Translations under genes and position numbers: made by a program | Part shown: positions 1-64,000 of the stretch, one piece after another | Layout of the letters: each line of letters opens with the position of its first letter | Numbering within the stretch: position 1 is the first letter of the stretch | The notes under the pieces: model-generated | Seen by the model: the letters and a program-made list of their open reading frames with translations, nothing else | What the model was told of the DNA's origin: nothing | Database searches by the model: none | Origin: Polyangium spumosum | GTDB taxonomy: Bacteria; Myxococcota_A; Polyangia; Polyangiales; Polyangiaceae | Direction: 5' to 3' | NCBI RefSeq assembly: GCF_009649845.1 | Contig: NZ_WJIE01000013.1 | Span: forward strand, 124,001 to 188,000 | DNA length: 64,000 nucleotides

Positions 1-80
1 GGGGCGAAGGTGAAGGCGAGCGCGGTCGCCAAACACGCGAGGGTGATCCCGCGCCGGCGACCGAAACCATGGCGAAGCAC
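1..80 (-). CDS. Possible 5' end of an exported protein (truncated by window edge)
   Basis: On the reverse strand a GTG at 80-78 opens a frame that reaches the window edge. It encodes a short basic stretch (RHGFGRRRG) followed by a hydrophobic stretch (ITLACLATALAFTF), the pattern of a Sec signal peptide. Only about 26 codons are visible, so no function can be given. The downstream-facing hairpin repeat just upstream would separate it from the TerB-like gene. The call rests on signal-peptide shape alone and could be chance. Confidence 0.3.
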   Translation of the reverse strand, partial: MLRHGFGRRRGITLACLATALAFTFA

Positions 81-129
81 GCTTCGAGCGTACCAGACGG
101 ACGCCAGGCGTGGCGAACGCTTACGCGCG

Positions 130-186
130 GGGGGTGTGGGGGGCAGAGGAAGGACTGCAAAGCAGTCCGACCGGAGCCCCCCACCA
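130..186. repeat. Nested-hairpin repeat, copy 1 (possible terminator)
   Basis: Outer arms GTGGGGGGC (136-144) and GCCCCCCAC (176-184) are perfect complements. Inside lies a second perfect stem, GGACTGC-AAA-GCAGTCC (152-168). A copy with identical outer arms but a different inner stem occurs at 19770-19820. Both sit immediately after a stop codon, here that of the TerB-like gene on the reverse strand, so a terminator or 3'-end role is plausible. There is no U-tract. Confidence 0.65.
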
Positions 187-513
187 TCAAGCCAGGAGCT
201 GTTCGAGCAGGGACAGGCTCTCCTGCTCCTCCGGGTCCACGTTCCCGTCGGCCTTGATCATGCGGCGCGCGGCATCGAGCACCATCTGCCGGTGCGCGCG
301 TGGGATCGCGGCCGGGTCGACCTCCTCGGCGCGCGGCGGGACCTTCAGCCAGCCCTCGACCTGCTTCGCCTCGTCCGGCTCGAGGTGCAGCTCCTTGACC
401 ATCTTGTGGACGAGCGCGCGCTCCTTGGGCTTGATCTCGAGGTCCGCCCAGGCGAACGAGCACACGAACCGCATCACCCGGAGACGATCCTCGCGGCTCA
501 GGTTCTTCAGCAT
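187..513 (-). CDS. TerB-like domain protein
   Basis: A 108-residue, all-alpha cytoplasmic protein. The two halves carry the repeated acidic loop typical of TerB-like/tellurite-resistance-associated domains: 'WADLEIKPKERA' near residues 23-34 and 'IKADGNVDPEEQE' near 88-100. In TerB these loops bind metal. No signal peptide or membrane segment is present. It starts at ATG 513-511 and ends directly at a hairpin repeat. No other ter genes are nearby, so a role in tellurite resistance should not be assumed; stand-alone TerB-like proteins are common and mostly uncharacterised. Confidence 0.7.
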   Translation of the reverse strand: MLKNLSREDRLRVMRFVCSFAWADLEIKPKERALVHKMVKELHLEPDEAKQVEGWLKVPPRAEEVDPAAIPRAHRQMVLDAARRMIKADGNVDPEEQESLSLLEQLLA

Positions 514-535
514 GAAGGTACTCTATCAGACCTGA

Positions 536-1981
536 TCAGGGCCGTGGGGCAACGTCTGCAGCCGCGGTCGACGGGCGGAGCGCGAGCGCCGCGAGCAGGC
601 AGAGGACCGGCGTGATCACCATGTGATAGCGGTCCTCGCCGAAGAAGATCGCGTGCGTCAGGGCCACGGTGGCGACGGCGAAGACGAGGTAACCCGTCGT
701 GGCGTTGCGCGCCGGCGCGCCCGGGAGCGGCAAGGCGCCGAAGAGAACGATCAACACGGCGAGCGGCCAGAACGGATGCGCGTCGGCGAGCACGCCGTGG
801 AGCACGAAGCCGAGGACGGCGAGCAACGCGGCGAGCTGCGTGAGGCGCGCGCGCAGCGGCAAACGGCCGAGCGGAGAGGCGACGAGGCCAAGCGCGGCGA
901 GCGCGAGCAGCGCGACGTGTGACGTGGTGAGCAGGGCGCGGCCCTGGGCTTTGCGTTCTTCGGGCCAGGCCGCGGGGTTCGCCTCGCCGAGGTAGCCCAT
1001 CGGGAACGACTCGTGATCGAAGGTGTGGCCGAGCTTCTTCGGCACGAGCGAGAGCCAGCGGACGGGATCGTCCGCGATCCAGCGCAGGCCCTCGTCGCGC
1101 CAGCAACGGTCCTGCTGGACCTGGCCCGTGACGACCTTGCATCCGTCGCTCGCGCGTAACGTCTCGAAGCGGCCCGTCGCGCGTGGGGAGGCGCCGATCG
1201 CCAGGTTCCAGCCGCCGTTCGTGGAGACGAAGGCGCAGCCGTCCATCACGCGGCAGTTACGCGCGGTCCAGGGCAGGACGATGAGCACGGCGGTCACGAG
1301 CGTGATTCCGGCCGTGACGAGGCCCTTCTTCACCTTCGCGCGGAGCGTTCCGTCGCCCATCGTGAAGAACCCGAGCGCGGGCGCGACGAGCAAGGTCTGC
1401 GGCCGGACGAGCGTGGTCAGGCCGAGCGCGAGGCCCGCGAAGAGGGCGCCGCGCAGGGGCTTTTCCTTCGCGTCACGCGCGACGAGCCACCCCGCGGCGA
1501 CGAGCCCCAGCGCGGCGAGTGGCTCGGTCATGACCAGCGCGGCGTAGACGATGAGGCCCGGGTCGAGCGCGCAGAAGAGGCCCGCGGCGCGGGCGCGGTT
1601 CTTCGTGGTCGCGTACCGCGCGAGCCGGTGCACGAGCACCACGACGAGGGCGCCCGTGACGGCGTTGACCACGGGCGCGGTGGTCGGGCCGGCGCCGAAG
1701 ATCCGGTAGAAGATCGCGAGAAAGCCGCTGTATCCGACGGGGTAGTGGCACCACGGGTGCCAGACACGCGCGCCGCCGACGACCACGTCGTCCGAGTAGC
1801 CGAGGCCCTCGGCGATGCGGCGGGCGCCGAAGTCGTAGTAGTGCCCGTCCCATACGGGCTCGCGGGCCCAGGCGATGGCGACGTAGAGGCGCAAGAGCAG
1901 CGCCAGCACGAAGAGGGCGGCCGAGAAGAGCCGATCCCGTCCTTCGTCCGAAGGCTTATCCACTGCCCCTCGCGCGCCCAT
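536..1981 (-). CDS. Integral membrane glycosyltransferase, GT39/ArnT-like
   Basis: A 481-residue polytopic membrane protein with roughly ten hydrophobic segments. The first membrane helix (about residues 20-38) is followed by an acidic lumenal loop with 'WDGHYYDFGARRIAEG', the usual place of the catalytic acidic residue in dolichyl-phosphate-mannose mannosyltransferase/ArnT (PMT_2) enzymes, which use polyprenyl-phosphate sugars. A later 'WHPWCHYPVGYSGFLAIFYRIFG' also fits that family. The annotated start overlaps the end of the MinD-like gene by 26 bases on the same strand, so the two are probably translationally coupled. Acceptor and sugar cannot be read from sequence. Confidence 0.75.
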   Translation of the reverse strand: MGARGAVDKPSDEGRDRLFSAALFVLALLLRLYVAIAWAREPVWDGHYYDFGARRIAEGLGYSDDVVVGGARVWHPWCHYPVGYSGFLAIFYRIFGAGPTTAPVVNAVTGALVVVLVHRLARYATTKNRARAAGLFCALDPGLIVYAALVMTEPLAALGLVAAGWLVARDAKEKPLRGALFAGLALGLTTLVRPQTLLVAPALGFFTMGDGTLRAKVKKGLVTAGITLVTAVLIVLPWTARNCRVMDGCAFVSTNGGWNLAIGASPRATGRFETLRASDGCKVVTGQVQQDRCWRDEGLRWIADDPVRWLSLVPKKLGHTFDHESFPMGYLGEANPAAWPEERKAQGRALLTTSHVALLALAALGLVASPLGRLPLRARLTQLAALLAVLGFVLHGVLADAHPFWPLAVLIVLFGALPLPGAPARNATTGYLVFAVATVALTHAIFFGEDRYHMVITPVLCLLAALALRPSTAAADVAPRP

Positions 1982-3587
1982 GGGAGAGGTCCCGGAGCCT
2001 GCGCGTGTACGTCTTCGCGACCTGCGCAGGGTCGAGCTTCAGGTGCTTCGCGACCTGCTGGACGAAGCCCTGCACGTACACGAGCGCCGGCAGCTCCCCG
2101 AACGACTCGTTCTCGATCGCGTTGAGGTGCGCGACGTTGATCTTCGTGCGCTGCGCGATCTCGGCGATCTCGATGCCCTGCGACTCGCGCACCTTGCGCA
2201 GGAGCGCGCCCGAGAACTGGGTCTCGGCGTTGATCTCGCGCGCGAGCTCGGCCTGCATCATGGCGAGCTCGGCCATCTGCGCGGCGTTCGCGCTGCGCTG
2301 CGGGACCACCGTGGCGGGCGTGTCGTCGGGGAAGGTGGAGAGGTCGTAGGCGCGGCGGCGCACGGGATCGAGCAGGGTGTCGTGGGCCTCCTCGATACGC
2401 GCCTGCACCTGGCGCAAGACGTCGGGCGCGACGACGGAGCAGAGCGGCAGGCTGCCCTCGCGGAAGATCTCGCGCTGTCGCTTGACGGCGCGGCGGATCT
2501 CGTCGTCGGCCGCGGTGCGTGGCACGCCGAGGACCTCGTAGAGCGTGGCGGGCAGGGCGGCGGCGCGTTGCTGCGCGGCGGGCGAGCGCGGCGGGAGCGA
2601 GCCTCCGCGCGTGCTCTGCGCGGCGAGCAGGGCGAGGATGCGGCGCGCCACGCGCTCGATGTTGCGCGCGCTCTTCGAGGTGGGGCTGTCGATGAGCAGC
2701 GGCTGCCTGCGCCGCACCGTGAGCCAGACGGCGTCGTCGTGCTCGATGTGGCCGAGGTAGTCGAGCGAGATGCCGAGGAAACGCTCGGCGATGACGGACA
2801 TGCTCATGCCGAGGTCGAGGTCGCTGCGCAGGCGCGTCTGGCCGACGACGAGGTGCGCGGCGACCCGGAGCATCTCCTCGGCCGCGACCTTGGCGACGCC
2901 GTCGTCGTAGCGCTTGATCTCGGCGACGATCGCGGGCGGCGGGGCGAGCGGCGGCAGGGCGGCGATCACGCGCTCGACGAGCCTGAGCTTGAAGCGCTCC
3001 TTCGTGAGCGCGCGGCGCAGGACGCGCAGGTAGAGCGCGCGACAGAAGCGGTAGGTCGTCTCGATCGCGAGCGGCTCGGGCGCGGTCACGCAGATGCCGA
3101 CGTCGGCCTGGAGGAAGAGGTCGAGGGTGGAGGCCGTCGTCGAGGCGCCGAGGTTCAAGAGGACGTAGTCGACGTCGAGCTTCTCGATCTGCCGCGCCCA
3201 GTGCGAGCCGCGGCTCGGGCGGATCGGGGTCGCCGTCATGGGATCGTAGGCCGTGGGCAAGAGGCGCAGGCCGGGGACGATCGTGCCGACGGGCTTCGCC
3301 TTGCCTTCTTCGAGGGCCTCGCTCGTCACGAGCGGCGGCGTCTCCAGGCCGAGCACGCCGTGCAGGTTCGAGCCGAACGGATCGGTGTCGCAGACGACGA
3401 CCTCGCGGCCGAGCTGGGCGAAGTAGACGCCGAGGTTCACGGTGAGCAGCGTCTTGCCGACGCCGCCGCGCCCGCCGCCGACGGCGATGACCCGCCGCGT
3501 GCGCGCGCCCGAGGGCAGCTCGATCATGGGCGGCGGCGGGATCGTGGGTGTCAGCCGCTCGTTGTCGTCGTCTCCGGGCACGGGCAC
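1956..3587 (-). CDS. MinD/ParA-type ATPase fused to J-like and RodZ-type HTH domains
   Basis: 543 residues, GTG start at 3587. Residues 30-325 are a MinD/ParA-type P-loop ATPase: deviant Walker A GGRGGVGKT (38-46) and the 'DTDPFGSN' switch (67-74). Residues 348-416 read like a J domain (YEVLGVPRTAADDEIRRAVKRQR ... HDTLLDPVRRRAYDL split here by an insertion) but the HPD tripeptide that activates Hsp70 is absent. Residues 458-530 match the cytoplasmic HTH_25 domain of RodZ (LRKVRESQGIEIAEIA, then the FGELPALVYVQGFV segment). There is no transmembrane helix. No parB or min genes are adjacent, so a spatial-positioning or envelope-polarity role is inference; the domain calls are the solid part. 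Confidence 0.8.
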   Translation of the reverse strand: MPVPGDDDNERLTPTIPPPPMIELPSGARTRRVIAVGGGRGGVGKTLLTVNLGVYFAQLGREVVVCDTDPFGSNLHGVLGLETPPLVTSEALEEGKAKPVGTIVPGLRLLPTAYDPMTATPIRPSRGSHWARQIEKLDVDYVLLNLGASTTASTLDLFLQADVGICVTAPEPLAIETTYRFCRALYLRVLRRALTKERFKLRLVERVIAALPPLAPPPAIVAEIKRYDDGVAKVAAEEMLRVAAHLVVGQTRLRSDLDLGMSMSVIAERFLGISLDYLGHIEHDDAVWLTVRRRQPLLIDSPTSKSARNIERVARRILALLAAQSTRGGSLPPRSPAAQQRAAALPATLYEVLGVPRTAADDEIRRAVKRQREIFREGSLPLCSVVAPDVLRQVQARIEEAHDTLLDPVRRRAYDLSTFPDDTPATVVPQRSANAAQMAELAMMQAELAREINAETQFSGALLRKVRESQGIEIAEIAQRTKINVAHLNAIENESFGELPALVYVQGFVQQVAKHLKLDPAQVAKTYTRRLRDLSHGRARGSG

Positions 3588-3659
3588 GCCCGGACGTGTA
3601 CCACAGGATCTATGTGGTCAAGGGGGAGGTGGCCGTGAGCGTGAGCGTGTCCGATCTTC

Positions 3660-3927
3660 GTGGGTACATGTCCGCGTTCGGCGGAGGCGTGTCCGCGCAT
3701 GGCGAAGTCGTTGTGGCGGGTTCAAGAGGGTGTTGTGGCGGGTTTGGGTGGTGTTGTGGCGAACGAGGGGAGGGGTTGTGGCGGGTTCGAGAGGGGTGTC
3801 CGCGGGTTCGAGCGGGGTTGTGGCGTCGCGGCGAGGGGTTGTGGCGTCGCGGCGAGGGGTTGTGGCGTCGCGGCGAGGGGTTGTGGCGCGTCGGCGAGAG
3901 GTTGTGGCGTCGCGGGCGCGTGATGAC
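3660..3927. repeat. Intergenic 21-bp repeat array (GTTGTGGCG-containing)
   Basis: The sequence GTTGTGGCG recurs about nine times between 3709 and 3909. From about 3818 the array becomes regular with a 21-bp period (three near-identical units containing GTCGCGGCGAGGGG, then two diverged ones); earlier units are more degenerate (GTTGTGGCGGGTTC). The 21-bp period keeps all frames open, so apparent seven-residue repeat peptides on either strand are by-products. The 340 bp between the MinD-like gene and the HNH gene hold nothing else that I can support. Confidence 0.75.
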
Positions 3928-4701
3928 TCAGGGCCAGCTCCGGATTTCCGGGTGTGCGTGGATGGCTGCGCGGCAGTCCGCGTCGACGAGCTCGGCGCCG
4001 CGAGGGCTGTCGAGGAGGTCGAACAAGGTGCGCAGCACGCTCGCCATCGGATGGCGACAGATCACGCCCTGCGTGTAAAGGGCGAGGTTCTCGTCACCGC
4101 GCGCGCACGCTGCGGCGTACTGGACGATGCTGTTCTGCAGCCCTCTCCAGGCATCGCGCCGGTCCCTGTCCAGGTTTGCTCTCCGGTCGAACCCGAGGAC
4201 ACGGACCGTCCAGTCGCCCTTGTCCGTCAGCCCGACGAGTTTCCCGCTCGATGGCGTGAACTGGAGATGAACGCTGGGCTCCTCATCCTCATCGGTGGGG
4301 TTCACCAGCAGGGGTTTTCCCTGCGCGTCGCGCGGAAACTGTGTTCCCTTGAAATGGGTGTTGCAGATGCCGCAAGCCCACAGGTAGTTCTCCCAGGTGT
4401 AGGCGCGGCCCGGGTATTTCTCCTTGGGCCAGAAGTGCTCGATGTCGCTGCCTTTGCTGCATTCGCAGTACATGCACTGCTCGTTGCCTGGGGCCATGCG
4501 GCGAAGGACGCGATCGATCTCGTCGAAAGCCTTCGTTTTTTCCTGGTCCCAGAGCCGGTCAGCTTCTGCTTTGCGTGCCTGGCAGCGATCCGAGGTCCTC
4601 GTGTGCTTGGGATCGTTCCCTGCCCGAGCAATCTGGAGCGTCCGCTGGCAAAGTCGCGCGAGCGTCTCCTCGCTGAGCGGCTCGCGGATGACGCGCCTCA
4701 T
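3928..4701 (-). CDS. ptuB: HNH endonuclease, PtuB-like (Septu defence)
   Basis: 257 residues. The HNH nuclease with zinc-binding knuckles is clear: C76-x2-C79, 'SDIEHFWPK' with H89, then 'NYLWACGICNTHFKG' with C110/C113, N114 and H116. This is the TIGR02646/PtuB-type HNH found in Septu and in some retron systems. The ATG (4701-4699) overlaps the TGA of the upstream ATPase gene, so they are one operon. In Septu the ATPase senses infection and the HNH protein cleaves nucleic acid. Third-position base use is a little less extreme than in neighbouring genes, compatible with acquisition by transfer. No reverse transcriptase is present, which argues against a retron. Confidence 0.8.
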   Translation of the reverse strand: MRRVIREPLSEETLARLCQRTLQIARAGNDPKHTRTSDRCQARKAEADRLWDQEKTKAFDEIDRVLRRMAPGNEQCMYCECSKGSDIEHFWPKEKYPGRAYTWENYLWACGICNTHFKGTQFPRDAQGKPLLVNPTDEDEEPSVHLQFTPSSGKLVGLTDKGDWTVRVLGFDRRANLDRDRRDAWRGLQNSIVQYAAACARGDENLALYTQGVICRHPMASVLRTLFDLLDSPRGAELVDADCRAAIHAHPEIRSWP

Positions 4702-6053
4702 TCCGCCGCCCTCACCGCTCGCAGGGCCATCTCCACCGCCATGCTCCCGGTGTCGGGTAGCTCCTGCTTCAGACTTCCGAGCTCCGCTTCCTCCTCCGGC
4801 GTGATCTGGGCGCGGATGAGCTTGGCTTCGAGTTCGGCCACACGCGTCCGTAGCTCCTCCGAGCGATCCGAGTGCGCCTTCTCCAGCCCGAAGAGCTCGC
4901 TCATGGCCGCCTCGTCCGCGCCTCCGTTCACGATGACCTTGAACAGCTCCGGAGAGACGTGCTCGGCCTGTTCCCGGCTCCCCGGCGCAGGCAGGCGGAT
5001 GAGGCCGTTCGGATCGGCCGCCTGGCAGATAAAGGGGCTGTGGGAGGTGACGATGAACTGGATCCCTCGAAAGCGCGTCTTCAACCAGAACCCGATGCGC
5101 TGCTGCCACGAGACGTGCAGGTGGATGTCGATTTCATCGATGAGCACGGCGCCCGCGCCGAAAACCTCCACGTGACCATCCGGGTGTTCCCCGAGGTCGA
5201 GCTTCCCATAGCAACCATGAAGCTGCTTTACGATGTCCAGGACCAGCGCGATCACGGTCCTGTAGCCATCGCTCAGATCCCGCAGCGGCAAGATCACCCC
5301 GTCTCGCTCGGTCCAGAGCCCCTCCGAGTCGATGTGATGGATCCTCATCCCGTCCGGCAAGAGCCCGTCGTTCAGCAGCTTGATGACCGCGTCTTCGAGT
5401 TCTTTCGCCCCAGGCCTGCCCTCGGCCCGTCGAAAGGCCACGTCTCGGAGCCATACCACGCATTCGGAGAGCGACGAATCTTCACGGAACAAGCTCACGA
5501 GCCGCGCGAGCCGCGAGGGCCCGGCCATCAGCCGGATGCTGTCGGCAGCGTGCCCTGAAAGCCTTCGGAAAGGCCCGTACCCTGCGATGAACCAGCCTCT
5601 GGGGTTCTCCGCCCACGGGCCGCGCTCGGCGTGCTTCAGACGATTGTCCGGATTATGGGGACCCACCTTGGGCTCGGGGCCACTCTCTTGTCGTTCCAGC
5701 CCGATTTCTGCCCAGAAGGCTCCGTCCTTCGGCGTCATGCCGCGCCCCGTGAAGCCATCGGCGAAGGGATCGCATTCGATCACCACGCCCATGTAGCCCC
5801 ACGACGCGTCCTTTCGGATCCACCCGGCGAAGCTCTCCTCGAGGCTTCGCGCCGCGGTGGGACCCGCGACGGCGAGGGCGATGGCCTTGAGGAACGTCGA
5901 CTTCCCTGCGCCATTCCGCCCAGCTACGACCGTCCACCCTGCGTGCGACCCGTCAGGACGCGTGAGGTCGATCTCGACCTGCGCCCTGTCCTCATCCTGG
6001 GCGTTCAGCCCGAAACCCCGGATGTTCGCGATCGCGACCTTGCGGATGTACAT
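4698..6053 (-). CDS. ptuA: AAA/ABC-type ATPase, PtuA-like (Septu defence)
   Basis: 451 residues. An SMC/ABC-like head split by a helical insert: Walker A GRNGAGKST (45-53), signature-like LSDGY (260-264), Walker B VLIDEIDIHLH (303-313), and the H-loop VTSHSPF (335-341). This order with a short arm is typical of OLD/PtuA-type ATPases. A charged coiled coil at about 395-435 closes the protein. The partner HNH gene starts inside its stop codon. Septu PtuA forms a complex with PtuB; that function here is inferred from family and pairing. It is somewhat short for PtuA, and no third gene is attached. A divergent housekeeping gene lies 107 bp away. Confidence 0.8.
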   Translation of the reverse strand: MYIRKVAIANIRGFGLNAQDEDRAQVEIDLTRPDGSHAGWTVVAGRNGAGKSTFLKAIALAVAGPTAARSLEESFAGWIRKDASWGYMGVVIECDPFADGFTGRGMTPKDGAFWAEIGLERQESGPEPKVGPHNPDNRLKHAERGPWAENPRGWFIAGYGPFRRLSGHAADSIRLMAGPSRLARLVSLFREDSSLSECVVWLRDVAFRRAEGRPGAKELEDAVIKLLNDGLLPDGMRIHHIDSEGLWTERDGVILPLRDLSDGYRTVIALVLDIVKQLHGCYGKLDLGEHPDGHVEVFGAGAVLIDEIDIHLHVSWQQRIGFWLKTRFRGIQFIVTSHSPFICQAADPNGLIRLPAPGSREQAEHVSPELFKVIVNGGADEAAMSELFGLEKAHSDRSEELRTRVAELEAKLIRAQITPEEEAELGSLKQELPDTGSMAVEMALRAVRAAE

Positions 6054-6160
6054 GCTCGTCCGTCCCTCTGCTCGCGCGGCCAGCCTACTCTACCAGCCCC
6101 CGGTTTTCCCAGCCGCCCGTTCCACTCGACGCCTCGACCCAACCGGGTTAACCGCCACGC

Positions 6161-7387
6161 ATGGCCACCGTCCGCCCCTTCCGCGCCTTCCGCCCCGCGC
6201 CTTCCCTGGCCGCCGTCGTGGCGAGCCCGCCGTACGACGTCATCTCCACGGCCGAGGCGCGCAAGCTCGCCGAGGGCAACCCCGCGAGCTTCCTGCACGT
6301 CTCCCGCCCCGAGATCGACCTTCCCGAGGGCACGGACGAGCACGACGACGCGGTCTACGCGACCGGCGCGAAGAACCTCGCGAAGCTCATCGCCGACGGC
6401 GCGCTCTCCCAGGACCCCGAGCCGCACCTCTACCTCTATGCGCAGACCATGGGCGAGCACCGCCAGATCGGCGTCGTCGGCTGCGCGGCCGTGTCGGAGT
6501 ACCTCGCGGGCACGATCAAGAAGCACGAGAAGACGCGGGCCGACAAGGAAGACGACCGCACGCGCCACATCGACGAGCTCGCCGCGCACGACGAGCCCGT
6601 CTTCCTCACGTATCGCAACGATGGGGCGATCGACGCGCTCGTCCGGGCCTCGACCGAGGCGCCGCCGATCTACGACTTCACCACGAAGGACGGCGTGGGC
6701 CATCGCTTCTGGGTGCTCGGCCGCGACGCCACGCGCGCCCTCGAAGAGCGCTTCGAGGGCGTGCCGTGCCTCTACGTGGCCGACGGCCACCATCGCAGCG
6801 CCGCCGCGGCCCGCGTGCACCAGAAATCACGCGGCGACGGCCGCGAGCACGACGTCTTCCTCGCCGTCGTCTTCCCGCACGACCAGATGAAGATCATGCC
6901 CTACAACCGCGTCGTGCGGGACCTCGAGGGCCGCACGCCCGACCAGATCCTCGCGCGGCTCTCGCAGGTGATGCGCGTCGAGCCTTGCCCCGACGGCCTC
7001 GCCGCGACCCCGCCCGCGCCGCGCACCTTCGGCGCCTACCTCGCCGGCAGGTGGTACCTGCTCCGCGCCCCTGCGCTCGATCCCGAGCGCGCGCGTGATC
7101 CCGTCGCCTCGCTCGACTGCTCGATCGTGCAGGACCTCCTGCTCGGCCCGATCTTCGACGTGACGGACCCTCGCCGCGACAAGCACGTCGACTTCGTGGG
7201 TGGCATCCGCGGCTTCGGCGAGCTCGAGCGGCGCGTCGACGCGGGCGCGTTCACGCTGGGCTTGCACCTCTATCCGACGCAGATCGAGGAGCTCTTCGCG
7301 GTGAGCGACGCGGGCTTGCTCATGCCGCCGAAGAGCACGTGGTTCGAGCCGAAGCTACGGAGCGGGCTCTTCGTGCACGCCTTCTGA
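6161..7387 (+). CDS. DUF1015 family protein
   Basis: 408 residues, cytoplasmic. The N-terminus 'VRPFRAFRPAP...VASPPYDVIS' and the central 'YVADGHHRSAAAARVH' (about 205-220) are hallmarks of DUF1015. The DGHHR loop resembles the phosphate-binding loop of ParB/sulfiredoxin-fold kinases, and the family is often discussed as a serine-kinase-like enzyme; the substrate is unknown. It is full length for the family. It diverges from the Septu-like pair and is followed at 54 bp by an unrelated gene on the same strand. Confidence 0.85.
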   Translation: MATVRPFRAFRPAPSLAAVVASPPYDVISTAEARKLAEGNPASFLHVSRPEIDLPEGTDEHDDAVYATGAKNLAKLIADGALSQDPEPHLYLYAQTMGEHRQIGVVGCAAVSEYLAGTIKKHEKTRADKEDDRTRHIDELAAHDEPVFLTYRNDGAIDALVRASTEAPPIYDFTTKDGVGHRFWVLGRDATRALEERFEGVPCLYVADGHHRSAAAARVHQKSRGDGREHDVFLAVVFPHDQMKIMPYNRVVRDLEGRTPDQILARLSQVMRVEPCPDGLAATPPAPRTFGAYLAGRWYLLRAPALDPERARDPVASLDCSIVQDLLLGPIFDVTDPRRDKHVDFVGGIRGFGELERRVDAGAFTLGLHLYPTQIEELFAVSDAGLLMPPKSTWFEPKLRSGLFVHAF

Positions 7388-7441
7388 ATCGCAGCGCCGG
7401 TCCGCTTGCCGAGCGGCCCTGTACGTGGAAACGACCTCGCG

Positions 7442-8029
7442 ATGCCCGTCACCCGCCGCAAAGCCCTCGTCGCTGGCCTCTCCCTCTTCTCGGTGGGCGT
7501 GATCGGGTACGTCACCTACACGGTGGCCAAGTTCCCGCCGGACACGACGCCCGAGGGCGCCTACATGCGCGTCGCGGCCAACCTGGCGAAGGGCGACGCG
7601 CGCACCTGCTTCCATTACCTCGAGGACTCGGCGCAACACGCGGCCTACAGCATCCGCGATTATCGCAAGAAGGCGAGCGAGCGTATCTCGCAGGCCTACC
7701 CCGAGCCCGAGCGCACGCGCCTGCTCGACGCGTACCGCGCGCACGCGACGGCCGAGGACGGGGCGGACGTGTGGGTGGACCTGGCGACGAAGCGGGGATT
7801 CGTGACGCGGCTCCGGAAGGACCTGTCCGGATTGGCGAAGGTGGAGATCGTGGGCGAGCGGGCGACGGTAGAGACGGCGCGGGGGACCCGTTACGGGTTC
7901 CGGCGGCGCGAAAACGGGATGTGGGGGCTCACGTTGTTCACGGCGGATCTCGTGGCCGAGTCGGAGCGCGCGGCGCGGGATTGGGACATCGTGGAGCGGG
8001 CGGCGAAGGATTACGAGCGGGGGCGGTAG
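7442..8029 (+). CDS. Membrane-anchored protein of unknown function
   Basis: 195 residues. A basic N-terminus (PVTRRK) precedes one hydrophobic segment (ALVAGLSLFSVGVIGYVTYTV, about 7-27), giving an uncleaved anchor or signal peptide. The rest is a soluble alpha/beta region with 'ANLAKGDARTCFHYL', like the small periplasmic domains that follow NTF2/DUF4878 folds. I prefer ATG 7442 over the in-frame ATG at 7406 because it places the positive charges directly before the membrane segment. No family recognised with confidence. Confidence 0.65.
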   Translation: MPVTRRKALVAGLSLFSVGVIGYVTYTVAKFPPDTTPEGAYMRVAANLAKGDARTCFHYLEDSAQHAAYSIRDYRKKASERISQAYPEPERTRLLDAYRAHATAEDGADVWVDLATKRGFVTRLRKDLSGLAKVEIVGERATVETARGTRYGFRRRENGMWGLTLFTADLVAESERAARDWDIVERAAKDYERGR

Positions 8030-8040
8030 GAGCGACATCC

Positions 8041-8583
8041 ATGTCCATGGCAGACGACGACGATCTCGAAAGCCGGCTCGACGCCCTCTCGGTCTCCGAG
8101 ATGCGCCGCCGTGTCGACCTCGTGGTGGCATTCCTGCGCGAGCAACGCCGCGCCCTCGCGGTCGAGGTGGGCATGGCGCTCGAGGACGCGCCCGGCCCGC
8201 GGCCCGTGGTCGATCACGAGCAGGGTCAGCGGCACCTGGAGGAGCTCATGGAGATGCTCCCGCTGCTCCGGAGGCGGCTCACGCCGGAGGAGAAGGCGCG
8301 CATGATGCCGCGCAGCGAGGCGCGCACCGAGCAGATGAAAGAGGTGCTCGACGAGCTCGCCGCGGAGCCCGAGCTCTTCGACTCGCTCATGGAAGAGAGC
8401 GGGCTCGACGTCCGGCACGAGGACATCGTGCGGATGCGCGAGGGCGTGGAGAAGATGGAGATGCTCAAGGACGTCGAGCGGGAGCTCCGGCTGCTCGTGG
8501 ACGAGCTCCGCGCGTACCGCGAGCGGCTCGAGGCGAGCGTCGAGCAGATGATGAAGAAGGGCGCGGCGAAGCCCTCGAACTGA
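8041..8583 (+). CDS. Acidic coiled-coil protein of unknown function
   Basis: 180 residues, highly charged, without signal or membrane segment. Predicted largely helical: 'SEMRRRVDLVVAFLREQRRALAVEV' at the N-terminus and a heptad-like coiled coil near 135-172. The start is ATG 8041, 11 bp after the previous stop, so it is probably cotranscribed with the membrane-anchored protein. It has strong GC3 bias, so it is a real gene. No family recognised. Its stop is followed at once by the 21-bp repeat array. Confidence 0.65.
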   Translation: MSMADDDDLESRLDALSVSEMRRRVDLVVAFLREQRRALAVEVGMALEDAPGPRPVVDHEQGQRHLEELMEMLPLLRRRLTPEEKARMMPRSEARTEQMKEVLDELAAEPELFDSLMEESGLDVRHEDIVRMREGVEKMEMLKDVERELRLLVDELRAYRERLEASVEQMMKKGAAKPSN

Positions 8584-8590
8584 GAGGGCC

Positions 8591-8864
8591 TGCATGCGGC
8601 GTCGCCGTTCGTGCATGCGGCGCTCCGCCCCGTGCATTTGAGGCTCCGCCCCTTGCATTTGACGCGCCGCTCCGTGCATTTGAGGCTCCGCCCCTTGCAT
8701 TTGACGCTCCGCCCCTTGCATTTGACGCGCCGCTCCGTGCATTTGAGGCTCCGCCCCTTGCATTTGAGGCTCCGCCCCTTGCATTTGAGGCTCCGCCCCT
8801 TGCATTTGACGCTCCGAGCCGTGCATGCGGCGCTCCGATCCGTGCATGTGTCGTGCGGCGCTCC
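8591..8864. repeat. Thirteen-unit 21-bp tandem repeat array
   Basis: Units begin at 8591 and every 21 bp to 8843. The consensus starts TGCATTTGAGGCTCCGCC; sub-variants have ACGC or GCGG in place of AGGC, and the variants alternate in a non-random order (type order visible at 8633, 8654, 8675 and 8696, 8717, 8738). The first two and the last two units carry TGCATGCGG. There are no spacers, so it is not CRISPR. The 374 bp between the flanking genes hold only this array and a short unique stretch before the next ATG. Confidence 0.9.
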
Positions 8865-8957
8865 TCCACCCCGGTCCGCCTCCCCGCCGCTGGTCCGAAA
8901 CCACGCCGACCCCTCGACGACCCGCCTCGCCGGTGGTTCTGTCCCTCCACCGCCACC

Positions 8958-9920
8958 ATGACCGCCTACCGCGGCCGCTTCGCCCCCTCGCCCACCGGCG
9001 CCCTCCACCTCGGCAGCGCCGCCGCCGCCCTCTTCTGCGCCGCCGCCGCCATGCAAGCTCGCGGCGCCCTCGTCCTCCGCATGGAAGACATCGACCGCCC
9101 CCGGGTCGTCCCAGGCGCCGCCGAGGCCATCCTCGACGACCTCGCCTGGCTCGGCCTGCGCTTCCACGAAAGCCCCCAGCTCGGCGGCCCCTACGCGCCC
9201 TACGTCCAGTCCGAGCGCCTCGCCCTCTACGAAGCCGCCATCGACGCCCTCGCCGAGCAGGGCCACGTCTACTTTTGCGACTGCTCCCGCGCCGAGATCA
9301 CACGCGCCGCCAGCGCGCCCCACGCCGGCGAGGAGGGCCCGCGGTATCCAGGCACCTGCAGGCCCTTCGGCATGCGGAAACGCGACTTCCGACGACCCCC
9401 CGCCATCCGGCTCGCCGTCCCCGACGACGACCGCGCCCTCGTCACCGTGCACGACCGCGTCCTCGGCTCGTACGCCGAGCACGTCGGTCACGCGACCGGC
9501 GACTTCGTCCTCCGACGCGGCGACGGCGTGTTCGCCTATCAGCTCGCCTGCGTCGTCGACGACCTCGCCATGCACATCACCGACGTCGTGCGCGGCGGCG
9601 ACCTCGCCAGCTCCTCCGCGAGGCAGCTCCTGCTCGCCAACCTCCTCCGGCCTCGCGACACGCCCGCCTTCACCTTCGCCCACGTCCCCTTGCTCGTCGC
9701 CGACGACGGCAGCCGCCTCGCCAAACGCGACAAGGGCGTCCCCTTGCGCGACCACCGCGCACAGGGACACGATCCACGCGCGCTCGTCCGCGCCATCACG
9801 CGCGCCTACGGCCACGACCTCGGCGACACGCCCGCGCCCCTCGACGAGCTCGCCGCCACGCTCGACTGGTCGAGGTTGCCCCGTGAATCCGTCCGTGTGC
9901 CCGCGATCGTCACGCGGTAA
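8958..9920 (+). CDS. gluQ: Glutamyl-Q tRNA(Asp) synthetase
   Basis: 320 residues, the truncated GluRS paralogue that loads glutamate onto queuosine-34 of tRNA(Asp). HIGH-like motif PSPTGALHLGS (10-20), EDIDRPR (43-49), zinc ligands C107-x-C109 with Y130 and C134, and the KMSKS-equivalent LAKRDKG (254-260). It lacks the anticodon-binding domain of true GluRS, as expected. Start ATG 8958; the frame extends further upstream but only through the repeat-flanking region. The Ser/Thr kinase follows after 12 bp. Confidence 0.92.
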   Translation: MTAYRGRFAPSPTGALHLGSAAAALFCAAAAMQARGALVLRMEDIDRPRVVPGAAEAILDDLAWLGLRFHESPQLGGPYAPYVQSERLALYEAAIDALAEQGHVYFCDCSRAEITRAASAPHAGEEGPRYPGTCRPFGMRKRDFRRPPAIRLAVPDDDRALVTVHDRVLGSYAEHVGHATGDFVLRRGDGVFAYQLACVVDDLAMHITDVVRGGDLASSSARQLLLANLLRPRDTPAFTFAHVPLLVADDGSRLAKRDKGVPLRDHRAQGHDPRALVRAITRAYGHDLGDTPAPLDELAATLDWSRLPRESVRVPAIVTR

Positions 9921-9932
9921 GATCCCACGCTC

Positions 9933-10841
9933 ATGCAGCGCGAGAGCTCCGCCACCGCCGATGCGCTCCTCGGAGCCGTCATCGACAAGCGCTTCCGGGT
10001 CATCCAGTACCTCGGCAGCGGAGGCGTGGGGCACGTCTACGTGGCCGAAGGGCTACGCGGCGGGCGGAGCGGCCCCCGCCTCACCGTCAAGGTGCTCAGG
10101 CCCGAGCACCAGCACAACGAGAAGTTACGCGCGCGCTTCCATCGCGAGGTCGCCGCCGCCACCCGCATCGCCGATCCTCGCGTGCTGCAGATCCACGACT
10201 TCGGCGCCATGCCCGACGGCCTGCCGTACTTCGTCGCCGAGCTGCTCGTGGGCCTCGACCTCGCCGACACGCTCGCCTACGCGCGCTCGCTCGCGCCCGT
10301 CCGCGCCACGCGGATCGCCGCCGATACCGCCCTCGCCCTCGCCGCCGCGCACGCCGCCGGCGTCGTGCACCGCGACGTCAAACCCGAGAACATCTTCCTC
10401 GTGCACGCCCCCGACGGCCGCGAGCTCGTCAAGCTGCTCGACTTCGGCTTCGCCTGGATCGACGGCGATCCCGGCGGCAAGGGATCCTTTCGGCTCACCA
10501 CGAAGCGCTCGGCCGTCGGCACGCCCGAGTACATGCCGGCCGAGCAAGCCGCGGGGGAGGTCGCGCGGCCGACGAACGACATCTACGCGCTCGGCGTCGT
10601 GCTCTTCGAGATGCTCGCAGGCGCGCCGCCCTTCGTCGGGGCGCCCGTGTGGGTCGCCGAGAAACACGCCGTGGAGCGCCCGCCCCCGCTCCGGACGGTG
10701 AACCCCACCGTCGAGGCCTCGGTCGCGCTCGAAGCCGTGATCGCACGCGCGCTCGAGAAGGACCCGGCCCGCCGCTTCCCCACCGCCTCCGCCATGGCCG
10801 ACGCCCTGCACGACACCCCCGAAGGGCGCTCGTTGCGGTAG
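9933..10841 (+). CDS. Hanks-type Ser/Thr protein kinase, catalytic domain only
   Basis: 302 residues. Gly-rich loop GSGGVG (29-34), catalytic Lys in VKVL (53), HRDVKPEN (146-153), DFG (170-172) and activation segment end GTPEYMPAEQ (196-205). It has no transmembrane segment or sensor domain and stops just after subdomain XI (ALEKDPARRFPTASAMADAL). The usual P+1/APE sequence 'YMAPEQ' reads 'YMPAEQ', with two residues swapped, which may alter the APE-Arg salt bridge. Twelve bases after gluQ, probably cotranscribed; targets unknown. Confidence 0.9.
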   Translation: MQRESSATADALLGAVIDKRFRVIQYLGSGGVGHVYVAEGLRGGRSGPRLTVKVLRPEHQHNEKLRARFHREVAAATRIADPRVLQIHDFGAMPDGLPYFVAELLVGLDLADTLAYARSLAPVRATRIAADTALALAAAHAAGVVHRDVKPENIFLVHAPDGRELVKLLDFGFAWIDGDPGGKGSFRLTTKRSAVGTPEYMPAEQAAGEVARPTNDIYALGVVLFEMLAGAPPFVGAPVWVAEKHAVERPPPLRTVNPTVEASVALEAVIARALEKDPARRFPTASAMADALHDTPEGRSLR

Positions 10842-10972
10842 GAAATATCACCGTATCGCGCTGGACATTTGCCCCCGGGGCCGTCCCCTGCTAGACGCGG
10901 TGAATCCTCTCGAAGGGCGGCTCTGGTCGTGCGCAACGCTCGGGCGAGCCGAGCAAACCTCCCACGGGCCGC

Positions 10973-12295
10973 ATGGAAACCATGGGGCGAACGACCCCCT
11001 CTCCTCTGAATCACCTCCCCGATTACGCCGAGGCCGACCTCGAGCCGAGTTACACCGTCGGCGAGGCCCCGCTGCCCTTGCCGCCGTCCGAGCCCGCGCG
11101 TCGGTACGACGTCTCCTTCGAGGAGTCGCGTATCGATCCGGACGTGCAGAAGGTCATCCGCAGGCTCACGCGGCACGGGCACGAGGCGTACCTCGTCGGC
11201 GGCTGCGTCCGCGACCTCTTGCTCGACCGGAGCCCGAAGGACTTCGACGTCGCCACGAGCGCGCGGCCCGAGGAGGTGCGCGAGCTGTTCCGCAACTCGC
11301 GCATCATCGGCCGCCGCTTCCGCCTGGTGCACGTCCTCTTCCAGGGCGGCAAGGTCATCGAGGTCGCGACGTTCCGGCGCAACCCGAAGGACGACGGCGA
11401 CGAGTCGGCCGAGCTGCTCATCCGCAGCGACAACGTCTTCGGCGTCGCCAGTGAAGACGCGATGCGGCGCGACTTCACCATGAACGCGCTGTTCTACGAC
11501 ATCGAGGCGCGCCAGATCCTCGACTGGGTCGGCGGCATGGCCGACGTCGAGCGCCGCGTCGTGCACACGATCGGCGACCCCGAGACGCGCTTCCGCGAAG
11601 ACCCGGTGCGTATCCTGCGCGCGCTGAAGTTCGCCGGCAGGCTCGGCTTCGGCATCACGCCGGACGTCTACGACGCCATCGTCTTCTGCCGCGAGGCCCT
11701 CGCGCTCGCGGCCCGCCCGCGCCTGTCCGAGGAGATCCTGCGCCTCTTGCGCGGCGGTCAGGCGCGCCGGACGATCTACCTGTGCTGGGAGACGGGCGTG
11801 CTCGACGTGCTCCTGCCCGAGCTCAGCTCGCTCCTCTACGACGAGGAGCGCGAGGATGGCCCGGGCGTGCGGCAGTGGCGGCTGCTCGAGTACATCGACC
11901 GGCGCAGCGCCGAGGTGGGCGGGCTCGACGACACGGTGCTCTGGACCTTGCTGCTGCTCGAGCCGCTCAAGGAGGCGTGTGACGGCGCGCGGGATCGAGG
12001 CTCGGCCGTGGCCGATTTCCTCGAACCGCTCATCGAGCGGCTCGCCCTCTCGCGCAGGTACGCCGACGGCATCCGCCGCATCATCGGGGTCATGCCGCGC
12101 CTCTCCGCGGGCCGCGCCGGCCGCTTCGCGCGCACCGAGCTCTTCCAGGCCGCCGTGGAGGTGGCCTACGCCGACCTCACGGCCCGCGGCGAGTCGACCG
12201 CCACGCTGGAGCGCTTCCGCAGCTCCGCGCCGATGTCGCCGACGCCGCACCACCACCGCGAGCGCCCGCAGCCGTCACGTCGCGGGAGGCGCTAG
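10973..12295 (+). CDS. pcnB: Poly(A) polymerase / tRNA nucleotidyltransferase family protein
   Basis: 440 residues, class II nucleotidyltransferase. The catalytic LVGGCVRDLLL (74-84) and DFDVATSARP (90-99) are intact, followed by RRDFTMNALFYD (about 163-174) and the RNA-binding domain 'REDPVRILRALKFAGRLGF'. A long disordered N-terminus (1-50) and a basic C-terminus match bacterial PcnB (mRNA 3' polyadenylation) better than CCA enzymes, but the two cannot be separated safely by eye. ATG 10982 is an alternative start. It converges on the PAS-STAS gene with only 3 bp between stops. Confidence 0.85.
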   Translation: METMGRTTPSPLNHLPDYAEADLEPSYTVGEAPLPLPPSEPARRYDVSFEESRIDPDVQKVIRRLTRHGHEAYLVGGCVRDLLLDRSPKDFDVATSARPEEVRELFRNSRIIGRRFRLVHVLFQGGKVIEVATFRRNPKDDGDESAELLIRSDNVFGVASEDAMRRDFTMNALFYDIEARQILDWVGGMADVERRVVHTIGDPETRFREDPVRILRALKFAGRLGFGITPDVYDAIVFCREALALAARPRLSEEILRLLRGGQARRTIYLCWETGVLDVLLPELSSLLYDEEREDGPGVRQWRLLEYIDRRSAEVGGLDDTVLWTLLLLEPLKEACDGARDRGSAVADFLEPLIERLALSRRYADGIRRIIGVMPRLSAGRAGRFARTELFQAAVEVAYADLTARGESTATLERFRSSAPMSPTPHHHRERPQPSRRGRR

Positions 12296-12298
12296 CGC

Positions 12299-13525
12299 CT
12301 ATCGTCGCCGCCGCGGGCCGTGCTCCCTCAGCGCATGTTGCACCGTCGCCCGCGTCGGGAGCTCCTCGAGCGCGAGGCCCGCGGAGACGATCGTCCGCGC
12401 CGCCTCCGCCCGCAGCCCCGTGAGCACCACGCGTGAGCCGAGCAGCGTCGCGGCGCGCGCGGCCTGCACGAGCCCGAAGGCGCCCTCCGGATCGAGCGAC
12501 TGCACGCCCGTCAGGTCCAGGATGGCGAGCCGCGGGCGCCGCTCCATGATGCCTTCGAGCAGCTTGTGCAGGACGAGCGTGGCACGCTCCTCGTCCACCA
12601 CGCCGAGCAGCGGCATGACGAGCGCGCCGTCGTCGAGCGGGATGACCGGCGCCGAGAGCGCGATGACCTCCCTCGCGCGCGCCGTGAGCTGGTCGCTCAG
12701 GACCCTGTGCTCTTCCGAGGCGCGCCGCACCGCCGCGAGCAGCGCGGCGTTGTCCGCCTCGGCTTGCTTGAAGGTCGTCACGTCGAGCGTCAACCCGTAG
12801 AACCACTCGGGTTTGCCGTTCGCGCCGTGGCGAACACGCATGAACGACTGGAAGTACGAGACGCGCCCATCCCGCGCGAGGATCCGGTACGCAGGCGAGG
12901 GCCTGCCCTCCTCGACGGCGCGGGGGAGGTCCTCCATCACGCGCTTCTGGTCGTCGGGATGCACGATCGTGCCCCAGAAGTTCGGCGTGGTGAGCCACTC
13001 CTCGGGCGAGTAGCCGAGCGAGCGCTCGAGGTAGTCGCTGATGAACGTGGCGTTCGCGCGGCTGCCGTCCTCGCGGAACGGCGCGATCCACACGATGCCC
13101 GGGACGAGCGCGACGAGCTCGTCCCAGTGCGTCCAGCCGAGCTCCGCCTCGGCCAGGCGCTCGGCCGCGTGGCGCTCGGCGCGCACGAGGTCCTCCACGT
13201 CCCGCGTCACGCACACGACCGTGCCCGCGGCTTCGCCCTGGGTCACGACACGCAGGCTCGTCTCCACGTGCAAGAGCGCGCCGTCGCGCTCCGTCCGGTA
13301 GCGGAGCCCGCGCGCCTCGCCCGACGTCACGCCCTCGCGCCACGCCTGCGCGAGCCCATCTCGATCTGCCTCGCAGCCGAGCTCGACGATCGACGTCCCG
13401 ACGAGCGCCTCGGGCGAGCGCCCGAGGATACGCGCCGCCGCCGCCGACGCGAAGAGGAAGACCCCGGCGGCGTCGTGATGCGAGACGAGCTCGGGGCAAT
13501 CATCGAGAGGGACACCAGGGGACAT
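12299..13525 (-). CDS. PAS-PAS-STAS signalling protein (RsbR-like)
   Basis: 408 residues, soluble. A degenerate PAS domain (about 18-115: 'ILGRSPEALVGTSIVEL') is followed by a second PAS/PAC (about 140-265: 'RSLGYSPEEWLTTPNFWGTIVHPDDQKRV', 'YRILARDGRVSYFQ'). A short coiled linker leads into a C-terminal STAS domain (about 290-400: 'VDEERATLVLHKLLEGIMERRPRLAILDLTGV', 'LLGSRVVLTGL'). Such proteins act in stressosomes or as anti-sigma antagonists. The usual STAS phosphosite region reads 'DLTGVQSLDPEGA', with Ser present. No partner switch genes are adjacent. Confidence 0.85.
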   Translation of the reverse strand: MSPGVPLDDCPELVSHHDAAGVFLFASAAAARILGRSPEALVGTSIVELGCEADRDGLAQAWREGVTSGEARGLRYRTERDGALLHVETSLRVVTQGEAAGTVVCVTRDVEDLVRAERHAAERLAEAELGWTHWDELVALVPGIVWIAPFREDGSRANATFISDYLERSLGYSPEEWLTTPNFWGTIVHPDDQKRVMEDLPRAVEEGRPSPAYRILARDGRVSYFQSFMRVRHGANGKPEWFYGLTLDVTTFKQAEADNAALLAAVRRASEEHRVLSDQLTARAREVIALSAPVIPLDDGALVMPLLGVVDEERATLVLHKLLEGIMERRPRLAILDLTGVQSLDPEGAFGLVQAARAATLLGSRVVLTGLRAEAARTIVSAGLALEELPTRATVQHALREHGPRRRR

Positions 13526-13664
13526 CTCGCGCTCCTGGCGCGGCGTGTGGTGCGCGTTCAGAAACCGTCCCGATCATACCGCCGCTCGCATGCGAGGTGT
13601 GTCCTTCTGATAGAGTGCAACGAAGCGGCCGTGTCGCCGCACAACGGAATAAGGAGGACGAGAG

Positions 13665-14132
13665 ATGTCGCACCCCCATGATGGTCCGAAAGACCCGCCT
13701 TCGCGCCTCGACCGCCTCGAATCGCTCGAGGCGATCCGCACGATCAAGGCCCGTTACGCCGTCCTCGCCGACCGTTGCCTCGGCTCGCCGAGCAGCGCCA
13801 ACGCCGTGGCGCTCGCGGACCTCTTCACGGACGACGCCGTCGCCGATTACGGCTTCTTCGGCACGTTCACGGGGCGCGCGGAGCTGCTCAATGCCTTCGA
13901 GAACGTGCTGCCGGCGGGTACGCGCTGGAGCGCCCACTACATCGTCAACCCGATCCTGTCGGTCGAGGGTGATACGGCCCAGGGGTCGTGGTCGTTCCTG
14001 ATCCACGCCGTGCCGCGCACGCCGCCCGACGCCCCGCAGACGACGTTCTTCGGCGGCTACGAGGAAAAGTACCGCCGCGTCGGAGGCCGCTGGAAGATCT
14101 CCGAGCTCGTCGTGCGGTATTCGTCGCCCTAG
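13665..14132 (+). CDS. SnoaL-like (NTF2-fold) protein
   Basis: 155 residues. N-terminal helix 'LESLEAIRTIKARYAVLAD', then 'LADLFTDDAVADYGFFGTFTGRAELLNAFENVLP', 'WSAHYIVNPILSVEGDTAQGSWSFLIHA' and 'EEKYRRVGGRWKISELVVRY' follow the SnoaL/DUF4440-type NTF2 fold. A good Shine-Dalgarno (AAGGAGG, about 13650) precedes ATG 13665. Members are polyketide cyclases, dehydratases or small-molecule binders; none of these can be picked here. The transglutaminase gene follows closely. Confidence 0.8.
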   Translation: MSHPHDGPKDPPSRLDRLESLEAIRTIKARYAVLADRCLGSPSSANAVALADLFTDDAVADYGFFGTFTGRAELLNAFENVLPAGTRWSAHYIVNPILSVEGDTAQGSWSFLIHAVPRTPPDAPQTTFFGGYEEKYRRVGGRWKISELVVRYSSP

Positions 14133-14193
14133 CGTGATCTCGCGCGCCACGCGTGGAACTTCCGGGGCCTTCGTGGTTCACTACCGGAACGTC

Positions 14194-15801
14194 ATGCGCG
14201 TGGCCCAGCGTCCGTTCGTGCCCTTCGTCCTCGCCGCGACGATCGCCCTCTCCGGCACGGTCGACGCCCAGCAGAGCACGATCCTGCACGAGTTTCTCCC
14301 GCCCGATCCGCAGGAGAACCTCTCGTTCAACACGACCACCATCGACGGCGATCTGCCCGCCGCGGTGCAGACGCCGAGCGGCATCGCCACCGCGCCCGAT
14401 CCACGCAGGCCGCCCGACGCGCGCAACCTCTACGGCGGACAGACCACCGACGACACGCCCGAGTCCACCTACGAGCCCGACCGGGACACGCGCCGCCCGA
14501 ACGTCGAGAACTACGAAGACCCGTTCACGCCCTCCACCGCGCCCTTCAAGCGCCTGCGCGCCTTCGACGCCGTCCTCGACGACTACACCCTCGCCGTCCG
14601 TGACAAGACCCTCCGCCCCGTCCCCATCGGCGGCGCGCTCGCCCCGGGCGAGGAGACGTTTTACGGCGACTTCTCCGTCGGCCTCATCCCCGACCAGCCC
14701 GTGCGGATCCCCAACGTCGGCCCCGGGACGCGCCTGCTCCGCCTGAGCTCGAACCCCGAGACGCGGATCGAGGTCGTGCGCGACGGCGCCGACAACTGGT
14801 TCGTCCGCGGTCGTGATCGCAAGGAGGTGCGCCTCGTGGTCCAGCTCGGCATCCCGCGCGCGACGTTCGGCAGCACGTTCGCCAACGTCGGCTGGAGCGA
14901 GCTCGACCGCCTCGTGCCGCCGCAGCCCGCCACGCACCGCGCCGCCTTCACGCAGGTCGCCGAGGCCATCGGCGTCTCGCGCGAGATGCGGCCGCGCGAG
15001 GTGCTCGAGAAGATGGTCGGCTACTTCCGCTCGTTCGAGCCCTCCGACGATCCGCCCCGCGGCCGCGAGGACATCTACCTCGACCTCGCGCTCACGCGAA
15101 AGGGCGTCTGCCGGCACCGCTCGTTCGCCTTCCTCGTGACCGCGCTCAACATCGGCCTGCCCGCGCGCATGATCGTCAACGAGGCGCACGCGTGGGTCGA
15201 GGCCTTCGACGGCAACCTCTGGCATCGCATCGACCTCGGCGGCGCCGCGCTCAACATGCAGACCGAGCAGGACGATCGCCCCACGCACCAGCCGCCCGCC
15301 GACCCCTACGCGTGGCCGGAGAGCCAGGACTCCGGGCAAGAGATGGCCGACCGCGCCCGCAATCAGGCCGGCGGGCAGAGCGGCGCGTCGCAGAGCGGCG
15401 ATCAGAACGGCGCCACGCCTTCGCCGAGCGCGACCACGTCGTCGAGCGCGAGCGCGCCCGAGCCTCCGCCCGCGCCAACCACGAGCGAGCCGGCCGATCC
15501 CGACGCGCCTCCCGCGGAGATCACGGTGGGCGAGGTCGGCCGCGACGTACGCCGAGGGCTGCCGGTGATCTTGAGGGGCGAGGTGAAGAGCGGCGGCAGC
15601 ACGTGCCCGAACGTGCGCGTCGACGTGCTCTTGCGCAGCACGAACGCGCCCGAGGGTTTCGTCGTCGGCGCGCTCTCGACGGACGAGCGCGGCGCCTACC
15701 ACGGGCCCGTGGTGGTCCCGCGGGAGCTCTCGCTCGGCGAGTACGAGCTCGTGCTGCGCACGCCGGGCGGCGCGCGTTGTGGGGCAGGGGAGACGAGATG
15801 A
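14194..15801 (+). CDS. Exported transglutaminase-like protein
   Basis: 535 residues from ATG 14194, chosen because it begins a clear signal peptide (basic VAQR, hydrophobic FVPFVLAATIALSG, cleavage near VDAQQ). The transglutaminase core has the Cys-His-Asp triad: C306 in 'RKGVCRHRSF', H332 in 'EAHAWVE', D347 in 'HRIDLGG'. A Ser/Pro/Ala/Gln-rich linker (about 375-440) leads to a C-terminal carboxypeptidase-regulatory-like beta sandwich ('VDVLLRSTNAPEGFVVGALSTDERGAYHG'). A periplasmic or surface cysteine-type peptidase or cross-linker is likely. It overlaps the start region of the Nudix gene. Confidence 0.85.
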   Translation: MRVAQRPFVPFVLAATIALSGTVDAQQSTILHEFLPPDPQENLSFNTTTIDGDLPAAVQTPSGIATAPDPRRPPDARNLYGGQTTDDTPESTYEPDRDTRRPNVENYEDPFTPSTAPFKRLRAFDAVLDDYTLAVRDKTLRPVPIGGALAPGEETFYGDFSVGLIPDQPVRIPNVGPGTRLLRLSSNPETRIEVVRDGADNWFVRGRDRKEVRLVVQLGIPRATFGSTFANVGWSELDRLVPPQPATHRAAFTQVAEAIGVSREMRPREVLEKMVGYFRSFEPSDDPPRGREDIYLDLALTRKGVCRHRSFAFLVTALNIGLPARMIVNEAHAWVEAFDGNLWHRIDLGGAALNMQTEQDDRPTHQPPADPYAWPESQDSGQEMADRARNQAGGQSGASQSGDQNGATPSPSATTSSSASAPEPPPAPTTSEPADPDAPPAEITVGEVGRDVRRGLPVILRGEVKSGGSTCPNVRVDVLLRSTNAPEGFVVGALSTDERGAYHGPVVVPRELSLGEYELVLRTPGGARCGAGETR

Positions 15802-15814
15802 GCGCGCGGGGCGC

Positions 15815-16243
15815 GTGGTAGACGCGGTCCGGTTCGTCGAGGGCGCGCCGCGGCTCGCCGTGGGCGCGGCCGTGATCGATCGCAGCGAGGACGAGCCGCG
15901 GATCCTGCTCGTCCGCCGCGCGTTTCCGCCGATGGCCGGGACGTGGTCCTTGCCGGGCGGGCGGGTGGAACCTGGAGAGCGGCTCGAGGTCGCGGTCGCC
16001 CGGGAGGTGGCCGAGGAGTCGGGCCTCGTCGTGAGGGTCGGTCCGCTCGTCGAGGTCGTCGAGGTCGTCGATCCTCCCTACCATTACGTGATCCTCGATT
16101 ATGCCTGTCTCCGGACGGGCGGGGGTCTCTCGGCGGGGGACGACGCGAGCGAGGTGATCCTGGCGCGCGTGGACGAATTTGTCCGTCTCGGGGTGACGGA
16201 GGCCGTCCGGCGCGTCGTGAACCGGGCGCTCGTGCTGCAATGA
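15815..16243 (+). CDS. Nudix hydrolase
   Basis: 142 residues from GTG 15815; an in-frame GTG at 15779 would add 12 residues and overlap the transglutaminase gene. The Nudix box is complete (G49, E55, R63-E64, E67-E68, G70), so a Mg-dependent pyrophosphohydrolase acting on a nucleoside-diphosphate-linked substrate is expected. 'WSLPGG' precedes the box as in MutT/ADP-ribose enzymes. Specificity cannot be read. Tight spacing to the upstream gene suggests cotranscription. Confidence 0.85.
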   Translation: MVDAVRFVEGAPRLAVGAAVIDRSEDEPRILLVRRAFPPMAGTWSLPGGRVEPGERLEVAVAREVAEESGLVVRVGPLVEVVEVVDPPYHYVILDYACLRTGGGLSAGDDASEVILARVDEFVRLGVTEAVRRVVNRALVLQ

Positions 16244-16385
16244 GGTCGAACGGCGGGATCGTCCGCGCGTGATGCCAGGGGGATGCACAACACCCATGCA
16301 AGGGCCGCGCACCTGAAGCCGCGCCTTTGCCTCGGACGTACGTTTTGCATGTGACGGACGTCGGAATCCGCGCGCCACGCCGGGA

Positions 16386-16568
16386 GTGCGTGGCCCATCG
16401 ATTGCACTCTCCCACCACGTGCGCATCCTCGAAGTCGACCCCGGTCGCTGGCGCGTCGAATTCGACAGCGGCCTGGGCCTCGAAGTGGTCCTGCTGTTCA
16501 GCCGCACCGTGGCCTTTTGGCGATGGGGCGGTGAGCTCTTCGCGGAGGTAAATATCGGCGAGTCATGA
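16386..16568 (+). CDS. Small hypothetical protein (60 aa)
   Basis: GTG start at 16386 (internal GTG 16419 possible). Third positions are strongly G/C through most of the frame, and the peptide has the hydrophobic/charged pattern of a folded beta domain: 'VRILEVDPGRWRVEFDSGLGLEVVLLFSRTVAFWRWGGELFAEV'. A strong hairpin lies 25 bp after the stop. No family recognised. The 140 bp before it show no gene and presumably hold its promoter. Confidence 0.55.
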   Translation: MRGPSIALSHHVRILEVDPGRWRVEFDSGLGLEVVLLFSRTVAFWRWGGELFAEVNIGES

Positions 16569-16593
16569 AGGCGAATGGTGGAGAGGACGACCT

Positions 16594-16623
16594 GGAAGAG
16601 CCTGCCCGAGGGGAGGCTCTTCC
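16594..16623. terminator. Hairpin terminator after the 60-aa gene
   Basis: Perfect 10-bp inverted repeat GGAAGAGCCT (16594-16603) / AGGCTCTTCC (16614-16623) with a 10-nt loop, followed by GCTTTC. It lies between the converging small gene and the five-haem lipoprotein gene and may serve both strands. Confidence 0.6.
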
Positions 16624-16654
16624 GCTTTCGGGGCGTCGAGCGGGCGGCCGACCC

Positions 16655-18910
16655 TCAGCCGCCGCCGACGAGCTCCTTCCGCGCCGCCACCACCCAATCC
16701 CGCGCCTCCCACCCGCGCTCTTTTGCCATCTCCGCCGGGACCGGCCGATAGAGCGCCGTCGCTGTCACCGTCGCGCCCGGACAACCCGCCGGCAGCTCGA
16801 ACGCATGTGCGCTCGTGACCGGCGAGAGCGGCGGGAGCCTGCTGTCGCTCGCCATGTCCACCGCGCGATGATGCGGAGCGGACCGCTTTCCCTCCGCGTC
16901 CACGAGCACCCGCGCGAACGTTTGTCCCGGGGCCCCCGCGAGCGCCGTCGAATTCGCGCCGTCCAGGAGCTCCGCCGCGAGCGCGTCGCCGAGGAAGACC
17001 CGATCCCCCGGCATCACCGCCGCCGCGCCCTCCGCCACGATGTGCCCGTTCTCCGCGGAGAGCACCTTCAGCTCGGCCACCGGCAGGCGAATCGGGATTC
17101 CCTTGTCCGCCGGCGAGAGCGCCGGATTCGCGAAGAACCCGATCCCCGGGTAATCCAGGAAGCTCCCCGTCTCCCGCACCACCCGCAAGACCTGCCCCGC
17201 CTGTGCGCGCGCCGCGCCCTCCGGCCAGGCCCATGACGTCCCCGCGACGGTCACGCCTTGCCCGACGACGCCCTCCGCCCACGCGCCGCCCACGTCCGGC
17301 ACCGTCGGCCCCGCCTTCGCCAGGAGCACCTCCCCGCAGGCCTCCGCGCGAATGACCAGCACGAGGGCTCGCATCGGCTCGCCCGTCGGCAATGCGTGCC
17401 CGCACCCCTGGTTCGAGAGGGTCACCACCACGTCGATCACGCTCCCCATCACCTTCGCCGTCATCCACATGCCGAGCGAGAGGTCGAGGAGCCGCGGCGT
17501 CCCGGAGAGCGGCCCTCGAAATGCGTGCGACCGGATCTGCTCCGGCGGACGCACGAACCCGAACGTGATGCCGCCGTTTTTCGGGGTCGTCTTGTCCAGC
17601 GTGTTCCAGAGCCCCTCGTTCGGCGGCATGTGGCAATGCTGGCAGGGCGCGCCGATCTCGGCATAGGGGCTCTCGGACCACTCCGCGAACGTGGAGTGCA
17701 CGGGCAGGCCGCCCGGGAAACGTGAAGGGTCTACCGATTGACCCGGCAGGAGCGCCGGCTGCGAGAGCTCGTGGCAACCCGCGCAGAACGTCGCCTCCGA
17801 GAACTTCGGCTGATAACTGCCGCCCATGAACGGGTTCGGCACGTCCGGCAGCGGGCCGAACATCACCTGCCGCAGTTTTCCGAGGGGATCGTCCGAGACC
17901 TTCTCGCTCGGCCGTTGCAAGACGAGCCGCCCCGCCGTCCCCGGGGGCTTTTCGAGGTCGATGTCCCGCACCTTGTGGCACGTGTCGCAGTGGTTTCCAT
18001 GCTCGAACGCGATCCCCGTCGCCTCCAGCAGATCCCGGCCGCCGGCCTTCCCGTTGATGCCCGCGGCGTGGCAATCGGCGCACGCGCCGAACGCCGTCGG
18101 CCTCTCGGCCGGAGGCAAGGCCGGGTCGTCACACGCGAGCGCGCCCTTCGCCCCACAACCGTTGAGGTCCGGCAAGACCCCGCCGCCGAGATAACAACGC
18201 GGCGCCGTCTCCATCATCGATCCCGGCACCCGCCCCGCGCGCCACGCCCCGCCCGCCGCCGCGCACGAGCCCGCGTCCGCGTGCGCGCGCGTCGTCCCCG
18301 CATAGAGGTCCTGCACGAGCGGATCCCGCGTCGCTCTCGCGTGCGCCGATTGCTGGAATTGCGCGACCAGCGTCGTGTGGCAATGGCCGCAGACGGCGGT
18401 CGTCGCGTCTTTCGCCTCGTCGCCCACGCCCGGCGGACCGAACGGGTAGTCGGTGTTGTCCGGCGGCGCGGCCTCGCGCAGGACGAGCTCGATCGGCGCT
18501 TCGGGGAGCACGTCGAGCTCGATCCCCGCGCTCCGGTAGCCCTCCTTCGCCGCCACGACCGTGGGCGCGCCCGGGATGTCCGTCGAGAGCTCGATCATAA
18601 AAGCACCGTCGGGCCCCGTCACGAGCGCGGGCGCGCCGCCGCCTTGCATCACGATCGCGCCGGGCACGGGCGCCTCGCCGTCCGTCACCACGCCCGTCAC
18701 CGTGAACAGCTCGGGCAGCGCGCCCCCCGCGCCCGTCGACGCTCCGATCGACGCGACAGAGGACGACGACGACACGACGGCGCCGCCTTGCCCGCCTGCG
18801 CCGCCCGCGCCCGCGGGTTCGTCGCCGCCGCAGCCGACGAGCAGCCGGGTCGCGGCCGTGATCACGAACGAGGCGGAAGCGAGACGCGCGTGTTTGCCGG
18901 GACCCCACAT
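16655..18910 (-). CDS. Five-haem c-type cytochrome lipoprotein
   Basis: About 751 residues from ATG 18910 (ATG 18928 also possible). The signal ends in a lipobox, LLVGC27, followed by a Gly/Ala/Ser linker. A carboxypeptidase-regulatory-like domain comes first ('VTGVVTDGEAPVPGAIVMQGGG'), then five CxxCH haem sites: CGHCH, CADCH, CDTCH, CAGCH and CQHCH, and a beta-rich C-terminus. This resembles periplasmic or outer-membrane multihaem cytochromes of the NapC/c554-like kind; the electron partner is unknown. The coding frame stays open far upstream but that part is antisense to the trehalose phosphatase gene. Confidence 0.85.
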   Translation of the reverse strand: MWGPGKHARLASASFVITAATRLLVGCGGDEPAGAGGAGGQGGAVVSSSSSVASIGASTGAGGALPELFTVTGVVTDGEAPVPGAIVMQGGGAPALVTGPDGAFMIELSTDIPGAPTVVAAKEGYRSAGIELDVLPEAPIELVLREAAPPDNTDYPFGPPGVGDEAKDATTAVCGHCHTTLVAQFQQSAHARATRDPLVQDLYAGTTRAHADAGSCAAAGGAWRAGRVPGSMMETAPRCYLGGGVLPDLNGCGAKGALACDDPALPPAERPTAFGACADCHAAGINGKAGGRDLLEATGIAFEHGNHCDTCHKVRDIDLEKPPGTAGRLVLQRPSEKVSDDPLGKLRQVMFGPLPDVPNPFMGGSYQPKFSEATFCAGCHELSQPALLPGQSVDPSRFPGGLPVHSTFAEWSESPYAEIGAPCQHCHMPPNEGLWNTLDKTTPKNGGITFGFVRPPEQIRSHAFRGPLSGTPRLLDLSLGMWMTAKVMGSVIDVVVTLSNQGCGHALPTGEPMRALVLVIRAEACGEVLLAKAGPTVPDVGGAWAEGVVGQGVTVAGTSWAWPEGAARAQAGQVLRVVRETGSFLDYPGIGFFANPALSPADKGIPIRLPVAELKVLSAENGHIVAEGAAAVMPGDRVFLGDALAAELLDGANSTALAGAPGQTFARVLVDAEGKRSAPHHRAVDMASDSRLPPLSPVTSAHAFELPAGCPGATVTATALYRPVPAEMAKERGWEARDWVVAARKELVGGG

Positions 18911-18976
18911 GAACGAAGACGCTACCATCGCGCCCGGACGTTTGCGTCCGGCGCTTCTTCGGGGGACGCTCCGCGC

Positions 18977-19759
18977 ATGGACGAGCACGCCCTGGTCGCC
19001 CGCATCGCCCGAGCCACCTCGTTGCTCGTCGCCACGGACTTCGACGGCACGATCGCGGACATCACGACCGAGCCGGACGGCGCGCGCGCGCGGGCCGACG
19101 CGCTCTCCGCGCTCTCCGCGCTCGCGGCCTTGCCCGGCGTGCACCTCGCCGTCGTCTCGGGTCGCGACATGAAGAGCCTGCACGAACGGACGCGCGCGCT
19201 CGTGTCGGTCTACCGCGTGGCCGAGCACGGCGCCTTCCTCGAAGCGCCGGACGGGACGCAGCTCGGGGCGGCCCACGTCGCGCCGGCGCGGGTGCTCGAC
19301 GAGCTCGTGCGCCTCGCCGAAGCGCACCACGCGCGTGTCCCCGGCATGCGCGTCGAGCGCAAGACGAGCAGCGTCGCCGTGCACGTGCGGGAGGTCGAGC
19401 CGGACGCGCGCGCGGCGGCGGTGGAGATGCTCGCCGCGTTCCGCCGAGCTGCGCGCGCCGCGGAGCTCGTGGTGATCGACGGCAGGCAGGTCGTCGAGGC
19501 GCGTGACCCGCGCGCGTCGAAGGAGACGGCGCTCGCGTTCGTGCTCTCGCGCCTGCCGGAGGGGACGTTCGTCGTGTACGCGGGGGACGACACCACCGAC
19601 GAGGGCGCGATCGCCCTGGCGCGGCAGCGGGGAGGGGCGGGGATCTACGTGGCGTCGGCAGAGCGGCCGACGCCGAACGTCGAGGCGGATCTGGTGCTGC
19701 CCGGCCCACCCGCGTGGGCCGAGCTGCTCGAGCGGATCGCGAGGGCGCGTTCGAGTTGA
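18977..19759 (+). CDS. otsB: Trehalose-6-phosphate phosphatase
   Basis: 260 residues, HAD-superfamily. The nucleophile motif DFDGTIADI (21-29) and the metal-binding DDTTDEGA (about 214-221) are intact, with the typical 'VSGRDMKSL' and 'AEHGAF' segments of OtsB. It removes phosphate from trehalose-6-phosphate in stress-protectant synthesis. No otsA lies alongside, so either the synthase is elsewhere or the enzyme acts on another sugar phosphate. It diverges from the five-haem gene (66 bp) and ends at the second hairpin repeat. Confidence 0.85.
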   Translation: MDEHALVARIARATSLLVATDFDGTIADITTEPDGARARADALSALSALAALPGVHLAVVSGRDMKSLHERTRALVSVYRVAEHGAFLEAPDGTQLGAAHVAPARVLDELVRLAEAHHARVPGMRVERKTSSVAVHVREVEPDARAAAVEMLAAFRRAARAAELVVIDGRQVVEARDPRASKETALAFVLSRLPEGTFVVYAGDDTTDEGAIALARQRGGAGIYVASAERPTPNVEADLVLPGPPAWAELLERIARARSS

Positions 19760-19766
19760 AAGATGC

Positions 19767-19822
19767 GGGGGGTGTGGGGGGCGGAGGAAAGACCGAAGGT
19801 CCGACCGGAGCCCCCCACCGTG
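19767..19822. repeat. Nested-hairpin repeat, copy 2
   Basis: The outer arms GTGGGGGGC (19774-19782) and GCCCCCCAC (19810-19818) are identical to copy 1. The inner stem differs but is still self-complementary: GACC-GAA-GGTC (19791-19801). The flanks GGGG, GAGGAA and GTCCGACCGGA are shared. It lies between the converging stops of the trehalose phosphatase and TlpA-like genes. Confidence 0.65.
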
Positions 19823-19828
19823 GGAAAC

Positions 19829-20398
19829 TTACTGACCGAGAAGCGTCTTGATCTCCTCGGCGATCTTCTCTTCTTCACCCTCGCCGTAGCCGGCGTGGAT
19901 GTGGCGGACCGTGCCCGTCTTGTCGACGATGAACGCGGTCGGCATCTTGGGCGGGCTGTAGGCCTTCGCCGCGCTCTTGTCCTTGTCCCAGACGACGGAG
20001 AACTTCACGCCCGTCGCCTTGACGAACTCCTCGAGCTTGGCCTTGTCCGTGTCCTCCTCGTCGACGCTCACCGCGATGACGCTGAGGTCGCCGCCGAACT
20101 GATCGACGAGCTCCTGGTACTTCGGGAACGACTTCTTGCAGGGGCCGCAGTACGTCGCCCAGAAGTCGATGATGGTGACCTTCCCGTTCGCTTCCTTCAC
20201 GCTCTTCGGGCCCTCGCCCGTGACCGCCTCGGCGGTGAACTCGGGCGCCGGCTGCCCGACGAGGCCGCCCTCGGCGCCTCCGGTCTCTGCACCGCCGCCC
20301 GACGCGGCGCCGCCGCCGCACGCGGCGAGGGTGAGCGAGAGGGCCGCGCCCATGACGAGCGCGCTCAGGGTGCGGACAAAGGACGATCTCGAGCTCAT
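19829..20398 (-). CDS. TlpA/ResA-like thioredoxin lipoprotein
   Basis: 189 residues. Lipobox LAAC27, a Gly/Ala-rich tether, then a thioredoxin-fold domain with FWATYCGPCKKS (active CGPC at 84-87) and cis-Pro loop 'MPTAFIVD'. It is a periplasmic thiol-disulfide reductase of the AhpC-TSA/Redoxin type, used in cytochrome c maturation or in reducing extracytoplasmic proteins. It diverges from the lipoprotein/DUF4266/DUF3570 operon, a context in which TlpA-like proteins often occur. An interchange with the nearby CxxCH lipoproteins is plausible but inferred. Confidence 0.88.
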   Translation of the reverse strand: MSSRSSFVRTLSALVMGAALSLTLAACGGGAASGGGAETGGAEGGLVGQPAPEFTAEAVTGEGPKSVKEANGKVTIIDFWATYCGPCKKSFPKYQELVDQFGGDLSVIAVSVDEEDTDKAKLEEFVKATGVKFSVVWDKDKSAAKAYSPPKMPTAFIVDKTGTVRHIHAGYGEGEEEKIAEEIKTLLGQ

Positions 20399-20516
20399 TC
20401 AGGTCTCCTGGTTTGGCTGACACGATCGCGGGCGAGCCGCGCGCACGGCGCGAGCTTACCTCAGCCCCGAGGCACCCAGTCGACTTTGTGAACGACCAGA
20501 TGCACCATGCGGGGCC

Positions 20517-21119
20517 ATGACCGCGAGAACCTCGCCCAGGGTACGGTCGGGCCGCACCCTTCGCGCCGCCCTCGCCCTGATCCCCGCCCTCGCGTTCGCC
20601 GCGTTTGCAGGTTGTCAGGTCGACGTGGGTGACCAGTTGTGCACCGAGCAGTCCATCGTCAACGACAAGGACGACGACTGCCCCTACGGCCCGCCGGGAG
20701 GTCCCAAGGTCCAGGAGACCGGCTGCCCCGAGATCCAGGTCCTCGACCCGTCGGAGTGCACGACGGCGCCGAGCTGGCAAGACGTCTTCACGATCCTCAC
20801 CGGCCCCCAGGCCGGCTGCACCATCAACGGCTGCCACGGCGCGGCCCCCGGCGCGCGTGGCATCTACCTCGACGCCGCCAACTCCGACACGTTTTACGAC
20901 GAGCTCAAGGGGTACTCGGGCTCGCAGGGGTATCCCTACCTCAACGAGGAGGACCCCTCGCGCTCCTGGATCCTCTGCAACCTCCGCGGCACCCCCGGCG
21001 GCGGCGCGCCCATGCCGCCGCCGAGTGGCCTCACCGACGCGGACTACGCCGTCGTCGAGGCGTGGGCCCAGTGCGGCCTGCGCCGGACGGGCGGAGGCGG
21101 CGGGGACGCGGGGCCCTAG
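20517..21119 (+). CDS. Lipoprotein with C-x4-CH motif
   Basis: 200 residues. Basic N-terminus, hydrophobic LIPALAFAAF and lipobox AGC33. The mature part has 'CTINGCHG' (C101, C106-H107), an extended C-x4-CH haem-type motif followed by 'LDAAN', as in the cytochrome-like lipoproteins common in myxobacteria. 'MPPPSGLTDADYAVVEAWAQCG' near the end is a typical cytochrome-c-like C-terminus (Met ligand followed by a helix). Whether the C-x4-CH site really carries haem is unproven. First gene of a five-gene run. Confidence 0.75.
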   Translation: MTARTSPRVRSGRTLRAALALIPALAFAAFAGCQVDVGDQLCTEQSIVNDKDDDCPYGPPGGPKVQETGCPEIQVLDPSECTTAPSWQDVFTILTGPQAGCTINGCHGAAPGARGIYLDAANSDTFYDELKGYSGSQGYPYLNEEDPSRSWILCNLRGTPGGGAPMPPPSGLTDADYAVVEAWAQCGLRRTGGGGGDAGP

Positions 21120-21180
21120 GAAGAATCTTGACGCGGGGCGAGAAAAACCCCGTTATACGAGTGAAATCGGAGTTTCCGCG

Positions 21181-21435
21181 ATGATGAACGACGACAGCTC
21201 TGCCTCGCTCCCCGCGCGCGTCGGTCGCGCTCTTCTCGTGGTCCTCGTGCTCGGCGGCGGCCTCTTCGCGAGCACCGGGTGTGCGCCCGTCGCGCCGTAC
21301 GAGCGCGGCAAGCTCGCGCATCCGACGATGTCGGCGGCCGACATGGCCGGGTTCGGCGAGTCGCACCTGCGCGCCATCACCGAGGGCGCCGTCGGGGGCA
21401 GCGGCGGCACGGGGAGCGGCTGCGGCTGCAACTGA
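21181..21435 (+). CDS. DUF4266 lipoprotein
   Basis: 84 residues. Signal with lipobox STGC34, then 'APYERGKLAHPTMSAADM' and the Gly-rich tail ending GSGCGCN, the signature of DUF4266. The family is nearly always next to DUF3570, as here, and often near thioredoxin-like proteins. Function is unknown; the conserved terminal cysteines suggest metal, thiol or cofactor chemistry at the membrane. ATG 21181 and ATG 21184 are equivalent starts. Confidence 0.88.
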   Translation: MMNDDSSASLPARVGRALLVVLVLGGGLFASTGCAPVAPYERGKLAHPTMSAADMAGFGESHLRAITEGAVGGSGGTGSGCGCN

Positions 21436-21515
21436 TTTCCTCCTTCCTCCCTCCGAAGGTCGCCATCTTGTCGGATCCTTTTTCTCGAGGACGGGGCTAT
21501 CGTGGCCGCCGCGTG

Positions 21516-23711
21516 ATGCGCCGCCTCGCACAAGCCCTCCTCGCCCCGCTCGTCGCCGCCGCGCTCCTCCTCGCTCCCGCGCTCGCGAGCGCGGCGCCCA
21601 ACGACGAGGAGGTCGAGGTCCTCGTCCAGACGGTGCTCGAGGCGAGCTACAAGGAAGGCAGATACAAGGAGGCGCTCGACACGCTCAACCTGGCGAAACA
21701 AGCGTGCGCCAAGAGGAGCTCTTGCAGCTCCAAGGTCCGCGCCAAGCTCTACGTCGCGCTCGGCACCGTGCTCGCCGGCGGCATGAAGAAGCCTGGCGAC
21801 GCGAAGGCCGCCTTCGCCACGGCGATCAAGGAAGACCCGACGATCGCCCTCTTCCCCGACTACACCTCGCCCGAGATCGAGAAGGCGTGGAGCGACGCGC
21901 GCGCCGGCGGCTCGCCGAGCGGCGGCAACCAGCAGACGAAAGAGGCCAAGGCCGCCGCCGCTGCGTCGGGAGGCAGCGGCAAGCTCAAGGCCACGTACGA
22001 AGGCCAGCGCCCCGCGCGCGGGTGGCGCACGGGCGAGGGCTGGTTCTACTACGACCAGGCGATCAAGGCCGAGAAAGAGCGCGAGTGGCTCGACTGCGCC
22101 GGGTACGGGAGGGCCTCGTACGAGGCCGAGGATCGCACCTCGACGTTGTTCCTCGTCGCCTCGTGTGAGGCGCGCGCGGGCCTCTGGGTCGAGGCCGTCA
22201 GCGACTACGAGGCCACGGCCGAGGCCGCGTCGCGCAAGAACATCCGCAAGACGGCGGCGCAGGCGCGGGCGCGCGCCGACGAGCTGCGCGCCAAGATCCC
22301 GAAGATCGTCCTGCAGAAGCCCGCGAACGCGACCGACCTCAAGGTCCGCTTGAACGGCGTCGAGCTCGGCGAGGAGCAGCTCGGCGCCGAGATCCTCGTC
22401 AACCCCGGCGAACGCACGATCGTCGCGACGGGCAAGGTGAACGGCGCCGAGCAGTCCTTCGAGCAGCGGGTGAACGTCGGCGAAGGCGAGACGGCCACGG
22501 TCGAGATCAAGCTCGTGCCGAAGGGCAAGGCGATCGACCGCGCGCTCGTCAAGTGCATGCAGGACGCGCAGACGCAGGACCAGTTCGACGACTGCATCTC
22601 GAAGGCCCGCAAGCTGCCGCTGAACATGAAGTTCGGCCTGGAGTTCTCGGCGTATCACGACTCGGACAAGGTCGACGTCGTGAGCCCGACCTTCTTCTTC
22701 AACGTCGAGAACCCGACGAGCGGCTGGGGTTTTGGTGGCTCGTTCCTCGTCGACGTGGTGACGGCCGCGTCGACGGACATCGTGGCCACGGCCTCGCCGC
22801 GCTGGACCGAGCAGCGTTACGTGCCTGCGCTCGGCGGTCACAAGAAGTTCGGCGACGTCGACGTGAACCTGCATGCGGCGATGTCGATCGAGCCCGACTA
22901 CCTGGCGACGAGCGTGGGCACCACGGTCGCGATCGACCTGAAGCAGAAGACGGTCACGCCGAGCTTGAGCTACGACTTCTCGTACGACATCGCGGGCCGA
23001 TCGGGCACGAGCTACGAGGTGTTCTCGCGGCGGATCCAGCGCCACGCGCTCGACCTCGCCTCCTCGTTCGTCCTCGACAAGAACTCCGTCCTGACGACGA
23101 ACTTCAGCCTGGTGGTCGAGTCGGGTGACAGCTCGAAGCCCTACCGCTACATCCCGACGTTCGCGCCGGACATCGCGCCTCGTGTCTTGCCGGGCCAGTC
23201 GCTCGCGACGGTGAACTTCTACCGAAACCCCGAGCGTATTCTCGAGCAGCTCCCGCTGAGCCGTCAGCGCTTCGCGCTCGCCGCCCGTTACGCGCGCCGC
23301 TTCTCCGCGAGCACGCTCCGCGCCGAGGAGCGGCTCTACGCCGATAGCTGGGGCGTGAAGGCCACGACGACGGACCTGCGTTACCTCTACGACGTCGGCA
23401 AGAACATCCGCGTCTGGCCGCATTTCCGCTTCCACGCGCAGACGGGCGCGGCCTTCTGGCAACTCGCGTACGTGGCCGAGCGGACGCCGACGGGCCTGCA
23501 GGTCCCGGCGTTGCGCACGGGCGACCGCGAGCTCGGCGCGCTTCTCGGCGTGACCGGCGGCCTCGGCACGCGTATCGCGTTTGGCGAGGCCAAGAACTGG
23601 GGCCTCGTCGCGAGCGGCGACGTGATCTACACGCGCTTCTTGAACACGCTCTTCATCCTGCAGCGCTTCGGTTATTTCGGCGCGCTGACGCTGGAGGTCG
23701 ACGTCGAATGA
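21516..23711 (+). CDS. TPR-DUF3570 outer-membrane protein
   Basis: 731 residues. Signal peptide ends near ALASA. The periplasmic N-terminal third is TPR-like ('YKEGRYKEALDTLNLAKQACAKRSSC', 'DAKAAFATAIKEDPTIALFP') plus a PEGA-like beta domain ('DLKVRLNGVELGEEQLGAEILVNPGERTIVATG'). From about residue 375 the sequence is alternating amphipathic beta strands, matching DUF3570, predicted to be an outer-membrane beta barrel ('FGLEFSAYHDSDKVDVVSPTFFFNVEN'). DUF3570 is usually about 400 residues, so the N-terminal extension is a fusion. It overlaps the next gene (ATGATGA). Confidence 0.85.
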   Translation: MRRLAQALLAPLVAAALLLAPALASAAPNDEEVEVLVQTVLEASYKEGRYKEALDTLNLAKQACAKRSSCSSKVRAKLYVALGTVLAGGMKKPGDAKAAFATAIKEDPTIALFPDYTSPEIEKAWSDARAGGSPSGGNQQTKEAKAAAAASGGSGKLKATYEGQRPARGWRTGEGWFYYDQAIKAEKEREWLDCAGYGRASYEAEDRTSTLFLVASCEARAGLWVEAVSDYEATAEAASRKNIRKTAAQARARADELRAKIPKIVLQKPANATDLKVRLNGVELGEEQLGAEILVNPGERTIVATGKVNGAEQSFEQRVNVGEGETATVEIKLVPKGKAIDRALVKCMQDAQTQDQFDDCISKARKLPLNMKFGLEFSAYHDSDKVDVVSPTFFFNVENPTSGWGFGGSFLVDVVTAASTDIVATASPRWTEQRYVPALGGHKKFGDVDVNLHAAMSIEPDYLATSVGTTVAIDLKQKTVTPSLSYDFSYDIAGRSGTSYEVFSRRIQRHALDLASSFVLDKNSVLTTNFSLVVESGDSSKPYRYIPTFAPDIAPRVLPGQSLATVNFYRNPERILEQLPLSRQRFALAARYARRFSASTLRAEERLYADSWGVKATTTDLRYLYDVGKNIRVWPHFRFHAQTGAAFWQLAYVAERTPTGLQVPALRTGDRELGALLGVTGGLGTRIAFGEAKNWGLVASGDVIYTRFLNTLFILQRFGYFGALTLEVDVE

Positions 23712-24292
23712 TGACGCCGCGGACCGTGCTCGCCTCGTCGCTCTTCGCCCTCTCGCTCGTCCTCGGCTGCGGCAACCGCGCCGTCGACGAGCGCATCACC
23801 CAGCTCGGCGAGGAGGACCCGAACGTGCCCGTGGGGGAGTTCCACCGCCCGGGGCAGCCCTGCGTGCTCTGCCACGGCGAGTATCTGCGGGAGAACCCGA
23901 TCATGAGCGTCGGCGGGACGATCTACGCGTACCCGACGAAGACCCGCGAGGAGAAGCCGCTGCCCGTCGAGGGCGTGAAGGTGAAGCTCACGGACTCGTT
24001 CGGCGAGCAATTCGAGGTCAGCACGAACTGCGCGGGCAATTTCTTCATCGAAAAGGAGGCGTGGAACCCTGCCTTCCCGCTGCGCGCCGAGATCGAGTAC
24101 CCCGTGCCGGGGGAGCTCGAGAGCACGAAACGCGTGGTGATGTCGACGCGCATCAGCCGCGACGGATCCTGCGCCGGCTGCCATACGGACAACCCGACCC
24201 AGGGTTCGCCGGGGTGGGTCTACTGCGCGGAGACCCAGACCGACCCGCCGTTCCCGCCGCAAAGCCCGTCCTGCGCGGGAGCTGCGAAATGA
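23708..24292 (+). CDS. Two-haem-motif lipoprotein
   Basis: 194 residues. Lipobox VLGC21. Two CxxCH sites, CVLCHG (52-57) and CAGCH (155-159), flank a carboxypeptidase-regulatory-like beta domain ('VEGVKVKLTDSFGEQFEVSTNCAGNFFIEKE'). It is therefore probably a small dihaem lipoprotein of the cell surface or periplasm. The start codons (ATG 23708 or 23711) overlap the stop of the DUF3570 gene, and its TGA overlaps the ATG of the next gene, so expression is coupled. Confidence 0.8.
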   Translation: MMTPRTVLASSLFALSLVLGCGNRAVDERITQLGEEDPNVPVGEFHRPGQPCVLCHGEYLRENPIMSVGGTIYAYPTKTREEKPLPVEGVKVKLTDSFGEQFEVSTNCAGNFFIEKEAWNPAFPLRAEIEYPVPGELESTKRVVMSTRISRDGSCAGCHTDNPTQGSPGWVYCAETQTDPPFPPQSPSCAGAAK

Positions 24293-24819
24293 AGACCGGA
24301 CGTCTTTCGAGCCTCTTTTTGTTCCTCTCCGTCGCAGGTTGCGGGGACCTCGGCCCTGCCGTGAACGAGATCGTCGGTCCGCCCTTCGACCCGGCCGCGT
24401 TCCGCTCGGTCTCGGCGGTCCTCGAGCGCCGCTGCGGGACGCTCGATTGCCACGGCCACGCGGCCCGTCCGCTGCGCATTTATGGCCAGTATGGCCTGCG
24501 CCGCCCCGAGGAGCGGACCTCGCCGAACGTCGAGAACTACGACGAATACTACTCCGGCGGCAAAGAGTCGACGACGCTCGCGGAGCTGGAGGACAACTAC
24601 CGCTCGGTCCTGGCGCTCGAGCCGGAGCTCGTGGCGAAGGTGTACGCGAAGTCGGCGGACCCCGAGGTGCTGTCGATCGTGCGAAAGGCGCGATTGCGCG
24701 AGAAACACAAGGGCGGCCTCTTGTGGAACAAAGGCGACCCCGGGGACGTGTGCCTCGTGAACTGGTTGACGGGGAATACGGATACGACGCAGTGTGAGGT
24801 CGAGCTCGGGCATCCGTAA
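24289..24819 (+). CDS. Lipoprotein with C-x4-CH motif
   Basis: 176 residues. Lipobox VAGC18, then 'RRCGTLDCHGHAARPLRIYGQYGLR' with C49, C54-H55, the same C-x4-CH pattern as the first gene of the operon. 'SVSAVLERRCGTLDCHG' is the usual N-terminal helix before a cytochrome c haem site. Unusually Tyr/Glu-rich middle ('NYDEYYSGGKE'). Last gene of the run; start ATG overlaps the previous stop. Confidence 0.72.
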   Translation: MKTGRLSSLFLFLSVAGCGDLGPAVNEIVGPPFDPAAFRSVSAVLERRCGTLDCHGHAARPLRIYGQYGLRRPEERTSPNVENYDEYYSGGKESTTLAELEDNYRSVLALEPELVAKVYAKSADPEVLSIVRKARLREKHKGGLLWNKGDPGDVCLVNWLTGNTDTTQCEVELGHP

Positions 24820-24877
24820 GACCGAGTCGACGGGCTCGGCCTGGTTCGCCCGGACGACCCGCCGCCCGGATCGACCG

Positions 24878-25399
24878 TCACGGCGCAGGACGAGCGCCGA
24901 ACGTCCCGTCGAAGAGCACCACGCGATAACCGTCGGGATCCGCGATCGTCACGCTCTTGCCCTTCCAGTACGGGTTCTCCGGCTCGACCTCGGGATAACC
25001 CATCCGCGCGAGCCGCTGCGCGATGCGCATCCGCTCCGCCCGATCCGGGATGTAAAGGACAAGCAAATTGTCCCGCGAAGGAGCCGCTCCCGGGCTCCCG
25101 TCGACATGACGCGTGAACTCCAGGTGTATCGACGCGTCCGGCAAGCCGAGCATCACCCCGTCATACCCCGCGTGCCCCGAAAACGAGCCGATCTCCGGTA
25201 AACCCACCCCGTCCCGATAAAAACGGACCACCTCGTCGAGCTTGTCCGTCGGCCTCGCCACCCGAACCTGCGCGACCGGCCACGGCCCCGCCCCGCCCTG
25301 GGAGCCCCCCGAGCCGGCCCGCGCCTGGGATACACAACCCGCCAAGAACCCGGCCGCACCCACCGCCACCACCCACGAGAAGAACCGTCCGAACCCCAT
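24878..25399 (-). CDS. Lipoprotein with VOC/glyoxalase domain
   Basis: 173 residues from ATG 25399, which follows a Shine-Dalgarno GGGAGG by 7 bases. Lipobox LAGC, a short Ser/Gly tether, and a single VOC fold ('VRVARPTDKLDEVVRFYRDGVGLPEIGSF' ... 'SVTIADPDGYRVVLFDG'). VOC proteins are dioxygenases, glyoxalases or resistance proteins and are normally cytoplasmic; a lipid-anchored one is uncommon. Metal ligand Glu and His are not obvious, so a binding role is possible. Confidence 0.78.
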   Translation of the reverse strand: MGFGRFFSWVVAVGAAGFLAGCVSQARAGSGGSQGGAGPWPVAQVRVARPTDKLDEVVRFYRDGVGLPEIGSFSGHAGYDGVMLGLPDASIHLEFTRHVDGSPGAAPSRDNLLVLYIPDRAERMRIAQRLARMGYPEVEPENPYWKGKSVTIADPDGYRVVLFDGTFGARPAP

Positions 25400-25590
25400 G
25401 GCCAACCTCCCTTCGATCTCCAATATGTCACAGGATGGTCCATCGAGGCGGTCGCGGCGCGCGCAGGCGTCGAGCGTCCCGCAGGCCCCGTCGGACGCGC
25501 CCTGCCGCGGCCGTTCCGCCGGGACGGCTGGCGGCCATGAATGGGCGCATTAGGCTCTCCTCGAGAACGTCATGCGCGAGGAGGGGGCTC

Positions 25591-26094
25591 ATGCTGCGAG
25601 TTTTATTCGTGGGAATCCTGGGGCTCTTGGGTTTCGTCTCGGCGCCCGCGCGGGCCGAGCCTCCGCAGAGGGCCGAGGGGCAGGGCGCGGAGGGCGGGGC
25701 GACGTTCCACGCGGACATCGCCGCGCTCACCCGGCAGAATACGGCCTTTCGCCGCGTGCTCTTCACCGCGAAGAAGATGCAGATCGTGGCGATGAGCATC
25801 CCGCCGGGGGGTGACATCGGCGAGGAGATGCATCAGCGAGTCGAGCAGGTCCTCTTTTTGGTGGAAGGGGAGGGAAAGGTCGTCATCAATGGCGTCGCGT
25901 CGCCCTTCCGGCCCGGCGACGTGGTGCTCGTGACGCCCGGCGTGCGGCACAATTTCGTCAATACGGGCAAGGCGCCGCTGAAGCTGTATACGCTGTACGC
26001 GCCGCCGAACCACCTGCCGGGCCGCGTCCACCTGACGAAGGCCGACGCCGAGGCGGACGTGGAGAACGAGGCATTCGGGCGGCTCGTGGAGTGA
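25591..26094 (+). CDS. Exported cupin-domain protein
   Basis: 167 residues from ATG 25591, which has a Shine-Dalgarno (GAGGAGGGGG) and begins a signal peptide ending PARA. The cupin core 'PPGGDIGEEMHQRVEQVLFLVEGEGKVVINGVASPFRPGDVVLVTPGVRHNFVNTG' (split here for length) has the metal-binding H, E and second-motif H. It is a periplasmic or secreted single-domain cupin of unknown substrate. Longer in-frame starts exist upstream but lack a signal. Confidence 0.8.
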   Translation: MLRVLFVGILGLLGFVSAPARAEPPQRAEGQGAEGGATFHADIAALTRQNTAFRRVLFTAKKMQIVAMSIPPGGDIGEEMHQRVEQVLFLVEGEGKVVINGVASPFRPGDVVLVTPGVRHNFVNTGKAPLKLYTLYAPPNHLPGRVHLTKADAEADVENEAFGRLVE

Positions 26095-26105
26095 ACACGC
26101 GCCGC

Positions 26106-26136
26106 TTGCACCTGACGCGACGTCAGGTTGTAGACT
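26106..26136 (+). promoter_or_regulatory. MerR-type promoter with 19-bp spacer and operator
   Basis: -35 TTGCAC (26106-26111) and -10 TAGACT (26131-26136) are 19 bp apart, the over-long spacing that MerR activators correct by distorting DNA. The spacer holds the perfect dyad ACCTGAC-GCGAC-GTCAGGT (26110-26128). The predicted transcript starts about 2-4 bases before the merR ATG, so the mRNA would be nearly leaderless. Confidence 0.85.
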
Positions 26137-26145
26137 CGCGCGGGC

Positions 26146-26871
26146 ATGGGGGAACGAACGACGAGGAGACGGCGCTGGCGCATCGGCGAGCTCGCGGAGG
26201 CCACCGGATTGACGGTGCGCACCCTCCATCATTACGAGCACATCGGGCTGCTCGCGCCCGCGGTCCGGACGGAAGGTAACCAGCGGCTCTACGACGAGCA
26301 CGACCTGCGACGCCTCTACCGCATTCGCGCCCTGCGCGATCTCGGCCTGTCGCTCGCGGACATCGGCCACATGCTCGATGACGGCAGCGCCGCGCTCGGG
26401 GATGTCCTGCGCGCCCACCGGGGCCGCGTGGACGCGGAGCTCGAGCGCCTCGGGCGGCTCCGTTTGCTGCTCGACCGCGCCTGCGCGCAGGCCGACGGGG
26501 AGGTCGATCCCGACGATACACTCGCCACGATCGAGGCGATGTCGCGGGTGGCTCGCCGCATCGAGGACCTCGAAAAAAACGGCGACGCAAAGGACGACGA
26601 CGAGGCCCGCTGGCGGGAGCTCGGCCATGAGCTCCGCGCCTGCATGGATGCGGGCGATGCCCCGTCGACGCCGCGCGCCCGCGCCGCGGCCCGCGCGGTC
26701 ATGGCGCGAATCCGTGCATTCGCGGGTGGCGATCGGGCGACCTTGGAGGCGCTCGCGCGCCTGCGCCGGGTCGATCCGCCCAAGAACCTCGCCGGATGGG
26801 ATCCGGAGCTGTTTCGGTATCTCGACCAGGCCCTCGAGGGCCTCGTGGAAACGGAGGACGATCCATGCTGA
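26146..26871 (+). CDS. MerR family transcriptional regulator
   Basis: 241 residues. Winged HTH at the N-terminus: 'WRIGELAEATGLTVRTLHHYEHIGLL' (10-35), then 'NQRLYDEHDLRRLYRIRALRDLGLSLADIGHML', followed by the dimerising coiled coil (about 95-125). The C-terminal effector domain (about 130-241) is helical and lacks the cysteine set of metal-sensing MerR members, so it probably binds an organic ligand as in TipA/BmrR relatives. It is autoregulated through the 19-bp-spacer promoter directly upstream and coupled to a hydrolase gene. Confidence 0.88.
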   Translation: MGERTTRRRRWRIGELAEATGLTVRTLHHYEHIGLLAPAVRTEGNQRLYDEHDLRRLYRIRALRDLGLSLADIGHMLDDGSAALGDVLRAHRGRVDAELERLGRLRLLLDRACAQADGEVDPDDTLATIEAMSRVARRIEDLEKNGDAKDDDEARWRELGHELRACMDAGDAPSTPRARAAARAVMARIRAFAGGDRATLEALARLRRVDPPKNLAGWDPELFRYLDQALEGLVETEDDPC

Positions 26872-27770
26872 ACGAACGCATTGCACGCAACGTCGGCCCG
26901 TCACGCATCGACATCGCCTACGAGGAGCGCGGAGACCCGGCGCGCCCGTCGGTGCTGCTCGTGATGGGCATCGCCGCCCAGCTCGTGCATTGGCCGCTCG
27001 GGTTCCTCGACGCGCTCGTCGCGCGGGATCTGCATCTGGTTCGCTTCGACAACCGCGATTCCGGGCGCTCGACGCACATGCACGACGCCCCGCCCGCCGA
27101 CCTGCCCGCGGCGCTCCGGGGTGATCTGTCGTCGGCCTCGTATACCCTCTCCGACATGGCGGCCGACGCGGTGGGGCTGCTCGATGTATTGAAGATCGAC
27201 GCCGCGCACGTCGTGGGGGCGTCGATGGGCGGCGCGATCGCGCAGACGATGGCGATCGAGCACCCGAGGCGGGTCCGATCGCTCACGTCGATGATGTTCA
27301 CGACCGGCGATATGGCGGTCGGGCAGGGCCACCCCGAGACCCTGAAGGCAATCTTCGGCGGGCCTCCGGCGCGCACGCGCGAGGAGGTCATTACACGCGC
27401 CGTGCGCGCGGCCTCCATCGCCGGCTCGCCTGCATATCCGACCGATCCGGCCGAAGTGGCCGAGCGCGCCGGAATTGCTTTCGACCGCGACCACGACGAG
27501 GCCGCGCCTGCGCGCCAGGGCGTCGCGACGGTCGCGTCCGGCGACCGCACCGAGCGATTGCGCGCGCTCGACGTGCCGGCGCTCGTGTTGCACGGGCTCG
27601 CCGATACGCTGATCGACCCGAGCGGCGGGCGCGCCACGGCGGCGGCCATTGCCGGCGCCGAGCTCGTGCTCGTCGAGGGAATGGGGCACGATATCCCGCG
27701 TGAGCTATGGGAGCGGATCGCCGATCACATCGCCGCGGTCGTGCGGCGGGGGGAGGAGCGGGCGCGCTAG
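26865..27770 (+). CDS. Alpha/beta hydrolase
   Basis: 301 residues. Start ATG 26865 lies inside the end of merR and has a Shine-Dalgarno (GGAGGA). Nucleophile elbow GASMGG, oxyanion region 'VLLVMGIAAQLVHWP', acid in 'HGLADTLIDP' and His in 'EGMGHDIP'. This pattern fits aclacinomycin-methylesterase/epoxide-hydrolase-like enzymes. As the only partner of the MerR regulator, it probably modifies or degrades the compound the regulator senses. Its TAG shares three bases with the stop codon of the converging methyltransferase gene. Confidence 0.85.
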   Translation: MLNERIARNVGPSRIDIAYEERGDPARPSVLLVMGIAAQLVHWPLGFLDALVARDLHLVRFDNRDSGRSTHMHDAPPADLPAALRGDLSSASYTLSDMAADAVGLLDVLKIDAAHVVGASMGGAIAQTMAIEHPRRVRSLTSMMFTTGDMAVGQGHPETLKAIFGGPPARTREEVITRAVRAASIAGSPAYPTDPAEVAERAGIAFDRDHDEAAPARQGVATVASGDRTERLRALDVPALVLHGLADTLIDPSGGRATAAAIAGAELVLVEGMGHDIPRELWERIADHIAAVVRRGEERAR

Positions 27771-28486
27771 ATCGAGGCGGAGGGCTCGCGGTGGGCGACC
27801 CAGACCTTGAATTGCAGCTCGCCGAAGATGAAACGTGGCGCCACGAAGCCGGCCTGGGCCAGGAGCGCGAAGACCTCGGCATCCGAGGCCGGGGGCTGCA
27901 TCGATGCCATTGCCTTCCGTCGTTGCTCCAGCAGTTCGGGCGGCCGACCCATCATGACGAGCCGCTGCTCCTCGACGGCCCTGAGCGATGGCTCGTCTCC
28001 CACGCGACAACCGATCACGAAGGGCGCTCCCGGCGCGAGCCTCCCGGCGACCTCCCGCAGGAGCCCGACACGCGCGTCATTGCCCGCGAGATGGTGCAGG
28101 ACGCCGATCATCTGCGCGCCGTCGAACGAAGGCCCGCGCGGTAGATCACGGAGCTCGCAGGCATGCAAGCTCGTCCGTTTGAGGAGGCCTGCCGCCGCGA
28201 GTTTCTCCCTTGCAAGGGTGATCATCTCCGCGGAGGGATCGACGCCCGTGAATTGCCAGTCGGCGCCTGCGTGACGCGCGTACGGCATCACCTCGCTCGC
28301 GGTCCCGATACCGACCATCAAGAGCGACGCGGCCTTCTTGCCCGCGAGCGCCGTGACGAGCACCTCGGCGGCGACCTGTAGCATGGCGTCGTAGCCCGCT
28401 ATCGAGAGTCGCACCTGGCCATCATATTTCAATGCACGCTCACGCCCGAAGGTATCCGCATGTTTCCCGTGCTCGTCTGTTTTCAT
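27767..28486 (-). CDS. Class I SAM-dependent methyltransferase
   Basis: 239 residues from ATG 28486, preceded by AAGGAG. Motif I 'LLMVGIGTASEVMPYAR', acidic motif 'FTGVDPSAEMI', and 'FDGAQMIGVLHHLAGNDARVGLLREVAGRLAPGAPFVIG' place it among cytoplasmic class I methyltransferases acting on small molecules. The N-terminal 'DTFGRERALKYDGQVRLSIAGYDAML' is a helix that caps the substrate pocket in this subgroup. Substrate unknown. Confidence 0.85.
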   Translation of the reverse strand: MKTDEHGKHADTFGRERALKYDGQVRLSIAGYDAMLQVAAEVLVTALAGKKAASLLMVGIGTASEVMPYARHAGADWQFTGVDPSAEMITLAREKLAAAGLLKRTSLHACELRDLPRGPSFDGAQMIGVLHHLAGNDARVGLLREVAGRLAPGAPFVIGCRVGDEPSLRAVEEQRLVMMGRPPELLEQRRKAMASMQPPASDAEVFALLAQAGFVAPRFIFGELQFKVWVAHREPSASI

Positions 28487-28989
28487 CCCGCGCTCTCCTT
28501 GAACGGGTGGTCCTCGGACCACCCACCGCGAGCGTAGCGCTCTTCCGCGCAGGCAGGACAGGGCGGGGGTTTTGATCCGGTCGGCGAATCTTTCGAGGCG
28601 CGCGGGCACTTGCTACGTGCAGCCGCACGGCAAAGTACCCGCGCGCGGCATACGTCAAGCTCACTTGCGTGTCGATGCCCGCGCGGGACGTGAGTCTGAC
28701 CGAGATTGACGTGCCAAACCGGTTCGAGGTCCCCACGAGGACGTTGCGCCCGCGCGCCGCGTCGAACACGAGGTCCCGATCCACGCGCGTGACAGAGACG
28801 TCGAGCGCCCTCCCCTCGGATCGCCCGAAGACCACGCCCGTTTCGAATGCATGGGCCCGGGAGGCGACGCCGTTCGCCTCGGATACCGAGCACGTGTACC
28901 TGAACAGCGTCTGGGCAAATCCCCGAGCGCGCGCACGATGGCGCTGCTCGGGCGTGGCGTCGGTTCGAGCGGGAGGGCTGCGAGGCTCG
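28487..28989 (-). other. 503-bp gap with a possible decayed gene
   Basis: No intact gene can be assigned. On the reverse strand, between about 28960 and 28605, one frame has good third-position bias and protein-like composition ('TLFRYTCSVSEANG', 'GVVFGRSEGRALDVSV', 'NRFGTSISVRLTSRAGIDTQVSLTYAARGYFAVRL'), but it lacks a convincing start or Shine-Dalgarno and its bias fades before the stop at 28440, inside the methyltransferase gene. It could be a decayed gene or a short gene with a frameshift near 28605. Confidence 0.35.
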
Positions 28990-29457
28990 TCACGAGGTGG
29001 CTCCCGCGCGTACCGGCAGGATCGGCGCCCAGGCGAGCTTCGCGAGGAGCTCGTCGCTCACCATCACGCCGCGGTCCGAGAAAACGAGCACGTTACGCGG
29101 CTCGTCTTCGTGGTCCTCGGCGACGAACAGGATGCCGCGCCCCTCTCCGTTGTATCCGAGCTGCACGATGGCGTTTTTCACCCAGCGCCCTCCGCCGTCG
29201 AGCGTGAGGTCGTGGGGGAGCGTGTAGAAGCCCTCCGAAGGCAGTCGCTTCAGCGACTCGGCCCAGCTCGCGGAGCGGAGGACATAGGTGGGTTTGCCCC
29301 AGAACCAACGATTCCGGCGGTTCTGGCCAGGGCGAACCACGAAGGCGACGCCCGCCTCGACGCCGACGTACACGAGGACGCCGGCAGGGATCGCCTCCTC
29401 CTGGCCTGGGTAGGGTTTCGTGGTGCGGTAAAGACCGGGCTCGGGCAGCTTGATCAT
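28990..29457 (-). CDS. Hypothetical protein under a GTTGCAAC promoter
   Basis: 155 residues, no signal or membrane segment. Beta-rich with repeated short strands ('GLYRTTKPYPGQEEAIPAGVLVYVGV', 'NRRNRWFWGKPTYVLR', 'IVQLGYNGEGRGILFVAEDHE'). No family recognised. It diverges from the 148-aa gene, and both have -10/-35 elements built around the palindrome at 29490-29497, so they are probably controlled together with the rpmG-cobW operon. Confidence 0.65.
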   Translation of the reverse strand: MIKLPEPGLYRTTKPYPGQEEAIPAGVLVYVGVEAGVAFVVRPGQNRRNRWFWGKPTYVLRSASWAESLKRLPSEGFYTLPHDLTLDGGGRWVKNAIVQLGYNGEGRGILFVAEDHEDEPRNVLVFSDRGVMVSDELLAKLAWAPILPVRAGATS

Positions 29458-29467
29458 GACGAGCGCT

Positions 29468-29503
29468 TCTATATTGCAGACGCATCACTGTTGCAACTAT
29501 AGT
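29468..29503. promoter_or_regulatory. Divergent promoters overlapping a GTTGCAAC palindrome (site 1)
   Basis: GTTGCAAC occupies 29490-29497. Reverse strand: -35 TTGCAA (29496-29491), 17-bp spacer, -10 TATAGA (29473-29468). Forward strand: -35 TTGCAG (29474-29479), 18-bp spacer, -10 TATAGT (29498-29503). A repressor bound at the palindrome would block both. Both transcripts would be nearly leaderless. Confidence 0.6.
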
Positions 29504-29508
29504 TCGAC

Positions 29509-29955
29509 ATGGACTGCAACATGGACCCTGAACGCGACGACATCTCCGAGCGCGTGACGCGCCACCTCGACGAGGCTGGCTTCTCGCCGATCGGCGGCGC
29601 ACCTTCGGGAGGGCTGGCCATGCGGCGCCGCGCCGTGGACTCGACCCTCACGCTCGGGTACGACCCCGTCGCGGGCCTCCTCCGGCTCTCGGTGTCGTTC
29701 GTCCGCGGCGCGGCGATGCGCGGGATCTTCCGCGGTGGGCGGGCCGAGCTCCGGATCTTCGTCGCCTCCTCTTCCCTCCTCGGCCTGCTCTGCTGGATCA
29801 CCTCGTCACACGACGACCTCTTGGCGTTCGAGGCCGACGCGTGGCTCGAGCAGATCGTGTCCCTCTGCCCGGCGACGTACGTGGTGCTCGCCGTGCGCGG
29901 CGAGGAGGTCCTCGCGCTCGTCATGCCCCAGGAGGCCAGCGCGACGCTACAATAA
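29509..29955 (+). CDS. Hypothetical protein, divergent partner of the GTTGCAAC promoter
   Basis: 148 residues. Starts at ATG 29509 (ATG 29521 also in frame). 'DISERVTRHLDEAGFSPIGG' opens with an amphipathic helix; the middle is beta-rich ('LTLGYDPVAGLLRLSVSFVRGAAMRGIFRGGRAELRIF') and 'WLEQIVSLCPATYVVLAVRGEEVLALVMP' closes it. No membrane segment is certain and no family is recognised. Promoter sharing suggests the same regulon as the flanking genes. Confidence 0.6.
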   Translation: MDCNMDPERDDISERVTRHLDEAGFSPIGGAPSGGLAMRRRAVDSTLTLGYDPVAGLLRLSVSFVRGAAMRGIFRGGRAELRIFVASSSLLGLLCWITSSHDDLLAFEADAWLEQIVSLCPATYVVLAVRGEEVLALVMPQEASATLQ

Positions 29956-29976
29956 CAGATGCGCGTAAGGTTCTTA

Positions 29977-29993
29977 TGCAACCATGTTGCAAC
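29977..29993 (+). promoter_or_regulatory. GTTGCAAC operator upstream of rpmG-cobW (site 2)
   Basis: TGCAAC-CAT-GTTGCA (29977-29991) is a perfect dyad, and GTTGCAAC lies at 29986-29993. A candidate -10 TAGATG follows immediately (29994-29999). The operator is 30 bp before the rpmG ATG, a position suited to repression. Confidence 0.6.
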
Positions 29994-30022
29994 TAGATGA
30001 GAAGTGATGTAGGAGCGAGGCC

Positions 30023-30196
30023 ATGCGCGACACGATCAAGCTCGTCTCGTCGGCGGGCACCGGGTATTGCTACTACACGACGAAGAACAAGCGGACGATG
30101 GCCGAGAAGCTCCAGATCAAGAAGTACGATCCGATCGCCCGCAAGCACGTCGTCTTCACCGAGGGGAAGATCTCCAAGGGCGGCGGCGGGAAATGA
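30023..30196 (+). CDS. rpmG: Ribosomal protein L33, zinc-ribbon-free paralogue
   Basis: 57 residues, start ATG 30023 with Shine-Dalgarno AGGAG. '[20 protein letters not shown]' and '[17 protein letters not shown]' are diagnostic for L33. The two CxxC pairs of the zinc-binding form are missing, leaving a single Cys, so this is the C- form that can replace the zinc form in the 50S subunit. Its TGA overlaps the ATG of the CobW-type GTPase gene. Such pairing is a known hallmark of Zur-controlled zinc-starvation loci. Confidence 0.9.
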
Positions 30197-31470
30197 GCGA
30201 TCGCAGGCTCCCCGTCACCGTGCTCTCCGGCTTCCTTGGCGCAGGAAAGACGACGCTGCTCAATCACGTGCTCGGGAACCGCGAGGCCAAGCGCGTCGCG
30301 GTCATCGTGAACGACATGAGCGAGGTGAACATCGACGCCGAGCTCGTCCGCGGCGGCGCCGCCGCGCTGAGCCGCACCGACGAGCGGCTCGTCGAGATGA
30401 CGAACGGCTGCATCTGCTGCACGCTGCGCGAGGACCTCCTCTTCGAAGTGAAGAAGCTCGCCGAGGAGGGGCGCTTCGATTATCTGCTCGTCGAGTCGAC
30501 GGGGATCAGCGAGCCATTGCCCGTGGCCGAGACCTTCGGCTTCGAGGACGACACGGGCGCGCGGCTCTCGGACGTGGCGCGGCTCGATACCATGGTGACG
30601 GTCGTCGACGCATACAATTTCTCCCGGGATTTCGCGGCGGCCGAGGACCTCGTGGAGCGGGGCGTCGCGGCGTCCGAGGAGGACGATCGGAGCGTCGTCG
30701 ACCTGCTCGTCGATCAGGTGGAGTTCTGCGACGTCATCGTGCTGAACAAGGTGGACCTCGTCTCGCAAAAGGAGGTCGGATTGCTCGAGGCCACGCTGCA
30801 GAGGCTCAATTCGCGGGCGAAGATCGTACACGCCACGTTCGGGAACGTGCCGCTCGACGCGGTCATGGGTACGGGGCTTTTTGATCTGGAGAAGGCGAGG
30901 GAGGCGCCGGGCTGGATGGCCGAGCTGCGCGGCGAACACGTGCCGGAGACGGAGGAATACGGCCTCGGCAGCTTCGTGTTCCGCTCGCGGCGCCCCTTGC
31001 ATCCGGCGCGGTTTTATACGCTCATCCACGAGCAGTGGCCGGGCGTGATCCGGTCGAAGGGTTTCTTCTGGCTGGCGACGCGTCCCGAATGGGTCGCGGA
31101 GTGGTCCCAGGCGGGCGGCGCGTGCCGGTTCGGCGTGGTGGGGAAATGGTGGGCCGCGCAATCGAGGGAGGATTGGCCCGAGGACGAGGGGGCGCGGCAT
31201 AGGATCGAGGCCGATTGGGATCCCGAGCTCGGCGACCGGCGGCAGGAGATCGTGATCATCGGGACCGCGGAGCGCGAGGGGATGCGGGCGCGGCTCGAGG
31301 CTTGCCTGCTCACGGACGAGGAAATGGCGCTCGGACCCGAGAAAATCCGGCAATTCGAGGATCCGTTCCCGCCGTGGGCTCTGGCCGAGGAAGAGGCCGA
31401 CGGCGCGCCGCCCGGTGATCGCCGTTTCGCGTCGATGTGGACGCGGGAGGCGGCGGACGGCGCGCATTGA
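30193..31470 (+). CDS. CobW/COG0523 GTPase, ZigA-type metallochaperone
   Basis: 425 residues. G1 GFLGAGKT (13-20), the metal-binding CICC (73-76) between switch regions, 'VESTGISEP' and NKVD (185-188), then a CobW_C domain ('[30 protein letters not shown]'). The long C-terminal domain with 'FRS+RPLHPARF' and the length match ZigA/YciC zinc chaperones rather than CobW of cobalamin synthesis; no cobalamin genes are near. Translationally coupled to zinc-free L33. GTP-driven delivery of scarce zinc is the inferred role. Confidence 0.87.
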
Positions 31471-31483
31471 GGGAGGGAGGCGA

Positions 31484-32008
31484 TCAGGCGGCGGCTTGCT
31501 CCGCCGGTCGCGCCGGGCTCGGCAGGGCTCGATGCTGCCAGATGGACGCCGCCACGAGGATCACGATCGACGCCCAGGCGAGGGCCTCGATTTCCCCGAG
31601 GAGGTGGCTCGCGACGAGGCCAACCGAGCCGGCGAGCGAGAGCGCGAGCGGGCCTTTGCGGCGGGAGCGCGCATGACGACGAATGCTGACGAAGAGCGTC
31701 ACCGAGACCGCGACGACGAGCAGAGCGAGGTGCTGCGCCTCGGTGATCACGAATCCGACGCCGAGCGCGGAGAGGGCTTGCGCCCAGGCGCCGAGGCACG
31801 TGGGGCAGACGGCGCAGGCGAGGACCGGGAGCACCGCGCCGAAGAAAGACGAGCGGGCGGCCCCGTCTTTTGCCGCATGTCGACGAGGGTGGTGGTGCCC
31901 GCAGCAAGCTTCCCGGGCGTCCTCGGCGTGCGATCGATGCTCCGGACGGGCGGAGTCGGCGCATGCGGTTTGCGTGGTGTCCGAGGGGAGGCTCGCTCGT
32001 ACGTTCAT
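31484..32008 (-). CDS. MerC-like membrane protein with His-rich N-terminus
   Basis: 174 residues. The N-terminal 60 are soluble and rich in His/Cys (CCGHHHPRRH), then about four membrane helices. 'VLACAVCPTCLGAWAQALSALGVGF' carries the two Cys pairs of the MerC domain, known for mercuric-ion uptake, but no other mer gene is present. The His-rich tail and an operator shared with a zinc-type locus suggest Zn or another divalent metal. It converges on the CobW-type gene. Confidence 0.75.
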   Translation of the reverse strand: MNVRASLPSDTTQTACADSARPEHRSHAEDAREACCGHHHPRRHAAKDGAARSSFFGAVLPVLACAVCPTCLGAWAQALSALGVGFVITEAQHLALLVVAVSVTLFVSIRRHARSRRKGPLALSLAGSVGLVASHLLGEIEALAWASIVILVAASIWQHRALPSPARPAEQAAA

Positions 32009-32034
32009 GCGCCCATCATGAACGGACTCGTATA

Positions 32035-32046
32035 CTGTTGCAACAG
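32035..32046. promoter_or_regulatory. CTGTTGCAACAG palindrome (site 3)
   Basis: A perfect 12-bp palindrome between the divergent MerC-like and flavoprotein genes, 27 bp before the MerC-like start. On the reverse strand TTGCAA (32043-32038) serves as -35, with a 17-bp spacer to CATGAT (32020-32015). This is the same arrangement as site 1. Forward, TATACT (32031-32036) abuts it. Confidence 0.6.
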
Positions 32047-32154
32047 CGATGTAGCTGTGACGCCGAGGCCTCCAGCGCGGACATCGAGTTCCCGTGGCTT
32101 CCTGCCCCTCTCCGTTATTACATCAAAATTACAACTGCGCTCGGGTGAGTTCTG

Positions 32155-33327
32155 ATGCTGGACTGGCTGGTCATTGGTGGTGGTGTCCACGGGACGTATC
32201 TCTCGCTCGCATTGACGCTCGGCGGTCGTGTCGCGCGGGATCGTTTGCGCGTGCTGGACCCGCACGTGGCTCCGCTCGAGCGGTGGAATGCGTGCACGGA
32301 GAACGTGGGAATGGAGTTCTTGCGCTCCTCCTTCGTGCACCACCTCGATCCCGAGCCGTTCGACCTGCGGAGATTCGCGCCGTCGCGGCCTCGCCGTGGT
32401 GAGAGAGCCTTCCTCGGTCGCTACCTCCGGCCCTCGCTGTCGGTCTTCCGGGCCCACTCCGAAAACGTGATACAGAAGCACGGGCTCGCTTCGCTGCGCG
32501 TGCAGGGGGAGGCGAGGTCGATCATGGCAATCCCGGGAGGGATACGCGTCGATACGACGGAGGGGGCCCTCGACGCCCGCCGCGTGCTCCTCGCGATCGG
32601 AATGGGTGATCAGCCGGCGATCCCCGACTGGGCGCGCAGCCTGCGCGAGGAAGGGGGGTGCGTGCACCACGTGTTCGAGCCGGGCTTCGTGCGCGCGCAA
32701 ATGGCTCCGTTTCGTCACGTGGTCGTCGTAGGGGGCGGAATCAGCGCCGCGCAGACGGCCCTCGCGCTGGCGAAACGCCAGGAAGGGTCGGTCACGATCC
32801 TCGCGCGGCACCCCGCGCGCGTGTTTGCATTCGATACGGATCCGGGGTGGATGGGGCCAAAGAACCTCGACGATTTTGCGCGCGTCGCGGACCACGACGT
32901 CCGTCGCCACCTCATCCGCCACGCGCGCCACCGCGGATCGATGCCCGACGACGTGGCCTCGGCTCTCCGACGCGCCGTGCACGAACGAAGGCTCTCCCTG
33001 CGTATCGCGGGGGTGTCGGCGGCGGCGCTCATCGATGGCAATATCGATATTTCCCTCGACGACGGCGGCGCGCCCCTCGTCACCGATACGGTCGTACTCG
33101 CGACGGGCTTCGAGACGCGGCGTCCAGGCGGCGCGTGGCTCGCCAATGCCGTCCAGGAGCTCGGGCTTCGATGCGCTTCCTGCGGATATCCGATCGTGGA
33201 TCGGAGCCTGCGCTGGCACCCGAACCTCTTCGTGACGGGTCCGCTCGCCGAACTCGAGCTGGGCCCGCCGGCGCGAAACATCCTCGGCGCGCGCCTCGCG
33301 GCGGAGCGGCTCGTGCAGGTGGCGTGA
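32155..33327 (+). CDS. FAD/NAD(P)-binding flavoprotein
   Basis: 390 residues. Dinucleotide-binding loops at the N-terminus 'DWLVIGGGVHGTYLSLAL' and mid-protein 'HVVVVGGGISAAQTALALAKR' (about 183-203), and the C-terminal 'TVVLATGFETRRPGG'. This is the architecture of lysine N6-hydroxylase/FAD-dependent (class B-like) monooxygenases and of the FAD-NAD(P)-binding family. 'CASCGYPIVD' adds a CxxC near the end. The substrate is unknown. It lies 110 bp downstream of the site-3 palindrome and is coupled to the next small gene. Confidence 0.78.
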   Translation: MLDWLVIGGGVHGTYLSLALTLGGRVARDRLRVLDPHVAPLERWNACTENVGMEFLRSSFVHHLDPEPFDLRRFAPSRPRRGERAFLGRYLRPSLSVFRAHSENVIQKHGLASLRVQGEARSIMAIPGGIRVDTTEGALDARRVLLAIGMGDQPAIPDWARSLREEGGCVHHVFEPGFVRAQMAPFRHVVVVGGGISAAQTALALAKRQEGSVTILARHPARVFAFDTDPGWMGPKNLDDFARVADHDVRRHLIRHARHRGSMPDDVASALRRAVHERRLSLRIAGVSAAALIDGNIDISLDDGGAPLVTDTVVLATGFETRRPGGAWLANAVQELGLRCASCGYPIVDRSLRWHPNLFVTGPLAELELGPPARNILGARLAAERLVQVA

Positions 33328-33770
33328 TTCGAGAGGCTGCACGTGTACAGGCGATCCGGGGAGCCCACCCGTCAGGTCGCCGGGCCAAACGAGATCCGGT
33401 CCCCGAGGAGGACGCGGAATGGGCCCGCGCCCATCGGGAGGGTGAGCGTGACCTCCTGCGAAGGATACGCGGCGTGCGCAGGGACATCGCCGCGGAGCTC
33501 GCCTACCGCGCGTATTGTGAGACCGAAGGCATACCGGTGGACGAGAGGGCGCTCGCGACCCGCCTCCCGGAGGAGTTTTTCTGGGTCGGCGATCGAATGC
33601 TCGACAACCCCGACGAGCCCGAGCAAGCGACGCTGACCGCCGCCCTCGCCGTATATGCCGCCTGCACACGAAAAGAGCCGCCCCCCGCCTCCGAAGCCTG
33701 GCTCTCCGCCATCCGCAAGGTCCGCGAAACCTTGCCGAAGCCCGCCCTCTCCGCCCGCTTCTCCTTCTGA
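33324..33770 (+). CDS. Hypothetical protein coupled to the flavoprotein
   Basis: 148 residues. GTG 33324 overlaps the TGA of the flavoprotein gene (GTGA). Charged, mainly helical, no signal: 'EGERDLLRRIRGVRRDIAAELAYRAYCETEGIPVDERALATRLPEEFFWVGDRMLDN' (split families not recognised). Third-position bias supports coding. Tight coupling suggests it works with the flavoprotein. Confidence 0.6.
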   Translation: MIREAARVQAIRGAHPSGRRAKRDPVPEEDAEWARAHREGERDLLRRIRGVRRDIAAELAYRAYCETEGIPVDERALATRLPEEFFWVGDRMLDNPDEPEQATLTAALAVYAACTRKEPPPASEAWLSAIRKVRETLPKPALSARFSF

Positions 33771-33774
33771 CCTG

Positions 33775-34086
33775 TCAACCCCCCACCGACCCGGAACTCC
33801 CTGGCTCCGCGGAGCCCGGCTCCCTCTCCGCCTCCGCCGCCTCCTCTTTCCGGCTCCTCCACAGGTGATGCGCCACCAGCGCCGCGCAGATCGCCCAGGC
33901 GATGTGCGTCGCGTGGTGCGCGAGCAGGCGGTCGCGCAGGAGCCCGTCGCGCAGGAACTGCACCACGTAGTCCACGGGCCGCGGACCCTTCAGCGCGTGG
34001 TGAAGCTGCTCCCCGGGGATCAGGCATAACACCCCGGCGATGAAGGCCGACCAGGCCAGGGTCTTCCGTTCCGTAGCGTCCAGCAT
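33775..34086 (-). CDS. Small membrane protein
   Basis: 103 residues. Two hydrophobic helices, 'WSAFIAGVLCLIPGEQL' and 'ATHIAWAICAALVAHHLW', with a charged/Ser-Gly tail. No family recognised. It is convergent with the 148-aa gene and divergent from the HTTM gene. Confidence 0.55.
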   Translation of the reverse strand: MLDATERKTLAWSAFIAGVLCLIPGEQLHHALKGPRPVDYVVQFLRDGLLRDRLLAHHATHIAWAICAALVAHHLWRSRKEEAAEAEREPGSAEPGSSGSVGG

Positions 34087-34203
34087 GCGAAATCCGTGTG
34101 GCGAATACCCGGGAGCGCGCCGAGCCTAACGCAAACGACCCCCGCGCGGGAAGGGAAAGAGAGGTGCGGCGCGCGGCGATTCGCGCTAATGGGGGTCCGT
34201 CCC

Positions 34204-36207
34204 ATGAGCTCCGCCATCGGCCAGCCGCCCGTCGACGAAAGCACGGCCCCCGAGGCCCTCGAAGCCGCGCCGGAAGGCGCTGCCGAGGCGCCGAGAGGGC
34301 TCGCTTGGCTCTCCTGGCACCTCCAGGGGTACTGGACGATCATCCGCGACGTCTACCTCTCCGCCGACCGGCGCACCCTCGGCTTCGCCCGGATCATGAT
34401 CGGCTTCCTCATGGTCATGGACCTGTTCCGGCGCACCCCGGACTGGCTCCACATGTACTCCGACAAGGGCGTCCTGCCGACACACCTGAACCTCTTCCGC
34501 CCCCAGGCCTGGGGCGCCTTCACCCTCTTCAATGCCTTCTCCACCGCCCCGGAGCTCTGGGCCCTCTGGGTCGTCCTCCTCGTCACCTTCCTCTGCGTCC
34601 TCGTCGGCTACAAGACCCGTATCGCCCACGTCCTCGCCGCGATCTTCGTGGCCAGCATGAATGGACGCATCCTCCTCATCGAGAATGGCGGGTACGTCGT
34701 TTACAACCTCCTCGTGATGTGGACCGCCTTCCTCCCGATGGGGGACCGGTTCTCCGTCGACGCCCTGCTCGACTCGATGCGGCGCCGCAAAGAGGCCAAT
34801 GCCGACGAGCTCAACGACCGCAAGGACGTCGTCGAGCCCCGCCGCCTCACGCCCCACGTCTCCCTCGTGGTCGGCGTCATCCTCCTCCAGATCGCGGCCA
34901 TTTATTACTTCAACGTCATTCACAAGACCGGGACCGCCTGGAGAAACGGCACCGCGGTCCATTACGTGCTCTGGGTCGACCGCATGGTCACGCCGATCGT
35001 GGCGGCCGTGCGCGGGTACATCCCGCCCCGGCTCATCCCCTACGCGACCTGGTTCGTCCTCATCAGCGAGGCCGTCATTCCGATTTGCCTCGCCACGCCG
35101 CTCGCCCGCTCGTGGGCTCGTCGGCTCGCCGTCGCCCTCATGTGTATCCTCCACATCGGCTTCGGCGCGACCTTCGTCCTCGGCCCCTTCGCCTGGGCGA
35201 TGTGCGGCTTCTCCACCCTGCTCTTCACCTCCGACGACTGGGACCTCGCCGCCCGCACGATGCGCCGCGCGCACCGCGCCCGCGTGGTCCTCTTCGACGG
35301 CGCGTCCGGCGCCTCGCTCCTGCTCTGCCGCCTGCTCAAGCGCCTCGATCGTTACGAGCTGCTCACGTTCCGCGCAGAGCCGGGCCTCACGCGCGGCATC
35401 GCCGTGGAGCGACCGAACGACAAGGCGCGCCTCGAGCGGAGCGCCGCGCTCGCCGACATCGTCGCCGCCTTGCCGCTCGGCCCCACGATCGCCTGGCTCT
35501 TCCGCCTGCCTCTGCTCTCGCACCTCGTCGACGCGATCTGGAGCGTGATCACGGCGCGTGACGTGTCGCGGATCTTCGGCCTGCGTGTGCCCCACGCGCC
35601 GGGCCCGCTCGCCACGAACGAGCCCTCGCCGCTCGGCCGCAAGGCTGGCCGCTTCGTCGCGACGTTGCGCGAGCTCGCCGTCGTCGTGATGCTCGCGGGT
35701 GCGGTGAACCAGGCGCTCGTCGAGCTCTGGGTCGTCAACCGCCGCGTGAAGGTGCCGCACCCCGAGCCGCTGCGGATCCTCGCGCAGAAGATGCGGTACT
35801 TGCAGGGCTGGTTCATGTTCTCGCCGAACCCGGTCATGGACGACGGGACGATCGTGGTCGCCGCGAAGACCATCGACGGCCGCACGATCGATCCGTTCAC
35901 CGGCAAGCCGCCGGAGTTCGACCTGACGAAGGCGCAGAGCCTCCGCTACAACCAGATCTGGAGCGACTACTTCAACCGCATGCACCTGCCGGCGAACTCG
36001 GCCTATCGGGATGCGATGAAGGAGTTCCTCTACCGCTACCCCGAGCGCACGGGCCGCCCCGAGGACACGATCGTCTCGGGGGAGGTGTACTGGGTGAAGG
36101 ACTTGAACCCGCCCTTCGGCAAGAAGGAGTCGTACAAGCTGGAGAAGGACAAGCTCTTCTCCTTCGAAAACCCGGCCACGCGTGGGCAAGCGAGGTCGGG
36201 AGGCTGA
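34204..36207 (+). CDS. HTTM-domain membrane protein with degenerate DUF393 domain
   Basis: 667 residues from ATG 34204. The HTTM module (horizontally transferred transmembrane domain, vitamin-K gamma-carboxylase-like) spans about 55-340: 'LGFARIMIGFLMVMDLFRRTPDW', 'NAFSTAPELWALWVVLLVTFLCVLVGYKT'. 'VVLFDGASGASLLLCRLLKRLDRYELLTF' (about 360-388) aligns with DUF393/DCC thiol oxidoreductases, but the DGxCxxC active site is lost. A further membrane helix and a soluble C-terminal domain follow. An enzymatic role is not established. Confidence 0.8.
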   Translation: MSSAIGQPPVDESTAPEALEAAPEGAAEAPRGLAWLSWHLQGYWTIIRDVYLSADRRTLGFARIMIGFLMVMDLFRRTPDWLHMYSDKGVLPTHLNLFRPQAWGAFTLFNAFSTAPELWALWVVLLVTFLCVLVGYKTRIAHVLAAIFVASMNGRILLIENGGYVVYNLLVMWTAFLPMGDRFSVDALLDSMRRRKEANADELNDRKDVVEPRRLTPHVSLVVGVILLQIAAIYYFNVIHKTGTAWRNGTAVHYVLWVDRMVTPIVAAVRGYIPPRLIPYATWFVLISEAVIPICLATPLARSWARRLAVALMCILHIGFGATFVLGPFAWAMCGFSTLLFTSDDWDLAARTMRRAHRARVVLFDGASGASLLLCRLLKRLDRYELLTFRAEPGLTRGIAVERPNDKARLERSAALADIVAALPLGPTIAWLFRLPLLSHLVDAIWSVITARDVSRIFGLRVPHAPGPLATNEPSPLGRKAGRFVATLRELAVVVMLAGAVNQALVELWVVNRRVKVPHPEPLRILAQKMRYLQGWFMFSPNPVMDDGTIVVAAKTIDGRTIDPFTGKPPEFDLTKAQSLRYNQIWSDYFNRMHLPANSAYRDAMKEFLYRYPERTGRPEDTIVSGEVYWVKDLNPPFGKKESYKLEKDKLFSFENPATRGQARSGG

Positions 36208-36279
36208 CGGGGCCGATCAAAACGAAACTTTCGTCTTGACTCGCGGGCCTCGATCAGTAGAGTCCCGCGAGTCGCTGAC

Positions 36280-36355
<76 letters not shown>

Positions 36356-36406
36356 AGAAAACCCGCAGCGAGTGGCGAAGCAGCGAAGCTGCGAAGCCTC
36401 AAAAAG

Positions 36407-36450
36407 AAGCGCCGTGTTCCCCACCTGGAACACGGCGCTTTTCGTTTTCC
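36407..36450 (+). terminator. Rho-independent terminator after tRNA-Ala
   Basis: A perfect 14-bp stem, AAGCGCCGTGTTCC (36407-36420) / GGAACACGGCGCTT (36427-36440), with a 6-nt loop, then TTTTCGTTTT. Confidence 0.9.
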
Positions 36451-36662
36451 AGCCCCCTCGGTTTTCCCGCGTGCGCCCTCGAAAACGCGGGAATCGAAGC
36501 GCGCGGTTGGCGCCGTCCGAGGCTTGCGACGGACGGCCTACCTCCACAGGTTCGCCATCGGACGGCACGGAGGAGGCGGTCTGGGCGGACCCCTGCGCCT
36601 TCGTCGTGCCCATGCACCGCCGCGGGGAGACCCGCGAGCGATCGAACAAGGGGGGTATCATC
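36451..36662 (+). other. Leader region of the DUF4360 gene with a hairpin
   Basis: No gene seen. A 9-bp perfect inverted repeat TTCCCGCGT (36464-36472) / ACGCGGGAA (36485-36493) with a 12-nt loop lies here. There is no T-run on the plus strand. The rest shows no structure I can support; the promoter of the next gene must lie in it. Confidence 0.45.
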
Positions 36663-37298
36663 ATGAAGAAGCTGCTCGTTGCGTTGGTCGCGGCTGGTTC
36701 GGCAGTCCTCGGCGTCTCGGAGCGCGCCGATGCACAGCCCTACGACCTCGTCGAGCCGCCGGACGGGGTCGAGATTCGCGGCCTCGTCTACAACGGGACC
36801 GGTTGCCCGCAGAACTCGGTCGCCGGCACGCTCTCCGAGGACCGGAAGGCGCTGGAGCTCATCTTCGGGGCCTTCACGGCCGAGGCGAGCCCGCTGAACT
36901 TGCCGAGCGAAGCGCGCAAGTTCTGTCAGCTCACCGTCGACCTGGCTTTCCCGCAGGGCTACAGCTTCTCCCTCGTCTCGGCCGACTACCGCGGCTTCGC
37001 CGATCTCGAGGAGAAGATCGTCGGGACCCAGACCTCGACGTACTACTTCACGGGCGGCTTCGGGCGGAGCTTCCGCACGCGGATCGTCGGTCCCTTCTCG
37101 GAGAACTACTTCCGCCGCGACAACCTCACCCTCGAGGCGGCGGTGTGGTCGCCGTGCGGCGCGATGCGCCCGCTCAACATCAGCACGCAGGCGGCCGTCT
37201 CGACGCTCGCGAACCGCAGCGGCGCGGGCCTGATGACGGTCGACTCGCTCAGCCTCGTCGTGCGCCACACGTACAACATCATCTGGCGCAAGTGCTGA
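36663..37298 (+). CDS. Exported DUF4360 family protein
   Basis: 211 residues. Signal peptide 'KKLLVALVAAGSAVLG...ADAQ'. Features of DUF4360: 'NGTGCPQNSVAGTLSEDRKALELIFGAFTAEA', 'FCQLTVDLAFPQGYSFSLVSADYRGFADLEEKI', and paired cysteines (about 39 with 79, 166 with 211). The family comprises small secreted beta proteins of fungi and bacteria with no known activity. Its own terminator follows. Confidence 0.88.
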   Translation: MKKLLVALVAAGSAVLGVSERADAQPYDLVEPPDGVEIRGLVYNGTGCPQNSVAGTLSEDRKALELIFGAFTAEASPLNLPSEARKFCQLTVDLAFPQGYSFSLVSADYRGFADLEEKIVGTQTSTYYFTGGFGRSFRTRIVGPFSENYFRRDNLTLEAAVWSPCGAMRPLNISTQAAVSTLANRSGAGLMTVDSLSLVVRHTYNIIWRKC

Positions 37299-37317
37299 CG
37301 CGCTCCGCGTGAGCCGC

Positions 37318-37349
37318 GGGCCCCCGGGCGTTTGTCCGGGGGCCCTTTT
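37318..37349. terminator. Rho-independent terminator
   Basis: GGGCCCCCGG (37318-37327) / CCGGGGGCCC (37336-37345) with an 8-nt loop, followed by TTTTGTTT. It terminates the DUF4360 gene; the phosphatase gene converges just beyond it. Confidence 0.9.
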
Positions 37350-37352
37350 GTT

Positions 37353-37976
37353 TCAGGTCAAAAGACCTTCGAGGTGGCTCTTGTCGTTGATGCACAGGAT
37401 CCGCACCACGCCCTCGTGGCGCTCGACGCGCTGGACCGAGCAGTTGTCCACGCGGAAGACGACCGGCGGCGCCTCGGCCGGCAAGCCGAGCAGGTGGTAG
37501 AGGAGCTGGTTGATCGCCACGCCGTGGCTCACGAGCACGATCCGACCCTCGGCGCGCGCGGCGAGCAGGGCGTCGACGAAGCCGGCGATCCGGGCGCGGC
37601 AGTCGGCGTTCGACTCGCCGCCCGGCGGGCGGAAGAGCGGGTCGCGCGCGCGGAGCGCTCGCCACACGTCGGGGTGGCGCTCCTCGATGTCGGCGAACGA
37701 GGTGCCCGTCAACTCGCCGAAGTTCCGCTCCCTGAGCGCCGGGTCCGCGACGAGCGGGACGCCCGTCTGCGTGACGATGGGGGCCGCGGTCTCGAGGGCG
37801 CGGGGCAGGTCGCTCGCGAAGATCGCGGAGACGGGCTTCTCCGCGATCCGCCGCGCCACGGCCTCGGCCTCGCGGCGCCCGCGCTCGGTGAGCGGCGAGG
37901 GCCCGTGACCCGTGAAGACCCGATCCCGGTTCCCCTCCGACTGACCATGGCGAACGATGACGAGCTCGATGGACAT
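37353..37976 (-). CDS. Histidine phosphatase family protein (phosphoglycerate-mutase-like)
   Basis: 207 residues. Catalytic RHGQSEGN (9-16), second-half 'LRERNFGELTG', and 'VLVSHGVAINQLLYHLLGLP' with the second catalytic His. This is branch-1 of the superfamily, which covers cofactor-dependent mutases, alpha-ribazole phosphatase and broad phosphatases. Context does not choose; there are no cobalamin or glycolysis genes nearby. Confidence 0.88.
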   Translation of the reverse strand: MSIELVIVRHGQSEGNRDRVFTGHGPSPLTERGRREAEAVARRIAEKPVSAIFASDLPRALETAAPIVTQTGVPLVADPALRERNFGELTGTSFADIEERHPDVWRALRARDPLFRPPGGESNADCRARIAGFVDALLAARAEGRIVLVSHGVAINQLLYHLLGLPAEAPPVVFRVDNCSVQRVERHEGVVRILCINDKSHLEGLLT

Positions 37977-37997
37977 GCTTCTTCCAGAACCGCTAGC

Positions 37998-39152
37998 TCA
38001 CTTGCAGCAGAACGTCACCGCGCCTTCGGGCGTGAGCTCGCCGGTCGGCGCGCCGCCCGTCGGGGTGCACGAGCCGCTCGGCATGGCCGGGATCGCCTCG
38101 ATGGACCACGAGCTCGCGTCGAGCAGCGTCGAGACGTTGCGGCAGGTGTCGTTGTTGATGTCGATCGGGTTCGCGTTGCCGCCCAGCATGCAACTGTCGG
38201 CGTCGTAGAAGCGGTAGGCCCCGCCCGCGCACGTCGCGGCGGACTCGCACGCGCACGCGCTGCACCCGCGCGTGTCCGCCGCGCTCTTGTAGCTCACGAT
38301 CTGCGTGAACCCGTCGGGGCAGGCTTGTTCGCCCTCCTGACGCAGGCAGAGGCTCTCGGCGGCGGCGGGCTTCGGCGCGCACTTCGCGCCTGCGCCGCAG
38401 CCGCCGCTCGAGCTCTTCACGTCGCACGCGAGGACGTGACCGCCGAAGGGCTCCTGGTTGGGGAAGTCGCTCACGGACGGCGCGCAGCTCCCGGGCGCGG
38501 TCAGGGTCGCCTCGCCGGAGAGCCGGCAGGAGAGCGTGAACGCGAAGTTGAGCAGGTCCGTCGGTTTGGCGCAGGTGGCGTTCTGGAACGGGCCCGACCA
38601 GTCGTCGCCGCCGCCGAAGCAGCCGGTGGAGTTCGGGTGGCACGTGAGCCCCGGCGTCGAGCACGCCGCGCCCTGGAGATCACCACACGTGCACGCCGTG
38701 CACGCGGCTGCGCCCGCGGGATCCGTGTGGAGCTCCTCGGGCGTCGCGTCGCCGCAGCCCGCGGGCGGCGCGTCGCCCTCCGTGGTCCACGCGAGCGACC
38801 AGCCCTCCGGCGCCTCCACGCACGAAAAACCTTCCGTGCAGTCGGCGTCGGCGCAGTCGGCGTCGCCGTCGCCGTCGTTGTCCGCGCCGTCGAGGCAGTC
38901 CTCCCCTCCGGTCATCCCGGCGCCCGAGCCGCCTTGCCCGCCGCCTTGCCCTCCCGCGCCCCCGGACCCGCCGGGCCCCGCGCTCGGCGTGTTCCCGGCT
39001 CCGGCGCTCCCGCCGGTCTGGAACACGCCTGTCGTGTCGGTGCCGCATGCGAAGAGCGACGCGCCGAGGAGGGTGAACGTGCCGCCCCAGAGGGCAGCGG
39101 AGGCGCCGAGGGAGAGACGCAATGTGCGACGAGGCCGAACGCGGGTAGACAT
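37998..39152 (-). CDS. Cysteine-rich lipoprotein
   Basis: 384 residues. N-terminus with lipobox near 'GASLFAC', then a Gly/Gln linker. 'DCLDGADNDGDGDADCADADC' type calcium-like repeat (about 83-105) is the DxDxDG thrombospondin-3-like loop used by myxobacterial surface proteins. The remainder has some 25 cysteines in CxxC and CxC clusters. It is probably a cell-surface, disulfide-rich protein; no enzyme signature. Confidence 0.8.
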   Translation of the reverse strand: MSTRVRPRRTLRLSLGASAALWGGTFTLLGASLFACGTDTTGVFQTGGSAGAGNTPSAGPGGSGGAGGQGGGQGGSGAGMTGGEDCLDGADNDGDGDADCADADCTEGFSCVEAPEGWSLAWTTEGDAPPAGCGDATPEELHTDPAGAAACTACTCGDLQGAACSTPGLTCHPNSTGCFGGGDDWSGPFQNATCAKPTDLLNFAFTLSCRLSGEATLTAPGSCAPSVSDFPNQEPFGGHVLACDVKSSSGGCGAGAKCAPKPAAAESLCLRQEGEQACPDGFTQIVSYKSAADTRGCSACACESAATCAGGAYRFYDADSCMLGGNANPIDINNDTCRNVSTLLDASSWSIEAIPAMPSGSCTPTGGAPTGELTPEGAVTFCCK

Positions 39153-39309
39153 GGAAAGCTCCCTGTTTTCAAGGAATGTGAGGGCACGAGAGATATCGCG
39201 AAACGTACGATTCGAGAAGGATCGTCGCGCCCCCTACTGCTTTCGTTGCGTGGCGGGGGCGAGTGCCCTTAGCATCGCGCGCGTTTCGAACTGCCCCTCG
39301 AGTTTTGCG

Positions 39310-39870
39310 ATGTCGATGGCCCTCTCTGCTGTCCCGCGTGCCTCCCTCGTCCAGCTCGTGCCGCCTCGCGCGGCGCACGCGCAGCTCTGGTACGGCTGGC
39401 GGAGCGAGGCGCACGCCCAGCGTTACATGCCGATCGAGCCCTGGTCGGTCGAGGCGCTGCGCCGGCGGCTCGTCGCGTCGACGCCGGACCTCTCCGATCC
39501 GGAGAAGCAAGAGCACCGCTGGATCGTGCAGTGGCAGGACGAGTGCGTGGGGATCGTGTCGATCCTGCGGCCGAGTTTTCGCCTCGGCCACGCGGAGATC
39601 TCGTACCACGTCGCGCAGGCCTACCATCGCCGGGGCATCGCGACGCAGGCGGTGGCGGCGCTCGTCGATCGTGTCTTCGAGCAGACGGACCTCGCGCGGC
39701 TCTTCGCGTACATCAGCGAGCCGAACCGCGCCTCGCGTAGGCTCGCCGAGAAGCTCGGCTTCGTGCACGAGGGCACGCTGCGCGAGCACTTCATGATCCA
39801 CGGCCGCCGCGTGGATCAGTGTGTCTACGGCCTGCTCCGGCGCGAGTGGGCGTCGCCGCGCAAGCGCTAG
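39310..39870 (+). CDS. GNAT N-acetyltransferase (RimJ-like)
   Basis: 186 residues. 'LVQLVPPRAAHAQLWYGWRSEAHAQRYM' at the start, 'ISYHVAQAYHRRGIATQAVAALVDRVF' containing the acetyl-CoA Q/RxxGxA loop (R-R-G-I-A), and 'NRASRRLAEKLGFVHEGTLREHFM' near the end are the standard RimJ/RimL-type GNAT pattern. Substrate may be an amine, antibiotic or protein N-terminus. ATG 39310 or 39316. Confidence 0.88.
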   Translation: MSMALSAVPRASLVQLVPPRAAHAQLWYGWRSEAHAQRYMPIEPWSVEALRRRLVASTPDLSDPEKQEHRWIVQWQDECVGIVSILRPSFRLGHAEISYHVAQAYHRRGIATQAVAALVDRVFEQTDLARLFAYISEPNRASRRLAEKLGFVHEGTLREHFMIHGRRVDQCVYGLLRREWASPRKR

Positions 39871-39871
39871 A

Positions 39872-40750
39872 TCAGCCGAGGACGGGGAACTTGCGCTCGC
39901 CGTAGAGCTCGCCGAGGCGCTTGCGCATGCGGCCGACGACGAGTTCGAAGCCGGCCTGGACGATCTCCGGGTCCTTGGCGTGGTGGGGGCCGAGGTCCAT
40001 CCCGAGCGCTTCGGAGAGGTGGATCGGGGGCAGGACCTCGGTCGTGATCTTGGCGGGCAGCGGGACGTGCGGCAAAAACGGCAGCGCCCAGACGCCCCAC
40101 GGCAGCCCGCAGAGCAGCGGCCAGACGTCGGCCGAGCGCACGATCTTCGGGATGCCGAGCATCTTGGCGAGGTCGTGGCCACCCGAGAGGACGACGACGG
40201 TCTCGTGTGAGCCCGCGGAGACGACGGGCGTGATGGGCAAACCCCAGCGGATCGCCTGCGCGATGAAGCCCTTGCGGCCGCCGAGGTCGATATTGGCGCG
40301 GTGCCAGAACGGCCGGAACGACTCGCGCGCGGCGCCGGGGAAGATCAGGACGGATTGCCCGCGCTCGAGCACCGCGTCCATCGCATTCCGGTCGGCGCGG
40401 AGCAGCCCCGAATCCGCGAGCAGGCGTGAGAACGGGTCCCACAGGCTGTGCAGGAGGTCGTGGGTGAGGACGTAGAGGGGACGGTCGAACCCGAAATGGT
40501 CGTACCAGTGGACCCCGAGGCAAAGGCCATTGACGGGCAAGACGCCGCCGTCGTGGTGGGTGACGATGATCGTCTGGGACGACGGGATGTGCTCGGCGCC
40601 GCGGATCTCGCTCCGGAAATACGATTTCACGAGCCGCGAGATGATGCGGTGCGAGCGCCTCACGACGTCGGTCCGGATCTCGGGGACGGTGTGTCCGTAT
40701 TTTCGTGAAGTATTGGGCGCGCTCGAATGCTGCGCGACTTCGGATTTCAT
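39872..40750 (-). CDS. PlsC-like acyltransferase
   Basis: 292 residues. 'QTIIVTHHDGGVLPVNGLCLGVH' carries an H-x4-D-like block (HHDGGV), 'FPGAARESFRPF' is the equivalent of motif III (PEG-type), and 'GLPITPVVSAGSHETVVVL' motif IV. This is the lysophospholipid acyltransferase/diacylglycerol acyltransferase-like (LPLAT) group. The ATG overlaps the TGA of the upstream hydrolase gene. A joint lipid-remodelling function of the pair is inferred. Confidence 0.82.
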   Translation of the reverse strand: MKSEVAQHSSAPNTSRKYGHTVPEIRTDVVRRSHRIISRLVKSYFRSEIRGAEHIPSSQTIIVTHHDGGVLPVNGLCLGVHWYDHFGFDRPLYVLTHDLLHSLWDPFSRLLADSGLLRADRNAMDAVLERGQSVLIFPGAARESFRPFWHRANIDLGGRKGFIAQAIRWGLPITPVVSAGSHETVVVLSGGHDLAKMLGIPKIVRSADVWPLLCGLPWGVWALPFLPHVPLPAKITTEVLPPIHLSEALGMDLGPHHAKDPEIVQAGFELVVGRMRKRLGELYGERKFPVLG

Positions 40751-41721
40751 GCGGGGATCGTCCTGGTCACCTCGGGCGCGCTCACGGAAGAACCGAAAAA
40801 GCCGTCGAGCGTCCGTACGACCTCGTCCGGACACTCGATCATGGGCAGGTGGCCGCACCCAGGAATTACCTTCATTATAACCCTGGGTAGCTTGGCTGCC
40901 ACCTCCGCCGCGCTCTCCTGCGGAATCAAGCGGTCCTTTTCGCCCCAGACGACGAGGACGGGCATGGCGAACCGGTGCGCGTTCTCCAGGATGGTCGGCG
41001 CCACCAGGTCCTTCGCGAGGTCGTGGAACACCTTCGCCATTTCGTCGATGGTGGGGTGGATGGGCCTGTCGAGCTGGTCTTTCACGAATTTCCGGGTATA
41101 CGCGTTCCGCGCGACGAACACGCGGTCGAGCATCGGCATGGCCAGCCGGTCGAGCGTCCGGGCGAGGACCCAGGGCTGAAGGAGCGTCTCGGCGAGCCAC
41201 GGGGTCCCGGGCGGGTACCTGCGCATCCCCGCCGCGCCGATGAGCACGAGGCGCTCGACCCGCTCCGGCGCCTCGAGCGCCGCCCGCGCCACGACCTGCC
41301 CCCCGGCCGAGTGCCCGACGAGCGTCGCGGAGCGCATCCCGCGCTCGTCCATCCATTCCAGGAGCGTGTCGGCGTACCCCGCGATCGTGTTTCTCGTCCG
41401 CGGTTTGTACGAGAGCCCGCAGCCCGGCAGATCGAGCCCCGCGAGGCGAAATCGACCAGCGAGGGGCGACAAGACATGCTCGAAGTGCGTGAAATCACCC
41501 ACGAGTCCGTGGACGAACACCACGCTTTCCCCCTCCCCGGCGTCAAAGTAAGCGACGCTCCCACGCCGGAGCGCGGCATGGCGCGTAGGGAATGGAAATG
41601 ACTGCGAACGCCCCTGACCCTGGCCACCGGATACGATCACGCGCCCGAGGGTACTGACGGGGCGGGCGGCGTCGAGCGAAACCAACCACGCGCCGAACCC
41701 GCGAAATATTGGCCACATCAC
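40747..41721 (-). CDS. Alpha/beta hydrolase
   Basis: 324 residues. 'VVFVHGLVGDFTHFEHV' (oxyanion), nucleophile GHSAGG, acid in 'VVWGEKDRLIP', His in 'PGCGHLPMIECPDEV'. An uncleaved hydrophobic N-terminus 'IFRGFGAWLVSL' may target it to the membrane. It lies in an operon with the LPLAT gene, so the substrate is likely an acyl ester. Starts at ATG 41721 or 41718. Confidence 0.86.
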   Translation of the reverse strand: MMWPIFRGFGAWLVSLDAARPVSTLGRVIVSGGQGQGRSQSFPFPTRHAALRRGSVAYFDAGEGESVVFVHGLVGDFTHFEHVLSPLAGRFRLAGLDLPGCGLSYKPRTRNTIAGYADTLLEWMDERGMRSATLVGHSAGGQVVARAALEAPERVERLVLIGAAGMRRYPPGTPWLAETLLQPWVLARTLDRLAMPMLDRVFVARNAYTRKFVKDQLDRPIHPTIDEMAKVFHDLAKDLVAPTILENAHRFAMPVLVVWGEKDRLIPQESAAEVAAKLPRVIMKVIPGCGHLPMIECPDEVVRTLDGFFGSSVSAPEVTRTIPA

Positions 41722-41839
41722 GAAACCACGCGAAGGGCTGCTTTTTCACGTGGTGCTTCGTCGGGGCTCGACGTCGCGCCGGTATGGAAGTACATACGCC
41801 GCTCGCTCGGCCTCGATATCCGGGGCTGGAACGGGCAAG

Positions 41840-42406
41840 ATGACACCTCCTCGAAATCGGCGAAGGTCGGCCTCTCCTCGGGTGGATTCCGAAAACCACG
41901 GCGAGGCGGGCTTCGTGCTCGCAAGCCGCGACGCGCAGGTCGATTGGGTCTTCGAGATCCTCTTCGGCAGAGGCGCGCTCGACAGGGACGACGCCGTCGG
42001 GCAAGCGCTCGACGCGCTCGTCCTGCTCGGGCTCGTCGACGAGGAGGACGAAGCGAAGAAGGCCAAAGCGCGCGTCGCCGTCGAGCGCGCGATCGACAAC
42101 GGCATGCGCGATGGCCGCTTCGATCGGCCGAAGCGCGGCCAGATCCGCGCCATTCGTTCGGACGCGAAGGATTATTCGTCCGAGGATTGGACGCTCTGCC
42201 TGATGAACGCGCTCGACCGCGAGCCGACCGACCGGGACGCGGCGCTGCGCTTCGCCGCCTACTGGGCTGCGTCGAACACGGGTCTCGCCTTTGTGCGTTT
42301 GCAGCGCGGCGGCTCGATCCTGACGGGCCTCGACGGCGCGCTCGAGTCGGCCCTCCAGCGGGGCCGCTTCCTCGACGTCGGCGGCGGCTGCATCCGCAAG
42401 GTCTGA
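41840..42406 (+). CDS. Hypothetical protein
   Basis: 188 residues from ATG 41840; a longer in-frame start at 41750 has poor composition. Charged, helical: 'DWVFEILFGRGALDRDDAVGQALDALVLLGLVDEEDEAKKAKARVAVERAIDNG'. No signal or family recognised. GC3 bias good from about 41890. It lies 31 bp before the permease gene. Confidence 0.6.
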   Translation: MTPPRNRRRSASPRVDSENHGEAGFVLASRDAQVDWVFEILFGRGALDRDDAVGQALDALVLLGLVDEEDEAKKAKARVAVERAIDNGMRDGRFDRPKRGQIRAIRSDAKDYSSEDWTLCLMNALDREPTDRDAALRFAAYWAASNTGLAFVRLQRGGSILTGLDGALESALQRGRFLDVGGGCIRKV

Positions 42407-42437
42407 CAACCGATCGCTTCGTGATACGTTCCGCGCC

Positions 42438-43382
42438 ATGTTCGGCCGGATCGGCGTCATCGCCCTGAACACGTACCGCGAGTCGGTGCGCGCGCGTATC
42501 CTGCTCGGGCTCGCGGCCGTCGCCTTCGCGGTCTCGCTCTACTCGCTCGTGGTCGGGGCCTTCACGCTGAAGAACGCGCCGCGCGTGGTGAGTGACCTCG
42601 GCGCGGCCTCGATCTCGATCTTCAGCCTGGCCGTGGCGATCATCATCGGCGCGACGTCGCTGCACCGTGAGCTCGAGCAGAAGACGCTCTTCCCCATCCT
42701 CGCGCGGCCGATCCGCAGGAGCGAGTACCTCGTCGGCAAGTACCTCGGCACGTTGCTCACGATCGCGGTCTTCGTGATGGCCGACGCGGGCCTCGTGCTC
42801 CTGCTCAGCGCGGCCCTCGGCGCGGGCGTGTCACCCCTGCGCATCTACAGCATGATCGCCCAGGCGATCGTCTGGCTCGTGCTGATGGGCGTCCTCGGCT
42901 GGCGTCTGCCCTCGATGCGCACCTACGGCGTGATCCCGTGGGCCCTCGGCATGCTCGTGCTCGGCGTCGTGCTCTCGGACGTCGCGCCCGACGAGCGACG
43001 CGTGGTGCTCGCGTCGAGCCTGCTCACGATGCTGGAGATCGCGATCGTCGCGGCGGCCGCGACCCTGTTCTCGTCGTTCTCCACGCCGTTTTTGTCGGCG
43101 CTCATGACGCTCGGCGTGTGGGGCGTCGGGCGCCATGCCGATAACCTCGCGCGCTTGCCGGTCAAATCGTTCGGACAGACGATTCACGACATCGGCGTCG
43201 CCCTTTCGAAGATCGTACCGAACCTGCAGATCTTCGTCCCGCCGCGCCCGCTCCTCGTCGGCGAGGCGATCGACGTGAAGCTCTCGTCGTACCTCGGGAT
43301 GGCTTCGCTCACCTCGCTCGGCTGGTCGCTGGGCCTCCTGGCGGTGGCTGCGCTCGTCTTCAACGAGCGTGATTTCTTGTGA
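42438..43382 (+). CDS. ABC-2 type transporter permease
   Basis: 314 residues with six hydrophobic segments. 'YRESVRARILLGLAAVAFAVSLYSL' and the EL-loop 'HRELEQKTLFPILARPIRRSEYLVGKYLG' are the ABC-2 (NatB-like) permease signature. No ATPase gene is adjacent in this window. It overlaps the next gene (GTGA), so the two are coupled. Cargo unknown. Confidence 0.85.
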   Translation: MFGRIGVIALNTYRESVRARILLGLAAVAFAVSLYSLVVGAFTLKNAPRVVSDLGAASISIFSLAVAIIIGATSLHRELEQKTLFPILARPIRRSEYLVGKYLGTLLTIAVFVMADAGLVLLLSAALGAGVSPLRIYSMIAQAIVWLVLMGVLGWRLPSMRTYGVIPWALGMLVLGVVLSDVAPDERRVVLASSLLTMLEIAIVAAAATLFSSFSTPFLSALMTLGVWGVGRHADNLARLPVKSFGQTIHDIGVALSKIVPNLQIFVPPRPLLVGEAIDVKLSSYLGMASLTSLGWSLGLLAVAALVFNERDFL

Positions 43383-44077
43383 GCGACGCGAAAGCTCCTC
43401 CCCCGATGTCCCCCGCGCGCGCGCGCCTCTTCACGCGCGCCCTGCGCGCGCTCGCGACCGTGGGCTTCGTCGGGCTCGTGCTCGGCGCGGTGACGGCGCG
43501 GGTCGTCTGGTCGGGCGAGTCGGAGATCGCGGAGAGCACGGCGGCGCTCGAGCGCGGCGATGCCTACGAGGCCACGGTGCGGGCGCGCAGGGCCGCGGGC
43601 TGGTACGCGCCGGGCGCGCCACACGTGCGGGTCGCGTACGAGCGGCTCGGGGCGATCGCGACGACCGCGGAGGGTCTCGGCGATCGGGACCTCGCGCTGC
43701 TCGCCTGGCGCGGCATCCGCACGGCGGCGCTCGAGACGCGCTGGCTCGTCATTCCGCACGCGGAGGACCTCGACCGCGCGAACCTGGCCATCGCGCGTAT
43801 CGAGGCGGCGGCGCCGCGGCCCCCGGGCACGCGGACCGAGCCGCCGCAACGTATCGAGCAGCGGCAGCTCGCCGCGCTGCTCCGCGACGAGGCGCCTCGT
43901 ACACACTGGGTCGTCCTCTTGCTCGTCTCGTTCGTCGCGTGGGCGGGCGGAGCGGCGTGGGCCGTGCGCCGCTCGAGCGACGCGCCGGGCGCCTTCGACG
44001 TCGCCCGCGCGCGCGCCGGTGTGCTCGTCGCGCTGCTCGGCGTGGCTCTCTGGGTGCTCGCGCTCTGGCGCGCTTGA
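43379..44077 (+). CDS. Membrane protein with tetratricopeptide-like middle
   Basis: 232 residues, GTG start overlapping the permease stop. Helix 'ALATVGFVGLVLGAVTARVVW', then an extracytoplasmic helical region ('ALERGDAYEATVRARRAAGWYAPGAPHVRVAYERLGAIATTAEGLGDRDLALLAW') and two C-terminal helices. Coupling makes it a likely accessory subunit of the permease; no family recognised. Confidence 0.7.
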   Translation: MSDAKAPPPMSPARARLFTRALRALATVGFVGLVLGAVTARVVWSGESEIAESTAALERGDAYEATVRARRAAGWYAPGAPHVRVAYERLGAIATTAEGLGDRDLALLAWRGIRTAALETRWLVIPHAEDLDRANLAIARIEAAAPRPPGTRTEPPQRIEQRQLAALLRDEAPRTHWVVLLLVSFVAWAGGAAWAVRRSSDAPGAFDVARARAGVLVALLGVALWVLALWRA

Positions 44078-44078
44078 T

Positions 44079-44966
44079 TCAGGGTCTGGCGAGGCCCATC
44101 TCCGAGGCCACGCCCGTCCCGGGCGAGGAGGCGACGACGGGGGCCGGCAAGAGCCGCGGCTTCGGCTGCGCGCCGCGTGTCTCGTCGGCGAAGGCCACGA
44201 GCGCGTTCGTCTGGACATGCACGCGTCTGGCGAGCGCGCGGGCCCCGTCGGCGGCGATCTTGCCTTGCTCGTCGCGGTGCGAGCGCGCGGCGCCGATCAT
44301 CTGCTCCTTCTTCGAGACCCTGAGCGGCTCGGTCACGGAGAACAGGATCGTCCCCGTGCGCACGTCGAGGAAATCGGCCTGTGCGATGCCGTGGCTCTCG
44401 ACCGTGACGCCCGGCGCGAGGAACATGCCGATCACCGTGGGATAGAGCCAAGCCCAGCCGTTCAGGTGCGTGCTGTCCTCGAAGCGCTCCGAATACAACA
44501 CGAGATACCGGAGCCGGTAGCGCGCGGCGATGACGCGCAGGCCCTCGATACCGCCCACGTTGGGCAGGTCGGTGGAGATGTCGGTGACGGCCGAGAAGTT
44601 CGGGTTCCCGGCGAGGGCCTTGGCGAAATGGTGGGACGCCGTGTTGCGCAGGCCGAGCGAAGGCGCGCCTTTCGGGTCGAAGGGCTCGGCCAGGGGAATG
44701 ACGCCGATACGCGCGGGGAGCTGCAGATCGATGGGCGCTTCGAGCACGCGTTGCAGGTCCTGCTCCGTGAGCGCGCCGGTCACGTCCCTCGTGAAGTAGG
44801 AGCGCTCGAGGGCGGGCTGGCTGGGCATGGCCATCTCGGGCCGCGCGGCGCCGGCCATGGCGTGGGGTTCGGCGGCCATGGGCGGCGCGCTGCCGCAGCC
44901 GGCGAGCAGCGCGAGGGAGGCGAGGGCGGGCGCGAAGGTCGAGGCGAGGCGGTTCGAGGCGATCAT
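44079..44966 (-). CDS. Lipoprotein of unknown function
   Basis: 295 residues. Lipobox LLAGC24 after a good signal. Mature region has 'RIGVIPLAEPFDPKG' and 'VIAARYRLRYLVLYSERFEDSTHLNGWAWLYPTVIGMFLAPG', reminiscent of the CsgG/LpoB-like lipoproteins in which a nucleotide-free alpha/beta core is followed by a membrane-near Trp/Tyr/Phe segment. No certain family. Convergent with the permease accessory gene. Confidence 0.72.
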   Translation of the reverse strand: MIASNRLASTFAPALASLALLAGCGSAPPMAAEPHAMAGAARPEMAMPSQPALERSYFTRDVTGALTEQDLQRVLEAPIDLQLPARIGVIPLAEPFDPKGAPSLGLRNTASHHFAKALAGNPNFSAVTDISTDLPNVGGIEGLRVIAARYRLRYLVLYSERFEDSTHLNGWAWLYPTVIGMFLAPGVTVESHGIAQADFLDVRTGTILFSVTEPLRVSKKEQMIGAARSHRDEQGKIAADGARALARRVHVQTNALVAFADETRGAQPKPRLLPAPVVASSPGTGVASEMGLARP

Positions 44967-45038
44967 GGCGGCTATCCGTTCTCCGTGGCGTGTGCATCGG
45001 GAACGAGGACGCCGGCTTCGCCTTACACGGCGATCTCG

Positions 45039-45602
45039 CTAGCCCTGGGCGCGCGCCGCGAGGGGGGCGAAGAGCAGCGACCGGTAATGGGCGAGCTCCT
45101 CGATCGATTCGCGGATGTCGTCGAGCGCGCGGTGCGTCTCCTTCTTCTTCGGCGCTTGCCGCGCCGGGCACCACCGCTTCACGAGCTCCTTCAGCGTGGA
45201 CACGTCGATCATGCGGTAATGCAGGTGGGCCACGAACGCGGGCATGTACCGCTCGAGGAACTCGCGGTCCTTCCACACGGAGTTGCCGCAGAGCGGCGCG
45301 GTCCCCTTCGTCACGTGCTTCTGCACGAAGGCGAGCGTCTGCGCGGCGGCGTCTTCGAGCGAGACCGTCGAAGCGGGGATCCGCTCGAGCAGCCCCGATC
45401 GGGCGTGCAGGTCGCGGACGAAGTCGTTCATCGTGGCGAGCACCTCCGGCGGCTGGTGGATGACGAGGTTCGGCCCCTCCTCCACCACGCGGAGGTTCGA
45501 GTCCGTGATGATCGTGGCGATCTCGACGATCACGCAGCGCTCCGGATCGAGCCCAGTCATCTCCAGATCCACCCACACGAGGCGGTCCGACGGTTCGGCC
45601 AT
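45039..45602 (-). CDS. orn: Oligoribonuclease
   Basis: 187 residues from ATG 45602. DEDDh exoribonuclease: 'LVWVDLEMTGLDPE' (D12, E14), 'NSVWKDREFLERYMP', and 'THRALDDIRESIEEL'. It degrades 2-5 nt RNA and pGpG and is usually essential. Full length for Orn. Longer starts at 45620 and 45614 are less typical. Confidence 0.93.
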   Translation of the reverse strand: MAEPSDRLVWVDLEMTGLDPERCVIVEIATIITDSNLRVVEEGPNLVIHQPPEVLATMNDFVRDLHARSGLLERIPASTVSLEDAAAQTLAFVQKHVTKGTAPLCGNSVWKDREFLERYMPAFVAHLHYRMIDVSTLKELVKRWCPARQAPKKKETHRALDDIRESIEELAHYRSLLFAPLAARAQG

Positions 45603-45715
45603 GGCGCGGAGCATAGTCAACGAAGCCCCGCCCGCCCAAGATTTGGACCCGCTCGGCTCGTCCGCCGCGTCGATCGGGGCCTTCGCCCGCTCGTGGATGG
45701 ACTACCCTCCGGGCC

Positions 45716-46792
45716 ATGGCACGTGCGGCGCAGCCGGACGAACACGCGCATCACGACCACGCGCATCACGACGATCACGATCACGCGCACGCGCACCACG
45801 ATCACGACCACGACCATGGCCACGCGCATGGCCTGAGCGAGCTGCGGCGCACGCCGATCCGGCGGCTCGTCATCGCGTTCGCGATCACGGCCGGCTTCAT
45901 GGTCGTCGAGGCGATCGTCGGCTTCTTGTCGGGCAGCCTCGCGCTCCTCGCGGACGCCGGGCACATGCTCGCGGACGCGGCGGCGCTCGCGCTCGCCATG
46001 ATCGCGCAGCGCATCGCCTCGCAGCAGCGCACGCGCGCCCGCACCTACGGGTATCGCCGCGCCGAGGTGCTCGCGGCCTTCGCGAACGGCGTCGCCCTCG
46101 CGCTCACGGCCGTGTGGATCTTCGGCGAGGCCGTGCAGCGCTTCCAGGAGCCGCGCTCGATCGACGGCACGGCCATGACGGCCACGGCGGTGGTGGGCCT
46201 CGTGGTCAACCTGCTCGCCGCGGCGGTGCTCTCGATCGGCGAAAAGGGGCACAACATCAACACGCGCGCCGCGCTCGCGCACGTCCTCTCCGACGCGCTC
46301 GGCTCCGTCGGCGCGATCGTGGGCGGCGTGCTCGTCCTCTCGCTCGGCTGGACCCGCGCCGACCCGATCATCAGCGGCGTCATCGCGCTCCTGATCTGCT
46401 GGGGCGGCTTCAAGCTCGTGCGCGACACCTCGCACGTGCTCATGGAGGGCAGCCCCATCGAGATCGACATCGCGCACGTGGAGGAGACGCTGCTCAAGGT
46501 CCCCGGCGTCACGGGCTTCCACGACCTGCACGTCTGGTCGATCTCGGAGGGCTTCGACGTGCTCACCGTGCACATCGTCATCGCCCGCGGCTTCCACGGC
46601 ACCGACGTCGTCCAGGCCGTCGCCGCGCGCCTGCGCGAGGCCCACGGCCTCGAGCACTGCACGATCCAGCCCGAGCCCACCTCCGAGCCCCAGCTCGTGC
46701 CCCTCCGGCGCAAGTCGCACACGGAAATTCCTTCGACCTCAAACGAACCGAAGCTCCCCCTCTCCCGTGAGGGAGAGGGGGATGGGGGGTGA
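45716..46792 (+). CDS. Cation diffusion facilitator (Zn/Cd/Co exporter)
   Basis: 358 residues, six membrane helices. The first 40 residues are extremely His/Asp-rich (HAHHDHAHHDDHDHAHAHHD). Transport-site HxxxD pairs are present: 'ADAGHMLADA' in helix II and 'LAHVLSDALGS' in helix V. A C-terminal cytoplasmic domain with 'GFHDLHVWSISEGFDVLTVHIV' follows. The final residues (PLSREGEGDGG) are encoded by the dispersed inverted repeat, so the C-terminus is repeat-derived. A CzcD/ZitB-type exporter. Confidence 0.93.
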   Translation: MARAAQPDEHAHHDHAHHDDHDHAHAHHDHDHDHGHAHGLSELRRTPIRRLVIAFAITAGFMVVEAIVGFLSGSLALLADAGHMLADAAALALAMIAQRIASQQRTRARTYGYRRAEVLAAFANGVALALTAVWIFGEAVQRFQEPRSIDGTAMTATAVVGLVVNLLAAAVLSIGEKGHNINTRAALAHVLSDALGSVGAIVGGVLVLSLGWTRADPIISGVIALLICWGGFKLVRDTSHVLMEGSPIEIDIAHVEETLLKVPGVTGFHDLHVWSISEGFDVLTVHIVIARGFHGTDVVQAVAARLREAHGLEHCTIQPEPTSEPQLVPLRRKSHTEIPSTSNEPKLPLSREGEGDGG

Positions 46793-46797
46793 GGGAA
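46756..46797. repeat. Dispersed inverted repeat, copy 1
   Basis: CCCCCTCTCCC (46756-46766), GTGA, GGGAGAGGGGG (46771-46781): perfect 11-bp arms, then ATGGGGGGTGAGG. A related element occurs at 62691-62734. It lies between converging genes and overlaps the CDF stop codon. Confidence 0.75.
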
Positions 46798-46815
46798 GGG
46801 TACGAGCTGATCGTC

Positions 46816-48027
46816 TCAGGGCCCGGAGAACATCTCCGTCACCCAGTACGACCCGTCGGCCGCGCGCGCGACGGCCACGCCGACCTTCGTGAACCGCTCG
46901 AGCAGGAGGTTGCCGCGATGCGACGGGCTCGCCCAGAGCGCCCGATGCGCGTTCGGCAAGGAGCTCGCGCTCGCCACGTTCTCCCCGGCGATCGCCGCCT
47001 TGATCCCCGCCGCCTCGATGCGCTTGCGTGGATCGCCGCCGCCCACGTCGTGGCCCACGATCCGCGCCTTCATCATCTCCTCCGAGTGCGCCTTCGCGAC
47101 CTTGTCGAGCGCCGGATCCCGCACGAGCGGCTTGCGACCCTCGGCGATGCGCGCCGCGTTGATCATGCGCAGCATCGCGTCCGCGTCGTCCTTCGCGCCC
47201 GCCGCGGCCTCCTCGCCCGGCACCGCTGCGCGCACGAACGCGCTCGGCGGCTTCTGCCCCGCGTAGATCGTCGTCTCCAGCACGGGCCGCGGACCCGTCG
47301 ACACCGTGGCGAGCACCTGCACGAGCCACGCGCCCGGCTGATCCACCGCGAACGTCGAGCGAATCTTGCCCCCCGACAGCGAGCTCGGCACCGTGCGCGG
47401 CGCCGCGCGTGGCCCGAGCAGCACCACCTGCACGCCCGAGGCTGGCACGAGCATCGTCCCTTCCAGCGTGATCCACTGCCCGACCCGCGCGGACGTCGTC
47501 ACCGGCGCCATGTCCGCGAGCGCGTCGAACGTGATCACCGTCGCGACCCCGGCGCCGTTCTCCCCGTCGAGCTTCGCGACCCCGCATCGCCGCTTGCCGA
47601 GCGTACGAATGCCGCCGATCCACCCCTTGAACCGCGCCTCCGTGTCTGCGTCGTCGAGGTTCTGCCCCGAGAGCGACCACGCCTTCGGCCACACGTGGGG
47701 ATCTCCCGCGGCGCGCAGCGCGAAGGCGAGCTCGTCGGCCGTCAGCGCGCTCGCGCCGTCGAGCTGGCGCCGCGCCACGATCCCCGCGACGTCCATGAGC
47801 GCGCCGTCGGCGGGCCCGCAGAGGCCGAGGAGCGACGCCTCGCGTGGCGTGGTCTTCGGGGCGGCGGGGCGGGGGGACGAGACGGACGGCTTCCAGGTGA
47901 CGCGGAGCGCGCCGGCTTCGGCGGTCGCGACGAGCGGCAGGACGAGGGCCGTGAGGGCGGGCAGGGCGCAGGCGAGGGCGTGGAGGAGGGACGGACCGCG
48001 GTGCAAACGGCGCGAATGCGTGTTCAT
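46816..48027 (-). CDS. Exported CAP/SCP-domain protein
   Basis: 403 residues from ATG 48027, preceded by GGAGG. Signal peptide ends near TAEA. The N-terminal half is unassigned; the middle has a beta sandwich ('VGQWITLEGTMLVPASGVQVVLLGP'). The C-terminal CAP domain (about 285-400) has 'LRMINAARIAEGRKPLVRDPALDKVAKAHSEEMM', 'GENVASASSLPNAHRALWASPSHRGNLLLERFTKVGV' with the conserved H and E. CAP proteins bind sterols or cell-wall ligands. It is also open in the same frame far upstream, but that is antisense to the MlaD and TPR genes. Confidence 0.85.
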   Translation of the reverse strand: MNTHSRRLHRGPSLLHALACALPALTALVLPLVATAEAGALRVTWKPSVSSPRPAAPKTTPREASLLGLCGPADGALMDVAGIVARRQLDGASALTADELAFALRAAGDPHVWPKAWSLSGQNLDDADTEARFKGWIGGIRTLGKRRCGVAKLDGENGAGVATVITFDALADMAPVTTSARVGQWITLEGTMLVPASGVQVVLLGPRAAPRTVPSSLSGGKIRSTFAVDQPGAWLVQVLATVSTGPRPVLETTIYAGQKPPSAFVRAAVPGEEAAAGAKDDADAMLRMINAARIAEGRKPLVRDPALDKVAKAHSEEMMKARIVGHDVGGGDPRKRIEAAGIKAAIAGENVASASSLPNAHRALWASPSHRGNLLLERFTKVGVAVARAADGSYWVTEMFSGP

Positions 48028-48044
48028 CGACGACCTCCGGGGGG

Positions 48045-49352
48045 TCAACGCGCCGCCGTGTACACCCCTTGGTCGGGGTCGGCGACGAGCGGCGCGCCGA
48101 GCATCGTGCGTTCGACGTAACGCACCATGGCCCGATGCACTTCGCGTGGGGCCACGCGCGCTCGCTCGGGACGGTGCCGGCCCAGGATCTCGGTCATCAC
48201 GTAGCCGCCGAGGCCTTCGTCGCGGGCGATGTCGACGAGCGCGTCCATCGTCGGATCCGCCGCTCCTTTGCCCGACATCCGCGCAGCGACGTACACCCCG
48301 ATCGCCGACTCCATGCAGATGAGCTCTTCCATCATGGTGAGGTGGTAGGGCACGTCCTCCGGCTGCTCGAAGATCCGGGCGCGGACCTTGGGCTCGTAGC
48401 GCATCACGGCGCGGCATCCGGCGTAGATGCGCGCCGGCTCGCCGCCCGAGGAGCCGACGTGGATCGCGCCCGCGCTGTCGACGTCGACGAAGACCCGGAA
48501 GAGGGGCAGCCGCGTGAGGCGCGACGAGGCGAGGCCGTTCGTGAGCCTGTCCGCGAGCGCGAGGGCGCGGCGCGAGGCCGGCCAGTAGGCGATGGCCTCG
48601 GCGAGCCAGCGGCGCGCCTCGTCGCGATCGCCGCGTTTTGCGGCGAGCTCGGCGATCCCGAGGTGCGCCGTCGCGAGCGTCGGATCGATGATGACCGCCT
48701 CCTCGAACGCGTCGCGCGCTTCTTTCGCCTGGCCCTTCGCCGCGAGCATGTCGCCGAGCTCGAGCGCGATCGCCGCGGCGGGCGTCGCGACGAGGGCGGC
48801 CCGGAACGCGTCGGAGGCGGCCTTCGTATCGCCGACGTCGCGCTTCGCGCGGGCCGTCGCGAGCGAGGCCTTCGCCTCCTCCGAGAGCTTCACCTCGGTC
48901 AGCGTGAGAGAGCGATCCTTGCGGCTCATCTCCGCTGCTTGCCAGGGATCCGGTTCTGCGGATGGGGGCGGGCCGTACTGCGCGATCAGGTTCGCGAGCT
49001 CCGGCGGCGCGTCGTCGAGCGAGTAGAGCCGCGGGGATTTGTCGATCACCGTCACGATCAGGCTGGAGAAACGCAGCGTCCTGCGCAGGTCGTCGACGCG
49101 CGCCGGGCCGGCGTACTCGAAGCGGCCGAGGTCGGGATAGACGGGCGCCGCGGGCGTCTGAATGGGCGTATCGACCGGGGCGAGCAGGGCGCGCTGGGCG
49201 GCGGAGTACGCGGGGAGCCACGCGGGTGCGCCCGACCGCGCCTGGATCTCCGCGGCCTCGGGCGACGGGGGTGCGGGGGTCATCGGTGTGGCGCCGGCGC
49301 AGCCAACGCTGCCGAGCGCGAACGTGACGAGCGCTGCCCGAGCTCCACGCAT
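48045..49352 (-). CDS. TPR-repeat lipoprotein
   Basis: 435 residues from ATG 49352; lipobox SVGC. TPR-like helical hairpins at about 170-265: 'AKRDVGDTKAASDAFRAALVATPAAAIALELGDMLAAKGQAKEARDAFEEAVIIDPTLATAHLGIAELAAKRGDRDEARRWLAEAI' (as consecutive repeats). A cysteine pair (YAGCRA ... LICMES) is present in the C-terminal domain. Function unknown. Probably cotranscribed with the CAP protein 18 bp downstream. Confidence 0.82.
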   Translation of the reverse strand: MRGARAALVTFALGSVGCAGATPMTPAPPSPEAAEIQARSGAPAWLPAYSAAQRALLAPVDTPIQTPAAPVYPDLGRFEYAGPARVDDLRRTLRFSSLIVTVIDKSPRLYSLDDAPPELANLIAQYGPPPSAEPDPWQAAEMSRKDRSLTLTEVKLSEEAKASLATARAKRDVGDTKAASDAFRAALVATPAAAIALELGDMLAAKGQAKEARDAFEEAVIIDPTLATAHLGIAELAAKRGDRDEARRWLAEAIAYWPASRRALALADRLTNGLASSRLTRLPLFRVFVDVDSAGAIHVGSSGGEPARIYAGCRAVMRYEPKVRARIFEQPEDVPYHLTMMEELICMESAIGVYVAARMSGKGAADPTMDALVDIARDEGLGGYVMTEILGRHRPERARVAPREVHRAMVRYVERTMLGAPLVADPDQGVYTAAR

Positions 49353-49444
49353 GCCTTTGGTGGTAGCAAATTTCGGCGCGCCTGACACTCGCCGGGTGCG
49401 CACGCGGATGACCACGCGAGAAGGAGCGTCTCTTCGGCTTTTCC

Positions 49445-50932
49445 GTGGTACGCTCGGCCTGCTTGGGCATCGAGGTCAATAGAGGCGCCAAGGTCGGGCT
49501 GATGACCGTCGCGCTCGCGGCGGCGGCGTGGGGCGCGTATCGCTTCATCTCGCCGGACGCGGGTACGGAGAACGGTTATCGCGTCTGGGCGCATTTGCCC
49601 GACGTCACGGGCGTCGCGCCGCACTCGCGCGTGATGATCCAGGGCATCCAGGTCGGCACGGTCGACCGCATCTGGCTCGACGGCGGCAAAGCGCGCGTCG
49701 ACATCAAGATGTTCCCGACGGCCCCGCTCTTCGACGACGCGGCCATTGGAAAACGCGCGACGAGCCTCATCGGCGAATATTACATCGTGCTCGCGCCCGG
49801 GACGGAGGGTTTGCCCCGCATCCCCGACCAGGGGCAGATCAAGAACTACATCGAGGAGCCCTCGATCCAGTCCTTGCAGGGGCAGGTCTCGGAGATCCTG
49901 AAGGACGTCAAGACGGTCACCGAGTCCTTGAAGGGCACGGTGGGCAGCGACCAGGGCAAGGATCAGCTCGAGAAGATCCTGAAGAACCTCGCCGAGGTTA
50001 CCGAGGCGCTGAACGAGACGGTCAAGGAGAACCGCACGGCGGTCCGCGACACGATCAACAACATCAACACGATCACCCAGAACTCGCAGCCGAACATCAA
50101 CGCGATCCTCGACAACCTGCGGCAGGTGACGGGCGACGTCCGCAAGATGACGAGCGCGAACGGCGGCGACGGCGGCAAGGCGGGGGAGCTGCGCAGCGCG
50201 GCGGCGCGGATCGACAAGGCGACGACCTCGCTCGAGAGCGCGCTCGCCCACGCGGACAACGTCGCGGCGCGGATCGATCGTGGCGAGGGCACGCTCGGCA
50301 AGCTCTCGAAGGACGAGACGCTCATCAACGAGGTCGAGAGCGCGGTCGGCGACGTGGGCGAGCTCGTCGGCGGCATGGGCCGATTGCAGACGGTCGTCGG
50401 CCTGCGGACCGATTACAACTTCCTCGCCAATACCATCAAGAGCTACGTCGAGCTCCGCCTGCAGCCGGCCGAGGACAAGTATTACCTCATCCAGCTCGTC
50501 AACGACCCGCGCGGCCTCACCACGTTCGAGCAGATCGACGTGGACACGACGAACCCGAACGACCCGCCGCATTACCGCGAGGTCCGCACGACCACGACGA
50601 ACGCCCTCCGCTTCTCGTTCCAGTTCGCCAAACGCCTCGGGCCCTTCACGGGCCGGTTCGGCATCATGGAGTCGACCGGCGGCCTCGGCCTCGACATGCA
50701 CCTGCTCGACGATCGCTTCGAGCTCCGGCAGGACCTCTTCGGCTTCGGCGAGCAGATCTCCCCGCGCTGGAGGGTCGCGCTCGCGTACGAGTTCATCCGC
50801 AAGCTCTGGCTGCTCGGCGGCGTCGACGACATCCTGAACGCCGACCGGCGCGATTACTTCATCGGCCTTCAGCTCCGCTTCAACGACAAGGACCTGAAGA
50901 CGATCCTGCCGTTCACGCCTCCGGTCTTCTGA
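49445..50932 (+). CDS. MCE/MlaD-type lipid transport protein
   Basis: 495 residues (GTG start; a nearby TTG is an alternative). Short N-terminus with one membrane helix 'VGLMTVALAAAAWGAYRF', the MCE domain about 40-130 ('VTGVAPHSRVMIQGIQVGTVDRIWLDGGKARVDIKM', 'LIGEYYIVLAPGT'), then long heptad-rich helices (about 140-290) and a beta-rich C-terminus ('YNFLANTIKSYVELRLQPAEDKYYLIQL', ending '...LKTILPFTPPVF') that looks like an outer-membrane barrel. This is the shape of PqiB/YebT-like tethers or of myxobacterial MCE fusions. No Mla permease or ATPase is adjacent. Confidence 0.85.
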   Translation: MVRSACLGIEVNRGAKVGLMTVALAAAAWGAYRFISPDAGTENGYRVWAHLPDVTGVAPHSRVMIQGIQVGTVDRIWLDGGKARVDIKMFPTAPLFDDAAIGKRATSLIGEYYIVLAPGTEGLPRIPDQGQIKNYIEEPSIQSLQGQVSEILKDVKTVTESLKGTVGSDQGKDQLEKILKNLAEVTEALNETVKENRTAVRDTINNINTITQNSQPNINAILDNLRQVTGDVRKMTSANGGDGGKAGELRSAAARIDKATTSLESALAHADNVAARIDRGEGTLGKLSKDETLINEVESAVGDVGELVGGMGRLQTVVGLRTDYNFLANTIKSYVELRLQPAEDKYYLIQLVNDPRGLTTFEQIDVDTTNPNDPPHYREVRTTTTNALRFSFQFAKRLGPFTGRFGIMESTGGLGLDMHLLDDRFELRQDLFGFGEQISPRWRVALAYEFIRKLWLLGGVDDILNADRRDYFIGLQLRFNDKDLKTILPFTPPVF

Positions 50933-51111
50933 CAGCGCGCGTGGTGCGGAGCGCGCGCCGCGCCGATCTCTCCGCAGCCCGGCGCCGCGGCGCGCGCTCC
51001 GCAGCCGATTTCTCGCTGAAATCGCAGATCCGTGGCAGAAACGAGGTCGGCACGGGTCGTGCAATTCCTCTTCGCGAGCGCCGCGACAAGGCGCTGTCCA
51101 AGGAGCCAGCC

Positions 51112-51564
51112 ATGACGCACCTCGCCTCGTTCTTCCGCCCCCTCGCCGTCGCCCTCAGCCTCGCTTTCGTCGCCGCGCCCACGGTCGCCTTCGCGGGCAC
51201 GGACGCCGCCCCCGCCGCGGCCAAGGACGAGGCCGGCAAGAAGAAGCGCCCCGCCTTCCCGATCCCGGCCGACAGGTTCGAGCAGCAGGTGAACAAGCGC
51301 ATCGAAAAGGTCCGCGAGCGCATGGAGAGCCGCATGAAGGCGAAAAACGTCCCCGAGGCCAAGCGCGAGAGCCTCCGCAAGGCCTTCGACGCCAAGGCCA
51401 CCGAGATCCGCGCCGCCGCCAAGCGCGTCGGGCAGGACGGCACGGTCACGAAGGACGAGGCCAAGGAGGTCCGCAAGCTCGCCCGCTCGCTGAAGCCCCA
51501 CAAGGGCAAGGGCAAGGGCAAAAACAAGGGCCACCACGCCAAGAAGCACGGCCAAACCGCCTGA
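51112..51564 (+). CDS. Exported Lys/Ala-rich protein
   Basis: 150 residues. ATG 51112 with Shine-Dalgarno AAGGAG. Signal peptide ends near TVAFAG. The mature part is a charged helix ('RFEQQVNKRIEKVRERMESRMKAKNV') and a Lys/His/Gly-rich tail (KGKGKGKNKGHHAKKH). No family recognised; heptad pattern and charge suggest a periplasmic nucleic-acid- or wall-binding role, unproven. Confidence 0.68.
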   Translation: MTHLASFFRPLAVALSLAFVAAPTVAFAGTDAAPAAAKDEAGKKKRPAFPIPADRFEQQVNKRIEKVRERMESRMKAKNVPEAKRESLRKAFDAKATEIRAAAKRVGQDGTVTKDEAKEVRKLARSLKPHKGKGKGKNKGHHAKKHGQTA

Positions 51565-51756
51565 CACGCGATCCGACCCGCCCCACCCCGCCTCGACCGG
51601 AGCCATCCGCTGTACTACTGAACAGCCGCACCCTGTACGCTCCGGTCGAGGTGCTCCCGAACAGGTGTCCGAACCCACGTCACGCCCGTTCGTCCGCTGG
51701 AACTTCAAGGGTTTTTCGGCGGTGGATCTCGCGACGAACCTGGATCGAGAGCCCGG

Positions 51757-51785
51757 TTGACATGTACTGAAACTTAGTTCAGTAT
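51757..51785 (+). promoter_or_regulatory. Promoter with an embedded operator palindrome
   Basis: -35 TTGACA (51757-51762), 17-bp spacer, -10 CAGTAT (51780-51785). The spacer carries the perfect dyad TACTGAA-ACTTAG-TTCAGTA (51765-51784), so a repressor would occlude the promoter. It drives the caspase-like gene with a leader of about 60 nt. Confidence 0.7.
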
Positions 51786-51850
51786 CCGGCCGAGGTCGCG
51801 CCGCGCCCGGACGTGCTGCTCGGGCCTGCGCGCGCGCCCGGGAAGTCGCC

Positions 51851-52915
51851 ATGGCTCCGCCCAGCGCCAGTCATCGTGTCGTTTGCCTCGGGGTGCCCGG
51901 CAAGTCGCAGCTCGGATGTGAAGAGATTAACGCCCGCGACGTGTTCCGCCTGTTCAGCGGAGCCCTCGCGCCGCCAGGCACCGTGGCCACGTGTCTCGTG
52001 GGCAACAGGGCCACGAAGAAGGCCGTGAAGGACGCGCTCGACGCGGCCTGCCGCGAGAAGTCGCCGTTTTTCGTGGTGTATTTCTCCGGCCGGGCCAGCG
52101 AAAAAGGGCTGCATGTGGCGGACGGGTGGCTCGGGGCCGACATCCTTGCTCGCCATTTCGAGCGCATCGCAGCGCCTTCGGTGCTGTTCGTGCTCGACCT
52201 CGTGGTCGGCGCCGTGCCCGATGACGAGGTCGTGCCGCAATGGGTTGAGGCGGTGGCGCGGGCCCGGAAGGGAATGCGGATCGCGGCGGCGCGGGCCACG
52301 CGGATCGGGGCAGGCGCGGAGGGCGAGGGGCGGGCGCGCTTCACGGGGGCGCTGCTCGAGGCGCTGCAAACCGCCGACGGAGACCTGGAGTTCCAGGGCG
52401 CCAAGTACATCTCGGATATGCGGGCGCTCGACCAGTCGGCGGGCATTCTTCAGAAGAGGTGGCACGCCACGTTCATGCCCGCGCGGATGGGCGCATTCGG
52501 GGATTTTCCGCTCGCGCGTTGCCAGGCCGACGCCGGGATTGGAAAAGGAACCGTCGTCGGGGTCGCTTCGGGCGCGCGGCTCTCCGCGACCGTGCGTTAT
52601 TCCCTGGAGGGCCGCGCGCACGTGCCGACGGTGCTGCATTACGCGCTGGAGGATACAACCCACGAGGTGCTCGGCGAGGGCGAGGTGATGCTCGTCCCCG
52701 ATCGAGAGGTCTTCGTCGGCCGCACGCGGGTTCGATTGCCCGCGCGCGTCCTCGCGGACCACCTCGTCTGGGGCCCGACGCTGGAGCTCGGCGAGCGGGT
52801 GCACGTCCGGTGGCGCTTCTCGCTGCGGGACGCGCGGGGCCGAACGCTCGATCGCAAGGTGTTCGGGCACGAATACGCGGCGCCGCCGAAGTCCTCCCGA
52901 CGCTCACGCGCCTAG
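51851..52915 (+). CDS. Caspase-like protein lacking the catalytic dyad
   Basis: 354 residues. The N-terminal half follows the caspase (peptidase C14) plan: 'RVVCLGVPGKSQLGCEEINARDVFRLF', then 'SPFFVVYFSGRASEKGLHVADG' (72-92) where SGHG is expected, and 'SVLFVLDLVVGAVPDDE' (110-126) where D-x-CHSG is expected. Arg81/Ala82 replace the His and the Cys is lost, so it should be inactive. From about 230 a separate beta-rich domain follows ('TVRYSLEGRAHVPTVLHYALED', 'LELGERVHVRWRFSLRD'). ATG 51851; no partner cotranscribed. The fold call is by eye. Confidence 0.72.
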   Translation: MAPPSASHRVVCLGVPGKSQLGCEEINARDVFRLFSGALAPPGTVATCLVGNRATKKAVKDALDAACREKSPFFVVYFSGRASEKGLHVADGWLGADILARHFERIAAPSVLFVLDLVVGAVPDDEVVPQWVEAVARARKGMRIAAARATRIGAGAEGEGRARFTGALLEALQTADGDLEFQGAKYISDMRALDQSAGILQKRWHATFMPARMGAFGDFPLARCQADAGIGKGTVVGVASGARLSATVRYSLEGRAHVPTVLHYALEDTTHEVLGEGEVMLVPDREVFVGRTRVRLPARVLADHLVWGPTLELGERVHVRWRFSLRDARGRTLDRKVFGHEYAAPPKSSRRSRA

Positions 52916-52971
52916 CTCCGGCCTCCGCGGCCCGGCTCCGGACGGCGGCGCGCTGTGCTACAAGCCTGCCG

Positions 52972-54603
52972 ATGCCTCGCGCGCTCCCCAGCACGGCTCT
53001 CGTCATCTCTCTCGTCTTCGGAGCTACCGTGGCGGCGTGTCAGGGGTGCCGGACGCCTCCCGCCGTCACCGCGGAGGACGACGCGGCCCCGACGCAGCCG
53101 ACGGTCCGGCTCTACCTGCTCAGCACGGTCGCCGGGGCGATCGAGCCTTGTGGTTGCACGAAGGACCAGCTCGGCGGCGTCGATCACCTGGCGGCCTTCC
53201 TCCGCGCGGAGTCGGCCGCGGCGCCTTCGAGCCTGGTGCTCGGCGCGGGGCCGATGCTCTTCGGCGAGCCCACGCTCCGGCCCGAGCAGGTGACGCAGCA
53301 GTCGTGGAAGGCCGAGACGCTGGCCGCGGCGGCGAAGGATCTCGGGCTCGTGGCCTGGGCCCCGGGCCTGAACGACTGGGCGGCGGGCGGCGAGGCGCTG
53401 TCGAAGTACGTGTCGACGGCCGGATCGGCGCTGCTCGCGGGCAACGTCGAGGGCGTGGCCGGCGTGACGGGCGTCGTGGTGCGCGAGGTGTCGGGCGTGA
53501 AGATCGGGATCGTGGGCGTGGCCGAGCCGCGGGATCGCGCGGGGAAGCTGCCCGACGGGGTGACGACGAAGCCCGCGCTCGACGCGATGCGCGCGGGGAT
53601 CGCGGAGGCGAAGAAGCAGGGCGCGCGCGTGCTCGTGGGCCTGGCGGCGATCCCGCGCGGCGAGGCGCTGCGGCTCGCGGACGCGATCCCGGAGCTCGCG
53701 GTGCTGGTGCTCGGCAAGCCGCAGGAGGCCGACCACAACAACGACGCGCCGAAGCCGCCGATGCGCGTGGGTTCGACGCTCGTCGTGGAGACGTCGAACC
53801 ACCTGCAGACGGTGGGCGTGGTGGATCTCTTCGTGCGCGGGCGCGACGCGGAGCCGCTCTCGTTCGCGGACGCGAGCGGCATCGAGCGCGCCGAGGAGCT
53901 CGTCTCCGTCGCGAACCGCATCCGTGACCTCGAGACGCGTATCCAGTCCTGGGAGAAGGGCGGCAAGGTGAAGGCCGAGGATCTCGCCGCGCGCAAGGCG
54001 GACCTCGAGAAGCTGCGCGCCGAGCGGGCGAAGCTCGAAGCGCCGAGCCCCGCGCCGAAGGGCAGCTTCTTCCGCTACAAGCTCGTCGAGGTGCGCGAGA
54101 AGCTCGGCGCCGACCCGTCGATCGCCACGAAGCTCGTCGACTACTACAAGCGCGTGAACGATCACAACCGCACGGCCTTCGCGGACCGCAAGCCCGCGCC
54201 CGCCGCGGAGGGGAAGGCGAGCTTCATCGGCGTCGAGGCGTGCACGGTCTGCCACGACGAGGAGCGCAAGGTCTACGACGGCACGACACACGCGAAGGCC
54301 TACGAGACGCTCGAGAAGGACCACAAGGAGTTCAACCTCGACTGCGTGAGCTGCCACGTGACGGGTTACGACAAACCCGGCGGTTCGACGGTCACGTTCG
54401 TGGACAAGTTCAAGGGCGTGCAATGCGAGGAGTGCCACGGCCCGGGGTCGCTCCACGCGCGCAAGCCGGACGCGAAGGACCTCATCATCCTGAAGCCCGA
54501 TCCGCAGTCGTGCGTGTCGCAGTGCCACCACCCGCCGCACGTCGAGAACTTCGATCCGGTGGCGAAGATGGAGCTCGTGCTCGGGCCGGGGCACGGGAAA
54601 TGA
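52972..54603 (+). CDS. Nucleotidase-like / cytochrome c554 fusion lipoprotein
   Basis: 543 residues from ATG 52972. Lipobox VAAC. The N-terminal 280 residues match the metallophosphatase/5'-nucleotidase-like domain found in such fusions ('RLYLLSTVAGAIEPCGCTKDQLGGVDHLAAFLRAE', 'VGIVGVAEPRDRAGKLPDG'-like). A helical linker (about 300-400) leads to a cytochrome c554-type domain with CTVCH, CVSCH, CEECHGPGSLH and a CVSQCHH site. It is an exported multihaem protein; the metallophosphatase metal ligands look incomplete, so binding or electron transfer is more likely. Confidence 0.83.
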   Translation: MPRALPSTALVISLVFGATVAACQGCRTPPAVTAEDDAAPTQPTVRLYLLSTVAGAIEPCGCTKDQLGGVDHLAAFLRAESAAAPSSLVLGAGPMLFGEPTLRPEQVTQQSWKAETLAAAAKDLGLVAWAPGLNDWAAGGEALSKYVSTAGSALLAGNVEGVAGVTGVVVREVSGVKIGIVGVAEPRDRAGKLPDGVTTKPALDAMRAGIAEAKKQGARVLVGLAAIPRGEALRLADAIPELAVLVLGKPQEADHNNDAPKPPMRVGSTLVVETSNHLQTVGVVDLFVRGRDAEPLSFADASGIERAEELVSVANRIRDLETRIQSWEKGGKVKAEDLAARKADLEKLRAERAKLEAPSPAPKGSFFRYKLVEVREKLGADPSIATKLVDYYKRVNDHNRTAFADRKPAPAAEGKASFIGVEACTVCHDEERKVYDGTTHAKAYETLEKDHKEFNLDCVSCHVTGYDKPGGSTVTFVDKFKGVQCEECHGPGSLHARKPDAKDLIILKPDPQSCVSQCHHPPHVENFDPVAKMELVLGPGHGK

Positions 54604-54651
54604 GCGGGCGCCGGGGTTCGTCGTAAAAAACGTTTTCCCGGGCAGGGTCGC

Positions 54652-55371
54652 TCAGCCGCGCGTGCTCGTCCCGGCGCTCGTCATGACCCGCGTCGTGTGG
54701 CCGTCGCCCTCGTCCTTGCCGGGCAGGGCGCGCTGGGCGCGGAGCACCACGCGGTCGCGGAAGCGGTAGGTGCACTCGATCGAGGAGAGGCCCGCGGCGT
54801 CGAGGCGCTCTTCGAGCTCGGGGAGCTGCAGCCTGCGCACCGGCCCGTCGAGCCCGCCGCGGGCCCAGGGCGCGCCGAGCGTCTCGGCGAGAAACAAGGC
54901 GCCCATCGGCGCGAGCATGGCCGCGAGCTCGGCGAGCGCGCGATCGAGCCAGGCGAGGCCGTCGCGCAGCGTGCCGGAGCGCAGCTCCATGACGGGCATG
55001 AGCACGCTGCCCGCCGTGACGACCGTGGCGAGGGGCGTGATGGCGAGCGCGCCGTCGCCGAGCCCCTGCGTGATCGACTTGATACGCGTCGAGGAGTGGG
55101 GGAGGGCCTCGGCGAGCGAACGTTCGGCGCGGATGATCTTCTGCACGTTCGGCTCGACGAGCGTGATGCGGCCGAGCTCGGGGTACGCCGCCGCGATGAG
55201 GCGCGTCAGCTTGCCCGTGCCGGCGCCGACGTCGACGAGGTGGGCGTCGGCGTCGAGCGGCGGGAGGGCGAGGACGAGCTCGCGGTAGTGCTCGGGCTCC
55301 CGCTCGGGTCCTGCCGTCCAGGTGGTGTCGTGCAGGTCGTACCAGTCGGGGTGCTCCCAGGGCGGCAACAT
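54652..55371 (-). CDS. SAM-dependent methyltransferase
   Basis: 239 residues. Motif I 'HLVDVGAGTGKLTRLI' (44-59), 'RITLVEPNVQKI' motif post-I, and 'LAELAAMLAPMGALFLAETLGAPW' motif IV region. The N-terminal 'MLPPWEHPDWYDLHDTTWTAGPEREPEHYRELVL' is not typical of a named subgroup. Cytoplasmic; substrate unknown. Confidence 0.8.
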   Translation of the reverse strand: MLPPWEHPDWYDLHDTTWTAGPEREPEHYRELVLALPPLDADAHLVDVGAGTGKLTRLIAAAYPELGRITLVEPNVQKIIRAERSLAEALPHSSTRIKSITQGLGDGALAITPLATVVTAGSVLMPVMELRSGTLRDGLAWLDRALAELAAMLAPMGALFLAETLGAPWARGGLDGPVRRLQLPELEERLDAAGLSSIECTYRFRDRVVLRAQRALPGKDEGDGHTTRVMTSAGTSTRG

Positions 55372-55528
55372 ACGCCGAGCCTATCCTGGACGCGCCGTCC
55401 GCGCCAAGCCCGGCCGCGGCGCCGGCGTGCGCCTGGGACAGGTTCGGCCGGACGCACGGGGGGCTCACCTGGACAAACGAATGGTTGCCGAACGGGAAGC
55501 CTGCATCTATACAGTTTGCCCTGGAACG

Positions 55529-56731
55529 ATGTTCGTCCGGACAACCAACGGCGAGACGCACTGCGACGGCTTCGACGAGGTGGGGGCGCTCTTCGGGGGC
55601 GTCGTCTCGCTCGTGCTCGGGGGGCTGTTCATGCTGCTCTTCTCCGAACCCTCGCCCTCCGACCTCGGCTTCCTCGGTGTCGTTGCCTTTGCGTCCGCGG
55701 GCCGCCGGTATTCCCTGCGCATCGGGCGGGAGGGGATCCGGCTCACGCTTCATCGGTTGTGGTTCGTCCGGGTACAGCGGCGACATTCCTTGCTCGACGC
55801 GGACATCGACGTCCATTACGACCTCGACGAGGCGCGTCCGTGGGGGCTCGTGATCCGCGAGCTCCACGCCGATCCCGGCTTCGACAACGAGTCCGACGTG
55901 TTCGGGCCCCGGTTCGGCGAGGAGCGGCTCTTTCGGCTGCACGCGCGGCTCGTCGCCGCGCTCGACGCGGCGCGCGCCTCCGTCGCCGAGGAGCTGGCGC
56001 CGCCGGACTTCCGCAACGTCGGGCTCGGTCCGCAGGGGGGCGCGTTTGATCTCGTCCGGGCAATGCGCGACAAACGGGGGCGCCTCCGGCGGGTCCATTC
56101 GGTCTCGACGGTGTACGTCGGCGAGGTCGCGGTGCCGCCGGGGTCGACGTTCCATTTCAATGAGGACCGCTTCCTCGATCCGCGCCGGGACGATCGGCTG
56201 CGCGAGGTGGTGCTCGGCGGGCCGATCCCGCTGCTCGGGATGACGGTCCGCCCGGGGGCGAGCCTCGTCTTCGCCCCTTCGGGCCGGTTGTCGAGCCTGC
56301 GTGGCGCCTTCGGCCCGGAGGTGGAGATCGACGGGACCTGGGTGGACGGGCGGGAGGTGCTCTCGTTCGACGAAGAGGGCGAGCTCATCAGCTTCACGCT
56401 GGGCCGGGACGGGCGCGCGGCCGGCCGTCGAATCCCCAGAGGCAGCCGTTTTCAATGCTGGATCGGGGACGGAATCTTGCCCACGCGCTGGACCGTTCGT
56501 CTCGGCGGACCCATCGCGTTACCCGACATCACCCTCCGCGCGGGGGAGTCGATCGAGCTCTCGGACGACGTCGCCGAGGTCACGGCCATCAACCCGCGTC
56601 GCGACGTGAAGACCTACGGGCTCGTGGTGCGGGCCGGGATCGTGCCGATCCCGCTCTGCAAAGACGGGCGGATCGACGTCGCGGGTTGCTTGAAGTGTGG
56701 AATTTTCCGGGTGGGAGCCGAAACCTGCTAA
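55529..56731 (+). CDS. Membrane-anchored protein of unknown function
   Basis: 400 residues from ATG 55529 (ATG 55481 adds 16). Two adjacent hydrophobic segments 'GALFGGVVSLVLGGLFMLLF' and 'DLGFLGVVAFASAG' near the N-terminus. The body is beta-rich, with repeated 'GTWVDGREVLSFDEEGELISFTLGRDGRAAG'-type strands and 'PIPLLGMTVRPGASLVFAPSGRLSSLRGAFGPEVEIDG' repeats, suggesting a beta helix. Cysteines cluster at the end. No family recognised. Confidence 0.68.
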   Translation: MFVRTTNGETHCDGFDEVGALFGGVVSLVLGGLFMLLFSEPSPSDLGFLGVVAFASAGRRYSLRIGREGIRLTLHRLWFVRVQRRHSLLDADIDVHYDLDEARPWGLVIRELHADPGFDNESDVFGPRFGEERLFRLHARLVAALDAARASVAEELAPPDFRNVGLGPQGGAFDLVRAMRDKRGRLRRVHSVSTVYVGEVAVPPGSTFHFNEDRFLDPRRDDRLREVVLGGPIPLLGMTVRPGASLVFAPSGRLSSLRGAFGPEVEIDGTWVDGREVLSFDEEGELISFTLGRDGRAAGRRIPRGSRFQCWIGDGILPTRWTVRLGGPIALPDITLRAGESIELSDDVAEVTAINPRRDVKTYGLVVRAGIVPIPLCKDGRIDVAGCLKCGIFRVGAETC

Positions 56732-57138
56732 TTGGGCATCGGCGGCGTCGGCACGAAGAATCCTTCGAATTCGTCCCAGCCCTCCCGCGGGCCGGGGAAG
56801 CCGAGCACGGCGAGCGTGCGGCGGGCCGGCAAGACGACCGCGGGGGGCAGCTCCTCCTCGGTGGGCGCGCCGCCGGGCAGCGCCTCGCAGATCGCCTCCA
56901 CGAGCGTCGCGGCCTCGACCACCCGCTCGACGTCACCCGACAACGAGCCGCTCCGAGCCCGAATGCCCTCCGCCGTCCGCACGAACGCGCGGAGCGTCTC
57001 CGTCGCGGAGGCGAGCGCCTCGGGGCTGCTCGAGCGGACCGAGGCGAACACGCGAGGCGCCGCGAAAAGGAAGAGGAGGTTCATGCACTGGGACATCGCA
57101 TGCGCGACCTCGGCCGCGCGGGTGGCGCTCGCATTCAT
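56728..57138 (-). CDS. Hypothetical helical protein
   Basis: 136 residues from ATG 57138 (ATG 57147 adds three). Helical: 'TRAAEVAHAMSQCMNLLFLFAAPRVFASVRSSSPEALASATETLRAFVRTAEG', then 'VVEAATLVEAICEALPGG'. No signal; the short hydrophobic stretch could be a buried helix. Its stop overlaps that of the converging 400-aa gene. No family recognised. Confidence 0.6.
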   Translation of the reverse strand: MNASATRAAEVAHAMSQCMNLLFLFAAPRVFASVRSSSPEALASATETLRAFVRTAEGIRARSGSLSGDVERVVEAATLVEAICEALPGGAPTEEELPPAVVLPARRTLAVLGFPGPREGWDEFEGFFVPTPPMPN

Positions 57139-57270
57139 GGCGGCCATCCTACACAAGTTTTCAGGGTCGGAAAAGCCCTTCGCCGCCTGCAGCACGGCCA
57201 CGACACGACCCGAGGAGGGGCGCTCCGTCCACGATGGAGAATGGCGGTGCGACCACTCCGCCAGCGCAAG

Positions 57271-57290
57271 AAAAAACGGGTTTGACCCGT
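57271..57290 (-). terminator. Rho-independent terminator (reverse strand)
   Basis: On the reverse strand ACGGGT-CAA-ACCCGT (57290-57276) is followed by TTTTTT (57276-57271). It lies 7 bp after the stop of the membrane protein gene at 57297. Confidence 0.75.
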
Positions 57291-57296
57291 CAAACG

Positions 57297-57836
57297 CTAG
57301 GTTCCGGCGCCTCGACGCTCGGCGGGGTGCCGCCGCGTGTACCCCCATCGCGCCCCCAGAAACCCGCACCCGGCCCCGAGCCCGCCGAGGAGCACGAGGA
57401 GCGCCGCCCAGATCGGCGCGCCCGGGCCCGGCGTCGGCGCCGCCGCCGCGAGCGCCCACGCGAGCGCCGCCGCCACGAATCCGCCTACCGCGCCCTCCTT
57501 CGGCCCCGCCTTGCCGCCGAATCGACCCACGAGCAGCCCGCCCGAGAGCGTCGCCACCAGAAACCCCGCGAGCTGGAGCCCGATCAGCGCGAGCTGCGCC
57601 GAGAGCGGCACCGCCGTCCTCGCGCCCTCCGGCACCGGCACGCCGAGCTCGGCCTGATCGACGATCCGCGCCCCGAGCTTCGCCGCGATCGCCGCGAGCG
57701 GCAGCCAGACGAGGAACGTCGCGACCGCGCCGATCCCCGACCAGTGCCACGGCGGCCGATCCTCGGCGTCGGGCTCGTCCGGCGGCGGACCCGCTTGCAC
57801 GAGCGGCAGGCGTCGCTTCTTGTCCGGCGCGTTCAC
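57297..57836 (-). CDS. Small integral membrane protein
   Basis: 179 residues, four hydrophobic helices after a charged N-terminus (DKKRRLPLVQAGPPPDEPDAEDRPPWHW): 'GIGAVATFLVWLPLAAIAAKLGARI', 'SAQLALIGLQLAGFLVATLSGGLLVGRFGG', 'GGFVAAALAWALAAAAPTP', 'WAALLVLLGGLGAGCGFLG'. No family recognised. It starts 1 bp from the stop of the exonuclease gene and ends with its own terminator. Confidence 0.7.
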   Translation of the reverse strand: MNAPDKKRRLPLVQAGPPPDEPDAEDRPPWHWSGIGAVATFLVWLPLAAIAAKLGARIVDQAELGVPVPEGARTAVPLSAQLALIGLQLAGFLVATLSGGLLVGRFGGKAGPKEGAVGGFVAAALAWALAAAAPTPGPGAPIWAALLVLLGGLGAGCGFLGARWGYTRRHPAERRGAGT

Positions 57837-58580
57837 CTAGCTCGGCCTGCGCCAGCGCGCGCGCGCCTCGTCCTGCATGCGGAGGAGCCGGCGCTGCTCC
57901 TGGATGAAGCTGCCGTACGCGCGAGGGACACGTGAATCCTTGGCGAGCGCGTAAAGAACACGCAGCGCCGCTTCGGCGTCGTCCGTGGCGCGGTGCGCGT
58001 TGACGAGCTCGATGCCGAGCAGCGCGGCCATGTCGCCGAGCGCGCGGCTGCCCTCGTGCTTGTAGAGCTCGCGCGCGAAGGTGAGCGGATCGATCCAGTC
58101 GACCTCGCGGCGCATCGCGGGTGGAGGGTTCTCCGGACGAACACCGGCGCGCTCGAGCTCGGCGAGCAAGAAGCCGCGGTCGAAGACGGCGTTGTACGCG
58201 GCGGGGATGGCGCCCGCGAGCGTCGCCAGGAGCTCGCCGACGATCTCGGGGAACGCGGGTTTGTCCGCGACGTCCTCGTCGCGGATGCCGTGCACGGCGG
58301 TGGACTCGGCCGGGATCGGGCGGCCGGGGTTCACGAGCCAGCTATGGCGCGCGACCACGTCGCCGCGCAGGCCGATGACCACGGCGACCTCGACGAGCCG
58401 GTCCACCGCTGCGTTGCGGCCGGTGGTCTCGACGTCGAGGAAGGCGATCGGGTGATCGATCCACGGCGCGCTCGCGTCGAGCTCGGAGGCGACGCCGACG
58501 GCGCGCACCTTGAGCAGGTGCGCGATGCCGGGGTAGTGCCTCCCCGTCGGGAAGCAGCCGCAAGGGTCGGCGACCTTCAT
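57837..58580 (-). CDS. DnaQ-like DEDDh 3'-5' exonuclease
   Basis: 247 residues from ATG 58580, which overlaps the stop of the DsbA-like gene. ExoI 'IAFLDVETTGRNAAVDRLVEVAVV', ExoII 'AYNAVFDRGFLLAEL', ExoIII 'NAHRATDDAEAAL' give the D-E-D-D-His set. An N-terminal CxC segment (PCGCFPTGRHYPG) is unusual and may bind metal. It could act in DNA repair or as a proofreading-like nuclease; no polymerase is near. Confidence 0.87.
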   Translation of the reverse strand: MKVADPCGCFPTGRHYPGIAHLLKVRAVGVASELDASAPWIDHPIAFLDVETTGRNAAVDRLVEVAVVIGLRGDVVARHSWLVNPGRPIPAESTAVHGIRDEDVADKPAFPEIVGELLATLAGAIPAAYNAVFDRGFLLAELERAGVRPENPPPAMRREVDWIDPLTFARELYKHEGSRALGDMAALLGIELVNAHRATDDAEAALRVLYALAKDSRVPRAYGSFIQEQRRLLRMQDEARARWRRPS

Positions 58581-59620
58581 TTCTTGGGCGCGCCCGCCGC
58601 CGGTGCCGCCGAACCTGCCGCAGGGATCGCCGAACCCGCCGCCGGTGCCGCCGAACCTGCTGCCGGTGCCGCCGAACCTGCCGCGGGGATCGCCGAGCTC
58701 GCGGGCTTCGCGGGCGCCGGCGCGGGCTTGATGCCGAGCAGCTCGAGGTCGAGCTGGATCCACTCCTCGAGGTCGCCGTAGAGATCCGTGAGTTTGCCGA
58801 GGTCGACCTCGCGGCCGTTGATGAAGACCGTGGGCGTGCCGTCGAGGCCCACGCCGTCGGCCTGCTTCTTGTCCTTCTCGATGCGGCTGACCGTGTCGTC
58901 CGAGCCCATCTCGGCGCGGAACTTCCCGAGGTCGAGCTCGAGCTTCTTCGCGTAGCTCTCGAGGTCGGACTGCTCGAGTCTGTCCTGGTTGTCGAAGAGG
59001 AGATGGTGCATCTCCCAGAACTTGCCCTGCTTGAACGCCGCGTTCGCCGCGCGCGCGGAGATCTCCCCGTGGGGATGGATGGCGAGCGGGTAGAACTTGT
59101 AGACCGCGCGGACCTGGCCCGGGAATCGCTTCACGAGGTCGTCGACCACCGGGTAAAACGCGCGGCACGCGGGGCACTCGAAGTCGGCCCACTCCACGAG
59201 GGTCACGGGCGCGTCGGGAGGACCGAGCTCGGGAGAGCCGTCGGTCACGAGCGTCCGCACTTTTTTGGGATCGAAGCGAGCCTTGTACGCTTCCTCGCGC
59301 TCGGACTTGCTACGCCCGGCTTGCACCTGCTTCAGCAGGAACTTCGCCGCGGGCAGGCACGCCTTGCAGGCCCGGTTCTCCTGGACGCACTGGCTGATCG
59401 GGACCGGGGTCTCGGGGCAGGGGGCGAGCAGCGTCGTGACCTGCGCCTGCCAGTCGCGTTTCTCCCGGGCCGTGAGCTGGCCGAGGTCGATGCCCGGGAT
59501 GCTCGGATCGGGCGTCGCGGAGGGAGCCGTTTTCGAATCCGTCCGCTCGGACGAACCATGACAGGCGCCGCCGCTCCCGAGGAGGGCCAAGAGGAGTGGC
59601 GACCATCGCAGTAGGGCCAT
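58577..59620 (-). CDS. DsbA-like thioredoxin lipoprotein
   Basis: 347 residues. Signal with 'LLLALLGSGGAC'. The DsbA/BdbD fold carries 'VTLVEWADFECPACRAFYPVVDDLV' with a CPAC active site, and cis-Pro 'GLDGTPTVFING'. A cysteine-containing N-terminal region ('LLAPCPETPVPISQCVQENRACKACLPA') precedes it, as in BdbD/DsbA-like oxidoreductases with an extra CxxC. The C-terminus is five seven-residue repeats of SA(A/I)PAAG. A periplasmic disulfide oxidase or isomerase. Confidence 0.88.
   Translation of the reverse strand: MALLRWSPLLLALLGSGGACHGSSERTDSKTAPSATPDPSIPGIDLGQLTAREKRDWQAQVTTLLAPCPETPVPISQCVQENRACKACLPAAKFLLKQVQAGRSKSEREEAYKARFDPKKVRTLVTDGSPELGPPDAPVTLVEWADFECPACRAFYPVVDDLVKRFPGQVRAVYKFYPLAIHPHGEISARAANAAFKQGKFWEMHHLLFDNQDRLEQSDLESYAKKLELDLGKFRAEMGSDDTVSRIEKDKKQADGVGLDGTPTVFINGREVDLGKLTDLYGDLEEWIQLDLELLGIKPAPAPAKPASSAIPAAGSAAPAAGSAAPAAGSAIPAAGSAAPAAGAPKK
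58592..58696 (-). repeat. Coding 21-bp repeats in the DsbA-like tail
   Basis: Five 21-bp units encode SA(A/I)PAAG in the last 40 residues. The DNA units are nearly identical (GCCGCCGGTGCCGCCGAACC type on the plus strand), which points to recent slippage or unequal crossing-over rather than selection on codons. Confidence 0.75.
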
Positions 59621-59693
59621 CGCGGCGCGAGCTTAGTCGGACGTACCGCGGCGCGCTAGCCCCGTAGCTCTGTCGCCCGACTGGGTGTAGCGT

Positions 59694-60446
59694 GTGCGCG
59701 TGCGGAGCATCTGCTATCGGTTTCCCGACCCTCGGCAGTTCGAGCAGATGATCGGTTCGGCGGGGGACTCCGAGCTCGAGCTCGGCCTTCCTTCCGGCGA
59801 ATCGGTGGAAGACGGCGAGTGGGTGCTCGCCATCTTCGACGTCGGTCCGGAGAGACGGGCCACGTCCGCGGCGGCGCGCGCCTCGATCGGCCCGGAGGGT
59901 CCCCTTCTCGCGTTCGAACCTCGTGACTGGCGCAGGCTCTCGGACTTCGCGGCGATCGAGGCGTTCCATCGCCCCTCGTCGCGGCCGCCGCCCCTGCGCG
60001 CCTCGCAGCCGGAGATCGAGCTGCCGCCGAGCCTGCCGCGCTCGTGGCCCCCGAAGGGCGGCGAAGGCGCGCAGATCCTCGTCGTCGACGACGACCCCGA
60101 CATCCGCGACGTGGTGAGCGCGATGCTCGAAGCCGTGGGCCTCGTGGTCACGACACGCACGAGCGCCGAGGAGGCGCTCGAGACCGTGCAGCGCGAGCGC
60201 TTCGACCTGCTCGTACTCGACTGGAACCTGCCGAAGATGACGGGCATCGAGCTCTGTCGGCTGATCCGGCGCGAGCTCAACGTGAGCTTGCCGGTCCTGT
60301 TCTTGACGGCGAACGCGTCGAGCCAGGACATGGTCGAGGCGTTCGCGAGCGGCGCTGACGACTACGTGGTCAAGCCCTTCCGCGCGCCCGAGCTCGGGGC
60401 GCGTATCTTCAGCCTGCTGCGGCGGACGATAGCTCGAGGAGCGTGA
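59694..60446 (+). CDS. Response regulator with PilZ-like N-terminus
   Basis: 250 residues (GTG 59694; GTG 59700 possible). Residues 1-115 are a beta-rich domain, 'YRFPDPRQFEQMIGSAGDSELELGLPSGESVEDGEWVLAIFDVG', resembling the PilZ-type or 'FHA-less' N-termini of myxobacterial regulators. A receiver domain follows from about 126: 'QILVVDDDPDIRDVV', phosphoacceptor D in 'LLVLDWNLPKMTG', T in 'FLTANA', K in 'DDYVVKPF'. No output domain. Its end overlaps the metallophosphoesterase end by 38 bp tail to tail. Confidence 0.83.
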   Translation: MRVRSICYRFPDPRQFEQMIGSAGDSELELGLPSGESVEDGEWVLAIFDVGPERRATSAAARASIGPEGPLLAFEPRDWRRLSDFAAIEAFHRPSSRPPPLRASQPEIELPPSLPRSWPPKGGEGAQILVVDDDPDIRDVVSAMLEAVGLVVTTRTSAEEALETVQRERFDLLVLDWNLPKMTGIELCRLIRRELNVSLPVLFLTANASSQDMVEAFASGADDYVVKPFRAPELGARIFSLLRRTIARGA

Positions 60447-61593
60447 TCTCCGCGGGCGCGCCCACGCGCATCGGCGGGCCCCAGTAGCCCGTCCCGCGGC
60501 TGACGTAGATCTGCGTGTCGCCGAGCTTGTCGAGGCCCGCGACGAAGGGCTGCTGCAGGCGCACGAGCATCGTCGCGGGGAAGATCTGCCCGCCGTGCGT
60601 GTGGCCGCTGATCTGCAGGCCCACGCCCGCCGCGGCGGCCTCGAAGATCTGGCGCGGCTGGTGCGCGAGCAGGACGAGCTCGCGGCTCGGATCACGGCCG
60701 GCGAGCGCCTTCGCGAGGTCGGGGCCGTGGCCCTTCGCGTACGAGCCGCCCGTCCAGTCGTCGACGCCCGCGAGGTCGAAGCTCGCCGCGCCCTCGCCGA
60801 TCGTCACGCGCTCGTTGTGCAGCACGCGCACGCCGATCCGCGCGAGCTCCTCCATCCACGGCCCCACGCCCGAGTAGTACTCGTGGTTGCCCGTGACGAA
60901 GTAGACGCCGTACTTCGCGCGTAGATCCCCGAGCGGCGCGACGTGCTCGCGCAGCGCCTCGACCGAGCCGTCGACGAGGTCCCCCGTGATGACGACGACG
61001 TGAGGATCGAGCGCGTTCACGCGGCCGACGATCTCCGCGAGCCACGCGCGCCCGATCATCGGGCCGATGTGCACGTCCGTGAGCTGCACGATGCGGAAGG
61101 CCGACATCTCCTTCGGCAACCTGCGCAGCGCGACCGGCACCTTGCGCACCGCGACCTCGCCGAGCGCCTCCGCCGCGCCCGAGCCCGCGAGGCCAAACGT
61201 GATCATCCCGGCCGAACCGGCGATCGTGCGCGAGAGGAACATGCGCCGCGCCTCGTCGAGCGGGCGCGCCGAGAACTTCGAGAGCGCGTGCACCGCGGCG
61301 CGCATGGGCTCGCTGAGGAGCAGCGCCGAGGCGAGCAGCGCGGCGATCCCCATCCACGAGTACACGACGAACGAGAGCAGCGCGGACAACGAGCGCGGCA
61401 AGGTCCGCCCGAAGATCAGCGCCACGGGCAGCGCGACGCCGAGCCCGACGAGCAGGCGCTTGCCCCAGGTCTGCACGCGCGCGTGCAGCGCCGGCGCGCG
61501 CAACATGCGGTGCCAGAGGTAGTAGTGGACCGCGCCGACGAGCAGGGCGAAGACGCCGAGGAAGATCGCGTACTGGAGGAGGGAGCGCTGCAC
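60409..61593 (-). CDS. Membrane-bound metallophosphoesterase (YaeI-like)
   Basis: 394 residues. Three to four N-terminal membrane helices (1-110), then a calcineurin-like domain with the five motifs: 'QLTDVHIG', 'VVITGDLVDG', 'VTGNHEYYSG', 'VLLAHQPRQIF' and 'QISGHTHGGQIFP'. Acts on phosphomonoesters or lipids at the cytoplasmic membrane; the YaeI group are lipid or nucleotide phosphodiesterases. Full length. Confidence 0.9.
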   Translation of the reverse strand: MQRSLLQYAIFLGVFALLVGAVHYYLWHRMLRAPALHARVQTWGKRLLVGLGVALPVALIFGRTLPRSLSALLSFVVYSWMGIAALLASALLLSEPMRAAVHALSKFSARPLDEARRMFLSRTIAGSAGMITFGLAGSGAAEALGEVAVRKVPVALRRLPKEMSAFRIVQLTDVHIGPMIGRAWLAEIVGRVNALDPHVVVITGDLVDGSVEALREHVAPLGDLRAKYGVYFVTGNHEYYSGVGPWMEELARIGVRVLHNERVTIGEGAASFDLAGVDDWTGGSYAKGHGPDLAKALAGRDPSRELVLLAHQPRQIFEAAAAGVGLQISGHTHGGQIFPATMLVRLQQPFVAGLDKLGDTQIYVSRGTGYWGPPMRVGAPAEITLLELSSAAAG

Positions 61594-61650
61594 GGACGGA
61601 GGATGCCACGCGTTCGCGCGGGGCGCTCCGCCCAGGCCGCTTCGATCACA

Positions 61651-62514
61651 CTACTTCACGCAGACGCCGATGCCGTCGGGGAAGCTGTCGGCGCCGCCCT
61701 GGCAGAACATGCCGTCGGGGCAGTCGCTCCCGCCCGTGTGGCAGAGCGCGAGGCACTTCTTGAACGCGGCCACGCAGAGGTAACCCGCGGCGCAGGGGCA
61801 CGGATCGTCGAGGTAACCCGCGCCCGGATCGACGCAGCTCGTCGTGCCGTCCTCGCGCACGAGCGTGCACGTCTGGCCTGCGGGGCACGAGGTGTCGTCG
61901 AGCAGCGTGCACTCCGTCGCGGGGATACACACGGGGATGGCGAGCGGCGCGGCGTTCAGCGTGTCGTCGGCCATCGGCGCGGGCGCGCAGTACGTGTCCT
62001 CGGGGCAGGCCGCGACCGCGCCGCAGCAGTAGGGCCTGCACGAGCCGACGCTCGAGCCCGTGAGCGCGCAGCCGTGCCCCTGCACGCAGTCGCTCGCGCG
62101 TGTGCACGGGTCGCCGGTCTGCGAGAAGCCCGGCGTCAAACACTGGGCCGACGCGCCGTTCGGGGTCGGCACGATCTGACACGACACGAGGGGCGCGCCG
62201 TCCTCGGGGTTCATCGCGACGCTGCATCCGAGCGCGCTCTCGCCCGACATGCAGCCGGCGCCGCAGAGCTCGGTGTACGACGTGTTGCCGTCGGGCGCCG
62301 GGTTCGGCGAGGGGAACGTGATGTCGCCCGTGTTCCCGCCCGCGCCGCCGCCCGTGGGGGGCGGTTCGACCTCCGGGCCCGTGCCTGCGAAGTTGTCGCC
62401 CCCGCGATCGGACGCCAGCGAAGCGGTCTCGAACTGCATGCTGCATGCGCCGCCGAGGACAGACGCAGCCGCGAGCGAGGAGAGGAGGGAAAGCGAGGTG
62501 AGGAAGCGCTTCAT
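61651..62514 (-). CDS. Cysteine-rich lipoprotein
   Basis: 287 residues from ATG 62514. Signal ends with 'VLGGACS'; a Gly/Pro/Thr linker then leads to some 28 cysteines in regular spacings ('DPCTRASDCVQGHGCALTGSSVGSCRPYCCG', 'CTLLDDTSCPAGQTCTLV'). Such EGF- or Dickkopf-like modules are frequent in myxobacterial surface lipoproteins. No enzyme signature. Confidence 0.8.
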   Translation of the reverse strand: MKRFLTSLSLLSSLAAASVLGGACSMQFETASLASDRGGDNFAGTGPEVEPPPTGGGAGGNTGDITFPSPNPAPDGNTSYTELCGAGCMSGESALGCSVAMNPEDGAPLVSCQIVPTPNGASAQCLTPGFSQTGDPCTRASDCVQGHGCALTGSSVGSCRPYCCGAVAACPEDTYCAPAPMADDTLNAAPLAIPVCIPATECTLLDDTSCPAGQTCTLVREDGTTSCVDPGAGYLDDPCPCAAGYLCVAAFKKCLALCHTGGSDCPDGMFCQGGADSFPDGIGVCVK

Positions 62515-62690
62515 GGTGGAGGCCATAAGAAGGGGTCGAGCGCGTGATGGAACGCCCGAGTTTATCACCGCGGCTCATTCACGTCCCGTGCCGCTCGCCG
62601 CTTCCGCACGGAGACGACGCGCCAAGATCCTGGCTCCCGCGCCAGGCATGACGTCCGTGTCGTGGCCTGATGTGTGAAGGGCACAGCCGC

Positions 62691-62734
62691 ACCTCCCCTC
62701 TCCCGCGAGGGAGAGGAGAGGGGCTGGGGTGAGG
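62691..62734. repeat. Dispersed inverted repeat, copy 2
   Basis: CCTCCCCTCTCCC, GCGA, GGGAGAGGAGAGGGG, then CTGGGGTGAGG, immediately downstream (3' side) of the large partial gene. Shares the CTCTCCC-GNGA-GGGAGAG core and the GGGGTGAGG tail with the element at 46756-46797. Confidence 0.7.
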
Positions 62735-64000
62735 TTACTTCGCTTCGACGTCGCGCGTGACCACGTTGCCCGCGCTGTCGTAGACGCGGACGGCCACGAT
62801 GTGCGCCCCGGGCGGCACGATGGAGCTGACGTCGACGTCGAAGGCCTCCGCGGGCTCGTCGAGCACGCCGTCGCTCGGGAAGAGCGGGCGCCACTCGTCG
62901 GAGCCGGCGATCGAGACCTCGATGCGGGCGATGGGGCCGAGCCCGTCGACGACCTCGCCCTTGAGCTTGCGGCCTTGCATCGCGAGGGCCTTGTAGACGG
63001 GCGGCGTGTTGTCGACGAGGACCGTGGCCGACTCGAGCGAGTGCTTCTGCACGCGGTCGGGCGGGTTCGCGAGCTCGTCCGTCGCCTCGACGAGGATGCG
63101 GTAGGGGCCCTCGGGCAGGCCGGTCGTGTCCCAGTCGAGCTCGGGCCGCGTGAGCTTCTCGCCCGGCTTCTGCACGCTGCGCCACGTGCTCTGGCCTTCG
63201 AGGCGGTAGGAGACGCGGTAACGTAGCTCGTCCTGGTCGGGGTTGTCGACCTTCCACGTGAGCTTGAGCGAGCTCGACGGCTTCGGCGCCTCGCCGCCCG
63301 AGGAGACCATGCCCGTCTTGCCGCTGTTCTTGCTGCTGTTCTTCGCCGTCGCGTCGATCGACGTGACGACCGCGCGCGCGTTGTCGGTGACGAAGTAGAG
63401 CGTGACCTCGCGCAGCACGGCCTTCGGGTCGCGGCTCCATCGCGCGCGGATCTGCACGTAACGGCCCGGCGGGCTCTGGACGTCGCCGGGCGCGCCGAGG
63501 CCCGCCGACCACGCGCTCCACGTCGCGTCGGGCGTCTCGGTGTTGCCGCTGCGCGTGGAGAGCTCGAGCTGACCCTCCGAGCGCCACGCGAGGCGCCCGA
63601 ACGTCGCGCGCAGGCCCGCGTCGAGCACCTTGCTCGTCCACACGGCGTCGGCGCCGCCCGTGCCCTTGATCTCGCGGAACACCACGGGGTCGGTGGTCGC
63701 GAGGAAGCGCTGCTTGCCGCTCACCACGATGGCGCCGATCTGGCGCTCGTCCGTGTCGGCCACGAGGCTCGCGACGTGCGCGTCGTCCACCGTGTAGATG
63801 CGGCCCTCGGCGCCCGTGCCGACGTACGGCGCGCCCGCGTCGTCGACCGCGAGCGAGACGTAGTGCGACTCGTTGTCCGTGAGGAGCTGCTCGGCGATGC
63901 CGTCCTTGCCGAAGCGGTAGAGCGCGCCCTTGCCGGGCTTGCCGGGCTTCGTCGACTGCGGGGCGGCGGGGCCGGCCTTGTTGCGCTTCGGCGGCGCGAA
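62735..64000 (-). CDS. Beta-propeller/fibronectin-type protein, 3' part
   Basis: The frame stays open to the window edge (at least 421 residues), so the start lies outside. N-terminal visible part is a propeller-like repeat: 'GALYRFGKDGIAEQLLTDNESHYVSLAVDDAGAPYVGTGAEGRIYTVDD', 'ERQIGAIVVSGKQRFLAT'. Fibronectin-III-like domains follow ('LTWKVDNPDQDELRYRVSYRLEGQSTWRSV', 'LDWDTTGLPEGPYRILVEATDE') and a final 'AHIVAVRVYDSAGNVVTRDVE' strand. Secreted or cell-surface structural or sensor protein; no catalytic residues. Confidence 0.8.
   Translation of the reverse strand, partial: FAPPKRNKAGPAAPQSTKPGKPGKGALYRFGKDGIAEQLLTDNESHYVSLAVDDAGAPYVGTGAEGRIYTVDDAHVASLVADTDERQIGAIVVSGKQRFLATTDPVVFREIKGTGGADAVWTSKVLDAGLRATFGRLAWRSEGQLELSTRSGNTETPDATWSAWSAGLGAPGDVQSPPGRYVQIRARWSRDPKAVLREVTLYFVTDNARAVVTSIDATAKNSSKNSGKTGMVSSGGEAPKPSSSLKLTWKVDNPDQDELRYRVSYRLEGQSTWRSVQKPGEKLTRPELDWDTTGLPEGPYRILVEATDELANPPDRVQKHSLESATVLVDNTPPVYKALAMQGRKLKGEVVDGLGPIARIEVSIAGSDEWRPLFPSDGVLDEPAEAFDVDVSSIVPPGAHIVAVRVYDSAGNVVTRDVEAK

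Follow-up and report, generated by a model that had tools for sequence, protein, structure and literature searches.

A conserved DUF3570/DUF4266 locus with haem-motif lipoproteins in Polyangiales: a candidate outer-membrane electron conduit

Proteins of the DUF3570 and DUF4266 families have been described in the context of flavin transfer and thiol chemistry. Meheust 2021 (PMC8238504) presents a DUF3570 protein of Chlorobium as flavinylated by ApbE at two [S/T]GA[S/T] sites, ties DUF2271 likewise to ApbE flavinylation, and describes DUF4266 with a C-terminal CXC motif and a thioredoxin/DsbD context. The two families can thus no longer be regarded as lacking an assigned function, as a preliminary description of the present locus had held. 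Two further kinds of outer-membrane system offer themselves for comparison. The porin-cytochrome conduits, MtrCAB and its relatives, consist of an outer-membrane barrel and c-haem lipoproteins, and BcsC, PelB and PgaA combine a periplasmic TPR part with a barrel. A literature search by title and abstract, made without most subscription papers and all preprints, listed no paper on the gene set considered here; the names DUF4266 and DUF3570 and their Pfam numbers came up in a single paper.

We analysed a stretch of 64,000 nucleotides from Polyangium spumosum (contig NZ_WJIE01000013.1, positions 124,001 to 188,000 of the forward strand), hereafter the window. It contains five adjacent genes and a sixth diverging from them, with the following features.

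19829..20398, minus strand: TlpA/ResA-like thioredoxin-fold lipoprotein with CGPC, divergent (AhpC-TSA E 1.3e-23; AhpC/TSA-Redoxin)
20517..21119, plus strand: p1, CX4CH lipoprotein (CTINGCHG) with an MPP...W tail, an open reading frame read from the sequence
21181..21435, plus strand: small DUF4266 lipoprotein with the C-terminus CGCN (PF14086, 49.4 bits against a cut-off of 27)
21513..23711, plus strand: TPR-DUF3570, with signal peptide, TPR-like domain and outer-membrane beta-barrel (PF12094, 79.8 bits against a cut-off of 25)
22590..23708, plus strand: modelled barrel domain of DUF3570, residues 360-732, about 16 long strands (structure model)
23708..24292, plus strand: p4, lipoprotein with two CXXCH motifs, CVLCH and CAGCH, flanking a beta domain
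24289..24819, plus strand: p5, CX4CH lipoprotein (CGTLDCHG) with an invariant distal histidine (motif and homologues)

The five adjacent reading frames lie where the preliminary description had placed them, the divergent gene is present as well, and its identification of DUF4266, DUF3570 and the C-x4-CH and dihaem-type motifs agrees with these data. Its "several" ATGA overlaps are real but number only two, each of 4 bp, between DUF3570 and p4 (23708-23711) and between p4 and p5 (24289-24292); gaps of 61 and 77 nt separate p1 from DUF4266 and DUF4266 from DUF3570. Read by eye, p1, DUF4266, p4, p5 and the TlpA-like protein carry a lipobox-like cysteine, and the N-terminus of the TPR-DUF3570 protein is an ordinary signal-peptide-like stretch. 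The DUF3570 domain itself (PF12094) spans residues 418-696 of that protein. The claimed fusion with TPRs needs some qualification: in the window protein TPR_12 stays below its threshold (19.5 against 30.1 bits), yet among 18 homologous N-termini TPR_2 is found in 12 (E <= 0.1, best 5.3e-8). The TlpA-like protein scored below the cut-off of the ResA model, and the thioredoxin-like family PF13899 is absent among the 11 Pfam matches listed for it. Within the operon we recognised neither a DsbD nor an inner-membrane electron donor, and a promoter and terminator scan gave nothing exceeding shuffled sequences.

How far is this arrangement conserved? Among 144 genomes drawn from Polyangiales and searched with the module proteins, DUF4266 occurs in 91, and the window DUF3570 protein matches 69 (E <= 1e-12), some through its TPR part only; at the same limit p4 is found in 49 and p5 in 40, and p1 matches 15 (E <= 1e-8). 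We mapped 121 loci, namely the window and 120 chosen from the listed matches (111 around DUF3570, nine around DUF4266). Downstream of DUF3570, p4 is present in 90 of them and p4 together with p5 in 89; the pair does not follow DUF3570 in 32 loci, some of which are interrupted by contig ends. A second set, defined by p4 and p5 both scoring at least 100 bits anywhere in the locus, also counts 89 loci, with differing membership. The NTGA overlap of 4 bp recurs in this second set 57 times between DUF3570 and p4 and 78 times between p4 and p5, which argues that the overlaps are beyond chance; p4 and p5 are predicted to be translated in tight coupling with the DUF3570 barrel. DUF4266 is found in 57 of the 89 module loci. 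The complete set of p1, DUF4266, DUF3570, p4, p5 and divergent TlpA-like gene is present in all six loci of the genus, the window counted, and a TlpA-like gene in 11 of the 13 loci forming the tree clade of the window. The P. spumosum genome holds three loci with DUF3570, p4 and p5, on contigs C13 (the window), C4 and C14, and one DUF4266 for these three modules. Of the 121 mapped loci, only the six of the genus were found to have the 5-CXXCH protein encoded at 16655-18880.

The module also extends beyond Polyangiales, to members of two other families in its class. In a draw of 377 genomes from the phylum, p5 was detected in 28 (E <= 1e-6), of which 24 belong to the order and three to other orders of the class; the remaining match, a weak one, lies further out. 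The loci from other orders (L244-L246) each contain DUF3570, DUF4266, p4 and p5. Thirteen loci were examined in which p5 lies outside the order or apart from a listed DUF3570 match: six have DUF3570 (two cut short) and seven are without it, three of the latter (L254-L256) ending at a contig edge beside the module. Since p4 and p5 follow DUF3570 in most of the mapped loci and recur with it in L244-L246, the synteny is not unique to this genome, and comparison of neighbourhoods reveals a conserved module of a DUF3570 barrel and haem-motif lipoproteins.

The haem motifs of the three lipoproteins are kept with great regularity. Homologues were scored for p4 in 92 of 106 matches (at least 100 bits), for p5 in 104 of 109 (at least 60 bits) and for p1 in 43 of 51 (at least 60 bits). 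Each of the two CXXCH motifs of p4 is retained in 92/92, as are His39 and Met138, which are possible distal haem ligands. In p5 the CX4CH motif is found in 104/104, His129 in 103/104, and Arg60 and Glu88 each in 104/104. The two cysteines and the histidine of the p1 motif are present in 43/43, with a spacer of four residues in 36 and of five in seven; Met147 is kept in 42/43 and Trp164 in 43/43. By its motif and this Met147/Trp164 pattern, from which the ligand roles are deduced, p1 is probably a mono-haem class I cytochrome c. The longer spacing has precedents: PMC11024163 describes CX4CH haem c in MmcA as verified by mass, and PMC10454114 mentions CX4CH in cytochrome c3.

Profile searches give a less distinct picture. 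No curated cytochrome family scored above its cut-off for p1, p4 or p5, either in the window proteins or in family members. Below the cut-off, Cytochrome_C7 appears in 29 of 32 members of the p4 family and Paired_CXXCH in 24 of 32, and Cytochrome_CBB3 in three of 35 members of the p1 family (best E 0.023); the window p1 has no Pfam match, and none was obtained for 32 members of the p5 family, whose NCBIfam matches are stray ones. Against solved structures, the p4 family profile matched cytochromes around the second CXXCH only (best E 0.00028), the window p4 alone matched none, and sequence searches with DUF3570 and p5 gave nothing useful. The structure model of p5 is poor (pLDDT 60). The genome has three matches over cut-off to the cytochrome-c assembly family PF01578. 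Taken at the level of sequence, p1, p4 and p5 are candidate c-type cytochromes with a putative anchor at the outer membrane.

Two further ideas about these proteins were not supported. A common family of p1 and p5 received a profile-comparison probability of 1.9%. Selenocysteine in p4 was considered on account of 18 matches with an in-frame stop (17 TGA, one TAG); of the 12 TGA cases read, 11 are terminal stops and only that of L097 falls inside a haem motif, the first, so the idea was dropped. The p4 of L097 is split into pieces of less than 100 bits each, and so lies outside the 92 homologues counted.

What kind of protein is the DUF3570 barrel? An AlphaFold2 model of residues 360-732, built with 61 relatives from named genomes, has about 16 long strands, a pLDDT of 94.2 and a pTM of 0.88. 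The rows shown for it by Foldseek and VIA-align are outer-membrane barrels, in agreement with the barrel fold proposed in the preliminary description, and we can confidently predict that DUF3570 forms an outer-membrane barrel. By hand count the long loops follow odd-numbered strands, a placement consistent with a periplasmic N-terminus. Several of the similarities would suit a channel for solutes or polymers. The TPR-barrel protein would then be a porin or an exporter, and its substrate would be acted upon in passing by the lipoproteins as accessory enzymes. Foldseek matches the model to OmpG, OccK/OpdK and FadL, and VIA-align gives high scores to BcsC (Z 19.4, rmsd 4.2, 297 aligned), PelB (Z 19.1, rmsd 3.7, 267 aligned) and 4y25 (Z 18.7, rmsd 3.6, 258 aligned), the last of which we take to be PgaA. 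However, a BamA model scores above these TPR-barrel exporters (Z 22.1) and porins follow closely behind, so that the Z score reflects the common barrel. Moreover, the Pfam matches of the TPR-DUF3570 protein at E <= 1 include no exporter barrel family. No polysaccharide genes were recognised in the conserved neighbour clusters, as inspected by eye over the first 60 residues of 16 representatives and by scanning 10 neighbour proteins. The window protein thus shares a barrel fold with BcsC, PelB and PgaA and differs from them in sequence family and in its neighbours. Nor do MtrB/PioB families occur among the Pfam matches at E <= 1; MtrB/PioB chains are likewise absent among the 50 fold matches listed for the model, an absence that excludes nothing. 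A plasmid search for a reference DUF3570 gave no match.

The history of the TPR fusion also bears on the channel. We built a tree from 132 rows of DUF3570 (quick IQ-TREE, with SH-aLRT support alone) and rooted it on three loci with adjoining ApbE; it places all 88 of its 88 module loci in a single clade of 96 rows (SH-aLRT 95). The TPR fusion appears on it as one change (support of the grouping 75), and with this rooting the DUF3570 that lacks TPR is the older of the two forms, which speaks against a TPR-barrel exporter. We regard the channel as an unlikely explanation.

The fusion coincides with a change of partners. A p1 of at least 100 bits is present in 41 of 50 TPR-fused module loci and in none of the 39 other module loci, four of which (L094, L095, L108 and L123) show weak p1-like matches of 28-50 bits. 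DUF2271 has the opposite distribution, 0 of 50 against 12 of 39, and the two occur together in no module locus at the score limits used. On the tree the association of p1 with the TPR comes down to one independent pair; the link is one evolutionary event and therefore no statistical proof. p1 adjoins DUF3570 in either orientation, as might be expected if selection maintains it. In the C14 sister copy the locus contains a DUF2271 protein and is devoid of p1, so that haem and flavin might replace each other as carriers.

This brings us to the question whether the barrel still carries flavin. In the window DUF3570 the aligned first site reads DVVTAAS (D-x-x-T-A-A-S), with only the glycine missing, and the second ATAS, so that [S/T]GA[S/T] is kept at neither. 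The site-1 glycine is present in 5/5 loci with adjoining ApbE, in 9/69 other named-contig loci and in 0/119 loci of the order, the last tally covering 119 of 121 rows, with two rows gapped; the Asp, Ala and Ser/Thr of the site are retained in 119/119 of these. A search with a profile from the genome's own ApbE found no such gene near DUF3570 in 120 of 121 order loci; the exception, L089, has it 4.3 kb away. The sole genomic ApbE over cut-off lies on contig C6. It would be conceivable that this single enzyme flavinylates DUF3570 in trans despite the Gly-to-Ala change, the haem lipoproteins being partners of a flavin carrier. The retained residues would permit this, the genome has no FMN_bind match at E <= 0.1, and in another, tested protein a Gly-to-Ala replacement left about 50% flavinylation (PMC12052999). 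Against it stand the distribution of the glycine, the altered second site, and the presence of a better ApbE substrate, namely the sole genomic DUF2271 match, which lies inside the C14 module copy and has an intact DAVTGAT. Homologues of this DUF2271 protein occur in 14 loci, the 12 module loci without TPR and two outside the module set, and 10 have an intact [ST]GA[ST]. We consider the loss of covalent flavin from DUF3570 in the order likely, with a reservation owed to the kept Asp, Ala and Ser/Thr and to the flavinylation left after the replacement in the tested protein; flavin as the continuing carrier has in our estimate only a slim chance.

The absence of ApbE and DUF2271 had been put forward as a distinguishing trait. 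It holds at the window locus, but is misleading for the module, given the C14 copy. Nor is the lack of ApbE special: in 80 named contig loci with DUF4266, selected with a pattern that includes the CGC tail, ApbE is present in eight (up to 7 kb on each side), and DUF3570 in 74. Since these loci show the same, DUF3570/DUF4266 without ApbE extends beyond the myxobacteria too. A TlpA-like gene lies at most 1 kb upstream of DUF4266 in 50 of the 80, a hydrazine-synthase-alpha-like propeller protein is found in 41, p4 and p5 above the score limits in three, and c-type-cytochrome-like genes stand beside DUF3570/DUF4266 in those loci read. All 166 DUF4266 reading frames of at least 50 bits end in CGC and one residue. 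The gammaproteobacterial TlpA-DUF4266-DUF3570 clusters resemble the window in having TlpA, a c-type-cytochrome-like gene (in those read) and usually no ApbE; they differ in having propeller and PSD2-like proteins instead of p4 and p5.

Compared with the ApbE/DUF3570/DUF4266/DsbD system described in PMC8238504, the window likewise has DUF3570 adjoining DUF4266, a CXC tail and a thioredoxin-fold partner, but its operon is without an ApbE or DsbD gene and has a fused TPR, three added haem-motif lipoproteins and altered sites. The likeness to MtrCAB-type conduits lies in the pairing of an outer-membrane barrel with haem-motif lipoproteins; the barrel, however, is of another Pfam family, and four haem motifs are spread over three small lipoproteins with no multihaem plug in the operon.

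How could such a module work? We propose a haem-lipoprotein variant of the DUF3570/DUF4266 redox module, predicted to serve as an outer-membrane electron conduit, and judge the chances of this reading to be about even. p1, p4 and p5 would be outer-membrane-anchored c-type cytochromes, placed on the periplasmic side or within the mouth of the barrel, and would pass electrons through DUF3570 or along it. The periplasmic TPR arm might be a docking site that holds p1, since p1 accompanies the fused form. DUF4266 could act as a flexible thiol shuttle whose Gly-rich CGCN tail is reduced by the TlpA-like partner; flexible redox tails provide an analogue. A plainer role for the TlpA-like protein would be to keep the cysteines of the haem sites reduced during maturation. 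At the outer side of the barrel, the presumed location of the flavin-site region between strands 3 and 4 of the model, an acceptor or donor would exchange electrons with periplasmic carriers, and the net effect would be that of a porin-cytochrome conduit on a different barrel family. A bolder version is a new kind of conduit unrelated to the Mtr barrels, in which the flavins of DUF3570 are replaced by four c-haems on three lipoproteins, the TPR docks the haem proteins, the CGC of DUF4266 couples TlpA thiols to the haem chain, and p1 and DUF2271 are alternative carriers; this we hold to be possible and rather doubtful.

The process served by the conduit is a matter of guesswork, metal (iron) redox being the most plausible guess. 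A related explanation would have the module act at the outer membrane, altering the redox state of a metal such as iron or copper for uptake, with the CGC tail binding or reducing the metal. A VIT1 iron transporter accompanies DUF3570 in 25 clusters (PMC8238504), a multicopper oxidase adjoins DUF3570 in the C14 copy, and FoxE, whose role is iron oxidation, is the one solved structure that the p1 profile matches at E <= 1. Yet the FoxE match is not significant (E 0.15), the multicopper oxidase occurs in only three of 201 loci searched, and we saw no metal transporter in the window operon. Metal acquisition seems to us quite improbable.

DUF3570 and DUF4266 thus present themselves as a widespread redox module, beside whose barrel haem lipoproteins became fixed in this lineage. 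The window locus and its C14 sister copy, with a flavoprotein and no p1, form a natural pair for examining the equivalence of flavin and haem. With p5 the locus also provides a first lead on a family of lipoproteins for which we found no Pfam match and no convincing NCBIfam match. If the proposed conduit is real, it would place outer-membrane electron transfer of this kind in soil myxobacteria.

Three modules in which a DUF3570 outer-membrane barrel gene precedes the p4 and p5 lipoprotein genes are present in the whole genome, and the only DUF4266 gene over the cut-off is that of the window. One of the paralogous copies, L088, carries a DUF2271 lipoprotein with DAVTGAT and a multicopper oxidase, adjoining DUF3570. 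The window copy has a further lipoprotein beside its TlpA-like gene.

Features of the window and of the paralogous copy in the same genome
Window 16655-18880, minus strand: lipoprotein that has a carboxypeptidase-regulatory-like domain and carries CXXCH five times, adjoining TlpA on its far side
G000:C14:190230-203330: paralogous module L088, without TPR and without p1

Among the 121 mapped loci, the five-CXXCH lipoprotein is found in all six loci of the genus and in none of the remaining 115. A weaker second p4-like protein lies directly beyond p5 on the same strand at loci L114, L116, L117, L121, L122, L251 and L252, whereas the window module has none. A protein of about 620 aa is often encoded no more than a few genes past the module (neighbour cluster 5, 23 loci), and its start, judged by eye, resembles a serine/threonine kinase. 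Separately, the p4 homologue of L097 (G121:C864), from one fragmented genome, has TGA in place of the second cysteine of its first haem motif, which may represent error, decay or recoding.

In gammaproteobacterial clusters at L167, L203, L221 and on further named contigs, DUF4266, DUF3570 and TlpA occur together, accompanied by cytochrome-like, PSD2-like and SH3/OMP proteins and by a hydrazine-synthase-alpha-like propeller, the last being present at 41 of the 80 named DUF4266 loci.
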